Below are positions 1-64,000 of a stretch of DNA of 64,000 nt, piece by piece. Every line of letters begins with the position of its first letter. Within the stretch, counting starts at the first letter, position 1. The notes below the pieces were generated by a model that made no database searches, was not told the origin of the DNA, and was given only the letters and a program-made list of their open reading frames with translations. The translations under genes were made by a program, and so were the position numbers. Origin of the DNA: Lachnospiraceae bacterium (GTDB taxonomy: Bacteria > Bacillota > Clostridia > Lachnospirales > Lachnospiraceae); NCBI GenBank assembly GCA_017474455.1, contig JAFVHP010000033.1, positions 62,001-126,000 on the forward strand. The letters are read 5' to 3'.

Positions 1-3
1 ATC

Positions 4-1122
4 ATGAGCAGTACCGGAGATATACCTGCCGCAATGCTGTGGGTCAGGAAACTGGATGAACGTCTGCCGCTGCAGGAGAATGAGACCGCCCTTAAGGAGA
101 TCTATCTTCACGGCGGCAGCAGTTATTTTGATGAGCCCATGCAGACTGACGAGTATAACAGGCTCTGCAGGAGCGACAGGCATTTTCCGTATGCCGGCGC
201 CTGGGGAGCGGATGGGTTTGAATTTGATGCGTCCGGTGATCCTGCGGGCGGAGAGCCGGATGAAGAAAAGATCGACTTGATACTCCATACGAGATACAGC
301 CTGCCTGTTATGCACAGCCACCGCTTTACGGAGCTGTTCTATGCTTACAGCGGCGGGGGACGATTGTTTGTAGGCAGCAAAACGCTGGACCTTTCGCCGG
401 GAGATCTTTGCTTTGTCGCACCGAATACAGAGCACGCGCTCAGTTCGACAGAAGATGACAGCCTGATCGTCAGGATACGGCTGGGGCAGTATTATACCGA
501 ATCTTCATTCTTAAGGAAATTTGAAGGCCGTTACGTCCTCAGGGACTTTTTCCGCAGAATACTGTACGGGCAGTCTCCAAGCCCTTATCTTCTTTTCCGT
601 ACAGCCCGTGAGGACGGACAGCCGGATATCTGGTTCCAGGCCAAGATCGCCAGTATTTACTGGGAGGCTAACGGTAAACTGACCGCGTACAGGGAATTCA
701 TGGAGCTTGAACTCCGGGAACTTCTGATCAACATTGTCCGTTGGTTCGAACTGACAGCTGTGGTTTCCGATCCGGTCTCCGACCGACAGAACGATATCAT
801 TGCAGCACTCTTGAGCTATCTTTCTGTCAATTTTGCTCATGCCACCCTGAAGGAAACAGCGGAATTTTTCAGTTACAATGAGGCATATATCAGCCGTATG
901 ATCAAGCGTTATACAGGCAAGAGTTTCAAGGCCCTTCTGACAGAGATCCAGATGACACGGGCGAAAGAACTGATCGAAGAAGGCCGGATGACAATGGCAC
1001 AGATCAGCCGGGAAGTAGGCTGCTGTGATGAGAGCCATTTTAACCACAAGTTCAAAGAACAGTTCGGTATGTCACCGAAGCAGTTCCGCAGCATGGGCAG
1101 GAATTCCCCGAACATAACCTGA
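4..1122 (+). CDS. AraC-family transcriptional regulator with cupin sensor domain
   Basis: A 372-residue regulator. Residues about 90-150 form a cupin-like sensor (HSHRFTELFYAYSGGG, then SPGDLCFVAPNTEHAL), the usual sugar-sensing fold of AraC regulators. The last 100 residues are an AraC double helix-turn-helix (TLKETAEFFSYNEAYISRMI and ISREVGCCDESHFNHKFKE, ending GMSPKQFR). The frame is open to the window edge upstream of the ATG at position 4, so the true start may lie outside. The family activates nearby carbohydrate genes when ligand binds the cupin. Its target is not evident here; the genes downstream are a damaged transporter on the other strand and an SGNH hydrolase. Confidence 0.85.
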   Translation: MSSTGDIPAAMLWVRKLDERLPLQENETALKEIYLHGGSSYFDEPMQTDEYNRLCRSDRHFPYAGAWGADGFEFDASGDPAGGEPDEEKIDLILHTRYSLPVMHSHRFTELFYAYSGGGRLFVGSKTLDLSPGDLCFVAPNTEHALSSTEDDSLIVRIRLGQYYTESSFLRKFEGRYVLRDFFRRILYGQSPSPYLLFRTAREDGQPDIWFQAKIASIYWEANGKLTAYREFMELELRELLINIVRWFELTAVVSDPVSDRQNDIIAALLSYLSVNFAHATLKETAEFFSYNEAYISRMIKRYTGKSFKALLTEIQMTRAKELIEEGRMTMAQISREVGCCDESHFNHKFKEQFGMSPKQFRSMGRNSPNIT

Positions 1123-1204
1123 TATTACGCACATTAACAGATGCAGATCGAATGATGCCGTGGATCCCGGTTTGCAGTGATGAATGATCGAGTGTGAATT
1201 GAGA

Positions 1205-1675
1205 TCAGATCAGGATGGCGCTCCATATAATGATCGCCGGTATCGAGCATAGCGTGGAGAAAACCACCAGCTTTGTTGCAAAGGCAGGATCCCGGTCATA
1301 TTTGGATGCCAGCATAAGGCCTGTGGGGCCATATAGTCCTTCTGCTATCGGATTACCGAGAAATCCCGCGTTGGAGCATATTATTCCGTAGCGGAGATTC
1401 ATAGACCTGTCGGGACTTTCGTTCCTGTAGAGGATTTTGCCGTAAATGACGGAAAAGATCTGGATCCCGACAGAGATCAGTAAGACCGTCACACATTCTC
1501 TGATCAGGTCGGTGGAGAATCTTGTTATAAAGCTGGTTATGATATTGCATGGAAGTACTACGTTGATAACCAGATCCGTCAGGTCTTTCCTGGCCTCGGA
1601 GCTTACTATTCCGAGCTTTCTCACAATGAGGCCCACTATCATTATTCCGAAAACTGTGATCTGCAGAACAAGCAT
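1205..1675 (-). pseudogene. AEC-family transporter with large internal in-frame deletion
   Basis: The product would be 156 residues, half the usual roughly 310 of auxin-efflux-carrier (AEC) family permeases. The N-terminal half matches the family: first membrane helix, then LTDLVINVVLPCNIITSFI, a third helix and RYGIICSNAGFLGNPIAEGL. After GPTGLMLAS the sequence jumps to KYDRDPAFATKLVVFSTL and a last helix, which is normally the extreme C-terminus of the family. About five central membrane helices are missing without a frameshift. The ATG at 1675 is preferred to a GTG at 1699 because the GAAGGAG motif lies between the two. It is probably non-functional; a genuine small membrane protein is the alternative. 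Confidence 0.65.
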
Positions 1676-1909
1676 CTTTTTTCTTTTTTTCTCCTTCACA
1701 GGTATCAGGGACCTGGTACATAACGGTATCGTTTATAACTGAATTATAAAGCTCATGCAAACAAAAAACATTGGTACGTAATAGCAGAGTCAGCTTGACG
1801 CCTGGCTTGCGGCACAGTAAGCTGTGCAGAGAATGAGCTGTTAAACCGTGGGCGGTGCGGGGAAAGGATCTCCAAACCGCCCGTTTTCAGTCAGAACAGG
1901 GGAAATGCT

Positions 1910-2836
1910 ATGGACAAGAAAAAGGTAATGATACCGATTCCTGTAGAGACACTGCTGAAGTTCCCGATTTTTGGGGAAGCTTTAATGAAAGCACTACCGC
2001 AGCTGAAGGATATGGCAGCAGCCGGTATCCTCACAGAGCAGGCGAAGCTCGATGACCTCCGGGACCTGCTTGGCCTGACACAGGAGCAGGAAGAGACACT
2101 TTATACAGCGGTGGAAGAGGCAAAAGAGCAGTTTGATGCCATCAGCAGAGAGGAAGCGCTGGAATTTGGCGTTCCTGTCGATCTTGATGCTCCCTGCCAT
2201 CAGTGGTCCAATACAGACGAAGCCATACAGCTGGCCTGTGTAGAGGATATTGAGAGAAAATATGAGGGCCGCAAAGGCGAGATCATCTTTTACGGGCCAT
2301 CCAATATTCAGATGTGGTATTCACTGGAAAAGGATATGCTGCCGTATGCTGCACAGAATCATGGAATGGGGGGATGTATCGATGAGGAGATGATCACCTA
2401 TGCCAAACGGATGCTGTATGATTATGAACCTGCAGTTGCTTTTTTCCAGACAGGATCCAACGATCTTGCCCTTGGGATATCACTGGAGCAGATCCTTGAG
2501 AATAAGAGAAAAATGTATGACCTGTTTCTTAAAAATATGCCGGATACCAGGCTCGTTGTCATGTCAGGACTTCCGCTGCCCTCACGGCAGGTGTTCTGGG
2601 AAGATACCGTAAAGGTCAACGCTCTCCTGAAAGATATGTGCGACAGAACCGAACGGATGTATTTTATGGATGCGACAGACGTAATGACTTCGAAGGAAGG
2701 ACCGGAGAACATGAGGACATTTGACGGTCATTATTTTATCAGGGAATATTTCCGTATGGACGGTATTCATCTGAATAAAAAGGGGCATGATGTCTGGACG
2801 GCGAAAATGAAGGAAATACTGAAAGAAATACTGTAA
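1910..2836 (+). CDS. SGNH/GDSL-family hydrolase
   Basis: A 308-residue predicted esterase. After a helical N-terminal region of about 100 residues comes an SGNH fold: block I is the variant YGPSNIQMW with Ser in the GxS position, then the oxyanion Gly (NHGMGG), block III TGSNDLAL and block V MDGIHLNKKGHDVW carrying the Asp-x-x-His. No signal peptide is visible, so it is probably cytoplasmic. SGNH enzymes of this type often remove acetyl groups from oligosaccharides; the substrate is not shown. An AGGGGA ribosome site precedes the ATG. It stands alone between a decayed transporter gene and a lipoprotein gene. Confidence 0.8.
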   Translation: MDKKKVMIPIPVETLLKFPIFGEALMKALPQLKDMAAAGILTEQAKLDDLRDLLGLTQEQEETLYTAVEEAKEQFDAISREEALEFGVPVDLDAPCHQWSNTDEAIQLACVEDIERKYEGRKGEIIFYGPSNIQMWYSLEKDMLPYAAQNHGMGGCIDEEMITYAKRMLYDYEPAVAFFQTGSNDLALGISLEQILENKRKMYDLFLKNMPDTRLVVMSGLPLPSRQVFWEDTVKVNALLKDMCDRTERMYFMDATDVMTSKEGPENMRTFDGHYFIREYFRMDGIHLNKKGHDVWTAKMKEILKEIL

Positions 2837-2931
2837 TGGCAGGCCTTTGCTGCCCGTCCTCTGTCCCGCCCTTGATGGAGCCTTTTGCCGATTTTATAAT
2901 GAACATATGAAAGCGAAAGGAGGCTGATCCT

Positions 2932-4488
2932 GTGAAAAAAAGTACATTGCTGCTTCTGGTCCTGGTGTTTTCCTTAACATGTGTTTTTGCCGGCTGCATT
3001 AAGGTGCAGGCTGCGGAAACTGTCTGCGAAAAGAAGCGCAGTGTGCGCGTCGCGGGAGCAGAAACAGAGGAAGAGGAAGAAGAAACCGGTACGATTACAG
3101 AAGGTGAAACAGCCGAAGAAACTGAGGAGGCAGAAGAGGCACAGCCTGAGACTGACATGGCAGAAGAAATGACGGCAGAGGAACTCGCTGACGCCATTGC
3201 GGTTCAGATACGTGAGAACTTTGATCAGCGGGTCTTTGATGAGAGTCTGAATATGTCGGAGCATCCCGGGCTGCTGAACAGGGCGGATATTTCGGGGCTG
3301 TTCTTTGAGGTTTATACAGCGGATGGAGACCGTTATATCCCTGATATAGGCTTAAGTGATCCGGCGGTCCCTCTGCCGGAGAATACTGCCATCAGACAGT
3401 CAGAGGCAGTTCCCGAGGAGTATCTGGAGCTTTTATTTCCGGATGAAAGTGATACAGAGAGGATAAACTACCCTGTGATATACGGCCTGCTGGAATTTAC
3501 CGGCTATGGCAACGCGGGGGAATACAACGGCGGGCTTACGCTGTATTATCATCGCACGGTGGTCAGTTTTTATCGTTATGACACAGGTGAAATGGTCGGG
3601 TGGTGTCTTACCTCCAGTTCGCGCTCAGGACCGTTTGTTCTTTACAGAAGCGACTATGCATATGACGGCCAGAGAGATGTCCTGACATTTGGCAACGGGA
3701 CTGTATGGGCAGACGATGTCTGGACAAGGGCCCTCGACGAGCTGTTTTATGATGAGAACGGCTACCAGGTCGTAGGCACACGGCTTTTATCGGTGCCTGA
3801 GGACGTGGATAGTATTATCGTTCCGGAAGGCGTTGAAAAGATCGAATCTATGGTCGGTTACCGCCATACTGCCAGGAGCCTGATCCTTCCGGAAGGAGTG
3901 AGGTATATCGGTTACGCCGGTTTTGAATACAGCGGGCTGGAGGAGATCAGTTTCCCTGACAGCCTTGTGTTTGCCGGTGAAGATGCGTTTAAGGAGACCC
4001 CGTGGTGGAGCGATCATGAATCAGACGACTGGCTGATCGTCGGAGATGGCGTGCTCATGTACGGCAGGGCCATAGGGGATGAGATCACTCTTCCGGAGGA
4101 AGCATATTACATTATGCCGGAGGCTCTGGAGGGACTTACCTGCAGGACATTGATCGTACCGGCCACGGTCCGGCAGCTGTGCGGGACCCATATCGCCGCG
4201 CCGATCGTAAATGACGAACTGGAGACCCTGATCATCAGGGGCGGTCTGACAGATACGCTGCTGATGCCGGAAGTGCCGGTCAAGGCAGTCTGGTACAACG
4301 ATAATTTAAAAAACGTTGTCGTTGACTGCGAAGTCGAAGAAATTCCTGATGACTGGCTTTCCCTGAACAGGGATGTGTTCGATTCGCTTACGGTCTACTG
4401 CGGCCAGGATTCGTGCATTGCCGAATGGGCAAAAGAAAAGGACGTCCAGTGCCTGCCGCTGGAGGAGTATCCGGCATCTGATGATTGA
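2932..4488 (+). CDS. Leucine-rich-repeat lipoprotein (BspA-like)
   Basis: A 518-residue exported lipoprotein. It starts at GTG, seven bases after AAAGGAGG. The signal peptide ends in the lipobox CVFAGC with Cys22. A strongly acidic stretch (about residues 44-80, rich in Glu and Thr) probably acts as a surface spacer. A middle domain of about 200 residues is unrecognised. From about residue 285 come BspA/LRR_5-like units such as PEGVEKIESMVGYR and LILPEGVRYIGYAGF, followed by LEEISFPDSLVFAGEDAFK. Such repeats usually mediate binding at the cell surface. It is convergent with the LacI gene, only 28 bp away. Confidence 0.8.
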   Translation: MKKSTLLLLVLVFSLTCVFAGCIKVQAAETVCEKKRSVRVAGAETEEEEEETGTITEGETAEETEEAEEAQPETDMAEEMTAEELADAIAVQIRENFDQRVFDESLNMSEHPGLLNRADISGLFFEVYTADGDRYIPDIGLSDPAVPLPENTAIRQSEAVPEEYLELLFPDESDTERINYPVIYGLLEFTGYGNAGEYNGGLTLYYHRTVVSFYRYDTGEMVGWCLTSSSRSGPFVLYRSDYAYDGQRDVLTFGNGTVWADDVWTRALDELFYDENGYQVVGTRLLSVPEDVDSIIVPEGVEKIESMVGYRHTARSLILPEGVRYIGYAGFEYSGLEEISFPDSLVFAGEDAFKETPWWSDHESDDWLIVGDGVLMYGRAIGDEITLPEEAYYIMPEALEGLTCRTLIVPATVRQLCGTHIAAPIVNDELETLIIRGGLTDTLLMPEVPVKAVWYNDNLKNVVVDCEVEEIPDDWLSLNRDVFDSLTVYCGQDSCIAEWAKEKDVQCLPLEEYPASDD

Positions 4489-4516
4489 CCTTTGAAGGAT
4501 TCCGACCCTTTTCTCC

Positions 4517-5527
4517 TTACCTTTTTCTTCCTTCGGTCGATTCTTTATAGTCCAGCGTGTAATCAAACAGCAGTACCTGGCTGTTGATGGAAGTGTCGCT
4601 GAGCATCTGCACTACACTGCGGATACCGTCCCTGAACATAGCTTCGTAGGGAATGTGCAGGGTGCTGATCGAAGGAATGGTAAAGGAACTGTAATAATCT
4701 GACATCATGCTCATGACCTTTATATCCTCCGGGCAGGAAAGGCCAAGGTCATGGACAGCCCTGATGCAGCCGACCGCCATTGAGTCGACGGGACAGATAA
4801 AAGCATCCGGGCGCTGCGTGTGCGAGCGCAGATACGCAAGGGCTGCTTCGTAACAGCCATCCGTTGTAAAATCGCACTCTATGATCTTATCCGTTTCGGG
4901 GATCTTCCCCCTTTCAAACAATGCGGACCGGTAACCGTTTGCATAGGAACCGGCATCTATTCCCGAAGTATCTTCCGATGCGTGTGAAGAACTGAATATA
5001 CAGATGTTTTCGCACCCGAGATCAAGAAGATGCTCAGTTGCCTTGTAATAAGCATGATGATAATCAATGATCGCGGAAACGGACCGGCGAAGATCTGTAT
5101 TCCTCGTCATAAGCTGCAGGACCGGGTATCTGCTCAGCCTGCTTTCTATTTCACTGTTCACATATAGTCCGGCGTTAAGAAGGACAACGGCCGCGATGCT
5201 GCCCGCAATGCCGGAATCCAGAAACTGCAGCAGATCATTCCCTGTGTTTTTGCTTTCCCCGCAGTAGAAGAAAAGCATCTGATATCCCGCGTCTGAGATG
5301 GCAGCGTATCCTGCATTATTGATGTTCGGATCAGAGACATTGGAGATATACAGGATGATCCTGCCTGCATTGGCCGGCTTTTCCGGAATGGAATAGCCGA
5401 GCTTCTCTATTGCGAGCATCACCTTATTCCTGGTCGCCGATGAAACGACCGGGCTCATATTGATGACTCGTGAAACGGTGGCAGGAGAGACTCCGCATTC
5501 TTCGGCAATATCATAGATCGTGATCAT
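4517..5527 (-). CDS. LacI-family transcriptional repressor
   Basis: A 336-residue LacI/GalR regulator. The N-terminus MITIYDIAEECGVSPATVSR is the hallmark DNA-binding helix-turn-helix with hinge, followed by a periplasmic-binding-protein-like sugar sensor domain. The ATG at 5527 is chosen over a longer frame because the HTH begins exactly there and GGAGG lies seven bases upstream. It is divergent from the carboxylesterase-GH3 genes and shares their promoter region, where TGAAAC half-sites cluster, so it most likely represses that locus and possibly itself. The inducing sugar is not shown. Confidence 0.9.
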   Translation of the reverse strand: MITIYDIAEECGVSPATVSRVINMSPVVSSATRNKVMLAIEKLGYSIPEKPANAGRIILYISNVSDPNINNAGYAAISDAGYQMLFFYCGESKNTGNDLLQFLDSGIAGSIAAVVLLNAGLYVNSEIESRLSRYPVLQLMTRNTDLRRSVSAIIDYHHAYYKATEHLLDLGCENICIFSSSHASEDTSGIDAGSYANGYRSALFERGKIPETDKIIECDFTTDGCYEAALAYLRSHTQRPDAFICPVDSMAVGCIRAVHDLGLSCPEDIKVMSMMSDYYSSFTIPSISTLHIPYEAMFRDGIRSVVQMLSDTSINSQVLLFDYTLDYKESTEGRKR

Positions 5528-5596
5528 CCGGCTTCCTCCGATCATACTGACAAACATATCTGATGGCATTTATTGTACAACATTTATGGAAAGCTG

Positions 5597-5624
5597 TTGA
5601 CATAGAACTGTGAAATTATATAAT
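5597..5624 (+). promoter_or_regulatory. Near-perfect sigma-A promoter of the esterase/GH3 locus
   Basis: TTGACA at 5597-5602 and TATAAT at 5619-5624 are both exact consensus hexamers, separated by 16 bp. They lie 100 bp upstream of the carboxylesterase start. A promoter this strong is usually held down by a repressor; the divergent LacI gene is the obvious candidate. Confidence 0.8.
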
Positions 5625-5673
5625 GAGTTTCAGAAACAAATGAAACCAGATGAAACAAATCGCTGAAACAAAT
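5611..5673 (+). promoter_or_regulatory. Cluster of TGAAAC half-sites (candidate LacI operator)
   Basis: TGAAAT (5611) and GTTTCA (5627) form an inverted pair around the -10 box, and GTTTC-A-GAAAC (5627-5637) is itself palindromic. Further direct copies of TGAAAC start at 5641, 5651 and 5664, the last two extended to TGAAACAAAT. The placement over and just after the promoter suits a repressor operator. That the neighbouring LacI protein binds is an inference. Confidence 0.55.
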
Positions 5674-5722
5674 CTCACAAACCCGCTGCGCAAACAGATT
5701 CAGTAATTGGAGAGTTACAGAT

Positions 5723-7270
5723 ATGAAAAAAGTTGTAGTCAGAGAAGATTATCCGGTCGTCAATACCACCTGCGGAAAGGTAAGAGGGCTTGAGATCGAT
5801 GATGTGATGGTTTTCCGCGGCGTTCCTTACGCCAGGGCGGAGCGGTTCATGGCGCCTGTAAAGCCCGAAGCCTGGGATGACGTCAGGGACTGTTACGTCT
5901 GGGGAAATGCCTGCCCTGTCGGCGATATCATGCGCTCGGGGATATTCTGCATGCACAGGCAGTGGGAACAGGATGAAGACTGCCTGAACCTGAATGTCTG
6001 GACAACGTCTATAAACAGTGACGCCAGAAGGCCGGTCATGTTCTGGATCCACGGCGGCGGTTATGCCAACGGTTCTTCCATAGAAGAATACGGCATGGAA
6101 GGCGACAGGCTTGCCGCCACGGACCAGGTCGTCGTGGTCTCGATCAATCACAGGCTGAATTATCTCGGCTATCTGGACCTTACCGGCTATGGGGAAGAGT
6201 TTGCGGATTCCGCCAATGCGGGGATGCTGGATATTCTGGCCGCGCTCAAATGGGTCAGGGAAAACATAGCTTCCTTCGGCGGCGATCCGGACAACATAAC
6301 GTTATTCGGACAGTCGGGCGGCGGCGGCAAGATCATGACTCTCATGCAGATGCCGGCCGCGGACGGCCTTTATCATAAGGCGATCATTCAGTCCGGCATC
6401 ATGCTCATGAATGACAGACTGCGGAATGGGAAAGAGCATGCGGAAGCGGTCGTCAGTGAACTGGGCCTTAGCAGGGATACGATCGATCAGATAAAGACCG
6501 TTCCGTACCGTGAACTGTATGAGGCGGGAATGAGGGCGGCAGCCAGGGACGGGATCTTCATCATGGACGCGTTCGGCCCCCATCCGGACGGCATAAATGT
6601 ATATGACGATTATGCAACGGCCGGCTTCAGGAAAGAAGTGAAGGACATCCCTGTCATGGTCGGCTCCTGTATCGGAGAGATGTCTGCTTTCAGTATGCAC
6701 GGACAGGTCAGGCCTCCGTTCGGCAGGACGGAGCTGGAACAGTACAGGCCGGAAGAAAAAACAGCGTTTCTCAAAAGGTACTTCGGCGATCACGCGGATG
6801 AGATCATGCACCTGATGCAAGAAGCATATCCGGAGATCGATCCCATGTACGCGCCGCTCATCGATACCGGTATCCGCAGAAAGACACTGGAGTATGTCGG
6901 AGCGAGAGCGGAAGCGGCCGACGCGCCGGTCTTCAATTATCTGATGACTTACCGTGTGCCCTTCATGGAAGGGAAACTTTCCTGGCACGGGGCGGACATA
7001 CCCATGGTATTCGGCTCTGTGGACAGATCGGAGATACTGTCCACGGGAGGAGAAGAAGCCCATGCGCTCAGCCGTACTATGATGAATGCGTTTATCGCGT
7101 TCGCATGTACCGGGGATCCTTCCGCAGAAGACCTGCCGTGGCCTTCGTACAGTACGGAACACCGGAATACGATGCTTTTTGATAACGTATCCCGTTCGGC
7201 AAAGGACCATGACACGGAACTCATCGATGCTATAAGGAACGCGAAACTGATAAAGGATTTCTTTGATTAA
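5723..7270 (+). CDS. Type B carboxylesterase
   Basis: A 515-residue alpha/beta-hydrolase of the carboxylesterase B (PnbA-like) family. Visible elements are the oxyanion loop WIHGGGY (residues 108-114), the nucleophile elbow GQSGGGG with Ser198, and the WHGADIPMVFG block with catalytic His422. There is no signal peptide, so it acts inside the cell. It begins after GGAGAG and is the first gene behind the strong promoter at 5597, with two GH3 genes following closely. In this setting it probably cleaves ester decorations, such as acetyl or hydroxycinnamoyl groups, from imported oligosaccharides; that substrate is inferred. Confidence 0.88.
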   Translation: MKKVVVREDYPVVNTTCGKVRGLEIDDVMVFRGVPYARAERFMAPVKPEAWDDVRDCYVWGNACPVGDIMRSGIFCMHRQWEQDEDCLNLNVWTTSINSDARRPVMFWIHGGGYANGSSIEEYGMEGDRLAATDQVVVVSINHRLNYLGYLDLTGYGEEFADSANAGMLDILAALKWVRENIASFGGDPDNITLFGQSGGGGKIMTLMQMPAADGLYHKAIIQSGIMLMNDRLRNGKEHAEAVVSELGLSRDTIDQIKTVPYRELYEAGMRAAARDGIFIMDAFGPHPDGINVYDDYATAGFRKEVKDIPVMVGSCIGEMSAFSMHGQVRPPFGRTELEQYRPEEKTAFLKRYFGDHADEIMHLMQEAYPEIDPMYAPLIDTGIRRKTLEYVGARAEAADAPVFNYLMTYRVPFMEGKLSWHGADIPMVFGSVDRSEILSTGGEEAHALSRTMMNAFIAFACTGDPSAEDLPWPSYSTEHRNTMLFDNVSRSAKDHDTELIDAIRNAKLIKDFFD

Positions 7271-7321
7271 TGTGGATCAAAAAGGGCATTTGGCAATAAT
7301 AAATACCGGAAAGGAGCAGAT

Positions 7322-9520
7322 GTGAAGCTGACAAAGGAACAGGAAAACAGAATAGAAGAACTGATCCGGGAAATGACACTGGAAGAAAAGGTCGGGCAGA
7401 TGAACCTGCCTTCGATCTCGATCGTGGGCGGCTTTAATATCCCTTTTTCCGAAATGATCGAGATGATGCATGACGGAAGGCTGACCAAAGAACAGGTTTC
7501 CGAGATGATGAAGGATTCCCATCAGGATTATCAGGAAGATGATATCCGCGCGGGCAGGATCGGCGCGATGATGGTCACAGACGCCTCTGTTGTCAACAGA
7601 CTGCAGGAGATCGCGCTGAAGGAGAGCAGGCGCGGGATCCCTCTCCTGATCGGACTGGACGTTATACATGGTTTTTATTCGGTATATCCCATCGCGCTGG
7701 CGGAAGCCTGTTCCTTTGATGAGGAACTGTTTGAACAGACTGCGGCCATGGCGGCCAGGGAGTCCCGCAGTGCGGGCGTGAACTGGCATTTTGCACCGAT
7801 GCTGGACATCGCACGGGATGCCAGATGGGGCAGGTGCTCTGAAGGCCCCGGTGAAGATCCGTACCTGGCATCTGTCTTTGCGGCAGCCAAGATACGCGGC
7901 CTGCAGGGAAATACGGACTCTTACGAGAATTATGTCGCAGCCTGCGTCAAACATTTTGCGGGTTACGGTGCCTGTGAAGGCGGCAGGGATTATAATACGA
8001 CAGCCATTCCCGGACACCTTATGTATAACGTTTATCTTGCCCCGTTTGAAGCTGCCGTAAAAAGCGGTGCGGTAACGGCGATGGCCGCCTTTAATGATCT
8101 GAACGGCACGCCGTGCACAGTCAACAGAAAGCTCCTGCGGGAGACGCTCAAGGAAAGGTTCGGTATGAACGGCTTCGTCGTCAGCGACGCGAACGCGATC
8201 AGGGAATGCGTAGTGCACGGCGCGGCGGAAAATGACGCGGACGCGGGCATTAAGGCAGTCACAGCCGGCATGGATATGGACATGAACACCGCGATCTATC
8301 TGGATCATCTTGCGCAGGCGGTAAACGAAGGCAAAGTCGGCATGGATATCGTGGATGATGCGGTCAGAAGGATACTTCGGGTCAAGATGTGGCTGGGCCT
8401 GTTTGACGATCCCTATATCAAGGCTGAAACCGTCGAACGCTATAAGGCGCTGCCTGACGAAAACAGGGCACTGACAAGAAGGGCGGCAGAAGAGTCTATT
8501 GTTCTTCTGAAAAATGATAACGATATACTGCCGCTAAAGCCCGGTCAGAAGATCAGTCTGGTCGGAGCCCTGGCGGATATGCCGGCAGATACTGTAGGCG
8601 CATGGGCAGCCAGCTTCAGGAAGGAAGACCTGGTCTCCGTCAGGCAGGGATTTGAGAACGGCGGTGCCGAGTTTAAGTATTTTGCTTGCGGAGAACCGGA
8701 AGAAGAACTGAACTATGACGAGATACAGGAAGCCTGTGCGTACGGCGATGTGATCGTCGCGGTCGTCGGAGAAAAGACGGCGATGTCCGGGGAAGCATCA
8801 TCGCGCTCTGACATTACGCTGCCGGGAGAACAGAGAAAGCTTCTGGAAGAACTCTCAGCCTGCGGCAAGCCGGTCGTTGCTGTTTTGATGAACGGAAGGG
8901 CGCTGGCGCTTGGATGGGAAGCTGAGAATATTCCTGCCGTGGTGGAAGCATGGCATCTTGGCATAGAGACAGGGAACGCGGTCTATTCCATTCTCAGCGG
9001 CAGGGTCATGCCGCAGGGCAAACTGTCGGTCTCGATCCCCAGAGTAACAGGACAGTGCCCTGTTTACTACAACCATCCCAATACCGGCAGGCCCGCCAGC
9101 AGGAGCAAGTTTACTTCAAAGTACATCGATCTGCCGAACGGCGCCCTGTATCCGTTCGGTTACGGGCTTACCTATACATCGTTCGAGTATGCGGGATTCG
9201 AAGCCACGGTCGGGGATGATGCGGTCACATGCACTGTAACAGTAAAGAATACAGGCAGCAGGAAAGGGACGGAGACGGTCCAGTTCTACAGCCGTGATGT
9301 CGCGGCTTCGATCGTACGCCCTGTTAAGGAACTGAAAGCATTTAAGAAGGTGCAGCTCGATCCGGGGGAAGAGGCGGCGGTCTCGGTCAGTATCGGCCTG
9401 GACAGGCTCGGATTCTATGACAATGACGGAGAGTACCGGCTGGAAGACGGAACATTCCTGTTCTACGCGGGCGGAGATTCAGAGAACTGCCTCAGCGCGG
9501 AAAAGTATATTGCATTTTGA
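7322..9520 (+). CDS. GH3 beta-glucosidase/beta-xylosidase (canonical order)
   Basis: A 732-residue family 3 glycoside hydrolase in the usual order: GH3 N-terminal barrel (about 15-345), GH3 C-terminal domain (about 380-590) and fibronectin III-like domain (about 640-715). The nucleophile is Asp289 in GFVVSDANAI, and the GEDPYLAS and KHFAGYGACEGGRDY blocks line the subsite. Translation starts at GTG after AAAGGAG. There is no signal peptide, so it is intracellular. It is 51 bp downstream of the esterase gene, in one presumed operon. The family removes terminal beta-linked glucose or xylose; specificity cannot be read from sequence alone. Confidence 0.92.
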   Translation: MKLTKEQENRIEELIREMTLEEKVGQMNLPSISIVGGFNIPFSEMIEMMHDGRLTKEQVSEMMKDSHQDYQEDDIRAGRIGAMMVTDASVVNRLQEIALKESRRGIPLLIGLDVIHGFYSVYPIALAEACSFDEELFEQTAAMAARESRSAGVNWHFAPMLDIARDARWGRCSEGPGEDPYLASVFAAAKIRGLQGNTDSYENYVAACVKHFAGYGACEGGRDYNTTAIPGHLMYNVYLAPFEAAVKSGAVTAMAAFNDLNGTPCTVNRKLLRETLKERFGMNGFVVSDANAIRECVVHGAAENDADAGIKAVTAGMDMDMNTAIYLDHLAQAVNEGKVGMDIVDDAVRRILRVKMWLGLFDDPYIKAETVERYKALPDENRALTRRAAEESIVLLKNDNDILPLKPGQKISLVGALADMPADTVGAWAASFRKEDLVSVRQGFENGGAEFKYFACGEPEEELNYDEIQEACAYGDVIVAVVGEKTAMSGEASSRSDITLPGEQRKLLEELSACGKPVVAVLMNGRALALGWEAENIPAVVEAWHLGIETGNAVYSILSGRVMPQGKLSVSIPRVTGQCPVYYNHPNTGRPASRSKFTSKYIDLPNGALYPFGYGLTYTSFEYAGFEATVGDDAVTCTVTVKNTGSRKGTETVQFYSRDVAASIVRPVKELKAFKKVQLDPGEEAAVSVSIGLDRLGFYDNDGEYRLEDGTFLFYAGGDSENCLSAEKYIAF

Positions 9521-9571
9521 CTTCTGCGGACCTGACAGCTGTCAGTGCGGAATGAATGGAGGAAACAGAAA

Positions 9572-12157
9572 ATGGCAAGGATAACTGCCACGACCGATCC
9601 GGAGATGAGCGTCCGGGAAAAACGGAACATGGAAAGGGCCCGCCGGATCGCGGCCGGGGGTATCGTCCTTCTTGAGAACAGCGGCGTTCTGCCTCTGAAA
9701 CCGGATGGAAGGACACTGGCTCTGTTCGGGAACGGTGTGCGCCGCATGGTCAAGGGCGGAGAAGGCTCCGGCGCCGTCAATTCCAGAGTGGTCATCAATG
9801 TTGAGCAGGGACTGGAAGAAGCCGGGTTCCGTATCGGATCAAAAGGCTGGCTGGATCGTTATGACAGTGACTGTTCCAGGCACAATGAAGAGTATTTGTC
9901 CCGCTTTACCGCGATCCTGAAGGAAAAAGGCTGGGTCGGCCTCAACTGGGGCATGGAGAATCCGTACCGGGATCCTGACGTTCCCAATATCCGGATGGAG
10001 GATATGGAAGGGACAGACCGGGACTGCGCAGTCTATGTGATCGCCCGTACCTCCGGAGAAGGTTCGGACCGGAAGCTTGCACCCGGGGATTATGAACTTA
10101 CGGATCGGGAGATCATGAATCTGAACATACTCGCCGGTTATTACAGGCATACCGTTGTGGTATTGAATGTGGGCGGTGTTGTAGATACAAAGCCCCTCCG
10201 CAGCATACAGGGTGTCGATGCTGTCCTTTTGATGAGCCAGCCCGGCTGCGCCGGGGGATACGCGCTGGCGGATGTCATTACCGGCAAAGCTTCACCGGAC
10301 GGCCGTCTTGCCGCCACGTGGGCGGAAAACTATTCCGATTATCCATGCGCGGATTCTTTCAGTTATCTGAGCGGCGATCTGGATGATGCATGGTACCGCA
10401 GCGGCATTTATGTGGGCTATCGCTACTTTGACAGCTTCGGGATCAGGCCCGCTTATCCTTTCGGCTTTGGCCTTTCTTATACGGAATTTGTCATGACGAC
10501 GACCCGGGCGGAACTTCTCGGAGATACCGTCAGGTTATCCGTAGCTGTGCACAATACCGGTGCGCATACCGGCAGGGAGACCGTCCAGATCTACGTATCC
10601 CAGCCGCAGGGAGCACTGGATAAACCGTATCAGGTGCTGGCGGGCTTTGCCAAGACAGGCACCCTGCTGCCCGGCCAGGGAGAGACGGTGACCGTGACGA
10701 TCCCGGTCCGAGATCTGGCTTCATATGATGAAAAACGGGCGGCGTATGTTCTGGAGCCCGGGACCTATTATGTCCGGATCGGGAAACATTCCCGCGACAC
10801 ACACATCGCCGCCGCTCTGGAACTGGACCGGCTTATCGTTACGGAACAGCTTCAGAACAAAGTTTCTGCGGACTGCGCGTTCGATGTTCTGCTTGCGGCT
10901 CCCGATATGTTTTATTCGTACCCGTCGGAGGAGCAGGAGAAAGCATCGGCACACCGCCTGAAGATCGACCCTTTGGCTGTCCCGACTGCCATCGTACACT
11001 ATCCGCAGGATCCGGCTGTGCTCACGACGGACCGGCAGGAAACGGTGACCATGACGGATGTGATCACCGGCCGGGCGTCTTTGGATGATCTGACTGCGCA
11101 GCTGACGATACCGGAACTGACGGAACTTGTAGTCGGCGCCGAAAGAGGGGGCTTTGGCAGCGGAGCGCATATCGGAGCCGCTTCCACAGCATGCCCGGGC
11201 GCCGCAGGCGACACCACATCCGGCCTGATCGAAAGCCGCGGGGCAGAGAATCTGGTGCTCGCGGACGGGCCGGCCGGCCTTCGTCTTGCCACATACTATG
11301 TAGCGGACAGTGAAGGAAATGTCATTCCGGGTCTGGGCGAGTCGGTCTTCGGCAGCCTTGGGCAGTATCTGGGCATTGAGACGCCGGAACGGCCGGAAGA
11401 TGCGGTAGATCACTATCAATACAGCACGGCCATCCCCATCGCCACGATGCTGGCGCAGACCTGGGATCCGGCTGCCCTTGAGGAAGCGGGGGATATCGTC
11501 GGGGAGGAGATGGAGGAATTCTGTGTAACATTATGGCTGGCACCCGGAATGAATATCCAGGCCAACCCGCTCTGCGGCCGGAATTTTGAGTATTATTCCG
11601 AAGACCCGCTGCTCTCCGGCCTGTGTGCTGCCGCAGGTACAATGGGAATCCAGAACCATCCGGGCTGCGGTACCACGATCAAACATTTCGCCCTGAATAA
11701 CCAGGAGGATAACCGCAGCCATTCCAATTCACACTGTTCGGAACGGGCTCTGCGGGAGATCTATCTGAAGGGGTTTGAAGTTGCGGTCAAACAGGCAAAG
11801 CCTCTGGCGCTGATGTCATCGTACAACCTCGTGAACGGTATCCATGCCGCCAATCACAAAGAGCTTCTTACGGATATCCTGCGCAGTGAGTGGGGATATG
11901 AAGGTATCGTCATGACAGACTGGGGCACGACCGGCGCCAGCGAGGGATTCAAATACGGTTCCTCCAGTCCGGTCATGTGCGTAAAAGCGGGCAACGACCT
12001 TATCATGCCAGGCTCCCAGGCGGACGCGGACAGTATTGTAGACGCGGTGGGCGCAGAATTGACGCTGGCCGAACTGCAGACCTGCGCAAAGCGTATTCTT
12101 TCCCTGGTGCTGCTGCGGATGAAGAGCAGGCAGACGGCTGAAGACAGCATGCGGTAA
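9572..12157 (+). CDS. GH3 beta-glucosidase with permuted domain order
   Basis: An 861-residue GH3 enzyme whose domains are swapped. The GH3 C-terminal domain comes first (ARRIAAGGIVLLENSGVLPL, residues about 25-290), then a fibronectin III-like domain (about 310-410), a linker of about 100 residues, and the catalytic barrel last (about 550-840) with nucleophile Asp783 in GIVMTDWGTTG. This arrangement is known from Ruminococcus albus and Butyrivibrio beta-glucosidases. The ATG at 9572 is chosen because GGAGG lies nine bases before it; a GTG at 9545 lacks a site. It follows the canonical GH3 gene by 51 bp, giving two complementary exo-glycosidases in one transcript. Confidence 0.9.
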   Translation: MARITATTDPEMSVREKRNMERARRIAAGGIVLLENSGVLPLKPDGRTLALFGNGVRRMVKGGEGSGAVNSRVVINVEQGLEEAGFRIGSKGWLDRYDSDCSRHNEEYLSRFTAILKEKGWVGLNWGMENPYRDPDVPNIRMEDMEGTDRDCAVYVIARTSGEGSDRKLAPGDYELTDREIMNLNILAGYYRHTVVVLNVGGVVDTKPLRSIQGVDAVLLMSQPGCAGGYALADVITGKASPDGRLAATWAENYSDYPCADSFSYLSGDLDDAWYRSGIYVGYRYFDSFGIRPAYPFGFGLSYTEFVMTTTRAELLGDTVRLSVAVHNTGAHTGRETVQIYVSQPQGALDKPYQVLAGFAKTGTLLPGQGETVTVTIPVRDLASYDEKRAAYVLEPGTYYVRIGKHSRDTHIAAALELDRLIVTEQLQNKVSADCAFDVLLAAPDMFYSYPSEEQEKASAHRLKIDPLAVPTAIVHYPQDPAVLTTDRQETVTMTDVITGRASLDDLTAQLTIPELTELVVGAERGGFGSGAHIGAASTACPGAAGDTTSGLIESRGAENLVLADGPAGLRLATYYVADSEGNVIPGLGESVFGSLGQYLGIETPERPEDAVDHYQYSTAIPIATMLAQTWDPAALEEAGDIVGEEMEEFCVTLWLAPGMNIQANPLCGRNFEYYSEDPLLSGLCAAAGTMGIQNHPGCGTTIKHFALNNQEDNRSHSNSHCSERALREIYLKGFEVAVKQAKPLALMSSYNLVNGIHAANHKELLTDILRSEWGYEGIVMTDWGTTGASEGFKYGSSSPVMCVKAGNDLIMPGSQADADSIVDAVGAELTLAELQTCAKRILSLVLLRMKSRQTAEDSMR

Positions 12158-12360
12158 TGCAGCTCTTACTGCATAATGGAAAATTTGACTAGTAAATATT
12201 TGCCTAATACAGCGGCCGGATAAAAACGAAATAAAACTGGCCAAAAGAAAAGTATTGTGCCGGACCGATTTACAGAATAATCAAAGTATCCAGAAAAGAC
12301 GGCAAATACTCTTGGGGGTGCCGGTATTCATACAAACAGAAAGGAAAAGGAACATTTGTT

Positions 12361-13962
12361 ATGAAGAAGAGAATGTTGAGTTTTGTTCTTGCAATGACGA
12401 TGATCGCTGCTCTGCTGACAGCCTGCGGCGGTTCGGAAGAAGCGTCTGCAGGATCCGCAGCGGCCGACGCCGAAGTGCAGACGGAAGCTTCCTCGGACAA
12501 TGCGGAAGCGGGAACTGAAGCGGTAGACTGGGATGATATTGTTGATATCCATATGTGCTATATGAACATGGGACCCGTTCCCAGGGGCGTAAAGGATGTA
12601 GAAGCCGCGATCAACGAGATCACGGAAGAAGAGATCCATACGCACGTCACCATCGATGTGTTTGAAATCGGTGTCTATGATCAGCAGGTCGGCCTGATGC
12701 TGGCTTCCAATACGCCTGTTGATCTGATGGTCACTCTGCCCGGCGGTCCTGCAGGTTTCTCATCCATGCGTTCCCAGGGCCAGCTCAAAGATATCACGGA
12801 TCTTCTTGACGAATACGGCCAGGGTATCCTTGAAACCACGGGCGACCTGATCAAGGCGACCTCCCTGAACGGCAGGATCTATGCAGTCCCTACTTACAGG
12901 AATGTTGCTTCAAGCTTCTATCTGGTCATGCGTACCGACGTACTGGAGGATCTCGGCCTTCTGGAAAAAGCACAGAACATGACTTCCTTCTCAGAGTATG
13001 AAGAGATCATGGAAGCTGTACAGAACAGTGACAAATGGTCACACCTTGCACCTCTCGGTTCCGGCAGTGCCAGCCTGATGGTAAGAGAAGGCGGCGCCTG
13101 CATCGGTGTTGACAAATTCTCTGATGTCGGCGTATTCGACTACCTTGGCGACAATACCCGTGTAGTCTGCACAAACCCTCTTGCCGGCGATGATAAAGTC
13201 ATGCTGTCCTATGATACAGATGAATACAGGGATATGATCGAACTCGGCAGAAGATGGTGGAACAAGGGCCTGATCTATAAAGATGCTCTGATTTCACAGT
13301 TCAACGGCGCGGCAGAAATGATCAAGAGCGATATCGCTTTTTCATTCCTTACAGACGCTGAATACGGCGTGGAATCCGCTTACGAAGTACAGTGCGGAAT
13401 GCCGATGACCTGCGTCAAAGTCTATGATTATCCGATCACGACAGCCAGCCTGGTCAAATTTACATGGGGCGTAAGTTCTTCGGCACAGGAACCGGAAGCA
13501 GCTGTAGCTTTCATGAATATGATGTACACCGACAGCCGGATCGCCAATCTTCTGGCCTGGGGTATCGAAGGCGTGGACTATGAAGTGACAGACGGTGTCG
13601 CACACTTTATCGAAGGCAATGACAATCCCGCTTATCACGTTTCCGATTATCTCTTCGGCAACCAGTTCCTGGTATTGCCCTGGGACGGCAACGATGCGGA
13701 TCTTCGCCAGGTGACAGAAGACCTGATGAAGGCTAGACCGGTCTCTCCTTATCTTGGATTTATGTGTGATACTTCTGATATCAGCAATGAGATCACAGCG
13801 ATCTCTTCCGTGATCGGGGAATACAGAAATCGTGTGGAACTCGGTGTGGAAGATGAGGAAGTATGCCAGGAATTCGTAGAAAAACTGCGCACAGCCGGTG
13901 CTGATAAGATCGTTGCCACCTATCAGGAACAGCTTGATGCATGGATAGCAGAAAACAGATAA
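12361..13962 (+). CDS. Carbohydrate ABC transporter substrate-binding lipoprotein (DUF3502-like)
   Basis: A 533-residue lipoprotein with signal peptide and lipobox LLTAC (Cys22), a short acidic-Ala linker, then an extracellular solute-binding fold of the family-1 type. The C-terminus TYQEQLDAWIAENR resembles the DUF3502 ending of Clostridial sugar-binding proteins. It is a clear paralogue of the protein at 60097-61701 (shared RIYAVPTYRN/RIYGIPPYRN and NKGLIYKD/NKGWVYKD). No LplB/YtcP-type permease genes are next to it, so it would need permeases encoded elsewhere. It follows the GH3 genes after 203 bp and ends at a strong terminator. Confidence 0.87.
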   Translation: MKKRMLSFVLAMTMIAALLTACGGSEEASAGSAAADAEVQTEASSDNAEAGTEAVDWDDIVDIHMCYMNMGPVPRGVKDVEAAINEITEEEIHTHVTIDVFEIGVYDQQVGLMLASNTPVDLMVTLPGGPAGFSSMRSQGQLKDITDLLDEYGQGILETTGDLIKATSLNGRIYAVPTYRNVASSFYLVMRTDVLEDLGLLEKAQNMTSFSEYEEIMEAVQNSDKWSHLAPLGSGSASLMVREGGACIGVDKFSDVGVFDYLGDNTRVVCTNPLAGDDKVMLSYDTDEYRDMIELGRRWWNKGLIYKDALISQFNGAAEMIKSDIAFSFLTDAEYGVESAYEVQCGMPMTCVKVYDYPITTASLVKFTWGVSSSAQEPEAAVAFMNMMYTDSRIANLLAWGIEGVDYEVTDGVAHFIEGNDNPAYHVSDYLFGNQFLVLPWDGNDADLRQVTEDLMKARPVSPYLGFMCDTSDISNEITAISSVIGEYRNRVELGVEDEEVCQEFVEKLRTAGADKIVATYQEQLDAWIAENR

Positions 13963-13974
13963 TCAAGTCATTGG

Positions 13975-14010
13975 AAAAAGGACAGGTGGTTTTCACCTGT
14001 CCTTTTTTTT
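13975..14010 (+). terminator. Strong intrinsic terminator
   Basis: A perfect 14-bp stem (AAAAAGGACAGGTG, loop GTTTT) is followed by eight T residues. It ends the transcript of the esterase-GH3-GH3-SBP genes and separates them from the NTF2-like gene. Confidence 0.93.
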
Positions 14011-14088
14011 ATACTATACATAAAGTGCATGACAGCAGTTCCGGTCTGATAAAGCCCGAAAATCGATGCTGTTTAGGAGATACTGTCG

Positions 14089-15606
14089 ATGAGAACGATT
14101 TATACCGATATGGAAAACCTGCTGGCGCAGGTGATCCAGTATTTGAACACGAACAAGCTTCTATCCGGATTTCCCAGCCTCTACATGCTCTATGACATAG
14201 ATGAGAAGAGCAGTATCAGCTTTCACAGTGACCAGGCGCCTGTCCGGGGGATCATGAATGTCTATAAAGAACTGCTCCGGATAGAACGTCAGGTGAATAT
14301 GGAAGAGGATCGTCATATCTTTTTTACGGCAGCGCCGGTCTTTATAACAGAACCTGAACTGTGCGGAGACTGTGACGGCGCCGTATCCTGTGACCTGTTT
14401 GACTATCACCAATGTACGGTGGATGGAAAGGACGCGTGCCTTCTGCATGTGCGGCGGCTGGATATCGGTTTCGTATATCGGGACGGGATGCTGAAGATCC
14501 GCAGGTTTTTTACGGATGCTATCCAGACTTATGAACCCTGGTTCTATATGGAGAAGCACCCTTCAGAACATGCGTTTGAGGTGTTTGATTCCATCGGTCC
14601 CGTAGACGCTGACGACTACATTGCATTAAAGAAGGCGCATAATTATCTCTGGGATCATCTACTTGCGTTGAAAGAGGAAGAGGCAGGCGGGCTGGCAGGC
14701 GCGGCCGATGCGTTAAAGCGGGTCTTCCGGACTTCTTCTCTGAGGGATGAACGGTACCCGGTCGTAGGGATCACGGGCCTGCTTTGCGCGGATGTTGAAA
14801 AAGACAGCGGTTTTGCCAGGTGTTCCCAGCTGGCGGAAGTATTCAGGATCGTCGGAGAAGACTCGGCCATGAAGCTGGTGCGCAGTCTGTGGCAGGTTCA
14901 GACGGACTGCAGATACCGGGACGGAGAGTGGACGATCTCACAGATCGCGGCGCAGCCTGTGATGTACCTTCCGCTTTCCGATTATGTACCCGGTATACGG
15001 TATGACCGCTGGAGCATGGGCCCGGATGACTGGGACCTTGTGAATAGCCCCATGCCGGGCAGAAAAACGCAGGACCTGTATGAGATCGAGAATATCATGG
15101 GTGCTTGGGCTGTACACGGCAGACGCGGGGATCTGTCCGGGTTTGCAGAAAAGTATATGACACATCCCGAACTCAAGCCTGTACTGGCGATCATGAGCCA
15201 GGGGAAGGAAACGCCGGTAAGGGAAGGCATCGACGCGATACGGGAACGGTTTGCCGGCATGGATGCCCGGTTCAGAAACCACCGCTACAGTATGCACGTC
15301 CCGACTACGCCAGTGGTCGAGGTCAGCGCGGACGGTACGCACGCGGTGGGCACATGGTATGACCACAGCGCGACCTGCCTGGCGTCCGGCGATGAGACCT
15401 GTTTTCCGTATATGGTCTTTGTGGCCAGATATTTCCACGAATTTGTAAAAATAGATCAGAAATGGTATGTAAAAAGGTTTTACTGGGAGCCGCTGATTCA
15501 CCTGGAGGAATGGAAACTGGATCTGACCCATACAGACGGCTGGGCCGCACGGACAGATGACCGGAACTATCCGGAACCGCTGGAATTGTTCGGATCAGGG
15601 ATGTGA
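14089..15606 (+). CDS. Protein with three tandem NTF2/SnoaL-like domains
   Basis: A 505-residue protein with no signal peptide. It reads as three successive units of about 160 residues, each opening with a helical stretch and closing on a strand pattern of the SnoaL/NTF2-like fold: DIGFVYRDGMLKIRRFF (about 125-141), DCRYRDGEWTISQIAAQPV (about 270-288) and HEFVKIDQKWYVKRFYWEP (about 449-467). The units are diverged from each other. NTF2-like folds serve as small-molecule pockets in isomerases, dehydratases and hydrolases, or as binding domains. No catalytic residues can be assigned. It starts after AGGAG and is followed at 41 bp by the AraC-GH39 regulator, so the two are probably co-expressed. 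Confidence 0.6.
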   Translation: MRTIYTDMENLLAQVIQYLNTNKLLSGFPSLYMLYDIDEKSSISFHSDQAPVRGIMNVYKELLRIERQVNMEEDRHIFFTAAPVFITEPELCGDCDGAVSCDLFDYHQCTVDGKDACLLHVRRLDIGFVYRDGMLKIRRFFTDAIQTYEPWFYMEKHPSEHAFEVFDSIGPVDADDYIALKKAHNYLWDHLLALKEEEAGGLAGAADALKRVFRTSSLRDERYPVVGITGLLCADVEKDSGFARCSQLAEVFRIVGEDSAMKLVRSLWQVQTDCRYRDGEWTISQIAAQPVMYLPLSDYVPGIRYDRWSMGPDDWDLVNSPMPGRKTQDLYEIENIMGAWAVHGRRGDLSGFAEKYMTHPELKPVLAIMSQGKETPVREGIDAIRERFAGMDARFRNHRYSMHVPTTPVVEVSADGTHAVGTWYDHSATCLASGDETCFPYMVFVARYFHEFVKIDQKWYVKRFYWEPLIHLEEWKLDLTHTDGWAARTDDRNYPEPLELFGSGM

Positions 15607-15647
15607 ACAGAAGATCCCTGTTCATACGGGCTATAGGAGTAGTGTAA

Positions 15648-17936
15648 ATGATAGAGCTGAAACTGTTCGACAGCGGCGAAGAGTCCGATCATGTGCATAG
15701 GGATATCGAGCTGCTCTATGTACTGAAGGGGCAGCTTCGTGTCCGGATCAATGAAAAAGCCTATGACCTTCGGCAGTCGGATGTCATTGCGGTAAACGCG
15801 AATACCCAGCATGGTCTGCGCGTTCCGGACCAGAGCATAATCTGCCGGGTCAGTATGAAATACAACGCTTTTCTGGAAAGTGTCCAGAGAAACTATGCCT
15901 TATTATGGTGCAATTCTGCCGCGGCGGGATCGGCTGCCTATCATGAACTGAGATCGATCCTGGACGAAATGATCGATATATGGCTTGTGTCCAAAAAGAG
16001 CCGTTATATCCGGCAGAGCGTCACCTACCGGCTGATCGGCTGCCTGGCAGAGAATTTTATGATGACGGCAGACGGTGCGGATGAGCAGGCCGGAGATAAA
16101 AATGCCCGCAAGGATGCCATGCTCCGGTATATCAGCGCCAACTATTTCCGTGAGATCACCCTGCAGGAAATGGCGGATAACAGTTATATGACCCAATCCG
16201 CTTTTTCAAAATACTTTAAGAAAACAGTGGGTACAAACTTCATCGAATACCTGAACCGGATCCGGCTGCATTATGCTGTGCAGGACCTGCTCTTTTCCGA
16301 CAAACCGATCACCCATATCGCGATGGACAACGGCTTTTCCAGCCCTTCGGCATTCAATAAACACTTCCGGACGGTTTACCGTATGACGCCGACCCGTTTC
16401 CGGGATTCCATGAAAACGGATCTTGAGCCTGCCGGACAGGTCAGCGGAGACGATAACGAACTGGCCAGATGGTATCTGGAGGAAAAACAGAAGACACAGG
16501 AAAACAAAGGCGAAGAGCGCTGGATCAGCGCAGATGTCCTCTCAGGAAGCCCCGGCAGCAATGCCTGGACGGCAGCTGTGAATCTCGGGCCTGCAGGGAT
16601 GCTTTTGTCAGAGACATACAGAAAACAGGTCCTGACAGCCAGAAAGAGACTGCAGTTTCAATACGGAAGGATCCGGGAGCTGTTTGCGGAAGAAATGCAT
16701 TGTTTCAGTTCTGATAAGCCCGGACAGATGACTTTTGACCTGCAGGATGACGTGCTGGATTTTATGAGGGAGCATGACATCATTCCCATGATCGTGCTGG
16801 ATATCGGTCGCAGGCTCCGGGACCCGGATCCTGCAGCCGGGGCGATTCAGAGCTGGATAAAACACGCGGCAGCTCGTTATGGAAAGGCCTGTGTCAGCCG
16901 TTGGGTATTTGAAGTGCCTGTAGATATGGGAATGATCACGCAGGATGTTTCTTCAGAGGAGCCCTCAGGTGCATATGCCCGGATCCTGCAGACCATACGG
17001 GATGAGATACCCGGCTGTAAAGCCGGTGCGTATCTCCCTTCGGCAGAACAGGCGCTGAAATTTGTACGAAAACTGAGCAGGCAGGAGTGCGCTCCTGGGA
17101 TCCTGCCTGATCATATTGCGGTCGACGTGTTCCTGCCGAAATGGTCTGACACGCCGGATAATGCGGGTTCGATCCTGCCGGATCACCGGAATCTGCTTCC
17201 TGATGCGGCCGGGATGCTTTGTGACGTCTGTGACGACCTTTCATTGCCGGTCTGTTTCAGCCGCTGGAATCTCAGTTCATCAGAGAATGATGCGTATAAT
17301 GACAGCTGTCAGAAGGCGGCCCTGATGCTGTCCAATATGACAAAGGCCTGCGGGAAGGTACAGTTTGGCATATACAGCTGTCTGAGCGATCTTGAAAACA
17401 GCTATAATGAATCGATCACATCCAGGCTGGGCGGCAGCGGGCTTCTGCATAAGGATGGTATCCCGAAACCTTCCTTCCATGCTCTTTCCTTTATGAGTCG
17501 CCTTCTGCCGATCCTTATCAGTAAAGAGGAAGGATGCATTATTACTGCGGATCAGCATGGCCATTATATGATCTTGTGTTTTAATGCGAGGGATGTCGGA
17601 CAGGAATACTATCTGAAAAAAGAAGAAAATATCAGCCGTGAAGATGTGCGGCACATCAGTGTCGATGAAGAGCCGCAGACGTTTCACATCTCTCTTCAAA
17701 ATATACAGAACAGCGTTTATCATATTAAAAAACTGTCGATCTCACCTGAAGGGACAAAAGCCCTGATGGAATGGAATATGCAGGAACAGGCGGATCCGGA
17801 TCCGTTTGAAAGAGAGTACATGCGTTATGTGAATATGCCTGTTGTGACGGTCGACAGCAGACAGGTACAGGAAAACACAATGGTAATGCATGAATCGCTG
17901 GAAGCCAATGAGATCTGTTTGTATGAACTGTACTGA
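15648..17936 (+). CDS. AraC regulator fused to a catalytically degenerate GH39 domain
   Basis: A 762-residue regulator in three parts: a cupin (about 1-90), an AraC double helix-turn-helix (about 155-254, ending YRMTPTRFRDSM), and a GH39 beta-xylosidase-like barrel (about 295-740). In active GH39 enzymes the acid/base lies in FEVWNEP and the nucleophile in TEWN. Here these read FEVPVDM (Asp426 in place of Glu) and FSRWN (Arg539 in place of the nucleophile Glu). The barrel should therefore bind but not cleave sugar, working as a second sensor. It sits downstream of the NTF2-like gene and is a candidate second regulator of the glycan locus. Confidence 0.82.
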   Translation: MIELKLFDSGEESDHVHRDIELLYVLKGQLRVRINEKAYDLRQSDVIAVNANTQHGLRVPDQSIICRVSMKYNAFLESVQRNYALLWCNSAAAGSAAYHELRSILDEMIDIWLVSKKSRYIRQSVTYRLIGCLAENFMMTADGADEQAGDKNARKDAMLRYISANYFREITLQEMADNSYMTQSAFSKYFKKTVGTNFIEYLNRIRLHYAVQDLLFSDKPITHIAMDNGFSSPSAFNKHFRTVYRMTPTRFRDSMKTDLEPAGQVSGDDNELARWYLEEKQKTQENKGEERWISADVLSGSPGSNAWTAAVNLGPAGMLLSETYRKQVLTARKRLQFQYGRIRELFAEEMHCFSSDKPGQMTFDLQDDVLDFMREHDIIPMIVLDIGRRLRDPDPAAGAIQSWIKHAAARYGKACVSRWVFEVPVDMGMITQDVSSEEPSGAYARILQTIRDEIPGCKAGAYLPSAEQALKFVRKLSRQECAPGILPDHIAVDVFLPKWSDTPDNAGSILPDHRNLLPDAAGMLCDVCDDLSLPVCFSRWNLSSSENDAYNDSCQKAALMLSNMTKACGKVQFGIYSCLSDLENSYNESITSRLGGSGLLHKDGIPKPSFHALSFMSRLLPILISKEEGCIITADQHGHYMILCFNARDVGQEYYLKKEENISREDVRHISVDEEPQTFHISLQNIQNSVYHIKKLSISPEGTKALMEWNMQEQADPDPFEREYMRYVNMPVVTVDSRQVQENTMVMHESLEANEICLYELY

Positions 17937-18029
17937 AGAGGCGGGCCCTGAACGGAGCGGAGACAGCGGTCTGTCCCAAAGGCGGACATGATGACAGCGG
18001 ATCAAAAACAGGAGGGAAGATAAGGGCAT

Positions 18030-18434
18030 ATGAGCAAATATCTGGACAGGGCAAAAGAACTGCGGGCTCAGACCGAGCCGAGGATCAACTGTGCGCAGGC
18101 GGTCATACTGCCGTTCATGGAGGACGCGGGAGTCGATGAGAAAACAGCCATGGCCTTATTCTCTAATTTCGGAGGCGGGCTGAAAAGGGCGGCTGCGTGC
18201 GGCGCCATAACAGCCGGTATCGCGGTGCTGGGTCTTTATGGCGTGGACGATCCGTCTTCCATAGGCGAGTATTACGGGCAGCTCAGGGAACAGTATGATA
18301 ACCATCTGGAATGCGCGGATCTGCTCAAAGCGGCGGCTGAGAACGGGATACCCAAAAAAGCGCATTGTGACGCGCTGGTATTCGAATGTGTCCGCCTTGT
18401 GGAAGAGATCCTCAGGAACAGGAGGAAAATATGA
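18030..18434 (+). CDS. C_GCAxxG_C_C family protein
   Basis: A 134-residue protein with the spaced cysteines of the C_GCAxxG_C_C family: Cys21 (NCAQAV), Cys57 (ACGAITAG), Cys95 (ECADLL), Cys113 and Cys120 (HCDALVFEC). The family is thought to be redox-active; its reaction is not established. The stop codon overlaps the start of the MATE gene by four bases (ATGA), so the two are translationally coupled. It may help maintain or regulate the exporter, but that is only inferred from the coupling. Confidence 0.8.
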   Translation: MSKYLDRAKELRAQTEPRINCAQAVILPFMEDAGVDEKTAMALFSNFGGGLKRAAACGAITAGIAVLGLYGVDDPSSIGEYYGQLREQYDNHLECADLLKAAAENGIPKKAHCDALVFECVRLVEEILRNRRKI

Positions 18435-19801
18435 ACAACCGATCAATGGGACTGGACTTGACAGAAGGCAGTGTATCGAAAAAACTGCTTCAATATGCCT
18501 TTCCGCTGATGCTCTCCACCGCGCTGCAGCAGGTCTACAGCCTGGTGGATATGATCATTGTCGGGCAGGTGCTGGGCTCGGTAGGCCTGGCTTCGGTCAG
18601 TGTGGGAAGCCAGATGGCGCACTTTGTCATGATGGTCAGCATCGGCTTTACCAACGCGTGTTCCGTACTGATCTCGCAGGCATACGGTGCAAAGAACAGA
18701 TCCGCCATGAAGGAACTGATCGGCACGGCCTTCACGGTGACCGGTATGGCTGCCGTGTTTTTCACGATCGTCGCGATAGTGTTCCGGAGAGGATTCCTCG
18801 GGATCATCAATACGCCGACGGAAGCCTTTTACGGTGCTGAGCGGTATCTGTTCTACAGCAGCCTGGGCTTCATATTTATATTTGGCTACAACATAGCGAC
18901 AGCCATATTCAAGGGCATGGGGGATTCAAAGAGACCCCTGGTCTTCATCGCGATATCTTCGGCTGTGAACCTGGTACTGGACCTTGTGTTCGTGGCAGGA
19001 CTGCACTGGGGTGCTGCAGGCGCTGCTCTCGCGACATCCATTTCACAGGCGGTCTCCTGTGTCGTGGCGATCATGTATCTGTATAAAAAACGTGACGAGC
19101 TTGGCTTTGATTTCAGACTGCAGAGCTTCCATATCGTCAAAGCAAGACTGATCCCGCTCCTGCGGCTCGGTATTCCCATGTCCATCACCATGGCGGCGAT
19201 CCAGTTTTCCTTCATCGTTATTTCCGCGAATATCAATAAATACGGCGTGGATCCGGCCGCTGCCTTTGCCGTCGGCCAGCGTATCGATGGCCTTTGCGGC
19301 ATTGTCTGCAACGCGACAAGCGCCGCGGTCGGCGTGATGGTAGGACAGAACTTCGGGGCAGGAAAACTTGACCGTATCGAAAAGACGACCAGGGTCGCGC
19401 TGGGCATCAATGTGGCCGTGTATTTTGTGTTCGGCCTGCTGTTCCTGCTGTTCCCGTCACAGGTATTCCGCATCTTTACAAAGGACCTGGCCACCCTTGC
19501 GCTGGCGCGTACCGTGATGACTGGCCTTGTATGCGCATATCCATTTAACGCGCTGATGCATTCCTACAGGGGCGTGGTGCAGGGCGTTGGCTTTGCGGGC
19601 CTGGAAATGGGAATGGGGCTTTTTGACGGCGTCATCCTGCGTATCTTCCTGGCATATTTCTTCGGATCATTCCTGCATCTGGGATTCTTCGGATTTGTCC
19701 TGGGGTACTCCACTGCCGCGGCAGGCACCGGTATCCCTTCACTGATCTATTATCTCAGCCGGAAATGGAAGAAGAGAAAGGCGCTGGTGGAAAAGGCGTA
19801 A
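18431..19801 (+). CDS. MATE-family efflux transporter
   Basis: A 456-residue polytopic membrane protein of the MATE (NorM/DinF-like) family with about 12 membrane helices. The N-terminal LTEGSVSKKLLQYAFPLMLS and LQQVYSLVDMIIVGQVLG segments are typical of the family, as are the later VGQRIDGLCGI and VGQNFGAGKLDRI. MATE proteins export drugs or metabolites against a Na+ or H+ gradient. The ATG at 18431 overlaps the previous stop and has AGGAGG just upstream; a longer in-frame start lies inside the preceding gene and is rejected. Confidence 0.92.
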   Translation: MNNRSMGLDLTEGSVSKKLLQYAFPLMLSTALQQVYSLVDMIIVGQVLGSVGLASVSVGSQMAHFVMMVSIGFTNACSVLISQAYGAKNRSAMKELIGTAFTVTGMAAVFFTIVAIVFRRGFLGIINTPTEAFYGAERYLFYSSLGFIFIFGYNIATAIFKGMGDSKRPLVFIAISSAVNLVLDLVFVAGLHWGAAGAALATSISQAVSCVVAIMYLYKKRDELGFDFRLQSFHIVKARLIPLLRLGIPMSITMAAIQFSFIVISANINKYGVDPAAAFAVGQRIDGLCGIVCNATSAAVGVMVGQNFGAGKLDRIEKTTRVALGINVAVYFVFGLLFLLFPSQVFRIFTKDLATLALARTVMTGLVCAYPFNALMHSYRGVVQGVGFAGLEMGMGLFDGVILRIFLAYFFGSFLHLGFFGFVLGYSTAAAGTGIPSLIYYLSRKWKKRKALVEKA

Positions 19802-19831
19802 GAAGCGTAATTATCTTCCCGGAGGATGATA

Positions 19832-20209
19832 ATGAAGAAATGGTATGACGAGGAATACGAATTCACCGTTGAGGTCACAGGGTTTCTTCACGGAGACCAT
19901 ACCGAGAGGTATTGCCGCAACGGAGAAGAGATCGGCGATAAGTACACATGCACCTACGGATGTCCGGTCAATCAGGACGGGTACGGGATCTGCTCAAAGA
20001 CCATGATGATGCTCTATCCCCTGATGGAAGCCATTCGCAGCGGTGGCGATCTTGAAAACCTCGGCGGTGACGGCAGATATACGAAAACGATAGTGTGTCC
20101 TGACGGCTGTGTGATATTTAAGCTGACGGCGACGCCTCTTGGAAATGAGAACTTTTATAAAGGCCACTTCTGGGATTATCCGGATGAGACGGTCCGGAAC
20201 GGGGAATAA
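19832..20209 (+). CDS. TIGR04076 family protein
   Basis: A 125-residue protein matching the TIGR04076 family of small Clostridial proteins: an N-terminal beta segment (YEFTVEVTGFL), Cys-containing CTYGCPVNQDGYGICSKTMM, and a closing CPDGCVIFKLTATP. The function is unknown. The start is set at 19832 because a nearer ATG at 19826 is part of the GGAGGATG ribosome site itself. It lies in the same-strand run between the MATE and GNAT genes. Confidence 0.72.
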   Translation: MKKWYDEEYEFTVEVTGFLHGDHTERYCRNGEEIGDKYTCTYGCPVNQDGYGICSKTMMMLYPLMEAIRSGGDLENLGGDGRYTKTIVCPDGCVIFKLTATPLGNENFYKGHFWDYPDETVRNGE

Positions 20210-20216
20210 AAGAACG

Positions 20217-20675
20217 ATGATCGAACAGATAACAGATGCGGACAGCAAAAAGGCCATTGCAAGAAAGATCCTCGAGGCATTAAGAGACTGGTTTGAGGTC
20301 GATGAGAGCCGGGAGAAATATATAGCGGAGAGCGCGGACCGGATCTTTCTGGCGGCCAGGGAAGGCGATGAGTATGTCGGTTTTCTCTGCCTGAAGGAAA
20401 CAGGGAAAGACACGGTCGAGCTGGCGGTGATGGGCGTTTTGAAAGAATATCACCGCCGTGGCCTCGGAAGAGAGCTTTTCGAGGCGGCGAAGGAGATAGC
20501 CGTAGAAAAGGGGTATTCCTTCATGCAGGTAAAGACAGTGCAGATGGGCGTGTATGAAGATTACGACATTACGAACCGGTTTTATCAGTCCTGCGGCTTC
20601 AGGGAATTTGAGGTCATTAAAGAACTGTGGGGAGAAGAGAATCCCTGTCAGATATATGTAATGTCTCTGCGATGA
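20217..20675 (+). CDS. GNAT-family N-acetyltransferase
   Basis: A 152-residue acetyltransferase with the GNAT core: FLAAREGDEYVGFLCLK (beta strands), ELAVMGVLKEYHRRGLGRELF (acetyl-CoA pyrophosphate loop, R-R-G-L-G-R) and NRFYQSCGFREFEV at the C-terminus. The acceptor is unknown. The chosen ATG follows the previous stop by seven bases; a longer frame overlapping that gene is not supported. Confidence 0.85.
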   Translation: MIEQITDADSKKAIARKILEALRDWFEVDESREKYIAESADRIFLAAREGDEYVGFLCLKETGKDTVELAVMGVLKEYHRRGLGRELFEAAKEIAVEKGYSFMQVKTVQMGVYEDYDITNRFYQSCGFREFEVIKELWGEENPCQIYVMSLR

Positions 20676-20715
20676 TGCCGGCATCTGTCAGCAGCGGAAC
20701 AGAAGAGGAGAAAAA

Positions 20716-21114
20716 ATGATGGACCAGATATGGATCGATATGTACAATGCGGCAAAAGCCGTACTGGGAGCAAAGACCATTTCGGATTATGTCACAGCAG
20801 GCGAGGTGTCGGCTGCGGTACGGTCAAAATCCGGGAAGATATATGTCGGGGTATGCATCGATACCTGCTCCACTCTCGGGATATGCGCGGAAAGAAACGC
20901 GATCTTCAATATGATCACAAACGGGGAATATGAAATAGACCGGGTCCTCTGCATCCCGCCCAATGAAGGAAAAGGCGCGCCGTGCGGCGCCTGCAGGGAG
21001 CTGATGGTCCAGCTGATGCCCGGAAGATATCAGGATATCGACATTATGCTCGATTATTCCAAAGGCCGGGTCGTGAAGCTTGGAGAGCTGACCCCTGAAT
21101 GGTGGATAGACTAA
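20716..21114 (+). CDS. Cytidine deaminase-like enzyme
   Basis: A 132-residue zinc deaminase. The metal and catalytic motifs are CAERNA (Cys57, Glu59) and PCGACRE (Cys90, Cys93), the cytidine/blasticidin-S deaminase pattern. It would deaminate cytidine or deoxycytidine for pyrimidine salvage; a divergent nucleoside specificity cannot be excluded. AGGAG lies before the ATG, and a long inverted repeat follows the gene. Confidence 0.85.
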   Translation: MMDQIWIDMYNAAKAVLGAKTISDYVTAGEVSAAVRSKSGKIYVGVCIDTCSTLGICAERNAIFNMITNGEYEIDRVLCIPPNEGKGAPCGACRELMVQLMPGRYQDIDIMLDYSKGRVVKLGELTPEWWID

Positions 21115-21130
21115 ATAAGTAATGACATAT

Positions 21131-21175
21131 TTAAGGGCACTGATCACTTTCTTTACAATGATCAGTGCCCCTTAA
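21131..21175 (+). terminator. Hairpin after the deaminase gene
   Basis: TTAAGGGCACTGATCA (21131-21146) pairs with TGATCAGTGCCCCTTAA (21159-21175) across a 12-nt loop, with one bulged C. There is no clean T-tract, so it may terminate weakly or protect the 3' end. Confidence 0.6.
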
Positions 21176-21529
21176 GAAATATTCGGATCTCTCACTTATG
21201 TAGGCTCCTTTCTTTATTCAGTTTTTTGTTTCTTTTTAATTTTGGTTTTTCGGGATGCTTTCTTCTCGGCACCCCATCCTATACTGCCCGGATCATCTTT
21301 AGCCTGCCTCTCTTTTATATTTTTTCTTTCGTGATCACGTCTTCTTTTCTTTTGATGGTTTAAGTATATATAACGGCATTAATATTGTCAATAAATTTTA
21401 ACTAAAAAAATAAATTGTCTAAAAATAGAGAATTTAATCAACAAATTAAACAATTATTCAGACGAATGGAGAGCCTGGCTTTGACGACAGTGTGAGCATG
21501 GCTTAAGATTTACTGAAAAGAGAAAGGAG
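21176..21529. other. AT-rich intergenic region with no supported gene
   Basis: About 350 bp of markedly AT-rich sequence with pyrimidine runs (21200-21355) and A-rich runs (21390-21460). One minus-strand frame is open over about 50 codons but has no usable start codon. I see no tRNA, riboswitch or convincing promoter pair. It presumably holds the promoter for the peroxiredoxin gene. Confidence 0.5.
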
Positions 21530-21541
21530 ATGATCGGAACT

Positions 21542-21994
21542 ATGCTTGAGACCGGGACAAAGGCTCCGGAGTTTACACTGCCGGACCAGAACGGAAAGAA
21601 CCATTCACTGTCGGACTACCGCGGACAGAAAGTGATCCTCTATTTTTATCCCAAGGACATGACCTCAGGCTGTACCAAGCAGGCCTGCGCGTTCGGCGAA
21701 CTGTACCCGCAGTTCAGGGAAAAGGGCGCCGTCGTGCTCGGCGTCAGCAAGGACAGTGTGGCTTCCCATAAGAAGTTTGAGGAAAAGTACGGGCTGCCGT
21801 TCACGCTGCTTTCCGATCCGGACAAGGAAGTGCTGCAGGCATACGATGTCTGGAAGGAGAAGATGAATTACGGGAAGGTCTCCATGGGAGTCGTCAGGAC
21901 GACTTACCTGATCGATAAAGACGGCATGATCGTGAAGGCTTTTGATAAGGTAAAGGCGGCGGATAACCCGGCGCAGATGCTCGGAGAATTATGA
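21542..21994 (+). CDS. bcp: Thioredoxin-dependent thiol peroxidase (Bcp/PrxQ)
   Basis: A 150-residue peroxiredoxin of the Bcp/PrxQ type. The peroxidatic cysteine is Cys44 in TSGCTKQAC and the resolving cysteine is Cys49, five residues later, as in PrxQ. It reduces hydroperoxides using thioredoxin. AAAGGAGATGATC at 21523-21535 complements the 16S tail, so the ATG inside it (21530) is rejected and the ATG at 21542, six bases later, is chosen. The stop overlaps the endonuclease IV start (ATGA), linking oxidative defence with DNA repair. Confidence 0.92.
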   Translation: MLETGTKAPEFTLPDQNGKNHSLSDYRGQKVILYFYPKDMTSGCTKQACAFGELYPQFREKGAVVLGVSKDSVASHKKFEEKYGLPFTLLSDPDKEVLQAYDVWKEKMNYGKVSMGVVRTTYLIDKDGMIVKAFDKVKAADNPAQMLGEL

Positions 21995-22839
21995 TCTATA
22001 TCGGATGCCATCTGTCGGTGACGGGCGGCTACGCGGCGATGGGCGAGACCATGGGCCGTTTCGGTGGGAATACCTTTGCCTGGTTTACCAGGAATCCCCG
22101 CGGCGGCAAAACAAAGCCCGTCGTGCCGGAGGATATCGAAAGGCTGCGCAGCTATCTGGCCGGCGGACATTTTGGCCCTTTGGTCGCCCACGGCAGCTAT
22201 ACGATGAATCTGTGCTCAGCATCCGAAGAGACCCGCGCCAACGGCCTGGACATGCTCAGGCAGGATCTGGAACGAATGGAACTCCTGCCGGGAAACCTCT
22301 ATAACTTCCATCCGGGTTCTCATACCGGACAGGGCACGGAGGCAGGGATCCGGCAGATCGCCGATGCCCTGGATCTGTCAATGCGACCTGACATGAATAC
22401 CTGTGTACTGCTGGAGACCATGGCCGGCAAGGGCTCCGAGATCGGCGGCTCCTTTGAGGAACTGAGGGAGATCATCGACCGCGTAAGCTGCGGTGAGCAT
22501 ATGGGCGTCTGCCTGGATACCTGCCATGTATGGGACGGCGGCTATGATATCGTGAATGATCCGGACGGCGTGCTGCAGCACTTCGATGACGTGATCGGGC
22601 TTTCCCGCCTGAAAGCCATCCATTTCAACGACAGCAAAAATGACCGGGGCTCCCGCAAAGACCGGCATGAGAAGCTGGGACAGGGGACCATCGGCCTGGA
22701 AGCAATGAAGAGGATCGCGCTGCATCCTGCCCTGCAGGGGCTGCCGTTCATTCTCGAAACACCGAATGACGATGACGGGTATATCAGCGAGATACACACC
22801 GTCCTCAGCTGGTTCGATGCAGAGGAAAATGATCGCTGA
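21991..22839 (+). CDS. nfo: Endonuclease IV (AP endonuclease)
   Basis: A 282-residue AP endonuclease family 2 TIM barrel of normal length. Characteristic segments are IGCHLSVTGGYAAM, AHGSYTMNLCS, NFHPGSHTG, CVLLETMAGKGSEIG, GVCLDTCHVWDGGYD, HFNDSKNDRGSRKDRH and PFILETPNDDDGY, which supply the three-zinc ligands. It nicks DNA at abasic sites in base excision repair. It starts inside the bcp stop codon. Confidence 0.95.
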   Translation: MIYIGCHLSVTGGYAAMGETMGRFGGNTFAWFTRNPRGGKTKPVVPEDIERLRSYLAGGHFGPLVAHGSYTMNLCSASEETRANGLDMLRQDLERMELLPGNLYNFHPGSHTGQGTEAGIRQIADALDLSMRPDMNTCVLLETMAGKGSEIGGSFEELREIIDRVSCGEHMGVCLDTCHVWDGGYDIVNDPDGVLQHFDDVIGLSRLKAIHFNDSKNDRGSRKDRHEKLGQGTIGLEAMKRIALHPALQGLPFILETPNDDDGYISEIHTVLSWFDAEENDR

Positions 22840-22870
22840 CAAGACAGAAATGTGGAGAAAGAGGTAAAAA

Positions 22871-23326
22871 ATGATAAGACTTGCGGACATTACGGAAGAT
22901 AACTGGATGGATGTGGCATCGCTGTCCGTAAAGGATAGCCAGAAGGGCTATGTGGCCCCCGCTGTCGGGATCCTGGCCAGAGGGTATGTCTACCGCGGCT
23001 GCAACGGCAGGGTCTATGCCATTGAGGATGACGGCGTCATCGTAGGCGCCGCCCTTGTCAGGGAGTTTACCGACGAACCTCTCGGCTATGATCTGCAGGA
23101 GTTCATGATAGACGGACGTTTCCAGGGCAGGGGATACGGTTCTGCCGCCCTTTCGCTGATCCTGGAGGAGCTGCGCAGGGAAGGACACTATGACCATGTT
23201 GAAGTCTGCGTAAAAAAGACGGACGCCGAAGCGATCCGTCTTTATGAGAAACATGGCTTTGTTGATTCGGGTTATATCGATGAAGACGTGCCGGACGCGC
23301 TGAACATGATCTGTTATCTGTCCTGA
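22871..23326 (+). CDS. GNAT-family N-acetyltransferase
   Basis: A 151-residue GNAT protein. The acetyl-CoA loop is MIDGRFQGRGYGSAAL (R-G-Y-G), and EAIRLYEKHGFVDSG is the C-terminal motif. The start IRLADITEDNWMDVASLSVK resembles Clostridial spermine/spermidine-type acetyltransferases, so a polyamine acceptor is possible but unproved. It lies 31 bp after nfo with GAAAGAGG upstream. Confidence 0.85.
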   Translation: MIRLADITEDNWMDVASLSVKDSQKGYVAPAVGILARGYVYRGCNGRVYAIEDDGVIVGAALVREFTDEPLGYDLQEFMIDGRFQGRGYGSAALSLILEELRREGHYDHVEVCVKKTDAEAIRLYEKHGFVDSGYIDEDVPDALNMICYLS

Positions 23327-23380
23327 CGATCTTAGACTTTAGCCCTGTGGCTGATGTTACCCGCTGATCCGTTTTGGGTC

Positions 23381-23599
23381 TTAACCCCTCACCAGTGTAG
23401 AAGTGAATTCCGCGTTGATCTCCCGGATCTCCTTTTCGCCGTCGATATACGGCTGGTAGATGCTTTCCGTCCTGCCGCCTCCGCGGTTGTCGCATCCGGA
23501 ACAGAATTCGCAGTCGATGCCGCACGCGCCCCACAAGGCCTGGTTAACGATCCGGATCCTTTCTTCGCGGGTAGTATCTTTGATGAGTATGGATCTCAT
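23381..23599 (-). CDS. Small cysteine-containing protein (PurH-like mini-protein)
   Basis: A 72-residue protein beginning MRSILIKDTTREERIRIVNQ, with CGIDCEFCSGCDN in the middle and YIDGEKEIREINAEF near the end. Short Clostridial proteins of this pattern are often labelled purine biosynthesis protein PurH in databases although they lack the PurH domains; the real role is unknown. The four cysteines suggest metal or Fe-S binding. The ATG at 23599 matches the family start and follows AAAGGA; a longer frame upstream is not supported. Confidence 0.65.
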   Translation of the reverse strand: MRSILIKDTTREERIRIVNQALWGACGIDCEFCSGCDNRGGGRTESIYQPYIDGEKEIREINAEFTSTLVRG

Positions 23600-23698
23600 G
23601 GCGGATGTCCTTTCTTTGGTCTTCTTTTTCAAAGTATCGCACGGCGGCGATGAGAGGACAAGATGTGCAGGTCCTGGTCTGGATAAAATTACCACAAT

Positions 23699-23732
23699 AA
23701 AAATGGCATGATCCTGGGATCATGCCATTTTT
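23699..23732 (-). terminator. Bidirectional intrinsic terminator
   Basis: A perfect 16-bp stem, AAAAATGGCATGATCC pairing with GGATCATGCCATTTTT, around a two-base loop. Its minus-strand reading ends the DUF5597 gene transcript, 37 bp after the stop. Confidence 0.9.
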
Positions 23733-23768
23733 GCATTCCATTAACTGTTCCGCCCGGGCGGGACGTTT

Positions 23769-25337
23769 TTATTTGCAGAGGTACAGCTTGATGTGGCGCT
23801 GCGTCGGGAAAGCGCTCAGGTTGATCCTGCAGTTGCCGTGTCCGCCTTCGTCGCCGTTGAGCACGCGGACGGTCATGAAGCCTTCGCCGTCTTTCCATAA
23901 GCCTTCTTCAATGCGCTCGCCGGCCAGGAAGCCGCCTTCGCCGCACTTGGGATAGAACTCAAGGAAAGCGTCCGTACCGATGATAAGGTACTCCATCTCG
24001 CCTAATTCGATAATGAAGCCGCCTGCCCTGGGATCAGTGTCGGGCAGCGGGCGGTTGCCCATATAGCCGGAATTCACATGATAGTTGACCCTGACGTCGC
24101 AGTCCTTCAGCGGGATCATGCAGCCCAGGTCGTTCTCTTCCAGGAAAGCATGGATGCGGCCTTCTTTGTGCGCTTCTTCGATCAGCTCCTCCATATCGCC
24201 TACCTGGCGGTAGACGGAGGAAAGCATCTGCCATGTCCTCGGATCGGACCGGAAAGCGGAGGCCTGGATATTCAGCTGGGCCAGCAGGCCTTCGTCAAGT
24301 TCTGTCTGTCCGGAATACAGATCGTCGATCCCGAAGGGCGAGAAGCAGATCGCATCGTGACGGCCGACAGAATAAAGGAAGAACGGTACGCAGTCCGGCG
24401 AATTCCGTACTTCGGGGATGAAGAGCGGATTGCCGTCAGTGGCATATTCGTCAACGGTCTGGCGGAATACGCTCACATAGATGTCCGGACCGAAGAAGTC
24501 GACGCTCGGCGCGTAGGCGCGCCAGGGTGCGAGCTGTTTGGCAACAGGCCCGCCGCTGGGATACAGGCCGGGGCGGTCGGGGTGCTGTTCCAGCCAGGCA
24601 TTGACATACATCGGAATAGGATACTGCGCCTTGCCGGCGGCGGTGATCTTCTCGATGGCTTTGGCATAAGCCCATACCATGAACTGTTCCGGTGCTTTTT
24701 CGCCCAGTACGGACCAGGGGCCGGTGACGCCGTGGAAGGCAGCCGCCTCGGGAGGCATCTCCGCATTGAAAACGGCCTGTGCCTGGGGACTGAAATCCCG
24801 CTCGGCACCGAGGACGCCGATCTCGTTTTCTATCTGCATGGTGATGATCACACGCTCGGTATCCACTTCCGCGATATGGGCCATGAGATGGGAGAAAGCG
24901 TTTGCGTCCGCTTCTACGGCTGCCTGGCACAGAGGCGAAACGGTCAGGATCGGCTTCTGGAAGCAGTCGCGGACCATGAAATAGGTTTCCTGGTCATGCT
25001 TGACCCAGCCGGGGATATAAGTGGATGTGCCGTTTTTCCACAGGCCGAACCACAGGATCACATAGCGCATGCCTTCGCGCTTACCCTGTTCGATGAGTTC
25101 GTCGACCAGTGTAAAGTCAAATTTCCCCTGTTCGGGCTCGATGGTCTCCCAGGCAATGGGGAGCACCACGCAGTTCAGGTTCAGGGGACGCAGTGCCGGC
25201 CAGACCTTCTGTTCCATATACAGTGAAGTGGAAGAACTGGAATTGTGCAGTTCTCCGGCGCGGGCGTGGAACACCTTGCCGTCAACAAAAAGCTGCATTT
25301 TGCCGTCGGTTACACGGATCTCGGGAATCGGTTTCAT
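23769..25337 (-). CDS. Beta-galactosidase-like glycosidase (GH35-like, DUF5597)
   Basis: A 522-residue clan-A glycosidase. The N-terminus FHARAGELHNSSSSTSLYM and the run VWPALRPLNLNCVVLPIAWE are typical of the GH35-like proteins with a DUF5597 C-terminal domain. The proposed acid/base is Glu172 in QIENEIGVLG and the nucleophile Glu309 in LFIPEVRNS. There is no signal peptide, so it acts on imported substrate. It is monocistronic with AAAGGAGG upstream and paralogous to the gene at 58526-60070. Both share a TCATATCGATAT element upstream. Activity on beta-galactosides is family-based; the true substrate is open. Confidence 0.87.
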   Translation of the reverse strand: MKPIPEIRVTDGKMQLFVDGKVFHARAGELHNSSSSTSLYMEQKVWPALRPLNLNCVVLPIAWETIEPEQGKFDFTLVDELIEQGKREGMRYVILWFGLWKNGTSTYIPGWVKHDQETYFMVRDCFQKPILTVSPLCQAAVEADANAFSHLMAHIAEVDTERVIITMQIENEIGVLGAERDFSPQAQAVFNAEMPPEAAAFHGVTGPWSVLGEKAPEQFMVWAYAKAIEKITAAGKAQYPIPMYVNAWLEQHPDRPGLYPSGGPVAKQLAPWRAYAPSVDFFGPDIYVSVFRQTVDEYATDGNPLFIPEVRNSPDCVPFFLYSVGRHDAICFSPFGIDDLYSGQTELDEGLLAQLNIQASAFRSDPRTWQMLSSVYRQVGDMEELIEEAHKEGRIHAFLEENDLGCMIPLKDCDVRVNYHVNSGYMGNRPLPDTDPRAGGFIIELGEMEYLIIGTDAFLEFYPKCGEGGFLAGERIEEGLWKDGEGFMTVRVLNGDEGGHGNCRINLSAFPTQRHIKLYLCK

Positions 25338-25402
25338 AAGGGATCCTCCTTTCTATAAGTTAATGTTAAGATATATGATGTTTTGTCACAATATTAAAAT
25401 GG

Positions 25403-25416
25403 TAATATCGATATGA
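25403..25416 (-). promoter_or_regulatory. Palindromic element shared with the paralogous glycosidase gene
   Basis: Read toward the glycosidase gene, the site is TTCATATCGATATTA, centred on the palindrome ATATCGATAT (25405-25414), 68-77 bp upstream of the start at 25337. The same core lies upstream of the paralogue at 58408-58417. It is a candidate shared operator. Confidence 0.45.
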
Positions 25417-25557
25417 ATATATTAATGCCGGTGAAATACAGGGTCAGTCCTCTTTTCATATCTTCGGAATGATATTGTGCCTGATACAGTATATTATAGA
25501 CGTAAACCGGCGGCGCCGGAGAAACGTATTTGGAGAAATAATACGCAGGAGTTGAAA

Positions 25558-26034
25558 ATGGGGCAGGGAACAGTCCGTTTCGCGAAAGAAGACGACCTGG
25601 TAAGAGTAAATGAACTCAGGCAGCAGGTCAATGAACTGCATGTGCAGGGAGAACCCGATATATTTAAACAGGGATTTGACAAAGAACTGCGGGACTATGT
25701 TTATACAATATTCCGGGACCCGCAAATGAAGATCGTTGTTTACGAGAACGACGGTCAGATCCGTGCTTATGCCGTCCTGAACCATATCGTGAAGCCGGAG
25801 AATCCTTTTATGTATAAAAGGGATTATCTGGATATCGATGAATTCTGCGTGGACGAAGCCTGCCGCAGGCAGGGGATCGGTATGGAAATGATCCGGTTCA
25901 TCCGCGGCTACGCCGGGGAGGAAGGTTTTGACAGGCTTGAACTGAATATGTGGGAGTTCAACCAAAGCGCGCTGGAGTTCTATGAAGCGGCCGGATTTGC
26001 GACTTACCGCAGATACATGGTGATGGAGCCGTAA
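25558..26034 (+). CDS. GNAT-family N-acetyltransferase
   Basis: A 158-residue acetyltransferase: IVVYENDGQIRAYAVLNHIV, then IDEFCVDEACRRQGIGMEMI with the R-R-Q-G-I-G acetyl-CoA loop, and NQSALEFYEAAGFATYRRYM at the end. The ATG at 25558 follows GCAGGAG by seven bases; an upstream in-frame start has no ribosome site. The acceptor is unknown. It lies between the glycosidase and the two-component genes and is probably independent of both. Confidence 0.87.
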   Translation: MGQGTVRFAKEDDLVRVNELRQQVNELHVQGEPDIFKQGFDKELRDYVYTIFRDPQMKIVVYENDGQIRAYAVLNHIVKPENPFMYKRDYLDIDEFCVDEACRRQGIGMEMIRFIRGYAGEEGFDRLELNMWEFNQSALEFYEAAGFATYRRYMVMEP

Positions 26035-26062
26035 AGGGATCCATCCCGGTAAAAGTAATATT

Positions 26063-26071
26063 TGCTATAAT
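26063..26071 (+). promoter_or_regulatory. Extended -10 promoter of the two-component operon
   Basis: TGCTATAAT is an extended -10 element (TGn plus a consensus TATAAT at 26066-26071), 71 bp upstream of the response regulator start. No good -35 is visible, which suits an extended -10 promoter. Confidence 0.45.
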
Positions 26072-26141
26072 GAATGGCAGCTTATCTTTTTGCTGCAGCT
26101 GACGATCCCGGCAGGACAGACATGCCGGCAGGAGACGATCC

Positions 26142-27746
26142 ATGGAACCGTTAAAGGTCTTTATAACAGAAGATGAAAGCATAGTGCGGGAAGGCCTGCG
26201 GGATATGATCCCCTGGGAACAGTACGGCTTTGTCTTTGCGGGCGAAGCTTCCGACGGGGAGACTGCGCTGCCGATGGTCCGCAGGATCAGGCCGGATATC
26301 CTGATTACCGATATAAAAATGCCGTTCATGGACGGCCTCGAATTCAGCCGTCTGGTCAGCAGAGAGCTGCCGGCGACCAGGATCATCATCCTGTCCGGGT
26401 ATGATGATTTCGAATATGCGAGACAGGCCATTGAGCTCCATGTGGACCAGTATCTTTTGAAGCCCATCACGAAAGCGGCCATGGTGCAGGCTCTGGAACA
26501 GACCAGGAGCCGTATCGAGGAAGACCAGAAGCAGCAGGAATACCTGCAGCAGTTCATCAGGGAATCCAGGGAATATGAGCATTATGAGCGCCGGGACTTC
26601 TTCGAGAAGCTCGTGGGCGGGTCTCTCACCGTGCCGCAGATCTATGAACAGGCCGCCAGGCTGGAGATCGACCTGGACGCGGAGTGCTTCAATATCGTGC
26701 TGTTCAGCCTGCAGGGCCCGGATCAGGACAGGGGATATTCGGCAGAAGCTTCGGAACGGCTGGAGACCCTGATAGGGAACCTGTACAGGAATCCCGACCT
26801 TCTGGTGTTCCGTGAAGGCATATTGAGCTACGCGGTGCTGGTCAAGGCACAGAAGGATAAGATCGACGAGAGGACGGCGCGATGTCTGGATATCATCCGG
26901 ACGCAGTGCGAGAATGCGGAAAAAGAGCTGGACTGGCATGCGGCTGTAGGAACGCCCGTAGAGCGGCTGAGCGGGATCCCCCGCTGTTACATGGATGCCG
27001 GGCACGCGATGGCATTCAGGCATATCATGCCGGGCGAGCATGTGCTGACGGCGGAGAGGATAAAAGCGGTCACGGCGGAACAGGAAAGCTATCAGACGAT
27101 AGATTCCGGCACGGCGGATCCGATGCTGATCCGCGGTTTTATCCGTCAGGGCACGGCTGCGGAACTGGATGACTTCGTTTCCGAATACTTTGATGCCATC
27201 GGGTCAGCGGCGGATTCTCTGATGTTCAGGAATTACCTGATCCTGAGCGCGAGGGTCAACGCCCTTGCCGCCATAGAGGAGCTGGGGATCAGCCGGAGCC
27301 TTCTGATGGAAAGGCTGCCCATGCCCGGCCAGGATGCCGGAAAGGACCTGAAAAACTACCTGACGGAGGTCCTGCATGCCGCGGTCTCGCTGCGGGACGA
27401 GGAGACCCAGCGGCAGGGAGGGAAACTCCTGGAGAATGCCCTGGAGTATATCGACAGGCATTATACGGACGAAGATATGTCCCTGAATACGCTCGCCAGG
27501 GCGATCAATGTCAGCACGAACTATCTGAGCGCGATCTTCAGCCAGAAAATGGGTATATCCTTTGTGGAATACCTGACCCAGAAGCGGATGACCCGGGCCA
27601 AACAGCTTCTTAAGCAGAGCAGGAAGCGCACGGGGGACATCGCCGCGGAGGTCGGCTACCGGGATCCGCATTATTTCAGCTTTGTCTTTAAGAAAACACA
27701 GGGCTGTACGCCCAGGGAATACCGCGGGGGAGAGCAGGATAAATGA
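26142..27746 (+). CDS. YesN-type response regulator with AraC DNA-binding domain
   Basis: A 534-residue response regulator. The receiver domain (about 1-125) has the acidic pair Glu10-Asp11, phosphoacceptor Asp57 in LITDIKMPFMDG, the LSGYDDFEYAR switch segment and Lys in LLKPI. A central region of about 280 residues follows, and the C-terminus carries the AraC double helix-turn-helix (MSLNTLARAINVSTNYLSAI, then GDIAAEVGYRDPHYFSFVFK). It pairs with the kinase whose start overlaps its stop (ATGA at 27743). Its likely target is the ABC importer operon at 31760-36602, by proximity. Confidence 0.92.
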   Translation: MEPLKVFITEDESIVREGLRDMIPWEQYGFVFAGEASDGETALPMVRRIRPDILITDIKMPFMDGLEFSRLVSRELPATRIIILSGYDDFEYARQAIELHVDQYLLKPITKAAMVQALEQTRSRIEEDQKQQEYLQQFIRESREYEHYERRDFFEKLVGGSLTVPQIYEQAARLEIDLDAECFNIVLFSLQGPDQDRGYSAEASERLETLIGNLYRNPDLLVFREGILSYAVLVKAQKDKIDERTARCLDIIRTQCENAEKELDWHAAVGTPVERLSGIPRCYMDAGHAMAFRHIMPGEHVLTAERIKAVTAEQESYQTIDSGTADPMLIRGFIRQGTAAELDDFVSEYFDAIGSAADSLMFRNYLILSARVNALAAIEELGISRSLLMERLPMPGQDAGKDLKNYLTEVLHAAVSLRDEETQRQGGKLLENALEYIDRHYTDEDMSLNTLARAINVSTNYLSAIFSQKMGISFVEYLTQKRMTRAKQLLKQSRKRTGDIAAEVGYRDPHYFSFVFKKTQGCTPREYRGGEQDK

Positions 27747-29167
27747 GCGGGACCGGTCCGGTCACAGACCGCAACTCCATCAGTGAAAGGATCCGTCGGC
27801 TGATCATTACCCTGGCGGTGCCTTTCTGCGTCCTGGCGCTGTTCATCCTTTTCCTGTTCACTTTTTACAGTCTCCGTTTCGCGAAGATCAGCAGCAATAT
27901 CTCCACAGCCTCCCAGTTCAACCAGAATTTCAAGGAAGAAGTCGACCTGAAGATGTACTATTTCGTGACCGGCAGCAGCGACGAAGTCCCGCTGGAAGAG
28001 GTGGAGACCGCCGAGGAATTGGCCAGGGAGCTGCTTTCGGGCACCGGGAACAGGGAGAGCGTGCGGGCTGTCAGCAGCGTGCTCAATCTCTGCGGCAACC
28101 TGAAAGGCTGTATCGCGGATATCGAAAAGACGGACGGGTACAACAGCCGGATGCACCAGCTGGAGACGAACGTATACGTCATCACGGAACTGATACAGGA
28201 TTATATGTATACCTACCTGTATCATGAAGCCGGAGAACTGGCTGCCCTGCGCCGGCGCCAGACCTTTCTGTTGGCTACGGTCTTTACGGCGGCAGCCCTT
28301 GTCATACTGGCTGCTATCGTCATTTCCCTCCGCCAGAGTATCCGGATCGCGCGCAGTATAACGAGGCCCGTGGACGAACTGTACCGCCGGGTCGGCGAGA
28401 TCGGTGAAGGCGACCTGACTGTCCGGGCGCCGGTGGATGCCGAGGACGGGAAACTGAGGGCCCTTGGCGAAGGGCTGGAGGAGATGGTCAACCGCCTCAA
28501 TGAGCAGCGGGAACTGAACCGGCAGGAACAGTTAAGGCTACGCAGCATGGAGCTGGCGCTGATCCAGGCCCAGATCAATCCGCACTTTTTGTACAATACG
28601 CTGGACGCAATCATGTGGCTGACCGAGACGGGGAAGAACGACCAGGCGGTCGAGATGGTCTCGAGCCTTTCGACATATTTCCGCTCTTTTTTGTCGAACG
28701 GCAAGGATATCATCACGCTCAGGGAAGAAGCACTGCACGTGCGCAGCTATCTGGAGATCCAGCAGGTCCGCTACAGGGATATCCTGCAGTATGAGCTGGA
28801 TATGGATCCCGAACTGGAAGAATGCCTGATCCCGAAGATGACGCTCCAGCCGCTGGTGGAAAATGCCATCTATCACGGCATCAAGACCAAACGCGGCGGG
28901 GGGACGGTCCGGATCAGCAGCAGGAAAAACGGCAGCCGTGCCCTGCTGAAAGTCGAAGATACCGGATCGGGTATGGAAAAAGAGGAGTTCGAGAAGCTGC
29001 TCGCATCCCTGGAAGACAGTGAAGGCAGCGGTTTCGGAATGCGGGCTTCCTACCAGAGGCTCAAGCTGATGTTCGATACGGAACTGGAATTTGATATGGA
29101 AAGTGTGCCTGGCGAGGGAACGACGATCCTGATCGGCATACCTTTCAGGACCGGAGGGGAAGGATGA
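27743..29167 (+). CDS. YesM-type sensor histidine kinase
   Basis: A 474-residue membrane kinase. Two membrane helices (about 20-45 and 165-195) bracket an extracytoplasmic domain of about 120 residues; a HAMP segment follows (about 195-250). The phosphoacceptor is His281 in INPHFLYNTLDAI, typical of LytS/YesM kinases, and the ATP-binding domain has LVENAIYHGIKTKRGGG and EDTGSGM. It overlaps both the regulator before it and the binding lipoprotein after it by four bases, so all three are made together. Confidence 0.92.
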   Translation: MSGTGPVTDRNSISERIRRLIITLAVPFCVLALFILFLFTFYSLRFAKISSNISTASQFNQNFKEEVDLKMYYFVTGSSDEVPLEEVETAEELARELLSGTGNRESVRAVSSVLNLCGNLKGCIADIEKTDGYNSRMHQLETNVYVITELIQDYMYTYLYHEAGELAALRRRQTFLLATVFTAAALVILAAIVISLRQSIRIARSITRPVDELYRRVGEIGEGDLTVRAPVDAEDGKLRALGEGLEEMVNRLNEQRELNRQEQLRLRSMELALIQAQINPHFLYNTLDAIMWLTETGKNDQAVEMVSSLSTYFRSFLSNGKDIITLREEALHVRSYLEIQQVRYRDILQYELDMDPELEECLIPKMTLQPLVENAIYHGIKTKRGGGTVRISSRKNGSRALLKVEDTGSGMEKEEFEKLLASLEDSEGSGFGMRASYQRLKLMFDTELEFDMESVPGEGTTILIGIPFRTGGEG

Positions 29168-30153
29168 AGAAGCTTCGGGTGTTTTTGGCGATTTGCTTGA
29201 TCATGGCCTTATTCCCGGGATGCTCCCCGGAGCGGGAAGCGGCGCGGGAAGAAAAACTGATCCGGGTGGGCTTTTCCCAGGTGGGATCGGAGTCCGACTG
29301 GCGGGCTGCGAACACCCAGTCCATGATCAGCGCTCTCAGCGAAAAGAACGGGTTTGAGCTGATCTACGATAATGCCAGGCAGCGCCAGGAGAACCAGTTC
29401 CTCGCGATCCGCAATTTCATCCAGCAGGACGTGGACTATATCGTCCTGGCTCCCATCGCGGAATCAGGGTGGGACGATGTGCTCTCAGAAGCCAGGTCGG
29501 CAGGCATCCCGGTCATCATCGTGGACCGGCAGATCGCGGTCAGCGACGAAGATCTCTATACCAGCTGGGTCGGGTCGGACTTTCTGGCGGAAGGCCAGCG
29601 GGCCATCCGGTGGCTGGAAGGCACGATCCAGCAGCAGGGCCGGCTGGGAAAACCGCTGAATATCCTGCATATCCAGGGAACCGACGGCGCGACGGCACAG
29701 ATCGGCCGTACAAAAGCCCTGAACGACGCGGTCAGGACCCATCCCGGCTGGAAGGTGGCGGCAGTCCTTCCGGGGGAATATACGGAAGCGAAAAGCTATG
29801 AACTGGTCCGCGATTTCCTGGCCGAAGATCAGCAGATCGACGTGATCTACAGTGAAAATGACAATATGACCTTCGGCGCCATACGGGCCCTGGAAGAAGC
29901 GGGGATCAGTTACGGTGCCGACGGGGATGTGATCATCATTTCTTTTGACGCGGTGCACGACGCGCTGGAAATGTGCCTGAACGGGAAGATCAATATCTGT
30001 GTGGAATGCAACCCTCTGCACGGCCCCAGGGTGGCAGCCCTGATCCGGCAGCTGGAGAACGGTGAAACGCCGGCCAAACAGACCTATGTCGATGAGACGT
30101 TCTTCTCGCCGGGGCTTTTAAATGAAGACCTGATCGGCAGCAGGGAATACTGA
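29164..30153 (+). CDS. Sugar-binding lipoprotein coupled to the histidine kinase
   Basis: A 329-residue periplasmic-binding-protein-like lipoprotein with lipobox FPGC (Cys20) and the ribose/galactofuranose-binder fold (RVGFSQVGSESDWRAAN, DYIVLAPIAESGWDD, LNILHIQGTDGATAQIGR, VIYSENDNMTFGAIRALEE). It resembles the transporter's own binding protein at 31760-32818 but is encoded with the kinase through an ATGA overlap. The likely job is sugar sensing for the kinase, not transport; that is an inference from gene coupling. It ends at the triplicated terminator repeat. Confidence 0.85.
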   Translation: MKKLRVFLAICLIMALFPGCSPEREAAREEKLIRVGFSQVGSESDWRAANTQSMISALSEKNGFELIYDNARQRQENQFLAIRNFIQQDVDYIVLAPIAESGWDDVLSEARSAGIPVIIVDRQIAVSDEDLYTSWVGSDFLAEGQRAIRWLEGTIQQQGRLGKPLNILHIQGTDGATAQIGRTKALNDAVRTHPGWKVAAVLPGEYTEAKSYELVRDFLAEDQQIDVIYSENDNMTFGAIRALEEAGISYGADGDVIIISFDAVHDALEMCLNGKINICVECNPLHGPRVAALIRQLENGETPAKQTYVDETFFSPGLLNEDLIGSREY

Positions 30154-30154
30154 C

Positions 30155-30364
30155 GGGGAAGCCAGTGCGCCGGCACTGGCTTTTTGACGCTTATTCCGAT
30201 GCTGTCGTGTAGATCATTTCAACCGGACCGCGTAAGCGGGACGGGGAAGCCAGTGCGCCGGCACTGGCTTTTTAGCCGCTCATCCAACGATGCTGTCGTG
30301 TTGATCATTTCAACCGGACCGCGAGAGCGGGACGGGGAAGCCAGTGCGCCGGCACTGGCTTTTT
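30155..30364. repeat. Tandem repeat of three terminators with GNRA hairpins
   Basis: The stem-loop GCCAGTGC-GCCG-GCACTGGC followed by five T occurs three times, at 30161-30185, 30249-30273 and 30340-30364. The second and third belong to 76-bp units (30198-30273 and 30289-30364) that differ at about three bases and start 91 bp apart. Each of those units also holds the hairpin CCGC-GNRA-GCGG, with loop GTAA in one and GAGA in the other. The last T-tract runs into the stop codon of the convergent GntR gene. The array insulates two convergent transcripts. Confidence 0.85.
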
Positions 30365-31427
30365 AGCCACTGTCCCGCTGTATGAGCGTCCAGGGGAGCC
30401 GTATAGAGCGGGCCTTTTCGCCGCGGATGAGCCTCAGCAGAGCGGATGCGGCGGCTGTCCCCATCTGGTGGCGCTCATGGGCGAGGGAAGTGATGGACAC
30501 CGGGCCCAGCCGGCAGTAATGGCTGTTGTCGAAACTGACGACGGCGATATCTTCCGGAACGCGGAGGCCTTCCCTCGTGAGGCACCGGACCAGCTGGTAG
30601 GCGATCTCATCGTTATAGGCCATTATGGCGCTGCAGGGGGAAAGATCGTTTCGGATATAACGCATCAGCCAGTCCCTTCTGCCGCTCAGCAGATTCTCCC
30701 TGTTTTCCGAATCGTACCAGAGTATGCTTTTTTCGCTGACCGGGCAGCCGGCCCGGATCAGTGCGGACAAAAATCCGTGATAGCGTTCCGGACCCTGCAG
30801 ATCGTCGCTTTTGAATGCGCCGGCGATCTGCCTGTGGCCTGTATCCATCAGGTACCGGACTAAAAGTTCCGCGCCGCCTTCGTTATCGTCGCGGATACAG
30901 GGTGCGTTTTCCGGCACAGGGAGCAGGGCGTGGAGGTAGACGAGAGGTATCCCCAGTTCCCCGATCCTTTTCAGAAGGTCCAGGTTCGGACTGGGCAGGG
31001 CGCTTTTGGCAGGCTCCATGATGATGCCCGCGGGCGGTGCGGACAGGAGCCCGGTAAGGATCTCCCTTTCCCGCATGACACTGCCGGAGAGCGCATACGG
31101 TTCGATGTCAAACCCTTCCTGGCTAAAGACCGTTTCCATATCCTTTAACAGCTGCGGATACAGGTATTCGTCCGTCCCGTACACAAGGACGGCGATCCGC
31201 CCGCCGTGCCGTCCGGCATAGCCGGACAGGTAGGTGCCGCTGCCGTGCACGCGCACGATAACGCCTTCTTCTTCCAGTATAAGGAGCGCGTGCCGGACAG
31301 TCTGCCGGCTGTATCCGTACTGCCGCGAGATCTCCATTTCACCCGGAAGTTTATTCCGGCCCTCTGTGCGCATCCTCGCGCAGAGTCTTCTCAATTCAGA
31401 TGTCAGGATCAGATATTTCGATGCCAT
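30363..31427 (-). CDS. GntR/LacI hybrid repressor (AraR-like)
   Basis: A 354-residue regulator with an N-terminal GntR winged helix (KLPGEMEISRQYGYSRQTVR, then EEEGVIVRVHGSGTYLSG) joined to a LacI-type sugar-binding domain (about 75-350; SFDNSHYCRLGPVSITSLAH). This is the architecture of AraR. It is divergent from the YtfQ-type importer operon; a GTAC-centred palindrome in the shared intergenic region is a plausible operator. No Shine-Dalgarno motif is apparent before the ATG at 31427, which is unlike its neighbours. The effector is probably a pentose or furanose sugar, by analogy. Confidence 0.87.
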   Translation of the reverse strand: MASKYLILTSELRRLCARMRTEGRNKLPGEMEISRQYGYSRQTVRHALLILEEEGVIVRVHGSGTYLSGYAGRHGGRIAVLVYGTDEYLYPQLLKDMETVFSQEGFDIEPYALSGSVMREREILTGLLSAPPAGIIMEPAKSALPSPNLDLLKRIGELGIPLVYLHALLPVPENAPCIRDDNEGGAELLVRYLMDTGHRQIAGAFKSDDLQGPERYHGFLSALIRAGCPVSEKSILWYDSENRENLLSGRRDWLMRYIRNDLSPCSAIMAYNDEIAYQLVRCLTREGLRVPEDIAVVSFDNSHYCRLGPVSITSLAHERHQMGTAAASALLRLIRGEKARSIRLPWTLIQRDSG

Positions 31428-31759
31428 ATAAGATAGATTTTTAAATCAGTTTTTCCGGCCGCGCAGGAAAAAAACACACCCTCCAGACAGATGTTGGCTA
31501 TTTTTACGAAAACGTTAACGGACTTCTGTCACCGGTGAATCGTAAAATAACAAACCTTTCCCCGGCATCAGGCTTAAATTTTCCGCCATTTCCCGCAAGT
31601 TGTACTACTTTTATTATTATATCACAAAGTTGTATTTATCCGGTTTAACGGTTTTGCGGACAGGGGCCCGAGGCGTATTGACGTTGATTTTCCGGCATGT
31701 TTTGATAGATTCAGCAGGGCATATACGCCCAACCAGATGAATCTAAAGGAGGAAAAACG
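31428..31759. other. Divergent regulatory region between GntR repressor and importer operon
   Basis: About 330 bp without a gene. It holds the GTAC-centred palindrome at 31597-31610, a second AAGTTGTA at 31627-31634, and a possible -35 (TTGACG, 31678-31683) with a poor -10 near 31701. GGAGG (31750-31754) precedes the importer's first gene. Confidence 0.5.
31597..31634 (+). promoter_or_regulatory. Candidate operator of the AraR-like repressor
   Basis: AAGTTGTACTACTT (31597-31610) is symmetric at 12 of 14 positions around GTAC. The half-site AAGTTGTA recurs at 31627-31634, exactly 30 bp on, about three helical turns. GntR/AraR operators often contain TTGTAC-type arms. Binding is inferred. Confidence 0.45.
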
Positions 31760-32818
31760 ATGAAAAAGATTTTAGCTCTCGTTATGACTGCATGCATAGT
31801 CATGGGACTGGCCGGATGCGCAGTTCCGGCTGCATCTTCCGCTCCCGCAGCTCCTGCCGCCGAGGCACCTGCAGCAGCAGAGGAAGAACCCGCCGCTGAA
31901 GCTCCCGCTCCCGCAGCCGAAGGCCTGATCAAGGTCGGCGTTGTCAACAACCCGCCTTCAGAGTCCGGCTATCGTGAAGCCAATGTAAATGACTTCATCA
32001 GCGTATTCACACCCGAGAACGGCTATGACGCCAAGTTCTATTACAGCATCAAGAACGATGAGCAGCTGAGCGCTGCCAGACAGTTCATCACCGACGGTGT
32101 TGACTATCTCCTGATCTCCGCCGCTGAGACGACCGGCTGGGATGCAGTCCTTAAAGATGCGCAGGATGCCGGCATCGGCGTTTTCCTGTTCGACCGTATG
32201 ATCGACTGCGATCCTTCCCTGTTTGAAGCCGCTGTTGTTTCCGATATGGCACAGGAAGGTGAAACAGCTGTCAGCTGGCTGCTTTCCCTTGACCTTCCCG
32301 AATACAATGTCATTCACATCCAGGGCGCTATGGGTTCCGATGCACAGCTTGGCCGTACAGGCGCTCTTGACGAACAGTTTGAGTCCGGCAAGATGAACAA
32401 AGTCGTTCAGCAGACAGCTACATGGGATGAAGCGGAAGCAAAGAAGATCGTTGAATCCGTTATCAACTCCAAAGAGCCGTTCAACGTGATCTACGCAGAG
32501 AACGACGGTATGGCAAAGGGCGCTGTTGCAGCTCTTGACGAAGCCGGCATTACACACGGCGTAGACAAGGACGTCGTAGTCATGGGCTTTGACTGCAACA
32601 AGTGGGCACTCCGCGAACTGCTCGCAGGCAACTGGAACTATGACGGACAGTGCAGCCCGTTCCAGGCACAGGTCATCAGCGACATGATCCAGACACTGCA
32701 GAGCGGCGGCGCGATCGAAGGCCTGAACGATGCGAAGCAGATCATCTCTGTTGAAAAGGGCTTCGACGCTCGTGAGATCACCGAGGAAGATATCGCTACA
32801 TACGGCCTCGGCGAATAA
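31760..32818 (+). CDS. YtfQ-type sugar ABC transporter substrate-binding lipoprotein
   Basis: A 352-residue lipoprotein: signal peptide with lipobox LAGC (Cys20), an Ala/Pro/Glu-rich tether (about 22-54), then a Peripla_BP_4 binding domain (IKVGVVNNPPSESGYREAN, DYLLISAAETTGWD, NVIHIQGAMGSDAQLGRTG, NVIYAENDGMAKGAVAAL). The pattern matches YtfQ-like galactofuranose/arabinofuranose binders. It is the first gene of the importer operon and is separated from the ATPase gene by an attenuator-like hairpin, which commonly keeps the binding protein more abundant. AAAGGAGG precedes the ATG. Confidence 0.87.
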   Translation: MKKILALVMTACIVMGLAGCAVPAASSAPAAPAAEAPAAAEEEPAAEAPAPAAEGLIKVGVVNNPPSESGYREANVNDFISVFTPENGYDAKFYYSIKNDEQLSAARQFITDGVDYLLISAAETTGWDAVLKDAQDAGIGVFLFDRMIDCDPSLFEAAVVSDMAQEGETAVSWLLSLDLPEYNVIHIQGAMGSDAQLGRTGALDEQFESGKMNKVVQQTATWDEAEAKKIVESVINSKEPFNVIYAENDGMAKGAVAALDEAGITHGVDKDVVVMGFDCNKWALRELLAGNWNYDGQCSPFQAQVISDMIQTLQSGGAIEGLNDAKQIISVEKGFDAREITEEDIATYGLGE

Positions 32819-32873
32819 TAAGGGAAGCAGGCCGGATAAGTCTGCAGTACCGGGTACCATAAGATAAACAGGA

Positions 32874-32928
32874 AAGCGCGGTGTGGAACAGGGTGGATTA
32901 GCCCGCGGTCCGCACCGCGCTTATTTTT
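32874..32928 (+). terminator. Attenuator-like hairpin between binding protein and ATPase genes
   Basis: AAGCGCGGTG (32874-32883) pairs with CACCGCGCTT (32913-32922) and the stem extends four more pairs inward with one G-T wobble; TTATTTTT follows. It sits inside the operon, so partial termination would raise the ratio of binding protein to membrane components. Confidence 0.7.
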
Positions 32929-32954
32929 AAAGGAACAGGACAGGAGAATAGCGG

Positions 32955-34469
32955 ATGGAAAACGATGTTTTGTTAACTATGCGCGGAATCTGCAAATCCT
33001 TTCCAAACGTCAGAGCCTTGAATAACGTGGATTTCACGCTCAGAAAAGGGATGATCCACGCGCTGATGGGCGAGAACGGCGCCGGAAAATCAACACTGAT
33101 CAAAGTGCTGACCGGCGTTTACACCATGGACGAAGGGGAGATCCGCATAGACGGGGAGGAGGGTGCCATCAGCATCCGGTCCCCGCAGGAAGCCCGCAGC
33201 CACGGGATCAGCACGGTGTACCAGGAAGTAACACTGTGCCCGAACCTGACCGTGGCCGAGAACATGTTCATAGGCCGTTCGGAAAGAAAGACCGTGGACT
33301 GGAAAGGTACGGAAAAAAGAGCCGGTGAACTTCTGGAGAGCCTCGGGATCCCCGCAAGGCCCAGGCAGCAGCTGGGCAGCTGTTCGCTTGCGGTCCAGCA
33401 GATGGTCGCGATCGCCAGGGCAGTGGACACAGACTGCAAGGTCCTGATCCTGGACGAGCCGACTTCTTCGCTGGACGATAATGAGGTCGCCATGCTTTTC
33501 AGGCTGATGAGGGACCTTAAGTCGCGAGGCGTCGGGATCATCTTTGTCACGCACTTACTTGAACAGGTCTATGAAGTCAGCGACCAGATCACAGTCCTCC
33601 GGAACGGTGAACTGGTGGGCGAATACGAAGTAAAGGATCTTCCTCAGGTCGAACTGGTCGAAAAGATGATCGGCAAGGACCTGGACGACCTGTCCAAATT
33701 AAAGGGCAGCGTACCTGCCGGCGGCACCGGGAAAGAGATCCTCTATGAAGCGGAAGGGCTTTCCAGCAGTGAGAGCAGGCCTTTCGACTTCCATATCGCG
33801 AAGGGCGAAGTGAACGGTTTTACCGGCCTTCTGGGCTCGGGGCGCAGTGAAAGCGTCAGGGCCATCTTCGGTGCGGATACGGTGACGGGCGGCAAAGTGA
33901 AGGTGGAAGGAAAAGAAGTAAAGATCACGAAACCGCTGGACGCCATGAAGAACGGCATCGGATATCTTGCGGAAGACCGCAAGCGCGACGGTATCATCGC
34001 GGACCTTTCCGTCAGAGAGAACATCATTCTTGCCCTGCAGGTGATCAGGGGCATCATGCACCCGATCTCCCGTTCGCAGGCAGAGGCCTTCGCTGATGAA
34101 TATATAAAGGCGTTGGATATCAAGACCTCTTCACCGGAAACACCGGTGGGCCTGCTTTCCGGCGGCAACCAGCAGAAGGTCATCCTGGCCAGGTGGCTTC
34201 TGACACATCCCAAGTACCTGATCCTGGACGAACCCACCCGCGGTATCGACGTAGGGACAAAAACGGAGATCCAGCGGCTGGTCTTAAAACTTGCGGAGGA
34301 AGGCATGAGCATCACGTTCATTTCCTCCGAGATCGAAGAAATGCTGAGAACCTGTTCCAGGCTCATCGTCATGCGCGACAGGAATATCGTCGGTGAGCTG
34401 ACGGGCGACGACCTGACACAGGAACGGGTAATGCGCACCATAGCGAAAGGAGGCGGCAAGGATGAATAA
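32955..34469 (+). CDS. Sugar ABC transporter ATP-binding protein (YtfR-like, two ABC domains)
   Basis: A 504-residue double ATPase of the MglA/RbsA/YtfR type. The first domain has Walker A GENGAGKST and Walker B VLILDEPTSSLD. The second has the altered P-loop GLLGSGRSES, the signature LLSGGNQQKVILARWL and LILDEPTRGIDVG. It powers import by the two permeases that follow. AGGAG precedes the ATG, and its end overlaps the next start by eight bases. Confidence 0.93.
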   Translation: MENDVLLTMRGICKSFPNVRALNNVDFTLRKGMIHALMGENGAGKSTLIKVLTGVYTMDEGEIRIDGEEGAISIRSPQEARSHGISTVYQEVTLCPNLTVAENMFIGRSERKTVDWKGTEKRAGELLESLGIPARPRQQLGSCSLAVQQMVAIARAVDTDCKVLILDEPTSSLDDNEVAMLFRLMRDLKSRGVGIIFVTHLLEQVYEVSDQITVLRNGELVGEYEVKDLPQVELVEKMIGKDLDDLSKLKGSVPAGGTGKEILYEAEGLSSSESRPFDFHIAKGEVNGFTGLLGSGRSESVRAIFGADTVTGGKVKVEGKEVKITKPLDAMKNGIGYLAEDRKRDGIIADLSVRENIILALQVIRGIMHPISRSQAEAFADEYIKALDIKTSSPETPVGLLSGGNQQKVILARWLLTHPKYLILDEPTRGIDVGTKTEIQRLVLKLAEEGMSITFISSEIEEMLRTCSRLIVMRDRNIVGELTGDDLTQERVMRTIAKGGGKDE

Positions 34470-35532
34470 GAAAAAACTGTTTGCCTTTAATTCGCAGCTG
34501 CTGATCCCGGTCATTGCCATCGTGATCCTCGTGATCTTCAACCTGTTCAGGGATCCGTCGTTCTTCTCCGTCAGCATAGCGTCCAACAACAACGGCGATC
34601 CGGTCCTGCAGGGCAACCTGATCTCGATCCTGAACGGTGCGTCCGAACTGGTCATTCTTGCCATGGGCATGACCCTTGTGACGGCGGCCTGCGGAGGACA
34701 GGATATTTCCGTAGGCGCCCTTTCCGCGATCGCGGGCAGCGTATTTGTAAAAGTCTTAAAGAGCGGCGGCAGCATCAGCCCCGGCCTGGTGATCGGAGGC
34801 TTTCTGTGCTGCTGTATCGTGGCGATGATCTTCGGCGCTTTCAACGGTACGTTGGTCTCCGTTTTCGGCATCCAGCCCATGATCGCGACGCTGATCCTCT
34901 TTACCTGCGGACGCAGCATCGCCTACTGGATCAACGGAGGCGCGACACCGACCGTAACGAGCCCCGTCATTACGGCGATAGGCGGTTTCATACCGGGGAT
35001 CCCGGTACCGACGCCCATCCTGATCGTCATCCTGGCGGCGTGCCTGTTCGCACTGCTTTTCCGTTTTACCACACTGGGCCTGTATATCCAGTCTGTCGGC
35101 ATCAACCAGGCCGCGTCCCGGCTGAACGGTATCCATAACGTAGGCATAAAGCTCCTGTCCTTCATCATCCTGGGCGCGTGCTGCGCGGTCTCCGGCGTGA
35201 TCGGCGTCAGCCGCCTGGGCCTCATCAACCATGAGACGCTGCTCCTGAATATCGAGATGGACGCCATCCTCGCGGTCGCCATCGGCGGCAACAGCCTGGG
35301 CGGCGGCAGGTTCAACATGATCGGATCGGTCATCGGAGCCTATGCCATCCAGATGCTGACGATCACTCTCTATGCGATGAAGGTGCCTTCCACGGACGTG
35401 AAGGCTTACAAGGCAGTCGTCATTATCCTCCTGGTCGTGATCGGGTCTCCGGTCGTCAAGGAAGCGGCAGGCCGCTTCTGGAAGAAGATCAGTGAAAAGG
35501 GCACTGCAGGGACCGGAAAGGAGGCGGCATGA
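34462..35532 (+). CDS. Sugar ABC transporter permease (YtfT-like)
   Basis: A 356-residue BPD_transp_2 family permease with about 8-10 membrane helices. The segments ELVILAMGMTLVTAACGGQD and ISVGALSAIAGSV are typical of RbsC/YtfT-type permeases, as is IEMDAILAVAIGGNSLGGGR. Compared with E. coli YtfT the N-terminal segment carries an extra extracytoplasmic stretch (IASNNNGDPVLQ). It overlaps the ATPase gene by eight bases and the second permease gene by four. Confidence 0.92.
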   Translation: MNKKKLFAFNSQLLIPVIAIVILVIFNLFRDPSFFSVSIASNNNGDPVLQGNLISILNGASELVILAMGMTLVTAACGGQDISVGALSAIAGSVFVKVLKSGGSISPGLVIGGFLCCCIVAMIFGAFNGTLVSVFGIQPMIATLILFTCGRSIAYWINGGATPTVTSPVITAIGGFIPGIPVPTPILIVILAACLFALLFRFTTLGLYIQSVGINQAASRLNGIHNVGIKLLSFIILGACCAVSGVIGVSRLGLINHETLLLNIEMDAILAVAIGGNSLGGGRFNMIGSVIGAYAIQMLTITLYAMKVPSTDVKAYKAVVIILLVVIGSPVVKEAAGRFWKKISEKGTAGTGKEAA

Positions 35533-36602
35533 TCATGAATAAGAACGAAAACAGCCGCCCCGTGCGCGTACGTGAACCGATCACCGACACACAGCTCCTC
35601 ATAACGATCACGGTCTGCATCTTTTTCTTCATGTACATCCTGGCGATGCTGATCTGGGGAGGCGGCTTCCGCAAGCCGCAGATGATCTTCGACATCCTGA
35701 ACGATAACGCCTACCTGATCATTATCTCCTGCGGCCTGACGGTCGTCATGATCACGGGCAGCATCGATATTTCCGTAGGCGGCGTGACGGCGCTGGTCGC
35801 CATGGCCGACGTCATGATACTGAGCGGCCATGCCGGGCCTTTTTCCGGCATCCCGGAAAAGTCACGCATCGTCCTCGCCTTCTGCATGGCGTTGTTCATC
35901 GGCCTTTTGTACGGGCTGATACAGGGATATCTGATCGCCTATCTGGAGATACAGCCGTTCATCATTACCCTGGCCGGAATGTTCTTCGCCAGGGGCATGA
36001 TCACCATCATCAGCGTGGATCCCCAGAAAGCGCCCCAGAACCTGATGGACATCCTCCAGAAGAGGATCGAGATCCCCTGGCTCGGCTCGCCCAACAAAAA
36101 AGGCGTGATCATACCGGCAAGGATGGAGATCGGCGTAGTCATCGCCCTGGTGATCGTCGCCCTCATATTCATCCTCCTGACCAGGTTCCGGCTCGGCCGT
36201 CATTTCTACGCGGTCGGCGGCAACCGGCAGAGCGCGCTGATGCTCGGTGTCAATGTCAAAAAGACCCGTTTTATGGCGCACCTGATCAGCGGCCTCCTGG
36301 CGGGCATCGCCGGATTCGTGTTCATGATGCATACAGGGGCCGGCAACGCCACCAACGCGACGGCGGCTGAGATGAACGCCATCGCTTCCTCCATTATCGG
36401 CGGTACGCTCCTGACCGGCGGCGTCGGCAACGTCATCGGTACACTGTTCGGCGTACTGACCCTTTCCACAATCAAATCGATCGTGACGACCTCCGGCTTA
36501 AGAGACCCCTGGTGGCAGAGCATCACCACCGGCGCCATGCTTTGCTTCTTCATCCTGCTGCAGAGCGTCGTCCTGATGCAGAAACATAAGAGAAGCAAAT
36601 AA
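35529..36602 (+). CDS. Sugar ABC transporter permease (YjfF-like)
   Basis: A 357-residue second permease of the same family, closest in pattern to YjfF: GLTVVMITGSIDISVGGVTA, FIITLAGMFFARGMITI, HFYAVGGNRQSALMLGVNV and IASSIIGGTLLTGGVGNVIG. It completes a YtfQRT-YjfF importer. The start at 35529 overlaps the previous stop as ATGA; an alternative ATG at 35535 is equally possible given AAAGGAGG at 35517-35524. A perfect-stem terminator follows. Confidence 0.92.
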   Translation: MIMNKNENSRPVRVREPITDTQLLITITVCIFFFMYILAMLIWGGGFRKPQMIFDILNDNAYLIIISCGLTVVMITGSIDISVGGVTALVAMADVMILSGHAGPFSGIPEKSRIVLAFCMALFIGLLYGLIQGYLIAYLEIQPFIITLAGMFFARGMITIISVDPQKAPQNLMDILQKRIEIPWLGSPNKKGVIIPARMEIGVVIALVIVALIFILLTRFRLGRHFYAVGGNRQSALMLGVNVKKTRFMAHLISGLLAGIAGFVFMMHTGAGNATNATAAEMNAIASSIIGGTLLTGGVGNVIGTLFGVLTLSTIKSIVTTSGLRDPWWQSITTGAMLCFFILLQSVVLMQKHKRSK

Positions 36603-36680
36603 TCTGCTAATAATTTGCAAATAACCTGTTAGTAACCTGCAAACCGATACCTTTTTTTCAATGTTCCCTCTTTAATAGCA

Positions 36681-36727
36681 AGCAGAAAAGAGAAACGGCA
36701 TACTCCCTCCCGTTTCTCTTTTCTGCT
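36681..36727 (+). terminator. Intrinsic terminator of the importer operon
   Basis: AGCAGAAAAGAGAAACGG (36681-36698) pairs perfectly over 18 bp with the segment at 36710-36727 around an 11-nt loop. The T-rich 3' arm serves as the release tract. Confidence 0.85.
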
Positions 36728-36741
36728 GTTTAGGGTGAAAA

Positions 36742-37590
36742 CAAATCAGAAGACCAATAGAAGCAGGTTAATTTGAAGCAAATTTGTTTGAAGAAGATTT
36801 AATCGAAGCATAGTGATTCGGACTTTCGGCCTGCCAGTAGATATTTGAATTCCAGGCCGTCTCAGAGGACCATAGAAGCGTTTTTATTCGGCCTGCCAGC
36901 TGAAACGTGAATCCTAGGCCGTCGTCGGTTCGGCCTGTTGAGCTGGATTTGTTGATCAGGCCGTCTGTTGACGGTGGTCAGACTTGGTTTCGACGGCCTG
37001 GGAATCAAAAATAGCAACCTAGGCCGAATCAGAAGACCATAAAAGCAGATTAATTCGGCCTGCCAGTTGAAATTTGAATTCCAGGCCGTCGTTGGTTCGG
37101 CCTGATGTGCTGGATTTGTTGATCAGGCCGTCTTTTGACAGAGGTCAGGCATGTTTTCGACGGCCTGGGAGTCAAAAATGGCATCCTAGGCCGTCTCAGA
37201 CGACCAAACAAGCCACTAAATTCGGCCTGCCAGCTGATATCTGAATTCCAGGCCGTCCTCGGTTCGGCCTGTTGAGCTGGATTTGTTGATCAGGCCGTCT
37301 GTTGACGGTGGTCAGACTTGGTTTCGACGGCCTGGGAATCAAAAATGGCAACCTAGGCCGAATCAGAAGACCATATAAGCAGATTAATTCGGCCTGCCAG
37401 CTGATATTTGAATTGCAGGCCGTCGTCGGTTCGGCCTGTTGTGCTAGATTTGCTGATCAGGCCGTCGGTTGACAGAGATCAGACATGATTTCGACGGCCT
37501 GGGAATCAAAAATGGCATCTTAAGCCGTCTCAGAAGACCGTAGAAGCAAGTTTATTCGGCCTGCCAGTTAAAATTTGAATTCTAGGCCGA
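36742..37590. repeat. 167-bp tandem repeat array with A-B alternation
   Basis: TTCGGCCTGCCAG recurs at 36887, 37054, 37221, 37388 and 37555, a spacing of exactly 167 bp each time. A shortened 62-bp copy (36825-36886) and a unit tail (from 36742) precede them. Units one and three are nearly alike, as are units two and four, giving a 334-bp higher-order repeat. Every unit carries three CGGCCTG/CAGGCCG-type inverted pairs. It fills the gap between two convergent genes and has no convincing reading frame. Confidence 0.92.
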
Positions 37591-37630
37591 TCGAATAGAG
37601 CATTGCTGGTATAGAAATATAAAATACAGA

Positions 37631-37664
37631 AATACCGCCCGGACGTAATAGACCGGGCGGTATT
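37631..37664 (-). terminator. Intrinsic terminator of the DUF4353 lipoprotein gene
   Basis: AATACCGCCCGG pairs with CCGGGCGGTATT over 12 bp around a 10-nt loop, 35 bp beyond the stop of the minus-strand gene. Confidence 0.7.
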
Positions 37665-37698
37665 ACCATGTATCGATTTAATGTGCTCCGGAAGCGGA

Positions 37699-39219
37699 TC
37701 ACCTTCCCGGTCCGCCAGTTCTGTCGTTTGGCATACCGTTCCCCCGGGCAGGCATACCATTTCCCTGGCCCGGCATACCGTTACCCTGGAAAGGCATGTC
37801 TTCCCCCCGGGCAGGCATACCTTCCGGCGGAGCGGGCATATCCTCCTGAGCAGGCATATCTTCCGGCAGGGCTGGCATATCCTCAGACGGAGCCATTTCC
37901 CCGCTGTTCTCCGGTATGTTTCCGTTTCCCTGCATCATGCCGGGCCTGCTGCCCATTCCTCTCATTCCGCCCAGGCCTCCCATCATCTGGTTTGAAAGGG
38001 CTGTCACCTGCGTGCCGTTGACATAGACGGTTCCCCCGTTCAATGAAGCTTTTCCGTCATAGTCAAAAGCGGAATTGCCGCTGACACGGATCGTGCCGCC
38101 GTTGATCGTCAGATTCCCGTTGGAGTCAAAGCCGTCGGTGTCGCCCTGGCCCATGGTGATCTCGATCTCACCGCCGTTGATCTCGATGTTTACACTGTAA
38201 GCGGTGGATTTGGCAGCAGCGTTGATGCCGTCGTCGCTGGCCGAGATCGTGAAGCTGCCGTCATTGATCTGGATATTGGTGGATTCAATGCCTTCAACAG
38301 CCGTGATATCAAAGGTACCGCCGTCGATCTGCAGGAAAGCGTTGGCCTGGATGCCGTCGTCATCGGCTTCGATGACAAATGTACCGCCGCCGATCCACAT
38401 ATAGCCGAAGGAATCATCGTCGTCGTTCTCCGCGTGGAAAGCGTCTTTACCGGCTGTGATGTCGAAAGTACCGTCCGCGATCACGATGGAATCATTGGCT
38501 TCGAATGCCTTTGAAGCGGCTGTGACTTCATATGTGCCGCCGGTCACCTTCAGGTCGTCCTTGGAAGTGATGCCGTTGTCGGAGGATTCGATCGTCAGCG
38601 TGCCTGTGCCGTTCAGGACGAGGTCGTCTTTGGAAAAGATGACCGCATCCGTGTTGGTATCCCCGTCTGCGGCAAAATCATCTGTAACAGTCAGGTGGTT
38701 TTCGGAATCCGTCGTGGTAACGAAGACCTTGTCGGCATTCACTACATAAATGCAGGGAAAATCTTTGTTTGTAATGCTCAGACCGTCCAGTACCAGCTGT
38801 ACCTTCGCTTCGTCCGCGGCTTCGATATAGACTGTCACTTCTTCCGCGCTGCCGGTAAGGACATATACGCCTTCTTCCGTAATATGGATATCGGTACCGT
38901 CTTCAACGGTGTAGTGAACGGTACCGGACAGATCCGCTTCCTGCTGCAGGTCCCTGTCCGAAAACAGGCCGTCTGTATCGATGAGCGCGGATGTATCCTC
39001 AGCGCCCACGGCAGCAGAAGCTGCGCTGGAGGAGTCTGTATTAGAGGGCGCTTCGTTTGAGGCAGCTGCTGCAGAAGAGGCAGCAACTCCGGAAAGCTCC
39101 GTTCCTGTTCCCGCTGCCTGGACCTGCCGGTCGGCGGCTGCCGTGCATCCCAGGACAGAGAAGATTATGATACCCGCGGCAATTGCCGCTGCCAGTTTAT
39201 TTGACTTTTCTTTTCTCAT
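37699..39219 (-). CDS. Carbohydrate-binding beta-helix lipoprotein (DUF4353-like)
   Basis: A 506-residue lipoprotein with lipobox SVLGC (Cys25) and an Ala/Ser-rich tether. Residues about 90-420 contain short strand repeats such as DDLVLNGTGTLTIES and DDLKVTGGTYEVTA, with GGTFVIEADDDGIQA further on; this is the DUF4353 'carbohydrate-binding domain-containing' type, predicted as a right-handed beta-helix. The last 80 residues are low-complexity, repeating E-D-M-P-A-x-P and later Q-G-N-G-M-P. The family is often found near CotH and polyphosphate genes; its ligand is unknown. It is monocistronic and convergent with the repeat array. Confidence 0.8.
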   Translation of the reverse strand: MRKEKSNKLAAAIAAGIIIFSVLGCTAAADRQVQAAGTGTELSGVAASSAAAASNEAPSNTDSSSAASAAVGAEDTSALIDTDGLFSDRDLQQEADLSGTVHYTVEDGTDIHITEEGVYVLTGSAEEVTVYIEAADEAKVQLVLDGLSITNKDFPCIYVVNADKVFVTTTDSENHLTVTDDFAADGDTNTDAVIFSKDDLVLNGTGTLTIESSDNGITSKDDLKVTGGTYEVTAASKAFEANDSIVIADGTFDITAGKDAFHAENDDDDSFGYMWIGGGTFVIEADDDGIQANAFLQIDGGTFDITAVEGIESTNIQINDGSFTISASDDGINAAAKSTAYSVNIEINGGEIEITMGQGDTDGFDSNGNLTINGGTIRVSGNSAFDYDGKASLNGGTVYVNGTQVTALSNQMMGGLGGMRGMGSRPGMMQGNGNIPENSGEMAPSEDMPALPEDMPAQEDMPAPPEGMPARGEDMPFQGNGMPGQGNGMPARGNGMPNDRTGGPGR

Positions 39220-39370
39220 TATGGTTACCTTCCTTTTCTGTAAATGCCGGAAAATATATGATCTTTTCCATGTCAGCAGAGCCTTCAGCCGGTAGCTGCG
39301 CTTTGCTGATGGAACTGATCATAACGGACGAACCTAAATCGAGCCTAAAGATTTCAGCATGATATACAAA

Positions 39371-39404
39371 AAAAGAAAAACCCGGCACAGGGATCTGTGC
39401 CGGG
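39371..39404 (-). terminator. Intrinsic terminator of the nitroreductase-MBL pair
   Basis: CCCGGCACAG-GGAT-CTGTGCCGGG (39381-39404) with an A-rich plus strand at 39371-39380 gives a 10-bp stem and T-rich tract on the minus strand, 29 bp after the MBL stop. Confidence 0.85.
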
Positions 39405-39432
39405 AAATTGCAAGCTGTTTTATTTTTGCGGG

Positions 39433-40236
39433 TCAGTCCAGCACGACCGTTTCCAGGTCCTCGGGGACCAGGAGATTACCGCTGTAATATCGGAGGCCTT
39501 CTTCTGTGTAAAGCTTTTTCCGGTTTCCCGGATCGCCGTCTTCCGTATGATACAGGATAAGGTTCTGCACTTTCAGTTCTTCAGCCAGCCGGCAGGCATC
39601 CTTCACGGCCGAATGGCCGATCTTTTTCAGGTCCGGCATACCCGGCGGGCTTACGATGCAGAAAGCTTCGTGCAGGAGCCATCTGCTGTCCCTGCCGTAA
39701 CCGAAGCAGCATTCCTTCAGCGGTTCGTCGCCGCAGAAGGTGAACTTTTCCCCGCCTCCCATGTCCATACAGTATCCGAACTGCAGATCTTTGTCCGCAT
39801 GGATATCGAAGAAAGTAAAGCGGTGCCCGTTTATGATGCGTTCCTCCCCGTCACGGACGGTGATGAGGTTAAGGCCGTTTTCCGTACAGGCCGCAAATTT
39901 ATCGCCGAACAGCAAAAGCGCAGTCTGCCTGATGATGGAGATCACTTCTTCATGTGCATAGATGTTCACGGCTTCTTTCAGGCTGCCCCTGCCGAAGCCG
40001 GACAGATACATCCGGATCAGCCAGAACACACCCAGCAGATGGTCCGTATGTTTGTGGGAGATAAAGATCTCATGAATGTCCCGCCAGCTGTAACCGGCTT
40101 TTTCCAGCCGGGAGAGCAGCATGTTCCCTCCGCCGGTATCCGTCAGGAATAGTTTTCCGTCGTCGTCCAGGATAAAGCAGGTATTGTAATAATTTGTCAC
40201 GACCGCATGGCCGGTACCCAGCATCGTAAGCTTCAT
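39433..40236 (-). CDS. MBL-fold metallo-hydrolase (RNase Z/PhnP-like)
   Basis: A 267-residue metallo-beta-lactamase-fold hydrolase. The zinc motif is SHKHTDH (residues 60-66); LGTGHAVVTNYYNTC at the start and the late FTFCGDEP and IGHSAV elements resemble the RNase Z/PhnP branch. The substrate is unknown. It starts 13 bp after the nitroreductase stop on the same strand, so the two probably form an operon. Confidence 0.85.
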   Translation of the reverse strand: MKLTMLGTGHAVVTNYYNTCFILDDDGKLFLTDTGGGNMLLSRLEKAGYSWRDIHEIFISHKHTDHLLGVFWLIRMYLSGFGRGSLKEAVNIYAHEEVISIIRQTALLLFGDKFAACTENGLNLITVRDGEERIINGHRFTFFDIHADKDLQFGYCMDMGGGEKFTFCGDEPLKECCFGYGRDSRWLLHEAFCIVSPPGMPDLKKIGHSAVKDACRLAEELKVQNLILYHTEDGDPGNRKKLYTEEGLRYYSGNLLVPEDLETVVLD

Positions 40237-40249
40237 GTCAGCCGCTGCC

Positions 40250-40798
40250 TCAGATCCTGGTTATTTTGGAATAATCCAGTGCGTGCGGTGTGTTTTCCTG
40301 GTCCGGATGGCCGATGGCAAGTCCGCAGTGGACTTCATATCCTTCCGGGATGGAGAACAGCGCTTTCCACTTGTCCTGGTCGGGACCGTGGAAGGCGGAG
40401 CTTGCGCCTCCGATGAAGCAGCTGCGAAGCCCCATGGACTGCGCGGCCAGGACCATGCTTTCGCCGGCGATGCCTGCGTCGATGGCTGATTTGCCTTCTT
40501 TCGTAGTGATCCAGATGACCAGCGGTGCGTTGAAGAGGATCTTCCAGTTACGGGCTACCTGCAGGGCGATGATCTTTTCGTTGCCGGAGGCTTTGATCGC
40601 GGCGATCTGTGAATCCTCAAGTTCCTTCAGTTTCGCCTTGTCCGTGCAGAAAACAAAATGCCAGGGCTGGGCATTGCCCCCGTTGGGCGCTGCCAGAGCG
40701 CAGTCAATAAGCTCGCTGATCATATCTTCCGCCACGGGTTCATCGGTAAAGAGGCGGATAGACGCGCGGTCTTTTATCATTTTGATCAAATCGTTCAT
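40250..40798 (-). CDS. Nitroreductase-family flavoprotein
   Basis: A 182-residue FMN-dependent oxidoreductase. RASIRLFTDEPVAEDMISEL and ALAAPNGGNAQPWHFVFC are the FMN-binding start; GIAGESMVLAAQSMGLRSCF and EVHCGLAIGHPDQE complete the fold. Such enzymes reduce nitroaromatics, quinones or other electron acceptors with NAD(P)H. AAGGAA lies before the ATG. The MBL gene follows closely. Confidence 0.9.
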   Translation of the reverse strand: MNDLIKMIKDRASIRLFTDEPVAEDMISELIDCALAAPNGGNAQPWHFVFCTDKAKLKELEDSQIAAIKASGNEKIIALQVARNWKILFNAPLVIWITTKEGKSAIDAGIAGESMVLAAQSMGLRSCFIGGASSAFHGPDQDKWKALFSIPEGYEVHCGLAIGHPDQENTPHALDYSKITRI

Positions 40799-40935
40799 GT
40801 CGGGTTCCTTTCTTCTGTTCAGTACAAAATGCCGTTTTACCTGTCCATTATACTATACCGGGCTTTTCATATGAGGGGATATTTATATGTCAGGCATCTG
40901 TACGGAACGATAAATAAATGTACATAAGAATACAA

Positions 40936-40997
40936 AACGGGTAATAAACGGGTAAAAAACGGACAAAATACGGTTGTGTTTGGGCGATAACGGGTAT
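40936..40997 (+). promoter_or_regulatory. 11-bp-phased AACGGGTAA-type direct repeats
   Basis: AACGGGTAA at 40936 and 40947, AACGGACAA at 40958 and the weaker TACGGTTGT at 40969 are spaced exactly 11 bp, one helical turn. A fifth copy, AACGGGTAT, starts at 40989 between the -35 and -10 of the promoter. The layout suits cooperative binding by a small HTH protein, most simply autoregulation by the HTH-Uma2 product. Confidence 0.55.
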
Positions 40998-41002
40998 ATT
41001 AT
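40974..41002 (+). promoter_or_regulatory. Promoter of the HTH-Uma2 gene
   Basis: TTGTGT (40974-40979) and TATTAT (40997-41002) are separated by 17 bp and lie 42 bp before the ATG, with GGAGG at 41032-41036. Confidence 0.55.
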
Positions 41003-41043
41003 GGAACTGCCGCCAGACAGATGGCGGCCTGGAGGGGGATATT

Positions 41044-41844
41044 ATGACGATAGAAGAAATGCGGAACAGAAAGATCGAACTGGGCTTTACGAACAAAGTA
41101 CTGGCTGAAAGGGCGGGGGTGCCGCTGGGGACAGTACAGAAGATATTTTCGGGTGAAACAAAAGCGCCAAGACAGGCAACGCTGAAAGCACTGCAGAACG
41201 TACTGGCACCGACGCATTTATACACGGTATCGGAACAGCTGCCTGCCGGCCTTATCCGGGAACCGGCACCGGCATACAGTGCGGAACATAGCGGATATAC
41301 CCTGGCGGATTACCTGGCCCTGCCGGAGGACCGGAGGGTCGAACTGATCGACGGGGAGTTCCATGAGATGTATGCCCCGACGACCGGCCATCAGGCGACA
41401 GGCGGATTTATTTATAAACAGCTCCTGGACCATGTCCTTAGCAGGGAGGGTTCCTGCATGCCGCTGATGTCGCCTGTGGATGTACAGCTGGACTGTGATG
41501 ACAGGACGGTAGTGCAGCCGGATGTGATGATCATCTGTGAAACGGAAAAGTTCCGTGGCGGAAGAGTCTTCGGGGCCCCGGATTTTATTGCGGAAGTCCT
41601 TTCACCTTCCACGCGAAAAAAGGATATGACGCTGAAACTGTATATATACAGCAATGCCGGCGTGAGGGAATACTGGATGGTCGACCCGGACAGGCAGACG
41701 GTCATCGTATATGATCTTGAGCACGAAGATATACCGAAGATATTCAGTTTCGACGACAAAGTACCGGTCATGGTCTGGGATGGCGGATGTGAAATAGACT
41801 TTCCCCTGATCAGGGATCATACGAGGGTGCTGTTTGAGCAGTAA
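41044..41844 (+). CDS. HTH (XRE) - Uma2-family endonuclease fusion
   Basis: A 266-residue fusion. Residues about 1-60 are an XRE-type helix-turn-helix (NKVLAERAGVPLGTVQKIFS). Residues about 78-260 match the Uma2/DUF820 family of PD-(D/E)xK nucleases: YTLADYLALPEDRRVELIDG, QPDVMIIC, APDFIAEVLSPSTRKKDMTL and REYWMVDPDRQTV. Uma2 proteins are nuclease-like but their role is unresolved. Here the HTH and phased repeats upstream suggest self-control. It stands alone, so no partner toxin or modification gene is evident. Confidence 0.85.
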   Translation: MTIEEMRNRKIELGFTNKVLAERAGVPLGTVQKIFSGETKAPRQATLKALQNVLAPTHLYTVSEQLPAGLIREPAPAYSAEHSGYTLADYLALPEDRRVELIDGEFHEMYAPTTGHQATGGFIYKQLLDHVLSREGSCMPLMSPVDVQLDCDDRTVVQPDVMIICETEKFRGGRVFGAPDFIAEVLSPSTRKKDMTLKLYIYSNAGVREYWMVDPDRQTVIVYDLEHEDIPKIFSFDDKVPVMVWDGGCEIDFPLIRDHTRVLFEQ

Positions 41845-41989
41845 TGGCAGCTGCCTTGAAAAACACATATAGGGACATTATTATAAAATAGAATTAGTAT
41901 TTTTTTGAAATAATACCAGTTTATGAAAAAGCCAGAGCAGCAATAGAAGCTCAGGAGCCTTTACATCAAAAGGATCGGAGGACGTTATT

Positions 41990-43321
41990 ATGAAATCTAG
42001 ATTGATCAGCCTGATGGCAACGGCCGCCATGGTATTAGTGCTTTTTGCCGGCCTTAAACTGGACGTATATGCAATGACATATACGGTGACTTATGATCCG
42101 AACGGCGGTACCAAAGGCCCGGACTGGGTGGACAGCGTCCAGGTCACGCTGAGCGATACCGCCCAGGAGGCATGGTTTACGCCCAATTATTATGAGGACG
42201 TCGTGGCCCCGCCTGCTGGAATGGTCTTCGACGGCTTCGACGTCAACGGAACGAGGGTGTGGTCGGTAACAGCGGTCCAGTCCCTGCTTACCGAGAACAC
42301 CCTCATCAAATATCTCTGGAAGAGTGAGCTGTACTACACGGTCAATTACGACGTAAACGGCGGCACCAAGGGTCCGGACTGGGTGGACAGCGTCCAGGTC
42401 AAGCTGAACGATTCCGGCTCTGTCGATCCGTGGTTTACACCGAATTATTCGGATCAGGTCGCGATCCCGCCCGAAGGGATGGAATTCGACGGATTCGATG
42501 TCAACGGAACAAAGGTAGCGGCGGTCACGGCGGTCCAGTCCCTGCTTACCGAAAACACCATCATCAAGTATCTCTGGAAGGAAAGCAGCAGTAAGAAATA
42601 CATCTATGAGGGGGATTTTGACGTCATCTACAAGAAAAAATCCCAGCGTCCCATCATCTTCAGATTCCACCGCAGAGCAGACGATGAACAGACCTTCAAA
42701 CTTTTCAAAGAACTCATTGTAGACGGTTCGATACTTGACAGGTCGAAATTCATGATAAGCAGCGGAAGTCTCATTGTCGAGCTGAATGCAGATTATCTTG
42801 AAACGCTGCCCGAAGGGGAGCATACGCTGCAGCCGGTATTCGAGGACGGGGAAGGCCCGGCAGTCACCTTCCTGGTCGAAAAGGAAGGCGGTTCCGAACC
42901 AGTCTATGTTGATCATCACGAGCATAATTATGTATGGCAGGTGGTGAGGGAAGCTACTCCGACCGCAGACGGCGAGATGGTATACGCCTGCAGTGTATGC
43001 GGTGCGGTAGCCCAGCGTCTTCCGATCACCGGCTACGTGGCGTTCAACCGTGACCTGGCGGAGAAGATCAGGACAGCACTGCCCGGTGCGGAGGTCAGGG
43101 TGAAGACCAATATGTGGATCAGCCTGTACTCGCTCTCCCTCGATGAGCTGGCAAAGCGTCCGGACGTGAGCGTGACCGTTGATTTCATGTACAATGGAAT
43201 GAATTACCGGGTCACGATCCCTGCCGGAGCGGATATCGCGGCGCTGAAGGATGAGAAAGGCTATGCCGGATTCCTTTTCCTCGGTATGAAGTTCGGCCTG
43301 ACGCAGCCGGATAAGAACTGA
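41990..43321 (+). CDS. Secreted protein with two tandem repeat domains
   Basis: A 443-residue exported protein. A signal peptide (about 1-28, ending LDVYA) is followed by two nearly identical units of about 85 residues beginning YTVTYDPNGGTKGPDWVDSV (residue 31) and YTVNYDVNGGTKGPDWVDSV (residue 116). These resemble InlB B-repeats, a beta-grasp module of surface proteins. A beta-rich region of about 100 residues follows, then a HEHNYVWQ...CSVCG element common in Lachnospiraceae surface proteins, and a C-terminal domain. No LPxTG anchor is visible. The function is unknown; adhesion is likely. Confidence 0.75.
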   Translation: MKSRLISLMATAAMVLVLFAGLKLDVYAMTYTVTYDPNGGTKGPDWVDSVQVTLSDTAQEAWFTPNYYEDVVAPPAGMVFDGFDVNGTRVWSVTAVQSLLTENTLIKYLWKSELYYTVNYDVNGGTKGPDWVDSVQVKLNDSGSVDPWFTPNYSDQVAIPPEGMEFDGFDVNGTKVAAVTAVQSLLTENTIIKYLWKESSSKKYIYEGDFDVIYKKKSQRPIIFRFHRRADDEQTFKLFKELIVDGSILDRSKFMISSGSLIVELNADYLETLPEGEHTLQPVFEDGEGPAVTFLVEKEGGSEPVYVDHHEHNYVWQVVREATPTADGEMVYACSVCGAVAQRLPITGYVAFNRDLAEKIRTALPGAEVRVKTNMWISLYSLSLDELAKRPDVSVTVDFMYNGMNYRVTIPAGADIAALKDEKGYAGFLFLGMKFGLTQPDKN

Positions 43322-43389
43322 GAACGGACGTCGGCCCAGCCGACGGGAACTGAGCGATAAAGCCCGATAGAATCATCATTTGAGATCAT

Positions 43390-43440
43390 GCGGACGGTTC
43401 ATTTTGCATTCGGCAATGTGATGACCGTCCGCCTTTCTTT
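43390..43440 (+). terminator. Intrinsic terminator after the secreted repeat protein
   Basis: GCGGACGGT (43390-43398) pairs with ACCGTCCGC (43424-43432), followed by CTTTCTTT. Confidence 0.7.
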
Positions 43441-43514
43441 GGCTCTTTTTCTGATGCATCAGCCAGCACTGCAGCATCCCATCCTGGCCAAAGGTGCTGC
43501 GCCCGCTCAGCCCG

Positions 43515-44723
43515 TTATTTCCTGCGAAGGAATATCAAACCCAGCACGATAGAGCAGGCGATCACGAAGATGGAGACGAGGTAGGAAGCCCTGAAGTCCA
43601 CCAGGTCGATCAGGCCGCCCCAGACCGTCGAACCCACGATCATGGCCAGGTCCATCGGCAGAAAGAACGTGGAAGAGGCGACACTTGCCCGCTCGACAGG
43701 AGCCCTGCGTACCGCTTCCGCGTTCAGGCTGGGCAGCGTCAGGCCGCTTCCGATACCGTAGAACACGCCGGCGATAAAGACGAGCATATGCGCGGAGGGG
43801 GCCAGTATCAGGAGGACGAAGCACAGCGCCAGCGCGAGTGCGCCGGGAATAAATACAAAGAGCGCGGCATACCGGTCTGCAAGACGGCCGGAAACAATCT
43901 TGGAAATAACGATGAAGATAACGGAGATCGTGAAGAACAGGCTGATATTCTCAATTCCGTTCCTTTTGGCGTAAAGGGTGATGAACATGCTGACGAGGCA
44001 TTCGACGAATACGATCATGCCATTGATCAGGGAAGCAGGCAGGGCGGAGCGTTCGATATAGTGCCAGAAGCCCTTTGCGCGCCGGGCGGCTGCGTCAGAG
44101 CCTTTGCCGCTGCCGTCTGCACCGGAGGATGATGATATCGATGATACCGGTTCGCGGTAGCGGATCAGGAATACGGCAATGAACAGCGCCAGGACGGATA
44201 TCGCCGCCGCTTCAGCCGTGACCGTCCTGAATGCTCCTTTCATGGCGAAGGCTGTGAGCGCCAGGGAAGGCCCGATGGCGCCGGCCAGTGAGGAAGCCAG
44301 GCCGAAATACCCCATGCCCTTGCCCAGGCTCTCCCTGGGCACGACGTCGACGATCATGACGGAGATCGCCGTGGACGCCATGGAATAGCCGCCCATCTGG
44401 ATGATCGTCAACAGGTACATCATGAACAGAGACGTGGCCCTGCCGACGAAAAAGAGCATGGAAGCGAAGATGATGATGCCTGCGATCAGGAGCCTTTTCC
44501 TGCCGGCCTTTTCGCACAGCGTACCTCCGAAGAAACGCAGCACGGAAGCGGAGACGGCGCCTGCGCCGATCACGCTGCCGGCGACGAATGCCGGCAGGTG
44601 CAGGGAATCGATATGCAGTGAAAAAGTGCTTTCGAACATCTGCAGGGATACGGCAACGCATACCTCGGCAAGGGAGATGGCAAAGAAAGCAAGCGTAAAG
44701 ATCTTTTTGGCTTCAGAAGACAT
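43515..44723 (-). CDS. MFS transporter
   Basis: A 402-residue major facilitator protein with about 12 membrane helices. The loop between helices 2 and 3 reads RFFGGTLCEKAGRKRLL, the family signature, and a hydrophilic Ser/Gly/Asp-rich loop (about 195-220) separates the two six-helix halves. LPSLNAEAVRRAPVERASVA resembles YfcJ/drug-exporter-like members. The substrate is unknown. It lies 30 bp downstream of the LspA-like gene on the same strand. Confidence 0.9.
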   Translation of the reverse strand: MSSEAKKIFTLAFFAISLAEVCVAVSLQMFESTFSLHIDSLHLPAFVAGSVIGAGAVSASVLRFFGGTLCEKAGRKRLLIAGIIIFASMLFFVGRATSLFMMYLLTIIQMGGYSMASTAISVMIVDVVPRESLGKGMGYFGLASSLAGAIGPSLALTAFAMKGAFRTVTAEAAAISVLALFIAVFLIRYREPVSSISSSSGADGSGKGSDAAARRAKGFWHYIERSALPASLINGMIVFVECLVSMFITLYAKRNGIENISLFFTISVIFIVISKIVSGRLADRYAALFVFIPGALALALCFVLLILAPSAHMLVFIAGVFYGIGSGLTLPSLNAEAVRRAPVERASVASSTFFLPMDLAMIVGSTVWGGLIDLVDFRASYLVSIFVIACSIVLGLIFLRRK

Positions 44724-44753
44724 TTCGTATAACTCCGTTTCTATGGAAATCTT

Positions 44754-45212
44754 TCAGCCGGAAGCGGACGGATGACCGGCTTCACCCGCCAGACAGAGCA
44801 TTAAGCCGGCAAAGACAGCAAAGTCCGCGAGGTTATATACCACTTTGCCTATACCGATATAGTCGGTCACCCTGCCCCGGATGATCCGGTCCGCGGTGTT
44901 GGAGAGGCCGCCGCCGAGAAGGAGCGAGACTCCGGCCGTCTGGGCGGGACTCCCGCCCTGTACGACAGGGATGAAAGCGGCGGCGCAGGCCGCGGCAGCC
45001 GCCAGGGAGGCGGATCTGACCAGTACCGGGTGCTCTTCCCCCAGATTCAGGGCAAAGCCCCGGTTTTCAGCATATGTGAGCCGGACCGCGGGTTTATTGT
45101 CTTTACGCAGAGTATCCGCGTGTTTCCTGACCTGTGCCTTGCACAGCTGGTCCGCGCAGAATACGGCGGCCGCTATCCCGGCGCCGAAAAGATGATCCTG
45201 TATTCTCATCAT
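44754..45212 (-). CDS. lspA: Signal peptidase II-like protein (LspA)
   Basis: A 152-residue membrane protein with about four helices. The conserved LspA parts are present: ADQLCKAQV near the N-terminus, YAENRGFALNL, and the catalytic aspartates in LSNTADRIIRGRVTDYIGIG and YNLADFAVFAG. LspA removes the signal peptide of prolipoproteins after lipidation, which suits a genome with many lipoproteins. ATG codons at 45212 and 45209 are both possible after AAAGGCGG. It may be an accessory copy, as it is placed beside an MFS gene and not ileS or rluD. Confidence 0.78.
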   Translation of the reverse strand: MMRIQDHLFGAGIAAAVFCADQLCKAQVRKHADTLRKDNKPAVRLTYAENRGFALNLGEEHPVLVRSASLAAAAACAAAFIPVVQGGSPAQTAGVSLLLGGGLSNTADRIIRGRVTDYIGIGKVVYNLADFAVFAGLMLCLAGEAGHPSASG

Positions 45213-45415
45213 GTTTTACCGCCTTTCCCGAAAAGTACGGCAGACTACGGGCAGACAACAGTTTGTATTTATTCACTTCTTATTGTGTTCCGTCTTTTTC
45301 GAATGTCAAGAAAGACCGGCACTATATCTCAGGCGGATATACTGTTTGGCTTTTGCCATACGTTGTAAAATAATGGAACAGCGACGGTATATCCTGCCTG
45401 AAAGAGGTTAAGAGC

Positions 45416-45493
45416 ATGGACGAAGAAAAAACGGCAGGCCCTTCGGAGCAGCGGGCAGGATTAAATAAGAAACGGCCGTTTGTGAATTTCTGA
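45416..45493 (+). CDS. Possible short leader peptide upstream of MATE
   Basis: A 25-codon frame, MDEEKTAGPSEQRAGLNKKR followed by PFVNF, starts after AGAGGTTA and stops 11 bases before a hairpin. Its position suggests a regulatory leader for the exporter, or a chance frame. There is no homology argument. Confidence 0.25.
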   Translation: MDEEKTAGPSEQRAGLNKKRPFVNF

Positions 45494-45503
45494 TGTTGAT
45501 GGC

Positions 45504-45524
45504 CCGGAGCCGCTGCAGCTCCGG
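45504..45524 (+). promoter_or_regulatory. Hairpin in the MATE leader
   Basis: CCGGAGC pairs with GCTCCGG around a 7-nt loop. A T run follows only after 11 bases, so it is not a canonical terminator; it may modulate translation or transcription of the MATE gene 30 bp downstream. Confidence 0.4.
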
Positions 45525-45554
45525 TGCTGTGTGCGTTTTTGGGGATAAGGGATT

Positions 45555-46943
45555 ATGGTTACAGATTTGTTCCAGAGATTGATCGAGCCGCGGCAGCGGC
45601 TGCCGGAACAGAGACAGATATTTACTGACAGTATGCTGAAGGCCATGATCATTCCGCTGCTGATCGAACAGCTCCTGCAGATGGTCGTCGGGCTTGCGGA
45701 TACGATGATGGTCAGCTATGCCGGCGAAGCGGTCGTGGCAGGCGTCGGCCTCGATACCATGGTCTGCACCGTCTTTATCTATCTGTTCACCGCTGTTTCA
45801 GCGGGCGGTTCGGTCGTGGTGGCGCAGTATATCGGCAGCAGGAACCGCGAAAACGGGAATCTGGCGGCTTCGCAGGTCTTCCACCTTGCGGGGGTGCTGT
45901 CCCTTGTCTGCATGGTGTTCATGCTGGCCTTCGGATCCTCCCTGCTGGAATTTATGTATCCTTCTACCGAAGAACTGACCATGGAAGCCTGCAGGACGTA
46001 TATGTGGATCGTGGCACTGTCTTTCCCGGCCAACGCCGTTTATAACGCGGGAGCAGCGATCTGCCGCACAATGGGGAAGACGGCGGTCACCATGAAAGTG
46101 TCCCTGGCGGCGAACCTGCTGAACGTCGCCGGGAACGCGATCGGTATTTTCGTTTTGCATGCCGGCGCCGCGGGTGTCGCCTGGCCTACCACTCTTTCCT
46201 GGTACTTTGCCGCTGTCGTGATGACCGCGCTGTGCTTCCGTGAGGATCAGGAGGTGAAGGTCAGCCTGCAGCAGATGCTGCGTCCGGATGCACCGATGGT
46301 GAAACGGATCCTTGGCGTAGCGATCCCGAACTCTGTGGAAAATACGCTCTTCCAGGCCGCCAAAGTCGTCCTTGGCATGCTGATCGCTACCTTTGGCACG
46401 TCCCAGATCGCGGCCAATACTACCGGCCAGACTTTCTGGTCGCTGGCAGCCTGCATGGGTGTCGCCATGAGTACAGTATTCATTACGGTCATCGGGCGGT
46501 GCACCGGGGCAAAAGACGATGAAGCTGCCGAATGGTATATGCGCAAGCTGACACGGCTCTCCATCGTGCTTGCCGTAGTGTGGAACGTGCTGGTCATGGT
46601 GATCACGCCGCTGCTTTTGCCGCTCTACGATCTTGGCAGCGACACCAAGCGCCTGATCCTGATCATCGTGGCGATCCACAACCTGTTCTCGGCGACAGTG
46701 CAGCCCTTTTCCATGCCGCTTTCCTCGGGATTAAGGGCCGCGGGAGACGTGAAGTTCACCATGTGGGCTTCGATCTTCTGTACCGTGATCTGCAGGACAC
46801 TGTTCTCGTTTGCGCTGGCCAAGTGGCTTAATATGGGCGTTATCGGCATTACGCTGGCCATGGTGATGGACTGGTGTATAAAAGCAGGCCTGGACATATG
46901 GCGGTTCAGGAGCGGGAAATGGAAGAACCGTCAGGTGATATGA
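45555..46943 (+). CDS. MATE-family efflux transporter
   Basis: A 462-residue MATE protein with about 12 helices: SMLKAMIIPLLIEQLLQMVV, GLADTMMVSYAGEAVVAGVG, VVVAQYIGSRNRENGNLAAS and AANTTGQTFWSLAACMGVAM are family-typical. It has a longer hydrophilic N-terminus than the other two MATE proteins in the window and is distinct from them. Start ATG after AAGGGATT. The exported compound is unknown; a leader hairpin suggests regulated expression. Confidence 0.9.
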   Translation: MVTDLFQRLIEPRQRLPEQRQIFTDSMLKAMIIPLLIEQLLQMVVGLADTMMVSYAGEAVVAGVGLDTMVCTVFIYLFTAVSAGGSVVVAQYIGSRNRENGNLAASQVFHLAGVLSLVCMVFMLAFGSSLLEFMYPSTEELTMEACRTYMWIVALSFPANAVYNAGAAICRTMGKTAVTMKVSLAANLLNVAGNAIGIFVLHAGAAGVAWPTTLSWYFAAVVMTALCFREDQEVKVSLQQMLRPDAPMVKRILGVAIPNSVENTLFQAAKVVLGMLIATFGTSQIAANTTGQTFWSLAACMGVAMSTVFITVIGRCTGAKDDEAAEWYMRKLTRLSIVLAVVWNVLVMVITPLLLPLYDLGSDTKRLILIIVAIHNLFSATVQPFSMPLSSGLRAAGDVKFTMWASIFCTVICRTLFSFALAKWLNMGVIGITLAMVMDWCIKAGLDIWRFRSGKWKNRQVI

Positions 46944-47031
46944 GTGTTCTGTGACGGGAACCGGGATCAGCCGGGGCATGATGCGCGTGAGACCGACCCG
47001 GAAGGATCCGGCAGAGCAATGGGAGACAAAG

Positions 47032-47718
47032 ATGATGGAATTGAAACGCCTTACGGAACATGTATGGTATATGCCGTTTGAAACAGAAAGGGACCGCCCG
47101 AATCTTGGTTATGTGAAGGGAGATAACTGGTGCCTGGCAGTTGATGCGGGTCACTCTGCGGCCCATACCAAAGAGTTTTATGCGCTGCTGACACAAGAAG
47201 ACCTGCCGCTCCCAGGCCTGACGGTCCTTACCCACTGGCACTGGGATCATACTTTTGGAATGCATGCCGTAAACGGACTCTGCCTGGCAAATGAAAAAAC
47301 AGACAGATACCTTGCGGAATGGAAAGCAAAAACAGAAAAGAACGGGCCGGATGAATTCTTCGCGCTGGGTGAGAGTATCAGGAAAGAATATGACACGGAC
47401 AAGGAAGTGATCGTAAAACAGGCAGATATCGTGTTTTCCGGAGAAGTGACACTTGACCTGGGCGGCTGTACGGTCAGAGTCTCTCAGGCAGAGGCGCCGC
47501 ATACGGATGATTCCACACTTATTTATGTTGAACAGGACAGAGTTTTATTTCTCGGCGATTCTGCCTGTGATGACTTCTATACCGGGATAAAAAGGGCGGA
47601 CCTTTGCAGAAAACTGGCTGATACGGTCAGAGAGATCGACCCGGAAATATGTCTGGAGGGTCACTGGACGCCGGAAGATAAGGAAGATTTCCTGGCGGAT
47701 CTGTTGAACGGAATCTGA
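47032..47718 (+). CDS. MBL-fold metallo-hydrolase
   Basis: A 228-residue metallo-beta-lactamase-fold protein. The zinc motif is THWHWDH (His68, His70, Asp72, His73) after LAVDAGHSAAHTKEF; EAPHTDDSTLIYV and FLGDSACDDFY give the later ligands, and EGHWTP the last His. The start at 47032 follows GGGAGACAAAG; the upstream in-frame ATG at 46951 is unsupported. It follows the MATE gene by 88 bp. The substrate is unknown. Confidence 0.87.
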   Translation: MMELKRLTEHVWYMPFETERDRPNLGYVKGDNWCLAVDAGHSAAHTKEFYALLTQEDLPLPGLTVLTHWHWDHTFGMHAVNGLCLANEKTDRYLAEWKAKTEKNGPDEFFALGESIRKEYDTDKEVIVKQADIVFSGEVTLDLGGCTVRVSQAEAPHTDDSTLIYVEQDRVLFLGDSACDDFYTGIKRADLCRKLADTVREIDPEICLEGHWTPEDKEDFLADLLNGI

Positions 47719-47913
47719 TCTTGAATTGAAGACCGTTACCGAGTCGATGTGATCTTGATCCGGTGCTGCAGACAATTATAACCTGATTTTAGGTGCCCGG
47801 GGGCCAGAAAAGCTCTGCACAGGCCGGGCAATGATAAAATCTGCAGAAAATGGCATAATAATTGGAAACTGAGACATTCATCCATGGCATACCTTGGATA
47901 AGAGGCTGGGAAT

Positions 47914-49128
47914 TTGCAGACTATTTCAAAACGGCAGGCCGCGCAGTTTATTTTGGCAAAGCAGGGATTGATCGGTTCATACCGTTTTATCGGGAAGGCA
48001 GGGGCCTTTGACTATGTGCGTCAGGCAGGCTGTATTCAGTTTGATCCGATCGATATCTGCGGCAGGAATGCCGAACTGACACTGCAGTCCAGAGTCAGAG
48101 GTTTTAAGAAATCAATGCTGCAGGAACTCCTGTATGAGGATCGTAAACTTGTAGACTATGCAGACAAGGAATTATCCATATGGCCCGTAGACGACTGGCC
48201 GTATTTTGCCCCTTTCAGGGAACGCAGCAGGAAGATGGGCGATACTTTTGAGGGATTGCAGGAATTAAAAGAAAAGGCTGTGGCTTATATCAGGGAGAAT
48301 GGAGCGGTCTGCAGCAGTACATTGCCGATCGAAGGTGAGATCTATTGGCATTCCACGATGCATTGGAGCGGTAACTGGCATAAAAAGTCAATGTCGGCAA
48401 GATCGGTCCTGGAACAGTTATATACTGAGGGTGAGCTGATCATTCATCATAAAAATGGCAGTCGTAAGTATTATGATCTTGCGGAGAAATACATTCCTGC
48501 AGCGATACTGAAAGCGGATAATCCGTGCAGTGATGAACTTAGTCTGATCACATGGCGGGTCCTGCGCAGAATCGGAGCAGTCGGGCTTTTATGGGATAAG
48601 AGCAGTCCGGCTTTTCTGGGGATCGATCTGAAAGCGGACTTAAGGAAAAAAGTGCTGTCGCAGCTGTCAGCGGATAATAAGATCAGATCTGTTATGGTAG
48701 AGGGGATAAAGTTACCTTTCTACTATCGCACCGAAGATGGATCGCTCATGCAGGATATCCTTACCGGCAATGCGGATCTGAAACCGAGGATGTCATTTAT
48801 GGCGCCGCTTGATCCTCTTTTATGGGATAAGGCGTTGATACTGGCTTTGTGGGACTTCAAGTATTCCTGGGAGATCTATACACCTGCGGACAGCAGAAAA
48901 TATGGTTATTACACATTACCGATCGTATATGGGGATCGGTTTGCCGGCCGCATTGAGGCTGTTCCGGACCGTAATGGTATCCTTCATGTAAAAGGCTTAT
49001 GGTGGGAGCCGGGGATCCGGCAGACAAAAGCATTGAATTCCGCACTGGAGCGGACACTGGGACGTTTTGCGAAATTCAATGACTGCAAGACTGTGGAAAG
49101 AGGGCTCCGCAGACAGAGGAGATCATAG
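47914..49128 (+). CDS. YcaQ-like winged-helix DNA glycosylase
   Basis: A 404-residue protein of the HTH_42/YcaQ (AlkZ-like) family. The start has SKRQAAQFILAKQGL and then CIQFDPIDICGRNAELTLQS, in the place of the catalytic QxD/Q motif of the family. DWPYFAPFRERSRKM, LIIHHKNGSRKYYDLAEKY, FMAPLDPLLWDK and LPIVYGDRFAGRIEA follow as in related proteins. YcaQ enzymes unhook interstrand crosslinks and excise alkylated bases. It starts with TTG after AGAGG; no other start fits the family N-terminus. Confidence 0.82.
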   Translation: MQTISKRQAAQFILAKQGLIGSYRFIGKAGAFDYVRQAGCIQFDPIDICGRNAELTLQSRVRGFKKSMLQELLYEDRKLVDYADKELSIWPVDDWPYFAPFRERSRKMGDTFEGLQELKEKAVAYIRENGAVCSSTLPIEGEIYWHSTMHWSGNWHKKSMSARSVLEQLYTEGELIIHHKNGSRKYYDLAEKYIPAAILKADNPCSDELSLITWRVLRRIGAVGLLWDKSSPAFLGIDLKADLRKKVLSQLSADNKIRSVMVEGIKLPFYYRTEDGSLMQDILTGNADLKPRMSFMAPLDPLLWDKALILALWDFKYSWEIYTPADSRKYGYYTLPIVYGDRFAGRIEAVPDRNGILHVKGLWWEPGIRQTKALNSALERTLGRFAKFNDCKTVERGLRRQRRS

Positions 49129-49277
49129 AAAACGGTAAAGTAAACGGCATGACCGCTTCGGATGTCCAGAAGATCCTGAACCAGACCCGATAGCCGGCTT
49201 ATTCATGACACCCGCGTTTCCCTGCCTTCGAGGCGGAGACATGGTATACATTGCTTGTATTTTTAGGAGGGACCGCT

Positions 49278-50639
49278 TTGAAAAGACTTGTTTGTGTCAT
49301 CGCGATCGGTTGCTTGATGCTGTGCCTGACTGGATGCGGAACGCCCGCGTCTGCGAAATCGGAAAAAGATTATTCCATGGAAACCATACGAGGGGAAGTC
49401 TATGGGGTGGATTCCCATGTGAAGCTCGCCGACGGAACGGAAGTCACCGCCATCTGCTTTGACAACGCAGCCACAACGCCTGCCTTTAAGGATGTCAATG
49501 AAGAGGTGGTTGAAAAACTCGGCACATATGCGTACGTCGGTCAGGGAAAAGGACAGAAGTCGTCTGCTGTCACCGAGTTTTATGAAGAAGCCCGGCAAAC
49601 GGTTTTGGATTTCGTCCACGCCGATCCCGAACTGTACACGGCGTTTTTCTGCTCGAACACGACGGACGGGCTGAACAAGCTCTCTTCCGCCCTGGTCACC
49701 GATGAGAACGATATGGTCCTTTCCTCGCGCATGGAGCATTATGCGAATGATCTGCCCTGGCGAAACAGGGGCAATACCATTTATGCCGAGGTTGATGAAA
49801 ACGGACGGCTGCGGCTCGATGAAATGGAACGGCTGCTGGACGAATACCCGGTCAAATATGTTTCCATTACTGCCGCATCCAATGTGACGGGATACATCAA
49901 TGACGTCCATACCCTTGCCCGTATGGCTCATGAACACGATGCCCTGATCATCGTAGACGGCGCGCAGATCGTACCTCACCGCGCTTTTTCCATGATGGGA
50001 GATACCCCGGAGGAAAACATCGACTTTTTCGTTTTTTCCGCTCATAAGATGTATGCCCCTTACGGCGGCGGCGCGGTAGTAGGGTTAAAATCGGAACTTG
50101 ACTCCCGCATTCCCGAGTTCTACGGAGCCGGTATTGTACAGGAAGTTTATGACGAAGAGGAGACGTATCTGTCCGCCCCCAGTCTTTACGAGGCCGGGTC
50201 GCTCAATTATACAGGCATCGTTGCGATGGTAAAGGCGATCGAGATCCTGGAAAAAACAGGGTACGACAGTATTCAGGAACACGAGCAGATTCTGCTCAGA
50301 AATGCGATCGACGGACTCCTCGCGATCGATGGCGTCACGGTATACGGCGACACAGAGAATATCAGCGACAAAATCGGGATCGTCACTTTTAATATCGACG
50401 GTGTGAACTACACCGACGTCGCCTCCGGTCTGGCAGACACAGCGGGAATCGACGTGGGAAAGGGGACCTTCGGCGCGCAGCCGTATGTATTCCGGCTTCT
50501 CGGGCTTCCGAATACGGTTGAAGAGGAAGAAGAAAGCGCTTCCACGCCCGGCATGGTCCGCGTCAGCCTGGGTGTGTACAATACAGAAGAGGAAATCGAT
50601 GTTTTGCTGGACACAGTACGAGGCATCGCGGAACGATAG
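49278..50639 (+). CDS. Exported lipoprotein with class V aminotransferase (cysteine desulfurase-like) fold
   Basis: A 453-residue protein that joins a lipoprotein signal peptide (lipobox CLTGC, Cys20) to a class V PLP-enzyme fold. The TTG at 49278 lies seven bases after AGGAGG. PLP features are FDNAATTP, FFCSNTTDGLNKL, IIVDGAQIVPHRAF and the Schiff-base Lys257 in FSAHKMYAPYGGGA. In SufS/CsdA the catalytic Cys lies in HHCAQP; here the place reads GTFGAQP, so it cannot be a desulfurase by that route. Cytosolic cofactor enzymes of this class are rarely secreted, so the role outside the membrane is open. Confidence 0.8.
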   Translation: MKRLVCVIAIGCLMLCLTGCGTPASAKSEKDYSMETIRGEVYGVDSHVKLADGTEVTAICFDNAATTPAFKDVNEEVVEKLGTYAYVGQGKGQKSSAVTEFYEEARQTVLDFVHADPELYTAFFCSNTTDGLNKLSSALVTDENDMVLSSRMEHYANDLPWRNRGNTIYAEVDENGRLRLDEMERLLDEYPVKYVSITAASNVTGYINDVHTLARMAHEHDALIIVDGAQIVPHRAFSMMGDTPEENIDFFVFSAHKMYAPYGGGAVVGLKSELDSRIPEFYGAGIVQEVYDEEETYLSAPSLYEAGSLNYTGIVAMVKAIEILEKTGYDSIQEHEQILLRNAIDGLLAIDGVTVYGDTENISDKIGIVTFNIDGVNYTDVASGLADTAGIDVGKGTFGAQPYVFRLLGLPNTVEEEEESASTPGMVRVSLGVYNTEEEIDVLLDTVRGIAER

Positions 50640-50671
50640 GGAAAACTACGAAAACGAGGATAAACCACGAT

Positions 50672-51208
50672 ATGATAAAACTGCTGTTCGTCTGCCACGG
50701 CAATATCTGCCGGAGTCCGATGGCGGAGTTCTATATGAAAGACCTCGTCAGGAAGAATGGATTGGAAAGCCGCTTCCTCATCGAATCCGCGGCCACCAGC
50801 GATGAAGAATGCTGGAACGGTCATGGCAATCCGGTCTACCCGCCGGCCAGAGAAGAACTCAAAAAGCACGGGATCGGTACGCCGGATAACGAACTGGGCG
50901 TAACCGGTAAGCGCGCGAGGCAGATGACCCGGGCGGATTACGAAAGGTATGACCTCCTCATCGGGATGGACGGCGAGAACCGGCGGAATATGCTGCGGAT
51001 CTGCGGCGGTGACCCCGACGGGAAGATATCGCTTCTCCTGGACTATACGGAACGGCCCGGGAGTGTGGCGGACCCATGGTACACCGGAGATTTCATTTCC
51101 ACCTGGCAGGACGTCAGGGACGGATGCGACGCGCTGCTGGAATATCTGACTGTTAACAAATGGCATCAGGCGGACCGCCGACGGGTCACGCCGCAGGAAG
51201 GAGACTGA
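50672..51208 (+). CDS. Low-molecular-weight protein tyrosine phosphatase
   Basis: A 178-residue LMW-PTP. The P-loop is CHGNICRS (Cys8 nucleophile, Arg14) and the general acid Asp lies in ADPWYTGDF. It dephosphorylates phosphotyrosine, for instance on capsule-regulating kinases, or small-molecule substrates. The last ~15 residues are basic and extend beyond the usual family end. The HD-domain gene starts two bases after its stop. Confidence 0.92.
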   Translation: MIKLLFVCHGNICRSPMAEFYMKDLVRKNGLESRFLIESAATSDEECWNGHGNPVYPPAREELKKHGIGTPDNELGVTGKRARQMTRADYERYDLLIGMDGENRRNMLRICGGDPDGKISLLLDYTERPGSVADPWYTGDFISTWQDVRDGCDALLEYLTVNKWHQADRRRVTPQEGD

Positions 51209-51210
51209 AT

Positions 51211-51861
51211 ATGGACAGGAACAGGATCAGCAGGACGGAAGAATTTCTGAAACAGGCTTTCGATGGCGGCATATATTTGAACGCGCACCCGGAGGATAAG
51301 GCCTACCGCCTGGAACATACATACCGGGTGGCAAATATAGGCCGGCAGATCGCGCAGGCTGAAGGCTTTGATGAGACGGAGATGGTGATCGCCTGTCTTC
51401 TTCATGACGTTTCCTACTGTGAGGAATTCGGGGAAGGCGGCTGGAAGGAGCACGGAAGACATGCCGCCCGTATGGCCCGTCCGTTCCTCAAAGAGCTCGG
51501 CCTTCCGGATGAAAGGATAAACGATATCTGCTACGGGATCGCGATCCATGTGGATGATGAAGCGGACTTTGAAGGGGAAAGGACGCCGTTTGCGCTGACG
51601 GTCGGCGACGCGGACAATATCGACCGCTTCGATGCCTACCGCATCCATGAGACGCTCTGCGGCGACGGATTCCTGGATATGAACTATGATGCAAAATCTG
51701 AATATGTCCGCAGGAAGCTGGCCAGGCTGAATGAACTGATGGATATGGAGATGGGGACGCGGACTGCGGAAAAGATATGGAAAGAGCGCATTGCATTTTA
51801 CATGGCGTTTTATGAGAAGCTATCATCGCAGTTGGCGTGCAGCAAAAGGGTAATGGACTGA
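51211..51861 (+). CDS. HD-domain phosphohydrolase
   Basis: A 216-residue HD-superfamily protein: RLEHTYRVANIGRQIA gives the first His, ACLLHDVSYCEEFGEGGW the HD pair, and LTVGDADNIDRFDAYRI the final Asp. These are metal-dependent phosphohydrolases of nucleotides or related compounds. The ATG at 51211 is preceded by AGGAAGGAG and follows the phosphatase stop by two bases, so the two are co-translated. Confidence 0.88.
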   Translation: MDRNRISRTEEFLKQAFDGGIYLNAHPEDKAYRLEHTYRVANIGRQIAQAEGFDETEMVIACLLHDVSYCEEFGEGGWKEHGRHAARMARPFLKELGLPDERINDICYGIAIHVDDEADFEGERTPFALTVGDADNIDRFDAYRIHETLCGDGFLDMNYDAKSEYVRRKLARLNELMDMEMGTRTAEKIWKERIAFYMAFYEKLSSQLACSKRVMD

Positions 51862-51872
51862 CGCGGAGACGG

Positions 51873-53120
51873 TCAGTAATGACGGATCAATGTCTGGCCC
51901 TGAAGTGTCACAAAATCCATGACCCTTTGCATGTTCAGGTCGTAGACCACGATATTGACGCCGCTGTCTTCTGAGCGGAATTCCTCGCCGTCGATATTTA
52001 TTGTATCGTCAGTGGTCTCAAACACCCGGAAGTATGGCCTTTCCAAAGCTCTGCGGTATTCTCCGGCATCTGTGATCCTCGTTAAGTTAAAGCTGTCCAG
52101 TATCTGCCGGAAATACTCTTTTGAGCTTTCATACTGAGGGTCTGTTAAAGGCTCGATCTCATAGTTTTCGGCCAGCAGTGCCCCGATGTAGCGGCTGGTT
52201 TTTACAGCGCCCCAGATGTTCTCGTGATAATAAATGTTTTCTTCGGGAAAGAAAGCTCCGATCCTGTTGATCTGTTCGGGAGTACACAGGTTTAGATAAA
52301 GAATTCCGTTCCCGTCTGCGTAGGATTCATGAGTGAAATTGATGGAATCATTCATGGTATCACCGGGGAGGCTGACCAGCATCAATGATATCCCTTTCTC
52401 CCGGCAGAGCTTTACGATCCTGTCCAGATATTCCTGCATCACTTCCTGGAATGCATACTTTTCATCCGTTCTGCCGGGAATATAAGGCCCGGCTTCTTCG
52501 GGAGCGTTTTCATTGACAGGGGCAAAACCTTTCAGGGGAGCGTTTTCTGTCATCTCGATATCCAGATCGCGGAGGCTTACTTCCGGCCACCTGGAATGAT
52601 ACCGGATATTCGTAAGATAATAACTCAGCTCGGACTGGGATCTGTCCAGGGTACATATATGGTGTACGGCTTTGACCTTGTTCAATGACCACCGCATGGG
52701 ATCGATACTCTTGCGGGAAATTGACTCCTTTGTGTTCAGTCTGTTTTCCGGATAGTAGTCGTTCATGAATTCAAGATCCAGGACGACTGCCCTGGGCGAC
52801 TGATAGTGGAGCGCCTCTTCCAGCCAGTAATAACTGAAAAAGATATTCTGCAGCTCGCATGCGAGGTTGTAGCTGGTCATGCCGTATTCGTCGTACAGGA
52901 CCTGGGGCACAAAAGCGCTGGCTGCAATGCTGGAGCCAAAGAATAAAACTTCTATGGAGTCCCGGTCCATCCGGTAGAACTGGTTAAAAGTGGAAGTGGT
53001 GGGCCAGTCGCTGGTCGAAAGGGTATACTTCGGTTCCAGCGTTCTATTGATTATTGTCAGAGATGCGGCCAGAATAACCGGAAATACGATACAGCTGATC
53101 AGCTTTGCAGGTGTTTTCAA
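51873..53120 (-). CDS. Membrane-anchored SGNH-like protein
   Basis: A 415-residue protein with one N-terminal membrane helix (about 8-27) and an extracytoplasmic domain. FFGSSIAASAFVP resembles SGNH block I with Ser, VVLDLEFMNDYYP and SLMLVSLPG fit later strands, and YHENIWGAVKTSRYIGALL resembles the C-terminal His block, although its preceding Asp is not obvious. Proteins of this kind (DltD/AlgX/DUF1574-like) acetylate or deacetylate wall polymers. It starts at TTG ten bases after GGAGG. No acyltransferase partner is next to it. Confidence 0.6.
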   Translation of the reverse strand: MKTPAKLISCIVFPVILAASLTIINRTLEPKYTLSTSDWPTTSTFNQFYRMDRDSIEVLFFGSSIAASAFVPQVLYDEYGMTSYNLACELQNIFFSYYWLEEALHYQSPRAVVLDLEFMNDYYPENRLNTKESISRKSIDPMRWSLNKVKAVHHICTLDRSQSELSYYLTNIRYHSRWPEVSLRDLDIEMTENAPLKGFAPVNENAPEEAGPYIPGRTDEKYAFQEVMQEYLDRIVKLCREKGISLMLVSLPGDTMNDSINFTHESYADGNGILYLNLCTPEQINRIGAFFPEENIYYHENIWGAVKTSRYIGALLAENYEIEPLTDPQYESSKEYFRQILDSFNLTRITDAGEYRRALERPYFRVFETTDDTINIDGEEFRSEDSGVNIVVYDLNMQRVMDFVTLQGQTLIRHY

Positions 53121-53244
53121 CCCCGGGATGCCTCCATATCATGTTGCTTTCCGAAAACCCCGCAGGAATTGCCTTATTTATCTTTCCGGTACGGGTGTGT
53201 ATATCTTATGCAATATGTGTATCAGAAACAGCATGAAAATTCAA

Positions 53245-53286
53245 TAAAAAATATGCCGCCTGCCGGCTGACCGGCTGGCGGCATAT
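53245..53286 (-). terminator. Intrinsic terminator of glgCD
   Basis: ATATGCCGCC pairs with GGCGGCATAT, with an inner CCGG/CCGG pairing, and the minus-strand reading continues into a T-rich tract. It lies 33 bp after the glgD stop. Confidence 0.88.
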
Positions 53287-53318
53287 GACCATTTCTAATG
53301 ATCGATCCGGCGTAAAGC

Positions 53319-54434
53319 TCAGATCACGTCATCCCTGCGGATATAGCCGGGACGGTCGGGATCGGCGATAAGCTGGTCGACGTTCTGGATCTTTGCCCAT
53401 TTGTCGATGACCTGGTTCTCAAGGCGGATACCGTCGCCGATCTTGCAGTGGCCGAGGATGATGCAGTTCTTGACGACTGCGCCCTTGCAGATGATAACGC
53501 CGCGGCCGATCACGGAGTTTTCCACGCAGCCCTTAATCAGGCTGCCGTTGGCGACTACGGAGTTTTTGATGGAAGCGCCTTCAAAGTACTGCACGGGCGA
53601 GGAGTCCGTGGTATGCGTATAGATGGGCCAGCTGGGCTCGAACAGCTGCTTGGCCACGTCTATGTTCAGCAGGTTCATATTCGCGTCAAAATAGCTCTTG
53701 AAGTCAGTGATCGCCGCGAAATAGCCTTTATGCTGGATGGCACGGATATCCAGGTCCTCGCTTTCCAGGTTGATGATACGGACAAGGGAGAAGACGGAAG
53801 AAACGCTGCGGGCTTTGCGGATCAGCTTTACAAACAGATCCTTGCTCATGACAAATGTATCCATGAAAATATTGCGGTCGTCCTTTTCCGCATCGTTGAC
53901 TTCTATGGATTTGACGCCTTTCTGGCGGTTCATGTCCAGGAAATTGCAGTTGCGGTAGTTGGTCTTCGCGTCGTTTACCTTGTGATAGAGCAGGGAAATG
54001 TCCGCTCCGGACTCGATGTGCTGCTTTAAAAGCGCGTCAAAGTCCTGGACATAGACCATATAGCCGGGAGCTATGATCACGTAATTCTGGTGCATGCGTT
54101 CAATGATCTCGATATTCTGGTAATAGGCAGCGATATCCGTGTTGTAGACATCGTTGACGCTGTTCTCTTCACCGAACAGTACCTGGAGTTTGCCTCTCTT
54201 GGAGTTGATGTTGTAATAGCTGCCGTTGCCGACATGTTCTACGAGGGAACGGGAATTTGAACGCGCGTAGACCTGGATGCGGTCTATATTGCTGTTGCTC
54301 ATATTGCTGATCGGGAAATCGATCAGACGGTAACGCCCAAGGAAAGATATTGAACCGATCGGGCGGTAATCCTCCAGTCCCTCCACATGGAAACGGGTTC
54401 TGCCGGCTGTGATGATTCCAAATGCAGTTGCCAT
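53319..54434 (-). CDS. glgD: Glucose-1-phosphate adenylyltransferase subunit GlgD
   Basis: A 371-residue nucleotidyltransferase homologue with a left-handed beta-helix C-terminus (VVANGSLIKGCVENSVIGRG, GAVVKNCIILGHCKIGDG). The N-terminus FGIITAGRTRFHVEGLEDYR lacks the GGRGSRL loop of GlgC, as expected for the regulatory subunit. With GlgC it makes ADP-glucose for glycogen. Its ATG shares one base with the GlgC stop (TAATG), ensuring coupled synthesis. Confidence 0.95.
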   Translation of the reverse strand: MATAFGIITAGRTRFHVEGLEDYRPIGSISFLGRYRLIDFPISNMSNSNIDRIQVYARSNSRSLVEHVGNGSYYNINSKRGKLQVLFGEENSVNDVYNTDIAAYYQNIEIIERMHQNYVIIAPGYMVYVQDFDALLKQHIESGADISLLYHKVNDAKTNYRNCNFLDMNRQKGVKSIEVNDAEKDDRNIFMDTFVMSKDLFVKLIRKARSVSSVFSLVRIINLESEDLDIRAIQHKGYFAAITDFKSYFDANMNLLNIDVAKQLFEPSWPIYTHTTDSSPVQYFEGASIKNSVVANGSLIKGCVENSVIGRGVIICKGAVVKNCIILGHCKIGDGIRLENQVIDKWAKIQNVDQLIADPDRPGYIRRDDVI

Positions 54435-55573
54435 TATGCTTCTCCCTTCACATTCTTTGCCACCAGCAGGATATTCTCGCTGTCAGCGCTGCCGACAACA
54501 GCATTTCTGCCGATGTGTACACCATCCGCTACGATACATCTGGTAACGGTCGCGCCTTCTTCGACCTCAGCGCCGGGCATAAGGACGGAATCAATGACTT
54601 TGGCGCCATGGCCGACATTTGTGCCCGTGAACAGGACCGAGCGGGTGACTTCCCCTTCGATATCGCAGCCCTGGGTGATATAGGCGACGTCCACCTTCGC
54701 GTCAGGACCGATGTACTGCGGCTGTTCCGTAGCGTCTTCGGTGTAAATGATCCAGCTGTCGTCGTGCAGGTCGAGTTCGTTGGCTTCGGAAAGAAGATCC
54801 ATATTGGCTTCCCAGAGGGAATCAATAGTACCTACATCCTTCCAGTAACCCTTGAACTCATAAGCGAACAGGCGCTTGCCGCCGTTCAGCATGACCGGGA
54901 TGACATCCTTGCCGAAATCATGATGGGAATCGGGATCTTTCATATCTGCGACCAGTATCTTGCGCAGCGCTTTCCAGTTGAAGATGTAGATACCCATGGA
55001 AGCAAGATTGCTCTTCGGATGCTCGGGCTTTTCTTCGAACTCGACGATCCTGTTCTCCTCATCGGTATTCATGATACCGAAACGGCTGGCTTCCTTCATC
55101 GGGACGCCGATAACGGCGATCGTGGCGTCGGCCTTGTTTGCCTTGTGGAAGTCGAGCATTTTGTCGTAATTCATCTTGTAGATGTGGTCGCCCGAAAGGA
55201 TCAGCAGATACTCGGGATCGTAAGTGTCGATAAAGTCGATATTCTGGGAAATGGCATCGGCTGTGCCACGGTACACGCTTAAGTTGGCGTCAGCCCTTTC
55301 CCTGGGCGGCAGCACGTAAACGCCGCTGTCCTTGGTGTCCAGGCCCCAGATACGGCCGGAAGATGCGTAGCTGTTCAGAAGAACGGATTCGTACTGTGTC
55401 AGTACGCCGATCACGTCGATGCCGCTGTTCGCGCAGTTGCTGAGCGGGAAATCGATGATGCGGTATTTGCCGCCGAAGGATACCGCAGGCTTTGCGACCT
55501 TGTTGGTGAGGTCTTTTAAACGGCTCCCTCTGCCGCCGGCCAGGATCATGGCCAGCATCTCATGTTGTTTCAT
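54434..55573 (-). CDS. glgC: Glucose-1-phosphate adenylyltransferase catalytic subunit
   Basis: A 379-residue ADP-glucose pyrophosphorylase. The nucleotide loop is [18 protein letters not shown], followed by [46 protein letters not shown] and [15 protein letters not shown], with a left-handed beta-helix at the end. It makes the glucosyl donor for glycogen. The ATG at 55573 matches the family start and follows AAAGGGG; longer frames are not supported. It is the first gene of the glgC-glgD pair. Confidence 0.95.
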
Positions 55574-55826
55574 AGCTCTGAAACCCCTTTCCATACAGGT
55601 TAATGCTGTATTATGTGACAGATACGATGTCAACTATAGATTAGTATATATTCAACAATGTTTCAACCTGAACAGGGAGTGATTTGAGCAGTTTGCTTAA
55701 TAAAGTGAGAGGCGTGCCGTATTGATATTTGTGTCTGAAAAAGGTAAGATGTATTACTAATGTATTCGATCGCAGGAAAGGACCCGGACATAACAGCAAA
55801 GTCCAGAACAGGCAGGCGCAGCAGAA

Positions 55827-57188
55827 ATGGCATTATTAAAGACAAGAGACATCGACATGACTAAGGGGAGCCCGGTCAGGCTTATGTTCCGGTTCGCTAC
55901 CCCGACACTGATCGGTTCGATATTCCAGACACTGTATTCCATGGCAGATTCGGCGATCCTCGGCCGGTACGCCGGTTCCAGGGCGCTGGCGGCTGTCGGC
56001 GCAACGGCGCAGGCGACCGGTTTTATCCTGCTCTTCGCGATGGCGGTGACCAGCGCGTTTTCGATCTTCATCAGCCAGAAAGTCGGGGCAAAGGACAGTG
56101 AAGGCGTCAGGAGGTGCTTTGCCAGCGCGATGTCGCTGACAGCAGTGCTGGGTGTGGTGCTGGGGTGCGTCGGTATCGTGACTGCCCGCCCGCTGATGAG
56201 GCTTCTGGGCGCGCCGGCGGACATCATCGACGATTCGGTGCTGTATATCCGCATCATCTGCGGAGGATGCATGGCGCAGTTTTTCTATAACGCGGCGACC
56301 AACACCCTGCGTTCCATCGGCAACAGCATGACACCTCTGGTGATCCTGATCTTCAGCAGCATCCTGAATGTGATCCTGGATGTGATCGCCGTCGTTGTGC
56401 TGCATATGGGCGTTGCCGGCGTGGCTTCGGCTACGGTCATCTCACAGGCCCTGTCCGCCGTGCTCTGTATGGTCTATATTTTCCGAAGATATAAGGATAT
56501 CATTCCGAAAGAGGGGGAATGGGTCCCGCAAAGGGAATTGACAGCCGATATCCTGAAGATGGGGCTCCTGTTCGGCCTGCAGAACTCTTTTCTGACGATA
56601 GGTATGATGTATATCGCCCGGATCGTCAATTCTTACGGCAGCACGATCGTTGCCGCGTTCACGATCGGCCAGAACGTACAGCATCTGACGACGACGGCAC
56701 TGTACGGATACATCAGCCCGTTCTCGGTATATGCCGGCCAGAATCTGGGGGCGAAGCGGTATGACCGCATCAGGAAAGGCGTCCGCCAGATGTACGGACT
56801 CGCCGCTATTTTCTGCCTTGCCGCGACACTGGTCTCGGAACTGTTTCCCCGAGCGCTGGTCGGCCTTTACTTAAAGAGCCATGAAACGCTGGTCATTGAA
56901 GCGGCCGTCAGCTTTGTCAGGATCCAGGGATGGTTCATCATTTTCCTTGGCATCATCGAAGTGTTCAAAGCCACCCTGCGCGGCATGGGCAAGATCCCGG
57001 TCACCATGGCATCGAGCTTTGTGGAACTTGGCTGCAAGATCCTCGGCGCGCTTCTTTTCCCGCTTGCCATGGGATATACAGGCATCTGGTATGCAGCGCC
57101 TGTGGGCTGGATCCTCGGCATCATCCCTGCCGCGGTCTATTATTATTCCGGCAGGTGGGAACCGAAGGAAGGAGCGGCGCCGGCATGA
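55827..57188 (+). CDS. MATE-family efflux transporter
   Basis: A 453-residue MATE protein: MTKGSPVRLMFRFATPTLIG, SMADSAILGRYAGSRALAAV, FSIFISQKVGAKDSEGVRRC and VYAGQNLGAKRYDRIRKGVR are typical. It is closer in style to the MATE at 18431 than to the one at 45555. The ribosome site is weak (AGGCAGGCGCAGCAGAA). It is divergent from glgC and followed by a perfect 13-bp terminator stem. Confidence 0.92.
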   Translation: MALLKTRDIDMTKGSPVRLMFRFATPTLIGSIFQTLYSMADSAILGRYAGSRALAAVGATAQATGFILLFAMAVTSAFSIFISQKVGAKDSEGVRRCFASAMSLTAVLGVVLGCVGIVTARPLMRLLGAPADIIDDSVLYIRIICGGCMAQFFYNAATNTLRSIGNSMTPLVILIFSSILNVILDVIAVVVLHMGVAGVASATVISQALSAVLCMVYIFRRYKDIIPKEGEWVPQRELTADILKMGLLFGLQNSFLTIGMMYIARIVNSYGSTIVAAFTIGQNVQHLTTTALYGYISPFSVYAGQNLGAKRYDRIRKGVRQMYGLAAIFCLAATLVSELFPRALVGLYLKSHETLVIEAAVSFVRIQGWFIIFLGIIEVFKATLRGMGKIPVTMASSFVELGCKILGALLFPLAMGYTGIWYAAPVGWILGIIPAAVYYYSGRWEPKEGAAPA

Positions 57189-57231
57189 ATTAGTCTGCAG
57201 GGGCACGATCCACAGCTGCTGCTTATTTTAC

Positions 57232-57261
57232 AAAAGATCAGGCAGGAGTGCCTGATCTTTT
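57232..57261 (+). terminator. Intrinsic terminator of the third MATE gene
   Basis: AAAAGATCAGGCA (57232-57244) pairs perfectly over 13 bp with TGCCTGATCTTTT (57249-57261) around GGAG. Confidence 0.92.
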
Positions 57262-57333
57262 CTGAATTTGGAGTGCAATGCGGCAGGCCGGAGCATGGGG
57301 CATGGGTACGCATAAGTGCAGCAGGAAAAGGTG

Positions 57334-57421
57334 CGAAAACAGATGTAAAAACAGATGTGAAAACAGATGCGAAAACAGGAGACGCGAAAACAGACGTAAA
57401 AATAGATGTGAAAACAGACGG
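57334..57421. repeat. 12-bp tandem repeat (AAAACAGATGTG-like)
   Basis: Seven copies of an AAAACAGAYGYR motif with anchor C at 57340, 57352, 57364, 57376, 57391, 57403 and 57415; the pitch is 12 bp except one of 15. Because 12 is a multiple of three, several frames stay open; one would encode a K-T-D-V repeat, another a C-E-N-R repeat. Neither has a good ribosome site. Confidence 0.85.
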
Positions 57422-57524
57422 TAGTCCGGATTTTACATATTTACATCCAATAAAGGCAGAATCAGTCCGTACACTTTTAAAACAATTTGCCTGAAAACAC
57501 ATATTGAATTACTGTTTCTTATAG

Positions 57525-57680
57525 ATTGAGGGGTATATCATCTATACTTGAGCACATATTAATTGGCTAGATAACAGAAACCATCTAGCCTTCGACCGGA
57601 AACAAGTTCGTTCCGGCACCACCCTGATACCCGGTAAAGTCGCACCGGTATGTATTCAATACAAAGAGTCTCTTTTCAGG
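57525..57680 (+). ncRNA. Candidate structured RNA
   Basis: Five consecutive hairpins are packed into 150 bp: GTATA/TATAC (57533-57547), GGCTAGAT/ATCTAGCC (57565-57590), CCGGAA/TTCCGG (57596-57616), ATACCCGGT/ACCGGTAT with one bulge (57627-57651) and GTATT/AATAC. AAAGAG-T-CTCTTT follows. It lies in an intergenic region and is not protein-coding in any convincing frame. It matches no RNA family I can name; strand and boundaries are uncertain. Confidence 0.35.
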
Positions 57681-57793
57681 TACAGATGGTTTGTTTACAT
57701 ATTTCCTGCTCATATGTATCATGAGGTGCTGCCTGCCTCTGCAGGTCATACGGAATCGATGATCCGCAGCTGTTAATATGTGTGGCAGCCACC

Positions 57794-57985
57794 AAAAACA
57801 GGGAGCCGGTTACAGAATATGTCCGGCAGCCACCAAAAAACAGGAAGCCGGAGACAGACTTTGTATGTGTGGCCGCCAAAAAACAGAAGGCCTGATACAG
57901 AATATGTAAGTTAGCTGTTAAAAACAGAAGGCCTGATACAGAATATGTAAGTTAGCTGTTAAAAACAGGAGGTCAGATACAGAAG
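57794..57985 (+). repeat. 41-43-bp tandem repeat upstream of DUF1294
   Basis: Five copies of a unit containing AAAACAGRARGCC...ACAGAATATGT, with the anchor C at 57799, 57841, 57884, 57925 and 57966. Copies three and four are almost identical. The last copy supplies AGGAGG (57967-57972), the ribosome site of the DUF1294 gene; earlier copies have degenerate versions (GGGAG, GGAAG, GAAGG). Confidence 0.82.
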
Positions 57986-58279
57986 TTGAATGACATACTG
58001 AAAACACCGGCGGCCACATGCCTTGCAGCATATCTTGCGGCTGTCAGCATTATCACATTTGCCTTGTTTGGCCTGGATAAGCTAAAGGCGCTGCGGGGCT
58101 CCTGGCGGATCCGGGAAAAGACCCTGCTCCTGTTTTCACTCTTCGGCGGGGCGGCCGGCGGCCTGCTGGCCATGTTTCTGTTCCGGCATAAGATCCGCAA
58201 ACCCGCATTTTTCCCGGGACTGCTGATGATGCTGTTCCTGCATATCATCCTGCTGACACTGTATTTCAAGTGGTTTTGA
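57986..58279 (+). CDS. DUF1294 membrane protein
   Basis: A 97-residue protein with three or four membrane helices. LFGLDKLKALRGSWRIREKT and LLFSLFGGAAGGLLAMFLF with FRHKIRKPAF are the DUF1294 signature (helix, basic loop with W-R-I-x-E, GG helix, H-K-x-x-K loop). The function is unknown. It starts at TTG, 13 bp after AGGAGG, which itself is the last copy of a tandem repeat; that spacing is long, so translation may be weak or aided by the repeats. Confidence 0.85.
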   Translation: MNDILKTPAATCLAAYLAAVSIITFALFGLDKLKALRGSWRIREKTLLLFSLFGGAAGGLLAMFLFRHKIRKPAFFPGLLMMLFLHIILLTLYFKWF

Positions 58280-58317
58280 ATCTCTTATCATTCTGATCGG
58301 ATCATCCTGACTTTTGG

Positions 58318-58386
58318 GACCGTTTCCGGACAGATCCTGTACTCCGTTTTTACGGAACAGGACTATTGTCCGGAAACAGTCTTTTT
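58318..58386 (+). terminator. Long intrinsic terminator after DUF1294
   Basis: GAC-x-GTTTCCGGACA at 58318-58332 pairs with TGTCCGGAAAC-x-GTC (58367-58381), with an inner stem TCCTGT...CTCCGT/ACGGA-ACAGGA, and ends in five T residues. Confidence 0.88.
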
Positions 58387-58405
58387 CTGTACCGCATTAA
58401 AAAAA

Positions 58406-58419
58406 TCATATCGATATAA
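58406..58419 (+). promoter_or_regulatory. Palindromic element shared with the paralogous glycosidase gene
   Basis: TCATATCGATATAA (58406-58419), with palindromic core ATATCGATAT at 58408-58417, lies 109-118 bp upstream of the glycosidase start. The same core in the same orientation precedes the paralogue at 23769-25337. Confidence 0.45.
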
Positions 58420-58430
58420 AAATATTTAGA

Positions 58431-58459
58431 TTGTGATGGGCTGCCGTATTGCTTATCCT
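58431..58459 (+). promoter_or_regulatory. Possible promoter of the glycosidase-SBP operon
   Basis: TTGTGA (58431-58436) and TATCCT (58454-58459) are separated by 17 bp, just downstream of the ATATCGATAT site. Both hexamers are imperfect. Confidence 0.3.
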
Positions 58460-58525
58460 TAACTTGTAAGATGAATAGTCTGTCAATTCTCGTGGGATTC
58501 GAACAATTAAGGGGGAATACAATTT

Positions 58526-60070
58526 ATGAAGAAAGAATTGCCTGAAATCAGGGAACTGAACGGCATCCCGACTTTATACGTGGATGGTAAACCGTTCTTC
58601 GCCCTGGGCGGCGAGCTGCATAATTCCAGTGTCAGCAGCAACGACTACATGGATAAGAACGTCTGGCCTAATCTGCTGGGTCTGAACATGAACACAGTCG
58701 TCGCCCCGGTCTACTGGGAGATGCTGGAAAAGGAAGAGGGTGTATTCGATTTTTCGATCGTCGAACACCTTCTGAAAAGAGCCAGGGAATATGACATGCA
58801 TGTGGTGATCCTCTGGTTCGGTCTGTGGAAGAACAGCGAGTCCAACTATATTCCCGGCTGGATGAAAAGAGACCGCGAAAGATACTATGTCGTCCGCAAA
58901 GATACGGGCGAACCGCTGAACATCATTTCCGCGCTGTGTGAAGAGGCAGTCGAAAAAGACGCCTATGCCTTCTCGCAGCTGATGAAGTACTTAAGGGAAG
59001 AAGACGGCGATGAGTCGACCGTCATCGCGATGCAGATCGAAAATGAGATCGGTATCCTCGGCAGCGCCCGTGACTACGGAAAGAGGGCGAACGAGCTCTT
59101 TGAAGCGGCTGTACCGGCGGACATGGCGCAGCGCTTCAACGTAAGCGGAACGTGGAAGGAAGCCTTCGGCGCCGACGCGGAAGAATACTTTATGGCATAC
59201 CATTATGCGTCCGCCATTGAAAAGATCACCGCAGCAGGCCGTGAGGAATACCCGATCCCCTGCTACGCCAACGTCTGGCTGAGGCAGTTCCCCTGGTACG
59301 CGGGTTCCTATCCTTCGGGCGGACCGGTCCGTGAAGTGCACGACATCTGGAAACTGAAGGCACCGTCCCTGTTTACCATCGGTCCCGATATCTATGTCGC
59401 GTATGCGCCGTTCGTCATGGACGAATACCATTACGAAGGCAATCCGCTGTTCATACCCGAGATCAGGAAAGACGCTTCCAGCGCTTCATACTGCCTGTAC
59501 GCGTTCGGCCAGCACAACGCGCTCTGCTTCTCGCCCTTCGGGATCGAAGACCTGAAAGCGGACAAGGAGAGCATGCCGGGACCGGATCCTTCGGTACTGG
59601 CGGAACTGAATATCGACCCCGCGGCGTTTGATACGACCGGTACGGATATATACCTGTCCCAGGCCTACGGGTTCATGAACGACATCATGCCCCTCTATCT
59701 TCAGTACAGAGGGACGGATCATTTCAAATGTTATCTCAAGAAAGCGGAAACGGAGAGAGGCGAGTACTTCAGATTTGAGAAATTCGATCTGTTGGTCTCA
59801 TATTTCAGGCCGCAGCCGCACAAACCGGCTCCGGCAGGTTTCATCTTCGAACTCGCGCCGGACAGATTCCTGATCTGCGGGATGATGAGCCGGATCAAAT
59901 TCTTTGCAAAAGAGGGAGGTGGTAAGAAAGCAGGTTTCATCAACATCGAGGAAGGAAGCTTCGTAAACGGCCAGTGGACACCCGGCAGGATCATGAACGG
60001 TGACGAACGCATGGATGTCAGTTTTGGCGGGGATATACGGTGCTTCATGGCAGAACTTGGTGAGTATTAA
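58526..60070 (+). CDS. Beta-galactosidase-like glycosidase (GH35-like, DUF5597)
   Basis: A 514-residue paralogue of the enzyme at 23769-25337: FFALGGELHNSSVSSNDYM, VWPNLLGLNMNTVVAPVYWE, the proposed acid/base Glu174 in QIENEIGILG and nucleophile Glu312 in LFIPEIRKD, and QHNALCFSPFGIEDL. No signal peptide. AAGGGGG precedes the ATG. The binding lipoprotein gene follows after 26 bp, so uptake and hydrolysis of one substrate are probably co-expressed. The exact glycoside is not shown. Confidence 0.88.
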   Translation: MKKELPEIRELNGIPTLYVDGKPFFALGGELHNSSVSSNDYMDKNVWPNLLGLNMNTVVAPVYWEMLEKEEGVFDFSIVEHLLKRAREYDMHVVILWFGLWKNSESNYIPGWMKRDRERYYVVRKDTGEPLNIISALCEEAVEKDAYAFSQLMKYLREEDGDESTVIAMQIENEIGILGSARDYGKRANELFEAAVPADMAQRFNVSGTWKEAFGADAEEYFMAYHYASAIEKITAAGREEYPIPCYANVWLRQFPWYAGSYPSGGPVREVHDIWKLKAPSLFTIGPDIYVAYAPFVMDEYHYEGNPLFIPEIRKDASSASYCLYAFGQHNALCFSPFGIEDLKADKESMPGPDPSVLAELNIDPAAFDTTGTDIYLSQAYGFMNDIMPLYLQYRGTDHFKCYLKKAETERGEYFRFEKFDLLVSYFRPQPHKPAPAGFIFELAPDRFLICGMMSRIKFFAKEGGGKKAGFINIEEGSFVNGQWTPGRIMNGDERMDVSFGGDIRCFMAELGEY

Positions 60071-60096
60071 TCTATTAAAACTATTAAGGGGGCAAA

Positions 60097-61701
60097 ATGA
60101 AAAAGAAAATCGCAGCATTATTATCAGCAGCTATGTTAGCATCTGTAATCTTTACAGCATGCGCAGGCGCGGCACCGGCAGCAGCTCCGGCACCTGAAGC
60201 GGCAGCGGAAGAAGCAGCGCCTGCGGCGGAAGCAGAAGCTCCCGCGGCAGAGGAAGCAGCTCCTGCAGAAGAAGCAGCAGCACCTGAATTCGACGAGATC
60301 ACGACCATTAAGGTCACTCTGTTTGACACCCGCGGCGTCGGCGAAGTCGCCGGTCCCGTTTTTGACGCCATGAACGCGATCACGGAACAGAAGATCGGCG
60401 TACATGCGGACATCACCATGAAGTCCCTCGCTGAATACAGCACACAGCTCGGCCTGCAGCTGGCCAGCGGCGAACAGCTCGACGTTATCTCCCTGGGCTT
60501 CGGGGCTACATCCTTCTCTTCCCTCGTCGCGAACGGACAGCTGATGGATATCACAGACCTTATTCAGGAAGAAGCACCCGAGACCTACGCGGAAGTCGGC
60601 GAATACCTGAAGGTCGACTCCATGGGCGGAAGGATCTACGGCATACCGCCTTACAGGAACTATGTAAGTTCTTCCTACATGACGATGCGCAAAGATATCC
60701 TTGAAGAGCTCGGCATGCTCGACCAGGCTCTGTCCATGACTAGCTGGGACCAGGTCGAAGAACTTTTCGCCACGGTCGCGGAAAAGACCGATCTGATCCC
60801 TACCGGCAGCGGCAAGAACATCCTCTGGTCCGGCGGCTATATCTTCCCCGGCGGCGATTTCGCGGATACGATCACATTCGATACGCTCAGCGATCCGGTC
60901 GGCGTTATCTTTGCTGACGAAGAGACCAACCAGCTTTCACTTCTGCTTGAGAACCCCAATTACAGGGCTGAGCAGGAAATGATCCGTGACTGGTACAACA
61001 AGGGATGGGTCTATAAGGATTCTCCTTACGAAGACAACACTTCCGAGATCATGATCAAGACAAATGTTTCCTTCGCTATGTTCGGCACATCCGAATTCGG
61101 TATCGAAACAGCCAAGACAGAAGCGATCGGCAAAGAGATGGTCAGCCTTGAACTTGCCAGCAAACCGCTTGCTACCGCCAACGTAGCCAACTTCGGTCTC
61201 GGTATCCCGGTCAACGCAGAGGAACCCGAAGCAGGCATGAGATGGATCAATGAACTCTATACCAATCCTGATATGATCAACCTTATGTTCTGGGGTATCG
61301 AAGGCGAGAACTATGTCGTGGAAGACGGCCAGGCGAAGTATCCTGACGGCGTTGAGCCCGACAAGGTCGGTTATCACTCTGTTGACTTCCTGTACGGCAA
61401 CTATTTCCTTGGCCTTCCCTGGATCGGCAGCGGCGCTGACTTCCGTCAGCAGGCAAAGGCTATCCTGGATGCCGGAGAGCTTTCTCCTTACTTCGGCTTC
61501 AGGGCCAATGCGGATAATGTTGTCAACATCATCAGCGCTCTGAGCGCCATCACAGAGCAGTACAACGGTTCCATCCGCTGCGGCGCTTTCACGGATGAAC
61601 TCTATGATGAATACATTGCCAGCCTGAAGGCCAACGGCGTAGATGACTACATTGCCGACTATCAGAAACAGCTGGATGAGTGGCTTGCCGCAAACAACTG
61701 A
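60097..61701 (+). CDS. Carbohydrate ABC transporter substrate-binding lipoprotein (DUF3502-like)
   Basis: A 534-residue lipoprotein with lipobox IFTAC (Cys22) and an unusually long Ala/Pro/Glu tether (about 23-65). The binding domain contains GLQLASGEQLDVISLGFGA, RIYGIPPYRNYVSSSYMTMR and NKGWVYKDSPYEDN, ending YIADYQKQLDEWLAANN. It is a paralogue of the protein at 12361-13962. No cognate permease genes follow; the operon ends at a terminator. AAGGGGG precedes the ATG. Confidence 0.88.
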   Translation: MKKKIAALLSAAMLASVIFTACAGAAPAAAPAPEAAAEEAAPAAEAEAPAAEEAAPAEEAAAPEFDEITTIKVTLFDTRGVGEVAGPVFDAMNAITEQKIGVHADITMKSLAEYSTQLGLQLASGEQLDVISLGFGATSFSSLVANGQLMDITDLIQEEAPETYAEVGEYLKVDSMGGRIYGIPPYRNYVSSSYMTMRKDILEELGMLDQALSMTSWDQVEELFATVAEKTDLIPTGSGKNILWSGGYIFPGGDFADTITFDTLSDPVGVIFADEETNQLSLLLENPNYRAEQEMIRDWYNKGWVYKDSPYEDNTSEIMIKTNVSFAMFGTSEFGIETAKTEAIGKEMVSLELASKPLATANVANFGLGIPVNAEEPEAGMRWINELYTNPDMINLMFWGIEGENYVVEDGQAKYPDGVEPDKVGYHSVDFLYGNYFLGLPWIGSGADFRQQAKAILDAGELSPYFGFRANADNVVNIISALSAITEQYNGSIRCGAFTDELYDEYIASLKANGVDDYIADYQKQLDEWLAANN

Positions 61702-61760
61702 TAAGTCACTGATATGATACTGCGGCTGCCATCCCGGCAGCAGACAAAATACATAAATAA

Positions 61761-61798
61761 AAAAGCCGCCTGCGGATGTGTTCCGCGGGCGGCTTTTT
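61761..61798 (+). terminator. Intrinsic terminator of the glycosidase-SBP operon
   Basis: AAAAGCCGCC-t-GCGG pairs with CCGC-g-GGCGGCTTTTT around a short loop. Symmetric A and T tracts allow it to stop the convergent AraC transcript as well. Confidence 0.92.
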
Positions 61799-61825
61799 GC
61801 TGCCTGGATATTTATTGCGCGTCCG

Positions 61826-62653
61826 TCAGCGGATGCTCCGGCGGTATTCGTTCGGCGTCATGCCGGTATACTTGCGGAAGATCTTGCCGAAGTAGCTGGC
61901 ATCCCTGAACCCGCAGCGCTCGCCCACTTCCCGGCCGGTCAGGTCGGGATGTTCTACCAGAAGGAGTCTTGCCCTGACTATCCTGATCTTTGTCAGATGC
62001 TGCATGATCGTTTCACCGGCGGCTTCCTTAAATGCGGTACACAGGTACTCCCTTGTCCGCCCGAAGGTTTTGGCCAGGTCGTCCAGGGAAATGTCGTCCA
62101 TATAATTATTCTCCAGATACATGGAGATCTCCTGTGCGTATCCGGTGTTATCGATGAACTCTGACATCATGATCCTTGTCGAAGAGTTTCCAAGGTCCAC
62201 AAGGAGGCTGAACAGTTCTTTTGTGCACAACAGCTGCTTGCTCCGGTTGTCTTTATCACCGGTAATGATCTTTTGCAGTGCATGGATATGTTCTTCAAAG
62301 AATCCGGGATCCGGTACCTGGTAGATGCCCTGGGACTTCAGTTTTACGGAGTCCAGGACAGACTGGCAGATCTTTCCCCCAAACCCGATGAAATGTACTT
62401 TCCAGTCGCCCTCTATTGCCCGGTAGCTGTGCCCTGAATCCGGAAACAGAAGGGCGGCCTGTCCTTTGCGCAGCGTACACCTGGTGTTTTCGATCATCAG
62501 CTCGCCTGCCCCGGAAATACACCAGAACAGCTGCCAGATCGGGATACCGGTCATCCTCATGACCGGCTCCTGGTCATGGTCAACGCCGATGTACCCGGTG
62601 ACCAGGGGGAGGGAATCATATATCTGCCGCGTCGTTTTCAGATGATAGATCAT
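61826..62653 (-). CDS. AraC-family transcriptional regulator
   Basis: A 275-residue AraC regulator with an N-terminal cupin (about 30-75; LFWCISGAGELMIENTRCTL, KGQAALLFPDSGHSYRAIEG) and C-terminal double helix-turn-helix (ISLDDLAKTFGRTREYLCTA, GREVGERCGFRDASYFGKIF, ending GMTPNEYRRSIR). It overlaps the upstream transporter fusion gene by four bases (ATGA). It is convergent with the glycosidase-SBP operon, which is a possible target. Confidence 0.9.
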   Translation of the reverse strand: MIYHLKTTRQIYDSLPLVTGYIGVDHDQEPVMRMTGIPIWQLFWCISGAGELMIENTRCTLRKGQAALLFPDSGHSYRAIEGDWKVHFIGFGGKICQSVLDSVKLKSQGIYQVPDPGFFEEHIHALQKIITGDKDNRSKQLLCTKELFSLLVDLGNSSTRIMMSEFIDNTGYAQEISMYLENNYMDDISLDDLAKTFGRTREYLCTAFKEAAGETIMQHLTKIRIVRARLLLVEHPDLTGREVGERCGFRDASYFGKIFRKYTGMTPNEYRRSIR

Positions 62654-64000
62654 TGCGTGACCCTCTTAAACAGCCACGTGATCAGCCGGATTAGCAGGAA
62701 ATAGGCGACGGTTACTGTGAACAGCGGCAGCAGGACTTCATAGCTTTCGGAACGGATGATGTCATAGACCTTGGTCAGATCCTGGACGGCAATATAGCCG
62801 ACGACAGAGGTCATCTTCAGCATGGAAACGATCCTGTCCCTGTAATCCGTCCAAATATCGGCGCCATTCTCAGACTGCAGGAGGCGGAAGAATTCTTTTG
62901 TATCGATAAATTCCAGCCTGTAGGCATACTCCGCGCTTTCGACGGCCTCTTCAGCCTCGATGCCGGCCGCGGCGAGAGTGTCCGCATCGCTGTCGAACAT
63001 GACTCTGCACCGGACGGATTTCCCGTTCCTGACGATGATCCTGAATACATCCTCGGCAAAGACGAGGGAAAAGCCGATGATCGCGGCGATCACGCCTCCG
63101 TGTGCAAGATCCCGGTAATACCTGTAATAGATCGGGATGATCAGCATGATGGCCGGGATGCTGCCCAGGAGCCATATAACTGCACGCAACAGCCCGCGCA
63201 GGAAGAAGTTCGTCCGGCGGGTGATGATATAGGAGATAAGGGCCAGGGGCGTACCGATAAGGACTGCGGACACGACGATCAGGACGGTGGTCAATAGCCC
63301 CCCGAAGAACAGTTTATATCGGCCTTCTTCCAGGAACGTATTGCGGAAGCTCCTCCTGATATGCGCAAAAGGCCCGGGAGCCCTGCCGCTTTCTGTCGGA
63401 ACAGCGGTGCACAGGCTGATGCCGCCGGAATAATCCGCGGCGCCGAAATTGAGAAATTCCTCACGGTCTCTTGTGATCGTGATCGCGCCGCATCCCGCGT
63501 CGTAGTGGCCGGCTGCCGTACCCCGCAGCATCTCGTCGAAATCTGTCTGCGCGAAGGAAAGACCATAGCCGTATTCCCTGCAGAAACCGATTGCCAGGTC
63601 GATGTCATAGCCGACGGGGCGGCCGGCGGACAGATAGGCAAAGGGGATATTGCTCGTATCGAACGCGAAGACGAGCATGCCGTTTTCGGCAGGCAGTAAA
63701 GAAGCATCCTCGCTGGTCCTGCCCTCCGGATCGTTCCCGAACCATTTCTCATCCAGAGCCCCCAGCGCCCCCGAAGCAGCCAGTTTTTCAATATAGGCGC
63801 TGTACTGCCGGCTGTGCAGTTCTCCCTGTTCATCCTTCGGAAAGACCAGTGAATAGTCCGATGGCTCCAGGTAATCGTCGATCAGGGTGAAAACGTCGCT
63901 GGAACGGAGAATCGCCCTGATGATGGGCTCGTCGTCCGCGGCGGCGTCGATCATGCCGCCGGCAAGGGCCCGGTAGACTTCGTCCCTGTCAGGGAAGTAA
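62650..64000 (-). CDS. Amino-acid-type ABC transporter SBP-permease fusion (5' end outside window)
   Basis: The frame runs past the window edge, so at least 450 residues are seen and the start is missing. The visible part begins inside one family-3 solute-binding domain (ending GALGALDEKWFGND), continues with a second one (LVFAFDTSNIPFAYLSAGRP, YDAGCGAITITRDREEF, NFGAADYS) and then a HisM/GlnP-type permease (GGLLTTVLIVVSAVLIGTPL, SMLKMTSVVGYIAVQDLTKV). The usual EAA loop is degenerate, reading EEAVESAEYAYRLEFIDTKE after an inserted hydrophilic stretch. The partner ATPase gene is not in the window. The substrate is probably an amino acid or similar cation. Confidence 0.8.
   Translation of the reverse strand, partial: YFPDRDEVYRALAGGMIDAAADDEPIIRAILRSSDVFTLIDDYLEPSDYSLVFPKDEQGELHSRQYSAYIEKLAASGALGALDEKWFGNDPEGRTSEDASLLPAENGMLVFAFDTSNIPFAYLSAGRPVGYDIDLAIGFCREYGYGLSFAQTDFDEMLRGTAAGHYDAGCGAITITRDREEFLNFGAADYSGGISLCTAVPTESGRAPGPFAHIRRSFRNTFLEEGRYKLFFGGLLTTVLIVVSAVLIGTPLALISYIITRRTNFFLRGLLRAVIWLLGSIPAIMLIIPIYYRYYRDLAHGGVIAAIIGFSLVFAEDVFRIIVRNGKSVRCRVMFDSDADTLAAAGIEAEEAVESAEYAYRLEFIDTKEFFRLLQSENGADIWTDYRDRIVSMLKMTSVVGYIAVQDLTKVYDIIRSESYEVLLPLFTVTVAYFLLIRLITWLFKRVTQ

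Follow-up and report, generated by a model that had tools for sequence, protein, structure and literature searches.

A 167-bp tandem array in a Lachnospiraceae genome belongs to a scattered family of extragenic palindrome arrays with conserved arms

Bacterial VNTR loci and minisatellites are tandem, intergenic repeats that form higher-order units and lose copies by deletion. The BIMEs of E. coli bind gyrase, IHF or Pol I and have been proposed to act in chromosome organisation or topology. As far as the cited descriptions go, BIMEs consist of consecutive extragenic palindromes and are reported protein binding sites (PMC8266576; PMC2817692). In the portions of the published account that concern their architecture, the REPINs of Pseudomonas fluorescens SBW25 have conserved inverted ends and a spacer conserved mainly in length, and they form tandem clusters, most of them being solitary (PMC3116915). 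REPs of the GTAG type bear that tag and are associated with RAYTs, whereas those of the CGTC type have stems of 8-9 bp, loops of 4-5 nt, no known transposase and rare clusters (PMC3733652). No earlier description of arrays such as those reported below was found in the literature searched, the BIME literature included.

The DNA analysed here (the window) is a stretch of 64,000 nt from contig JAFVHP010000033.1 of a Lachnospiraceae bacterium, whose genome is labelled G000. The assembly is a draft of 51 contigs (96.6% complete), and the window array, at 36742..37590, lies inside a 149-kb contig. Each unit begins with TTCGGCCTGCCAG, at 36887, 37054, 37221, 37388 and 37555, which confirmed the exact step of 167 bp without indels proposed in the sequence-only reading. 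TRF and unit alignment delimited, on the + strand, unit 1 (36887..37053, type A), unit 2 (37054..37220, type B), unit 3 (37221..37387, type A) and unit 4 (37388..37554, type B), which together form the four full units (36887-37554), and a partial unit 5 (37555..37589) that holds only the palindrome termed a below. The array had been called exact: this is correct for its spacing but not for its sequence, as the units differ pairwise at 8-26 of 167 sites (5-16%). Over 36854-37589, TRF gave a score of 1059 for period 167 and 1206 for period 334. The A-B-A-B order was likewise recovered: units 1 and 3 carry the A features, units 2 and 4 carry those of type B, and the parsimony site patterns are 1212 in eight columns, 1122 in one and 1221 in none. 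These patterns agree with the proposed growth by duplication of a dimer. However, units 1 and 3 differ at 8 sites and units 2 and 4 at 23 (22-26 for A against B; binomial p = 0.011 for equal divergence of both pairs), which is at odds with a single dimer duplication and equal ages of the two pairs.

At the left edge of the array, a 62-bp truncated copy (36825..36886, + strand) consists of palindrome a and the unit tail and fits, in line with the earlier description, a 105-bp internal deletion between two AGGCCGTC words. Further to the left, a degraded unit-end remnant (AATCAGAAGACCAATAGAAGCAGGTTAAT; 36744..36772, + strand) looks older. The A-B-A-B pattern and the 105-bp deletion suggest that copy number would change by slippage or unequal recombination between copies. 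No ORF of at least 60 aa lies wholly inside the array, and an ORF of 76 aa on the minus strand overlaps its right end and continues beyond it; the array was therefore taken as non-coding.

Analysis of the unit revealed that it is not the basic element but a composite of three 33-bp palindromes of the form CGGCYTR-N19-YARGCCG, the third of which is inverted. In unit 1, palindrome a (CGGCCTG-N19-TAGGCCG; 36889..36921, + strand) recurs in each unit at +167, palindrome b (CGGCCTG-N19-CAGGCCG; 36931..36963, + strand) is placed 42 bp from a, and palindrome c (36994..37026, - strand), inverted relative to a and b, is placed 63 bp from b and 62 bp before the next a. Palindrome c scored 41.2 bits on the - strand and 22.8 bits on the + strand. 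The three CGGCCTG/CAGGCCG-type pairs per unit were thus found as described, one arm of the last reading AAGCCG. When half-sites were scanned at any distance, the loop was 19 in 60 of 62 cases (6 and 20 in the other two). The linker was 19 in 42 of 61 cases and otherwise variable, with values of 9, 29 and 30 in the window array. Within this array the arms vary in 2 of 42 columns and the remainder in 35 of 125 (Fisher p = 0.001), which bears out the idea of constrained arms and drifting spacers, an idea better supported by the other arrays of the genome. CGGCCTG occurs at 62 sites on both strands of the window, compared with 11.0 expected from dinucleotide shuffles. As the array holds 22 of these sites, the remaining 40 also exceed the expectation of 11 for the whole window; codon usage is the probable cause of this excess outside the array.

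The array is flanked by two convergent genes, named by eye: a membrane permease resembling sugar ABC transporters on its left (35529..36602, + strand) and a secreted, carbohydrate-binding-like protein on its right (37699..39219, - strand). A perfect 18-bp inverted repeat with an 11-nt gap (36681..36727) follows the permease gene, and a perfect 12-bp inverted repeat with a 10-nt gap (37631..37664) lies on the right side; the two enclose the array and are possibly terminators. Neither was listed in a simple terminator scan, which picked up three terminator-like sites on the + strand within the array versus 1.5 expected. Other repeats were also seen in the window. A 91-bp intergenic tandem repeat (30152-30368) has related copies at L078 7086-7257 and L014 4180-4236, which indicates another dispersed family in G000. 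Following a MATE-like transporter gene, the intergenic region 57335-57984 holds tandem repeats of 12, 24 and 41-43 bp, with no copy among the sampled loci of the genome. A 258-bp tandem repeat (42101-42580) lies within the ORF 41990-43321 and encodes repeated NGGTKGPDWVDSVQV-type protein modules.

BLAST of 502 array bases against the same genome returned nothing beyond the array itself, and the wider family was revealed only by an arm pattern with a free loop. Matches to this pattern clustered at the end of contig C15, in C17, at the start of C21, in C23, in C39 and at the end of C47. The window array is one of about six palindrome arrays scattered across G000; a count over the array regions gave 60 palindromes. 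Beyond the window, a spacing of 52 bp separates nearly all successive palindromes, and the copies keep a single orientation. The ends of C15 (L009, C15:148969) and C47 (L015, C47:17207) share a long array stretch, and these are probably neighbouring contigs with one array split by the assembly. Low-complexity tandem repeats adjoin two of the palindrome arrays (L010 3371-3504 and L011 414-560). Solitary matches with one mismatch numbered two (C21:7410 and C23:39759), not exceeding the control count of 4, and no solitary operator-like site stood out in G000. With the covariance model R1, 150 of 974 candidates in G000 were scored and none reached E<=1 except in or beside the arrays. Moreover, a 273-kb sample taken outside the known arrays contained no exact pair of 7-base arms that occurred at least three times at one spacing. 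The genomic context of the arrays varies: the C15/C47 array, if it is one array as is probable, is flanked by convergent genes, the C17 and C39 arrays by genes in the same direction and the C23 array by divergent genes, and the C21 array is upstream of a transporter-like gene. This lack of a fixed relation to gene ends argues against a function at transcript ends.

Comparison of the 60 palindromes between arrays gave identities of 0.83 for the 5' arm, 0.94 for the 3' arm, 0.41 for the loop and 0.32/0.37 for the flanks; selection of the palindromes by arm similarity to CGGCCTG/CAGGCCG somewhat favours the arms in these values, and it did not exclude transversions. The linkers are alike within one array and mostly unlike between arrays. 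All arm changes in the G000 copies were transitions (65/65), which represent far fewer events because array copies are not independent. Among 59 copies, the third arm pair was C-G in 43, T-G in 12, T-A in 4 and C-A in 0, and the innermost pair was A-C in 27, G-C in 26, G-T in 4 and A-T in 2. The covariance check on the inverted pairs, made with 41 sequences, was mixed: of 500 shuffles, 2 reached the observed covariation score and 26 each the values for percentage paired and for doubly changed cells, but 403 and 401 reached those for the pair-count and type-count measures. Since the array copies are related, this support was read as weak.

These pairing data bear on the view that the arrays are RNA hairpin arrays, either as transcribed structures with a role in transcript protection or termination or as a structured RNA. 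The low shuffle count for the covariation score would agree with it, as would the excess of terminator-like sites on the + strand, the position of the window array downstream of two convergent genes and the folding of unit 1, which on both strands is better than that of shuffled sequences (z -4.8 and -3.5). However, two of the five covariation measures are null, the A-C mismatch occupies the innermost pair in nearly half of the copies, and the sites of other arrays are upstream of genes or flanked by divergent ones. Furthermore, no Rfam model matched at its gathering score (16 matches to E = 10, all under the gathering scores), and the region 36500-37800 contains no promoter-like site (1.2 expected). 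A role as RNA hairpins is therefore considered quite unlikely.

The genus was represented by 62 genomes, one per species and some as little as 63% complete, which were scanned with the exact arm pattern. It matched 52 times in G000 and once or twice in 8 of the 61 congeners, with 0-3 matches of a reversed-pattern control. An array unique to this assembly had been one concern of the sequence-only reading. Within G000 it is not unique, as the palindrome lies at several loci, and among the 61 congeners no genome carried CGGCCTG-type arms above the control level. BLAST of the 731-base array against the same congeners gave one weak match, in G057 (E 3.6e-4), which was rejected as a relative because by eye it is coding-like and without tandem repeats. 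For a comparison with an empty site, four candidates were scored per genome, and no listed congener match spanned both flanking genes.

Several congeners have palindromic families of their own. In G013, the arm pattern ACAGTAY-N13-RTACTGT, whose arms are unrelated to those of G000, matched 20 times; in the other 61 genomes it matched once in each of three and not in the rest. Its arrays, with arms GACAGTAY/RTACTGTC and a period of 52 (one of 53), lie at L102 16804-17176, L149 459-775, L150 2050-2240 and L151 2035-2420, and several of their linkers share an AGCTTGC-like word. Between these arrays, identities over 21 palindromes were 0.93-0.96 in the arms, 0.22-0.30 in the loop and 0.36-0.48 in the flanks. 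G051 has arrays of period 85 with a common GGCAWWTGTAACCA core and different linkers (L116 3462-3801 and L117 16865-17117). Allowing at most two mismatches, a search for this core returned five matches, which lie on the contig that holds one of the arrays and on a third contig, where three of them (C184 7983-8349) are 86 and 256 bp apart. In G049 (48 matches) and G037 (23 matches) a common dispersed palindrome, TGAACCGG-N-CCGGTTCA, is occasionally tandem (e.g., G049:C5:77375-77495), and it was also matched in G038 (3), G031 (1) and G041 (1). Palindrome pairs of the form TTGTCCC-N19-GGGACAA, which likewise have 7-base arms separated by 19 bases, were observed in G046 (L126 12608-12678 and L128 8279-8345). 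In three species, arrays of near-constant period were seen at more than one locus; they form a class of extragenic palindromic arrays that turns over fast between species. That at least one sister species has arrays on a different motif suggests that something reads the arms. Samples of G028 (23 kb), G051 (65 kb, and another 145 kb with TRF only), G030 (29 kb), G046 (100 kb), G019 (200 kb), G027 (12 kb) and G049 (500 kb) contained no further 52-bp palindrome array; if a genome has four to six arrays, samples of this size could readily fail to include one.

Two further explanations can be weighed at this point. An assembly artefact is most improbable: the assembly is a 51-contig draft and three contig ends (C15, C47 and C21) fall inside arrays, but the window array is interior to its contig with units that differ by 5-16%, the same dyad is present on several contigs, and G013 shows like arrays in a separate assembly. 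Tandem growth of an arbitrary palindrome without constraint, as in a neutral minisatellite, would be consistent with the other tandem repeats in intergenic regions here and with the local homogenisation of units. As in VNTRs and minisatellites, the G000 arrays are tandem head-to-tail, intergenic, organised in higher-order units and subject to deletion; they differ in a palindrome core common to unlinked loci. However, neutral drift should neither hold the arms at 83-94% identity while the loops drop to 41% (a contrast somewhat inflated by the arm-based choice of copies) nor keep the loop length at 19, and the same pattern is repeated in G013. This explanation was judged unlikely.

The search for relatives was extended to 299 genomes from the same family (for the most part a single genome from each genus), with model R1 in place of the exact arm pattern used for the genus. 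Besides G000, 12 genomes matched at E <= 0.01, of which nine were inspected and three (G150, G219 and G287) left out; as R1 demands the 33-bp geometry, like geometry among its matches is not evidence. The match in G325 was discarded as a terminator-like hairpin. In G260, of another genus (L044-L047), tandem blocks of 70-93 bp rich in AAGCCG/CGGCTT form multi-copy palindromic repeats that look intergenic, and G103, also of another genus (L048-L052), has a multi-copy palindromic repeat with TTACCGC-N25-GCGGTAA that looks intergenic. The remaining inspected matches appeared chance-like by eye. A tandem-arm pattern found two stretches in a genome-contig collection, which may leave out the genome of the window and very near ones; both (Anaerolineales and Actinomycetota) were different repeats by eye. 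None were found in viral contigs, nor in phage and plasmid records.

In its construction the G000 family resembles REPIN or BIME arrays, and its mode of action may be similar. As in REPINs, its palindromes have inverted ends and a spacer of fixed length, are extragenic, occur at several loci and form ordered tandem clusters. On a REPIN-like reading they would be selfish palindromes without host function, their arms being needed by a putative copying nuclease or transposase that acts on single-stranded hairpins. This architecture, with conserved inverted ends and a poorly conserved spacer of fixed length in ordered tandem clusters, is that described for REPINs in the relevant part of their account (PMC3116915). 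The species-restricted palindrome families in several congeners, with a more REP-like one in G049 and G037, point the same way, as does the absence of C-A at the third arm pair. Against it, the arms of G000 measure 7 bp compared with 16, there is no GTAG tag (the consensus flanks in a 41-copy alignment are TT and TC), and a clear solitary copy was not seen in G000, while most REPINs are solitary according to the passages cited (PMC3116915). Moreover, Y1_Tnp (Pfam PF01797) had no match in G000, G013, G049 or G037, so that mobilisation by a RAYT is not supported in G000 and G013. The domain is present in 44 of the 62 genomes, including the array-bearing G051 (4 matches); the congener G019 has 38 matches compared with none in G000. 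With BIMEs the family shares extragenic palindromes in consecutive, regularly spaced copies and, in the window array, one inverted element per unit; it differs in the lack of the GTAG tag and of a Y1_Tnp match, in the single orientation and mostly 52-bp spacing of the other arrays, and in a binding protein that is putative. One palindrome edge is mostly GGCCGTC, which recalls the CGTC REPs, for which likewise no transposase is known; in contrast to these, the CG of the tag is paired, the stem has 7 instead of 8-9 bp, the loop 19 instead of 4-5 nt, and there is no CCA tail. For want of a tag, a transposase match and solitary units, the family was not filed as REP or REPIN. A selfish, REPIN-like nature is doubtful but a serious possibility, and follows close behind the protein reading considered next.

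Tentatively, and with somewhat less than even confidence, we regard the arrays as species-restricted extragenic dyads whose arms would be kept by a putative sequence-specific DNA-binding protein. Each dyad has two 7-bp half-sites (YARGCCG) in inverted orientation with 19 bp between them, and successive dyads, mostly separated by near whole helical turns (42, 52, 62 and 63 bp), would lie on one face of the helix. In the window array the spacings are near 4 (42) and 6 (62 and 63) turns, and 52 is near 5. The four commonest spacings fit 10.45 bp per turn with p = 0.002; the p value was 0.005 for all eight distinct G000 values, including the rare 45.5, 51, 52.5 and 53, 0.02 for the four commonest with the 39-bp deletion period, and 0.011 for the eight values with the G051 and G049 spacings. 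This phasing test was devised post hoc on few and dependent values, and the 70-93-bp periods of G260 were left out. It was the spacing phase, the transition-only arm changes and the fixed distance of the half-sites that led us to favour a protein that recognises the DNA duplex from one face. The third arm pair is never C-A, as a hairpin would give, and this stands against the protein reading. The sequence-only reading had proposed either a protein-binding array or a repeated RNA fold; between these, the data lean to DNA, considering the spacings near 4, 5 and 6 turns, the transition-only arms and the A-C pair in 27 of 59 copies, with RNA covariation weak and mixed.

According to the preferred protein reading, a putative and probably dimeric protein would read the arms as double-stranded DNA and would bind many copies together at several intergenic places. 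Such binding would serve chromosome organisation or topology, as proposed for the E. coli BIMEs, and the turnover of arm sequence between species would be expected if the protein and its site evolved jointly. Species-specific satellites in which the period is kept and the sequence replaced are familiar from eukaryotic centromeres, and to our knowledge none are known from bacteria. A bolder and rather unlikely extension is that congeners each have private, helically phased dyad arrays at several sites of the chromosome, in which the period stays constant (52 bp in two species) and the half-site is wholly replaced, as bacterial satellite or centromere-like DNA that would co-evolve with a fast-changing putative DNA-binding protein.

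In practical terms, the arrays cause breaks in assemblies and may be useful as markers of strains. If they are selfish, they would be REPIN-like elements without a Y1_Tnp match, which would point to another mobiliser. Should a protein read the arms, every species would offer a natural experiment on how a DNA-binding protein and its site co-evolve.
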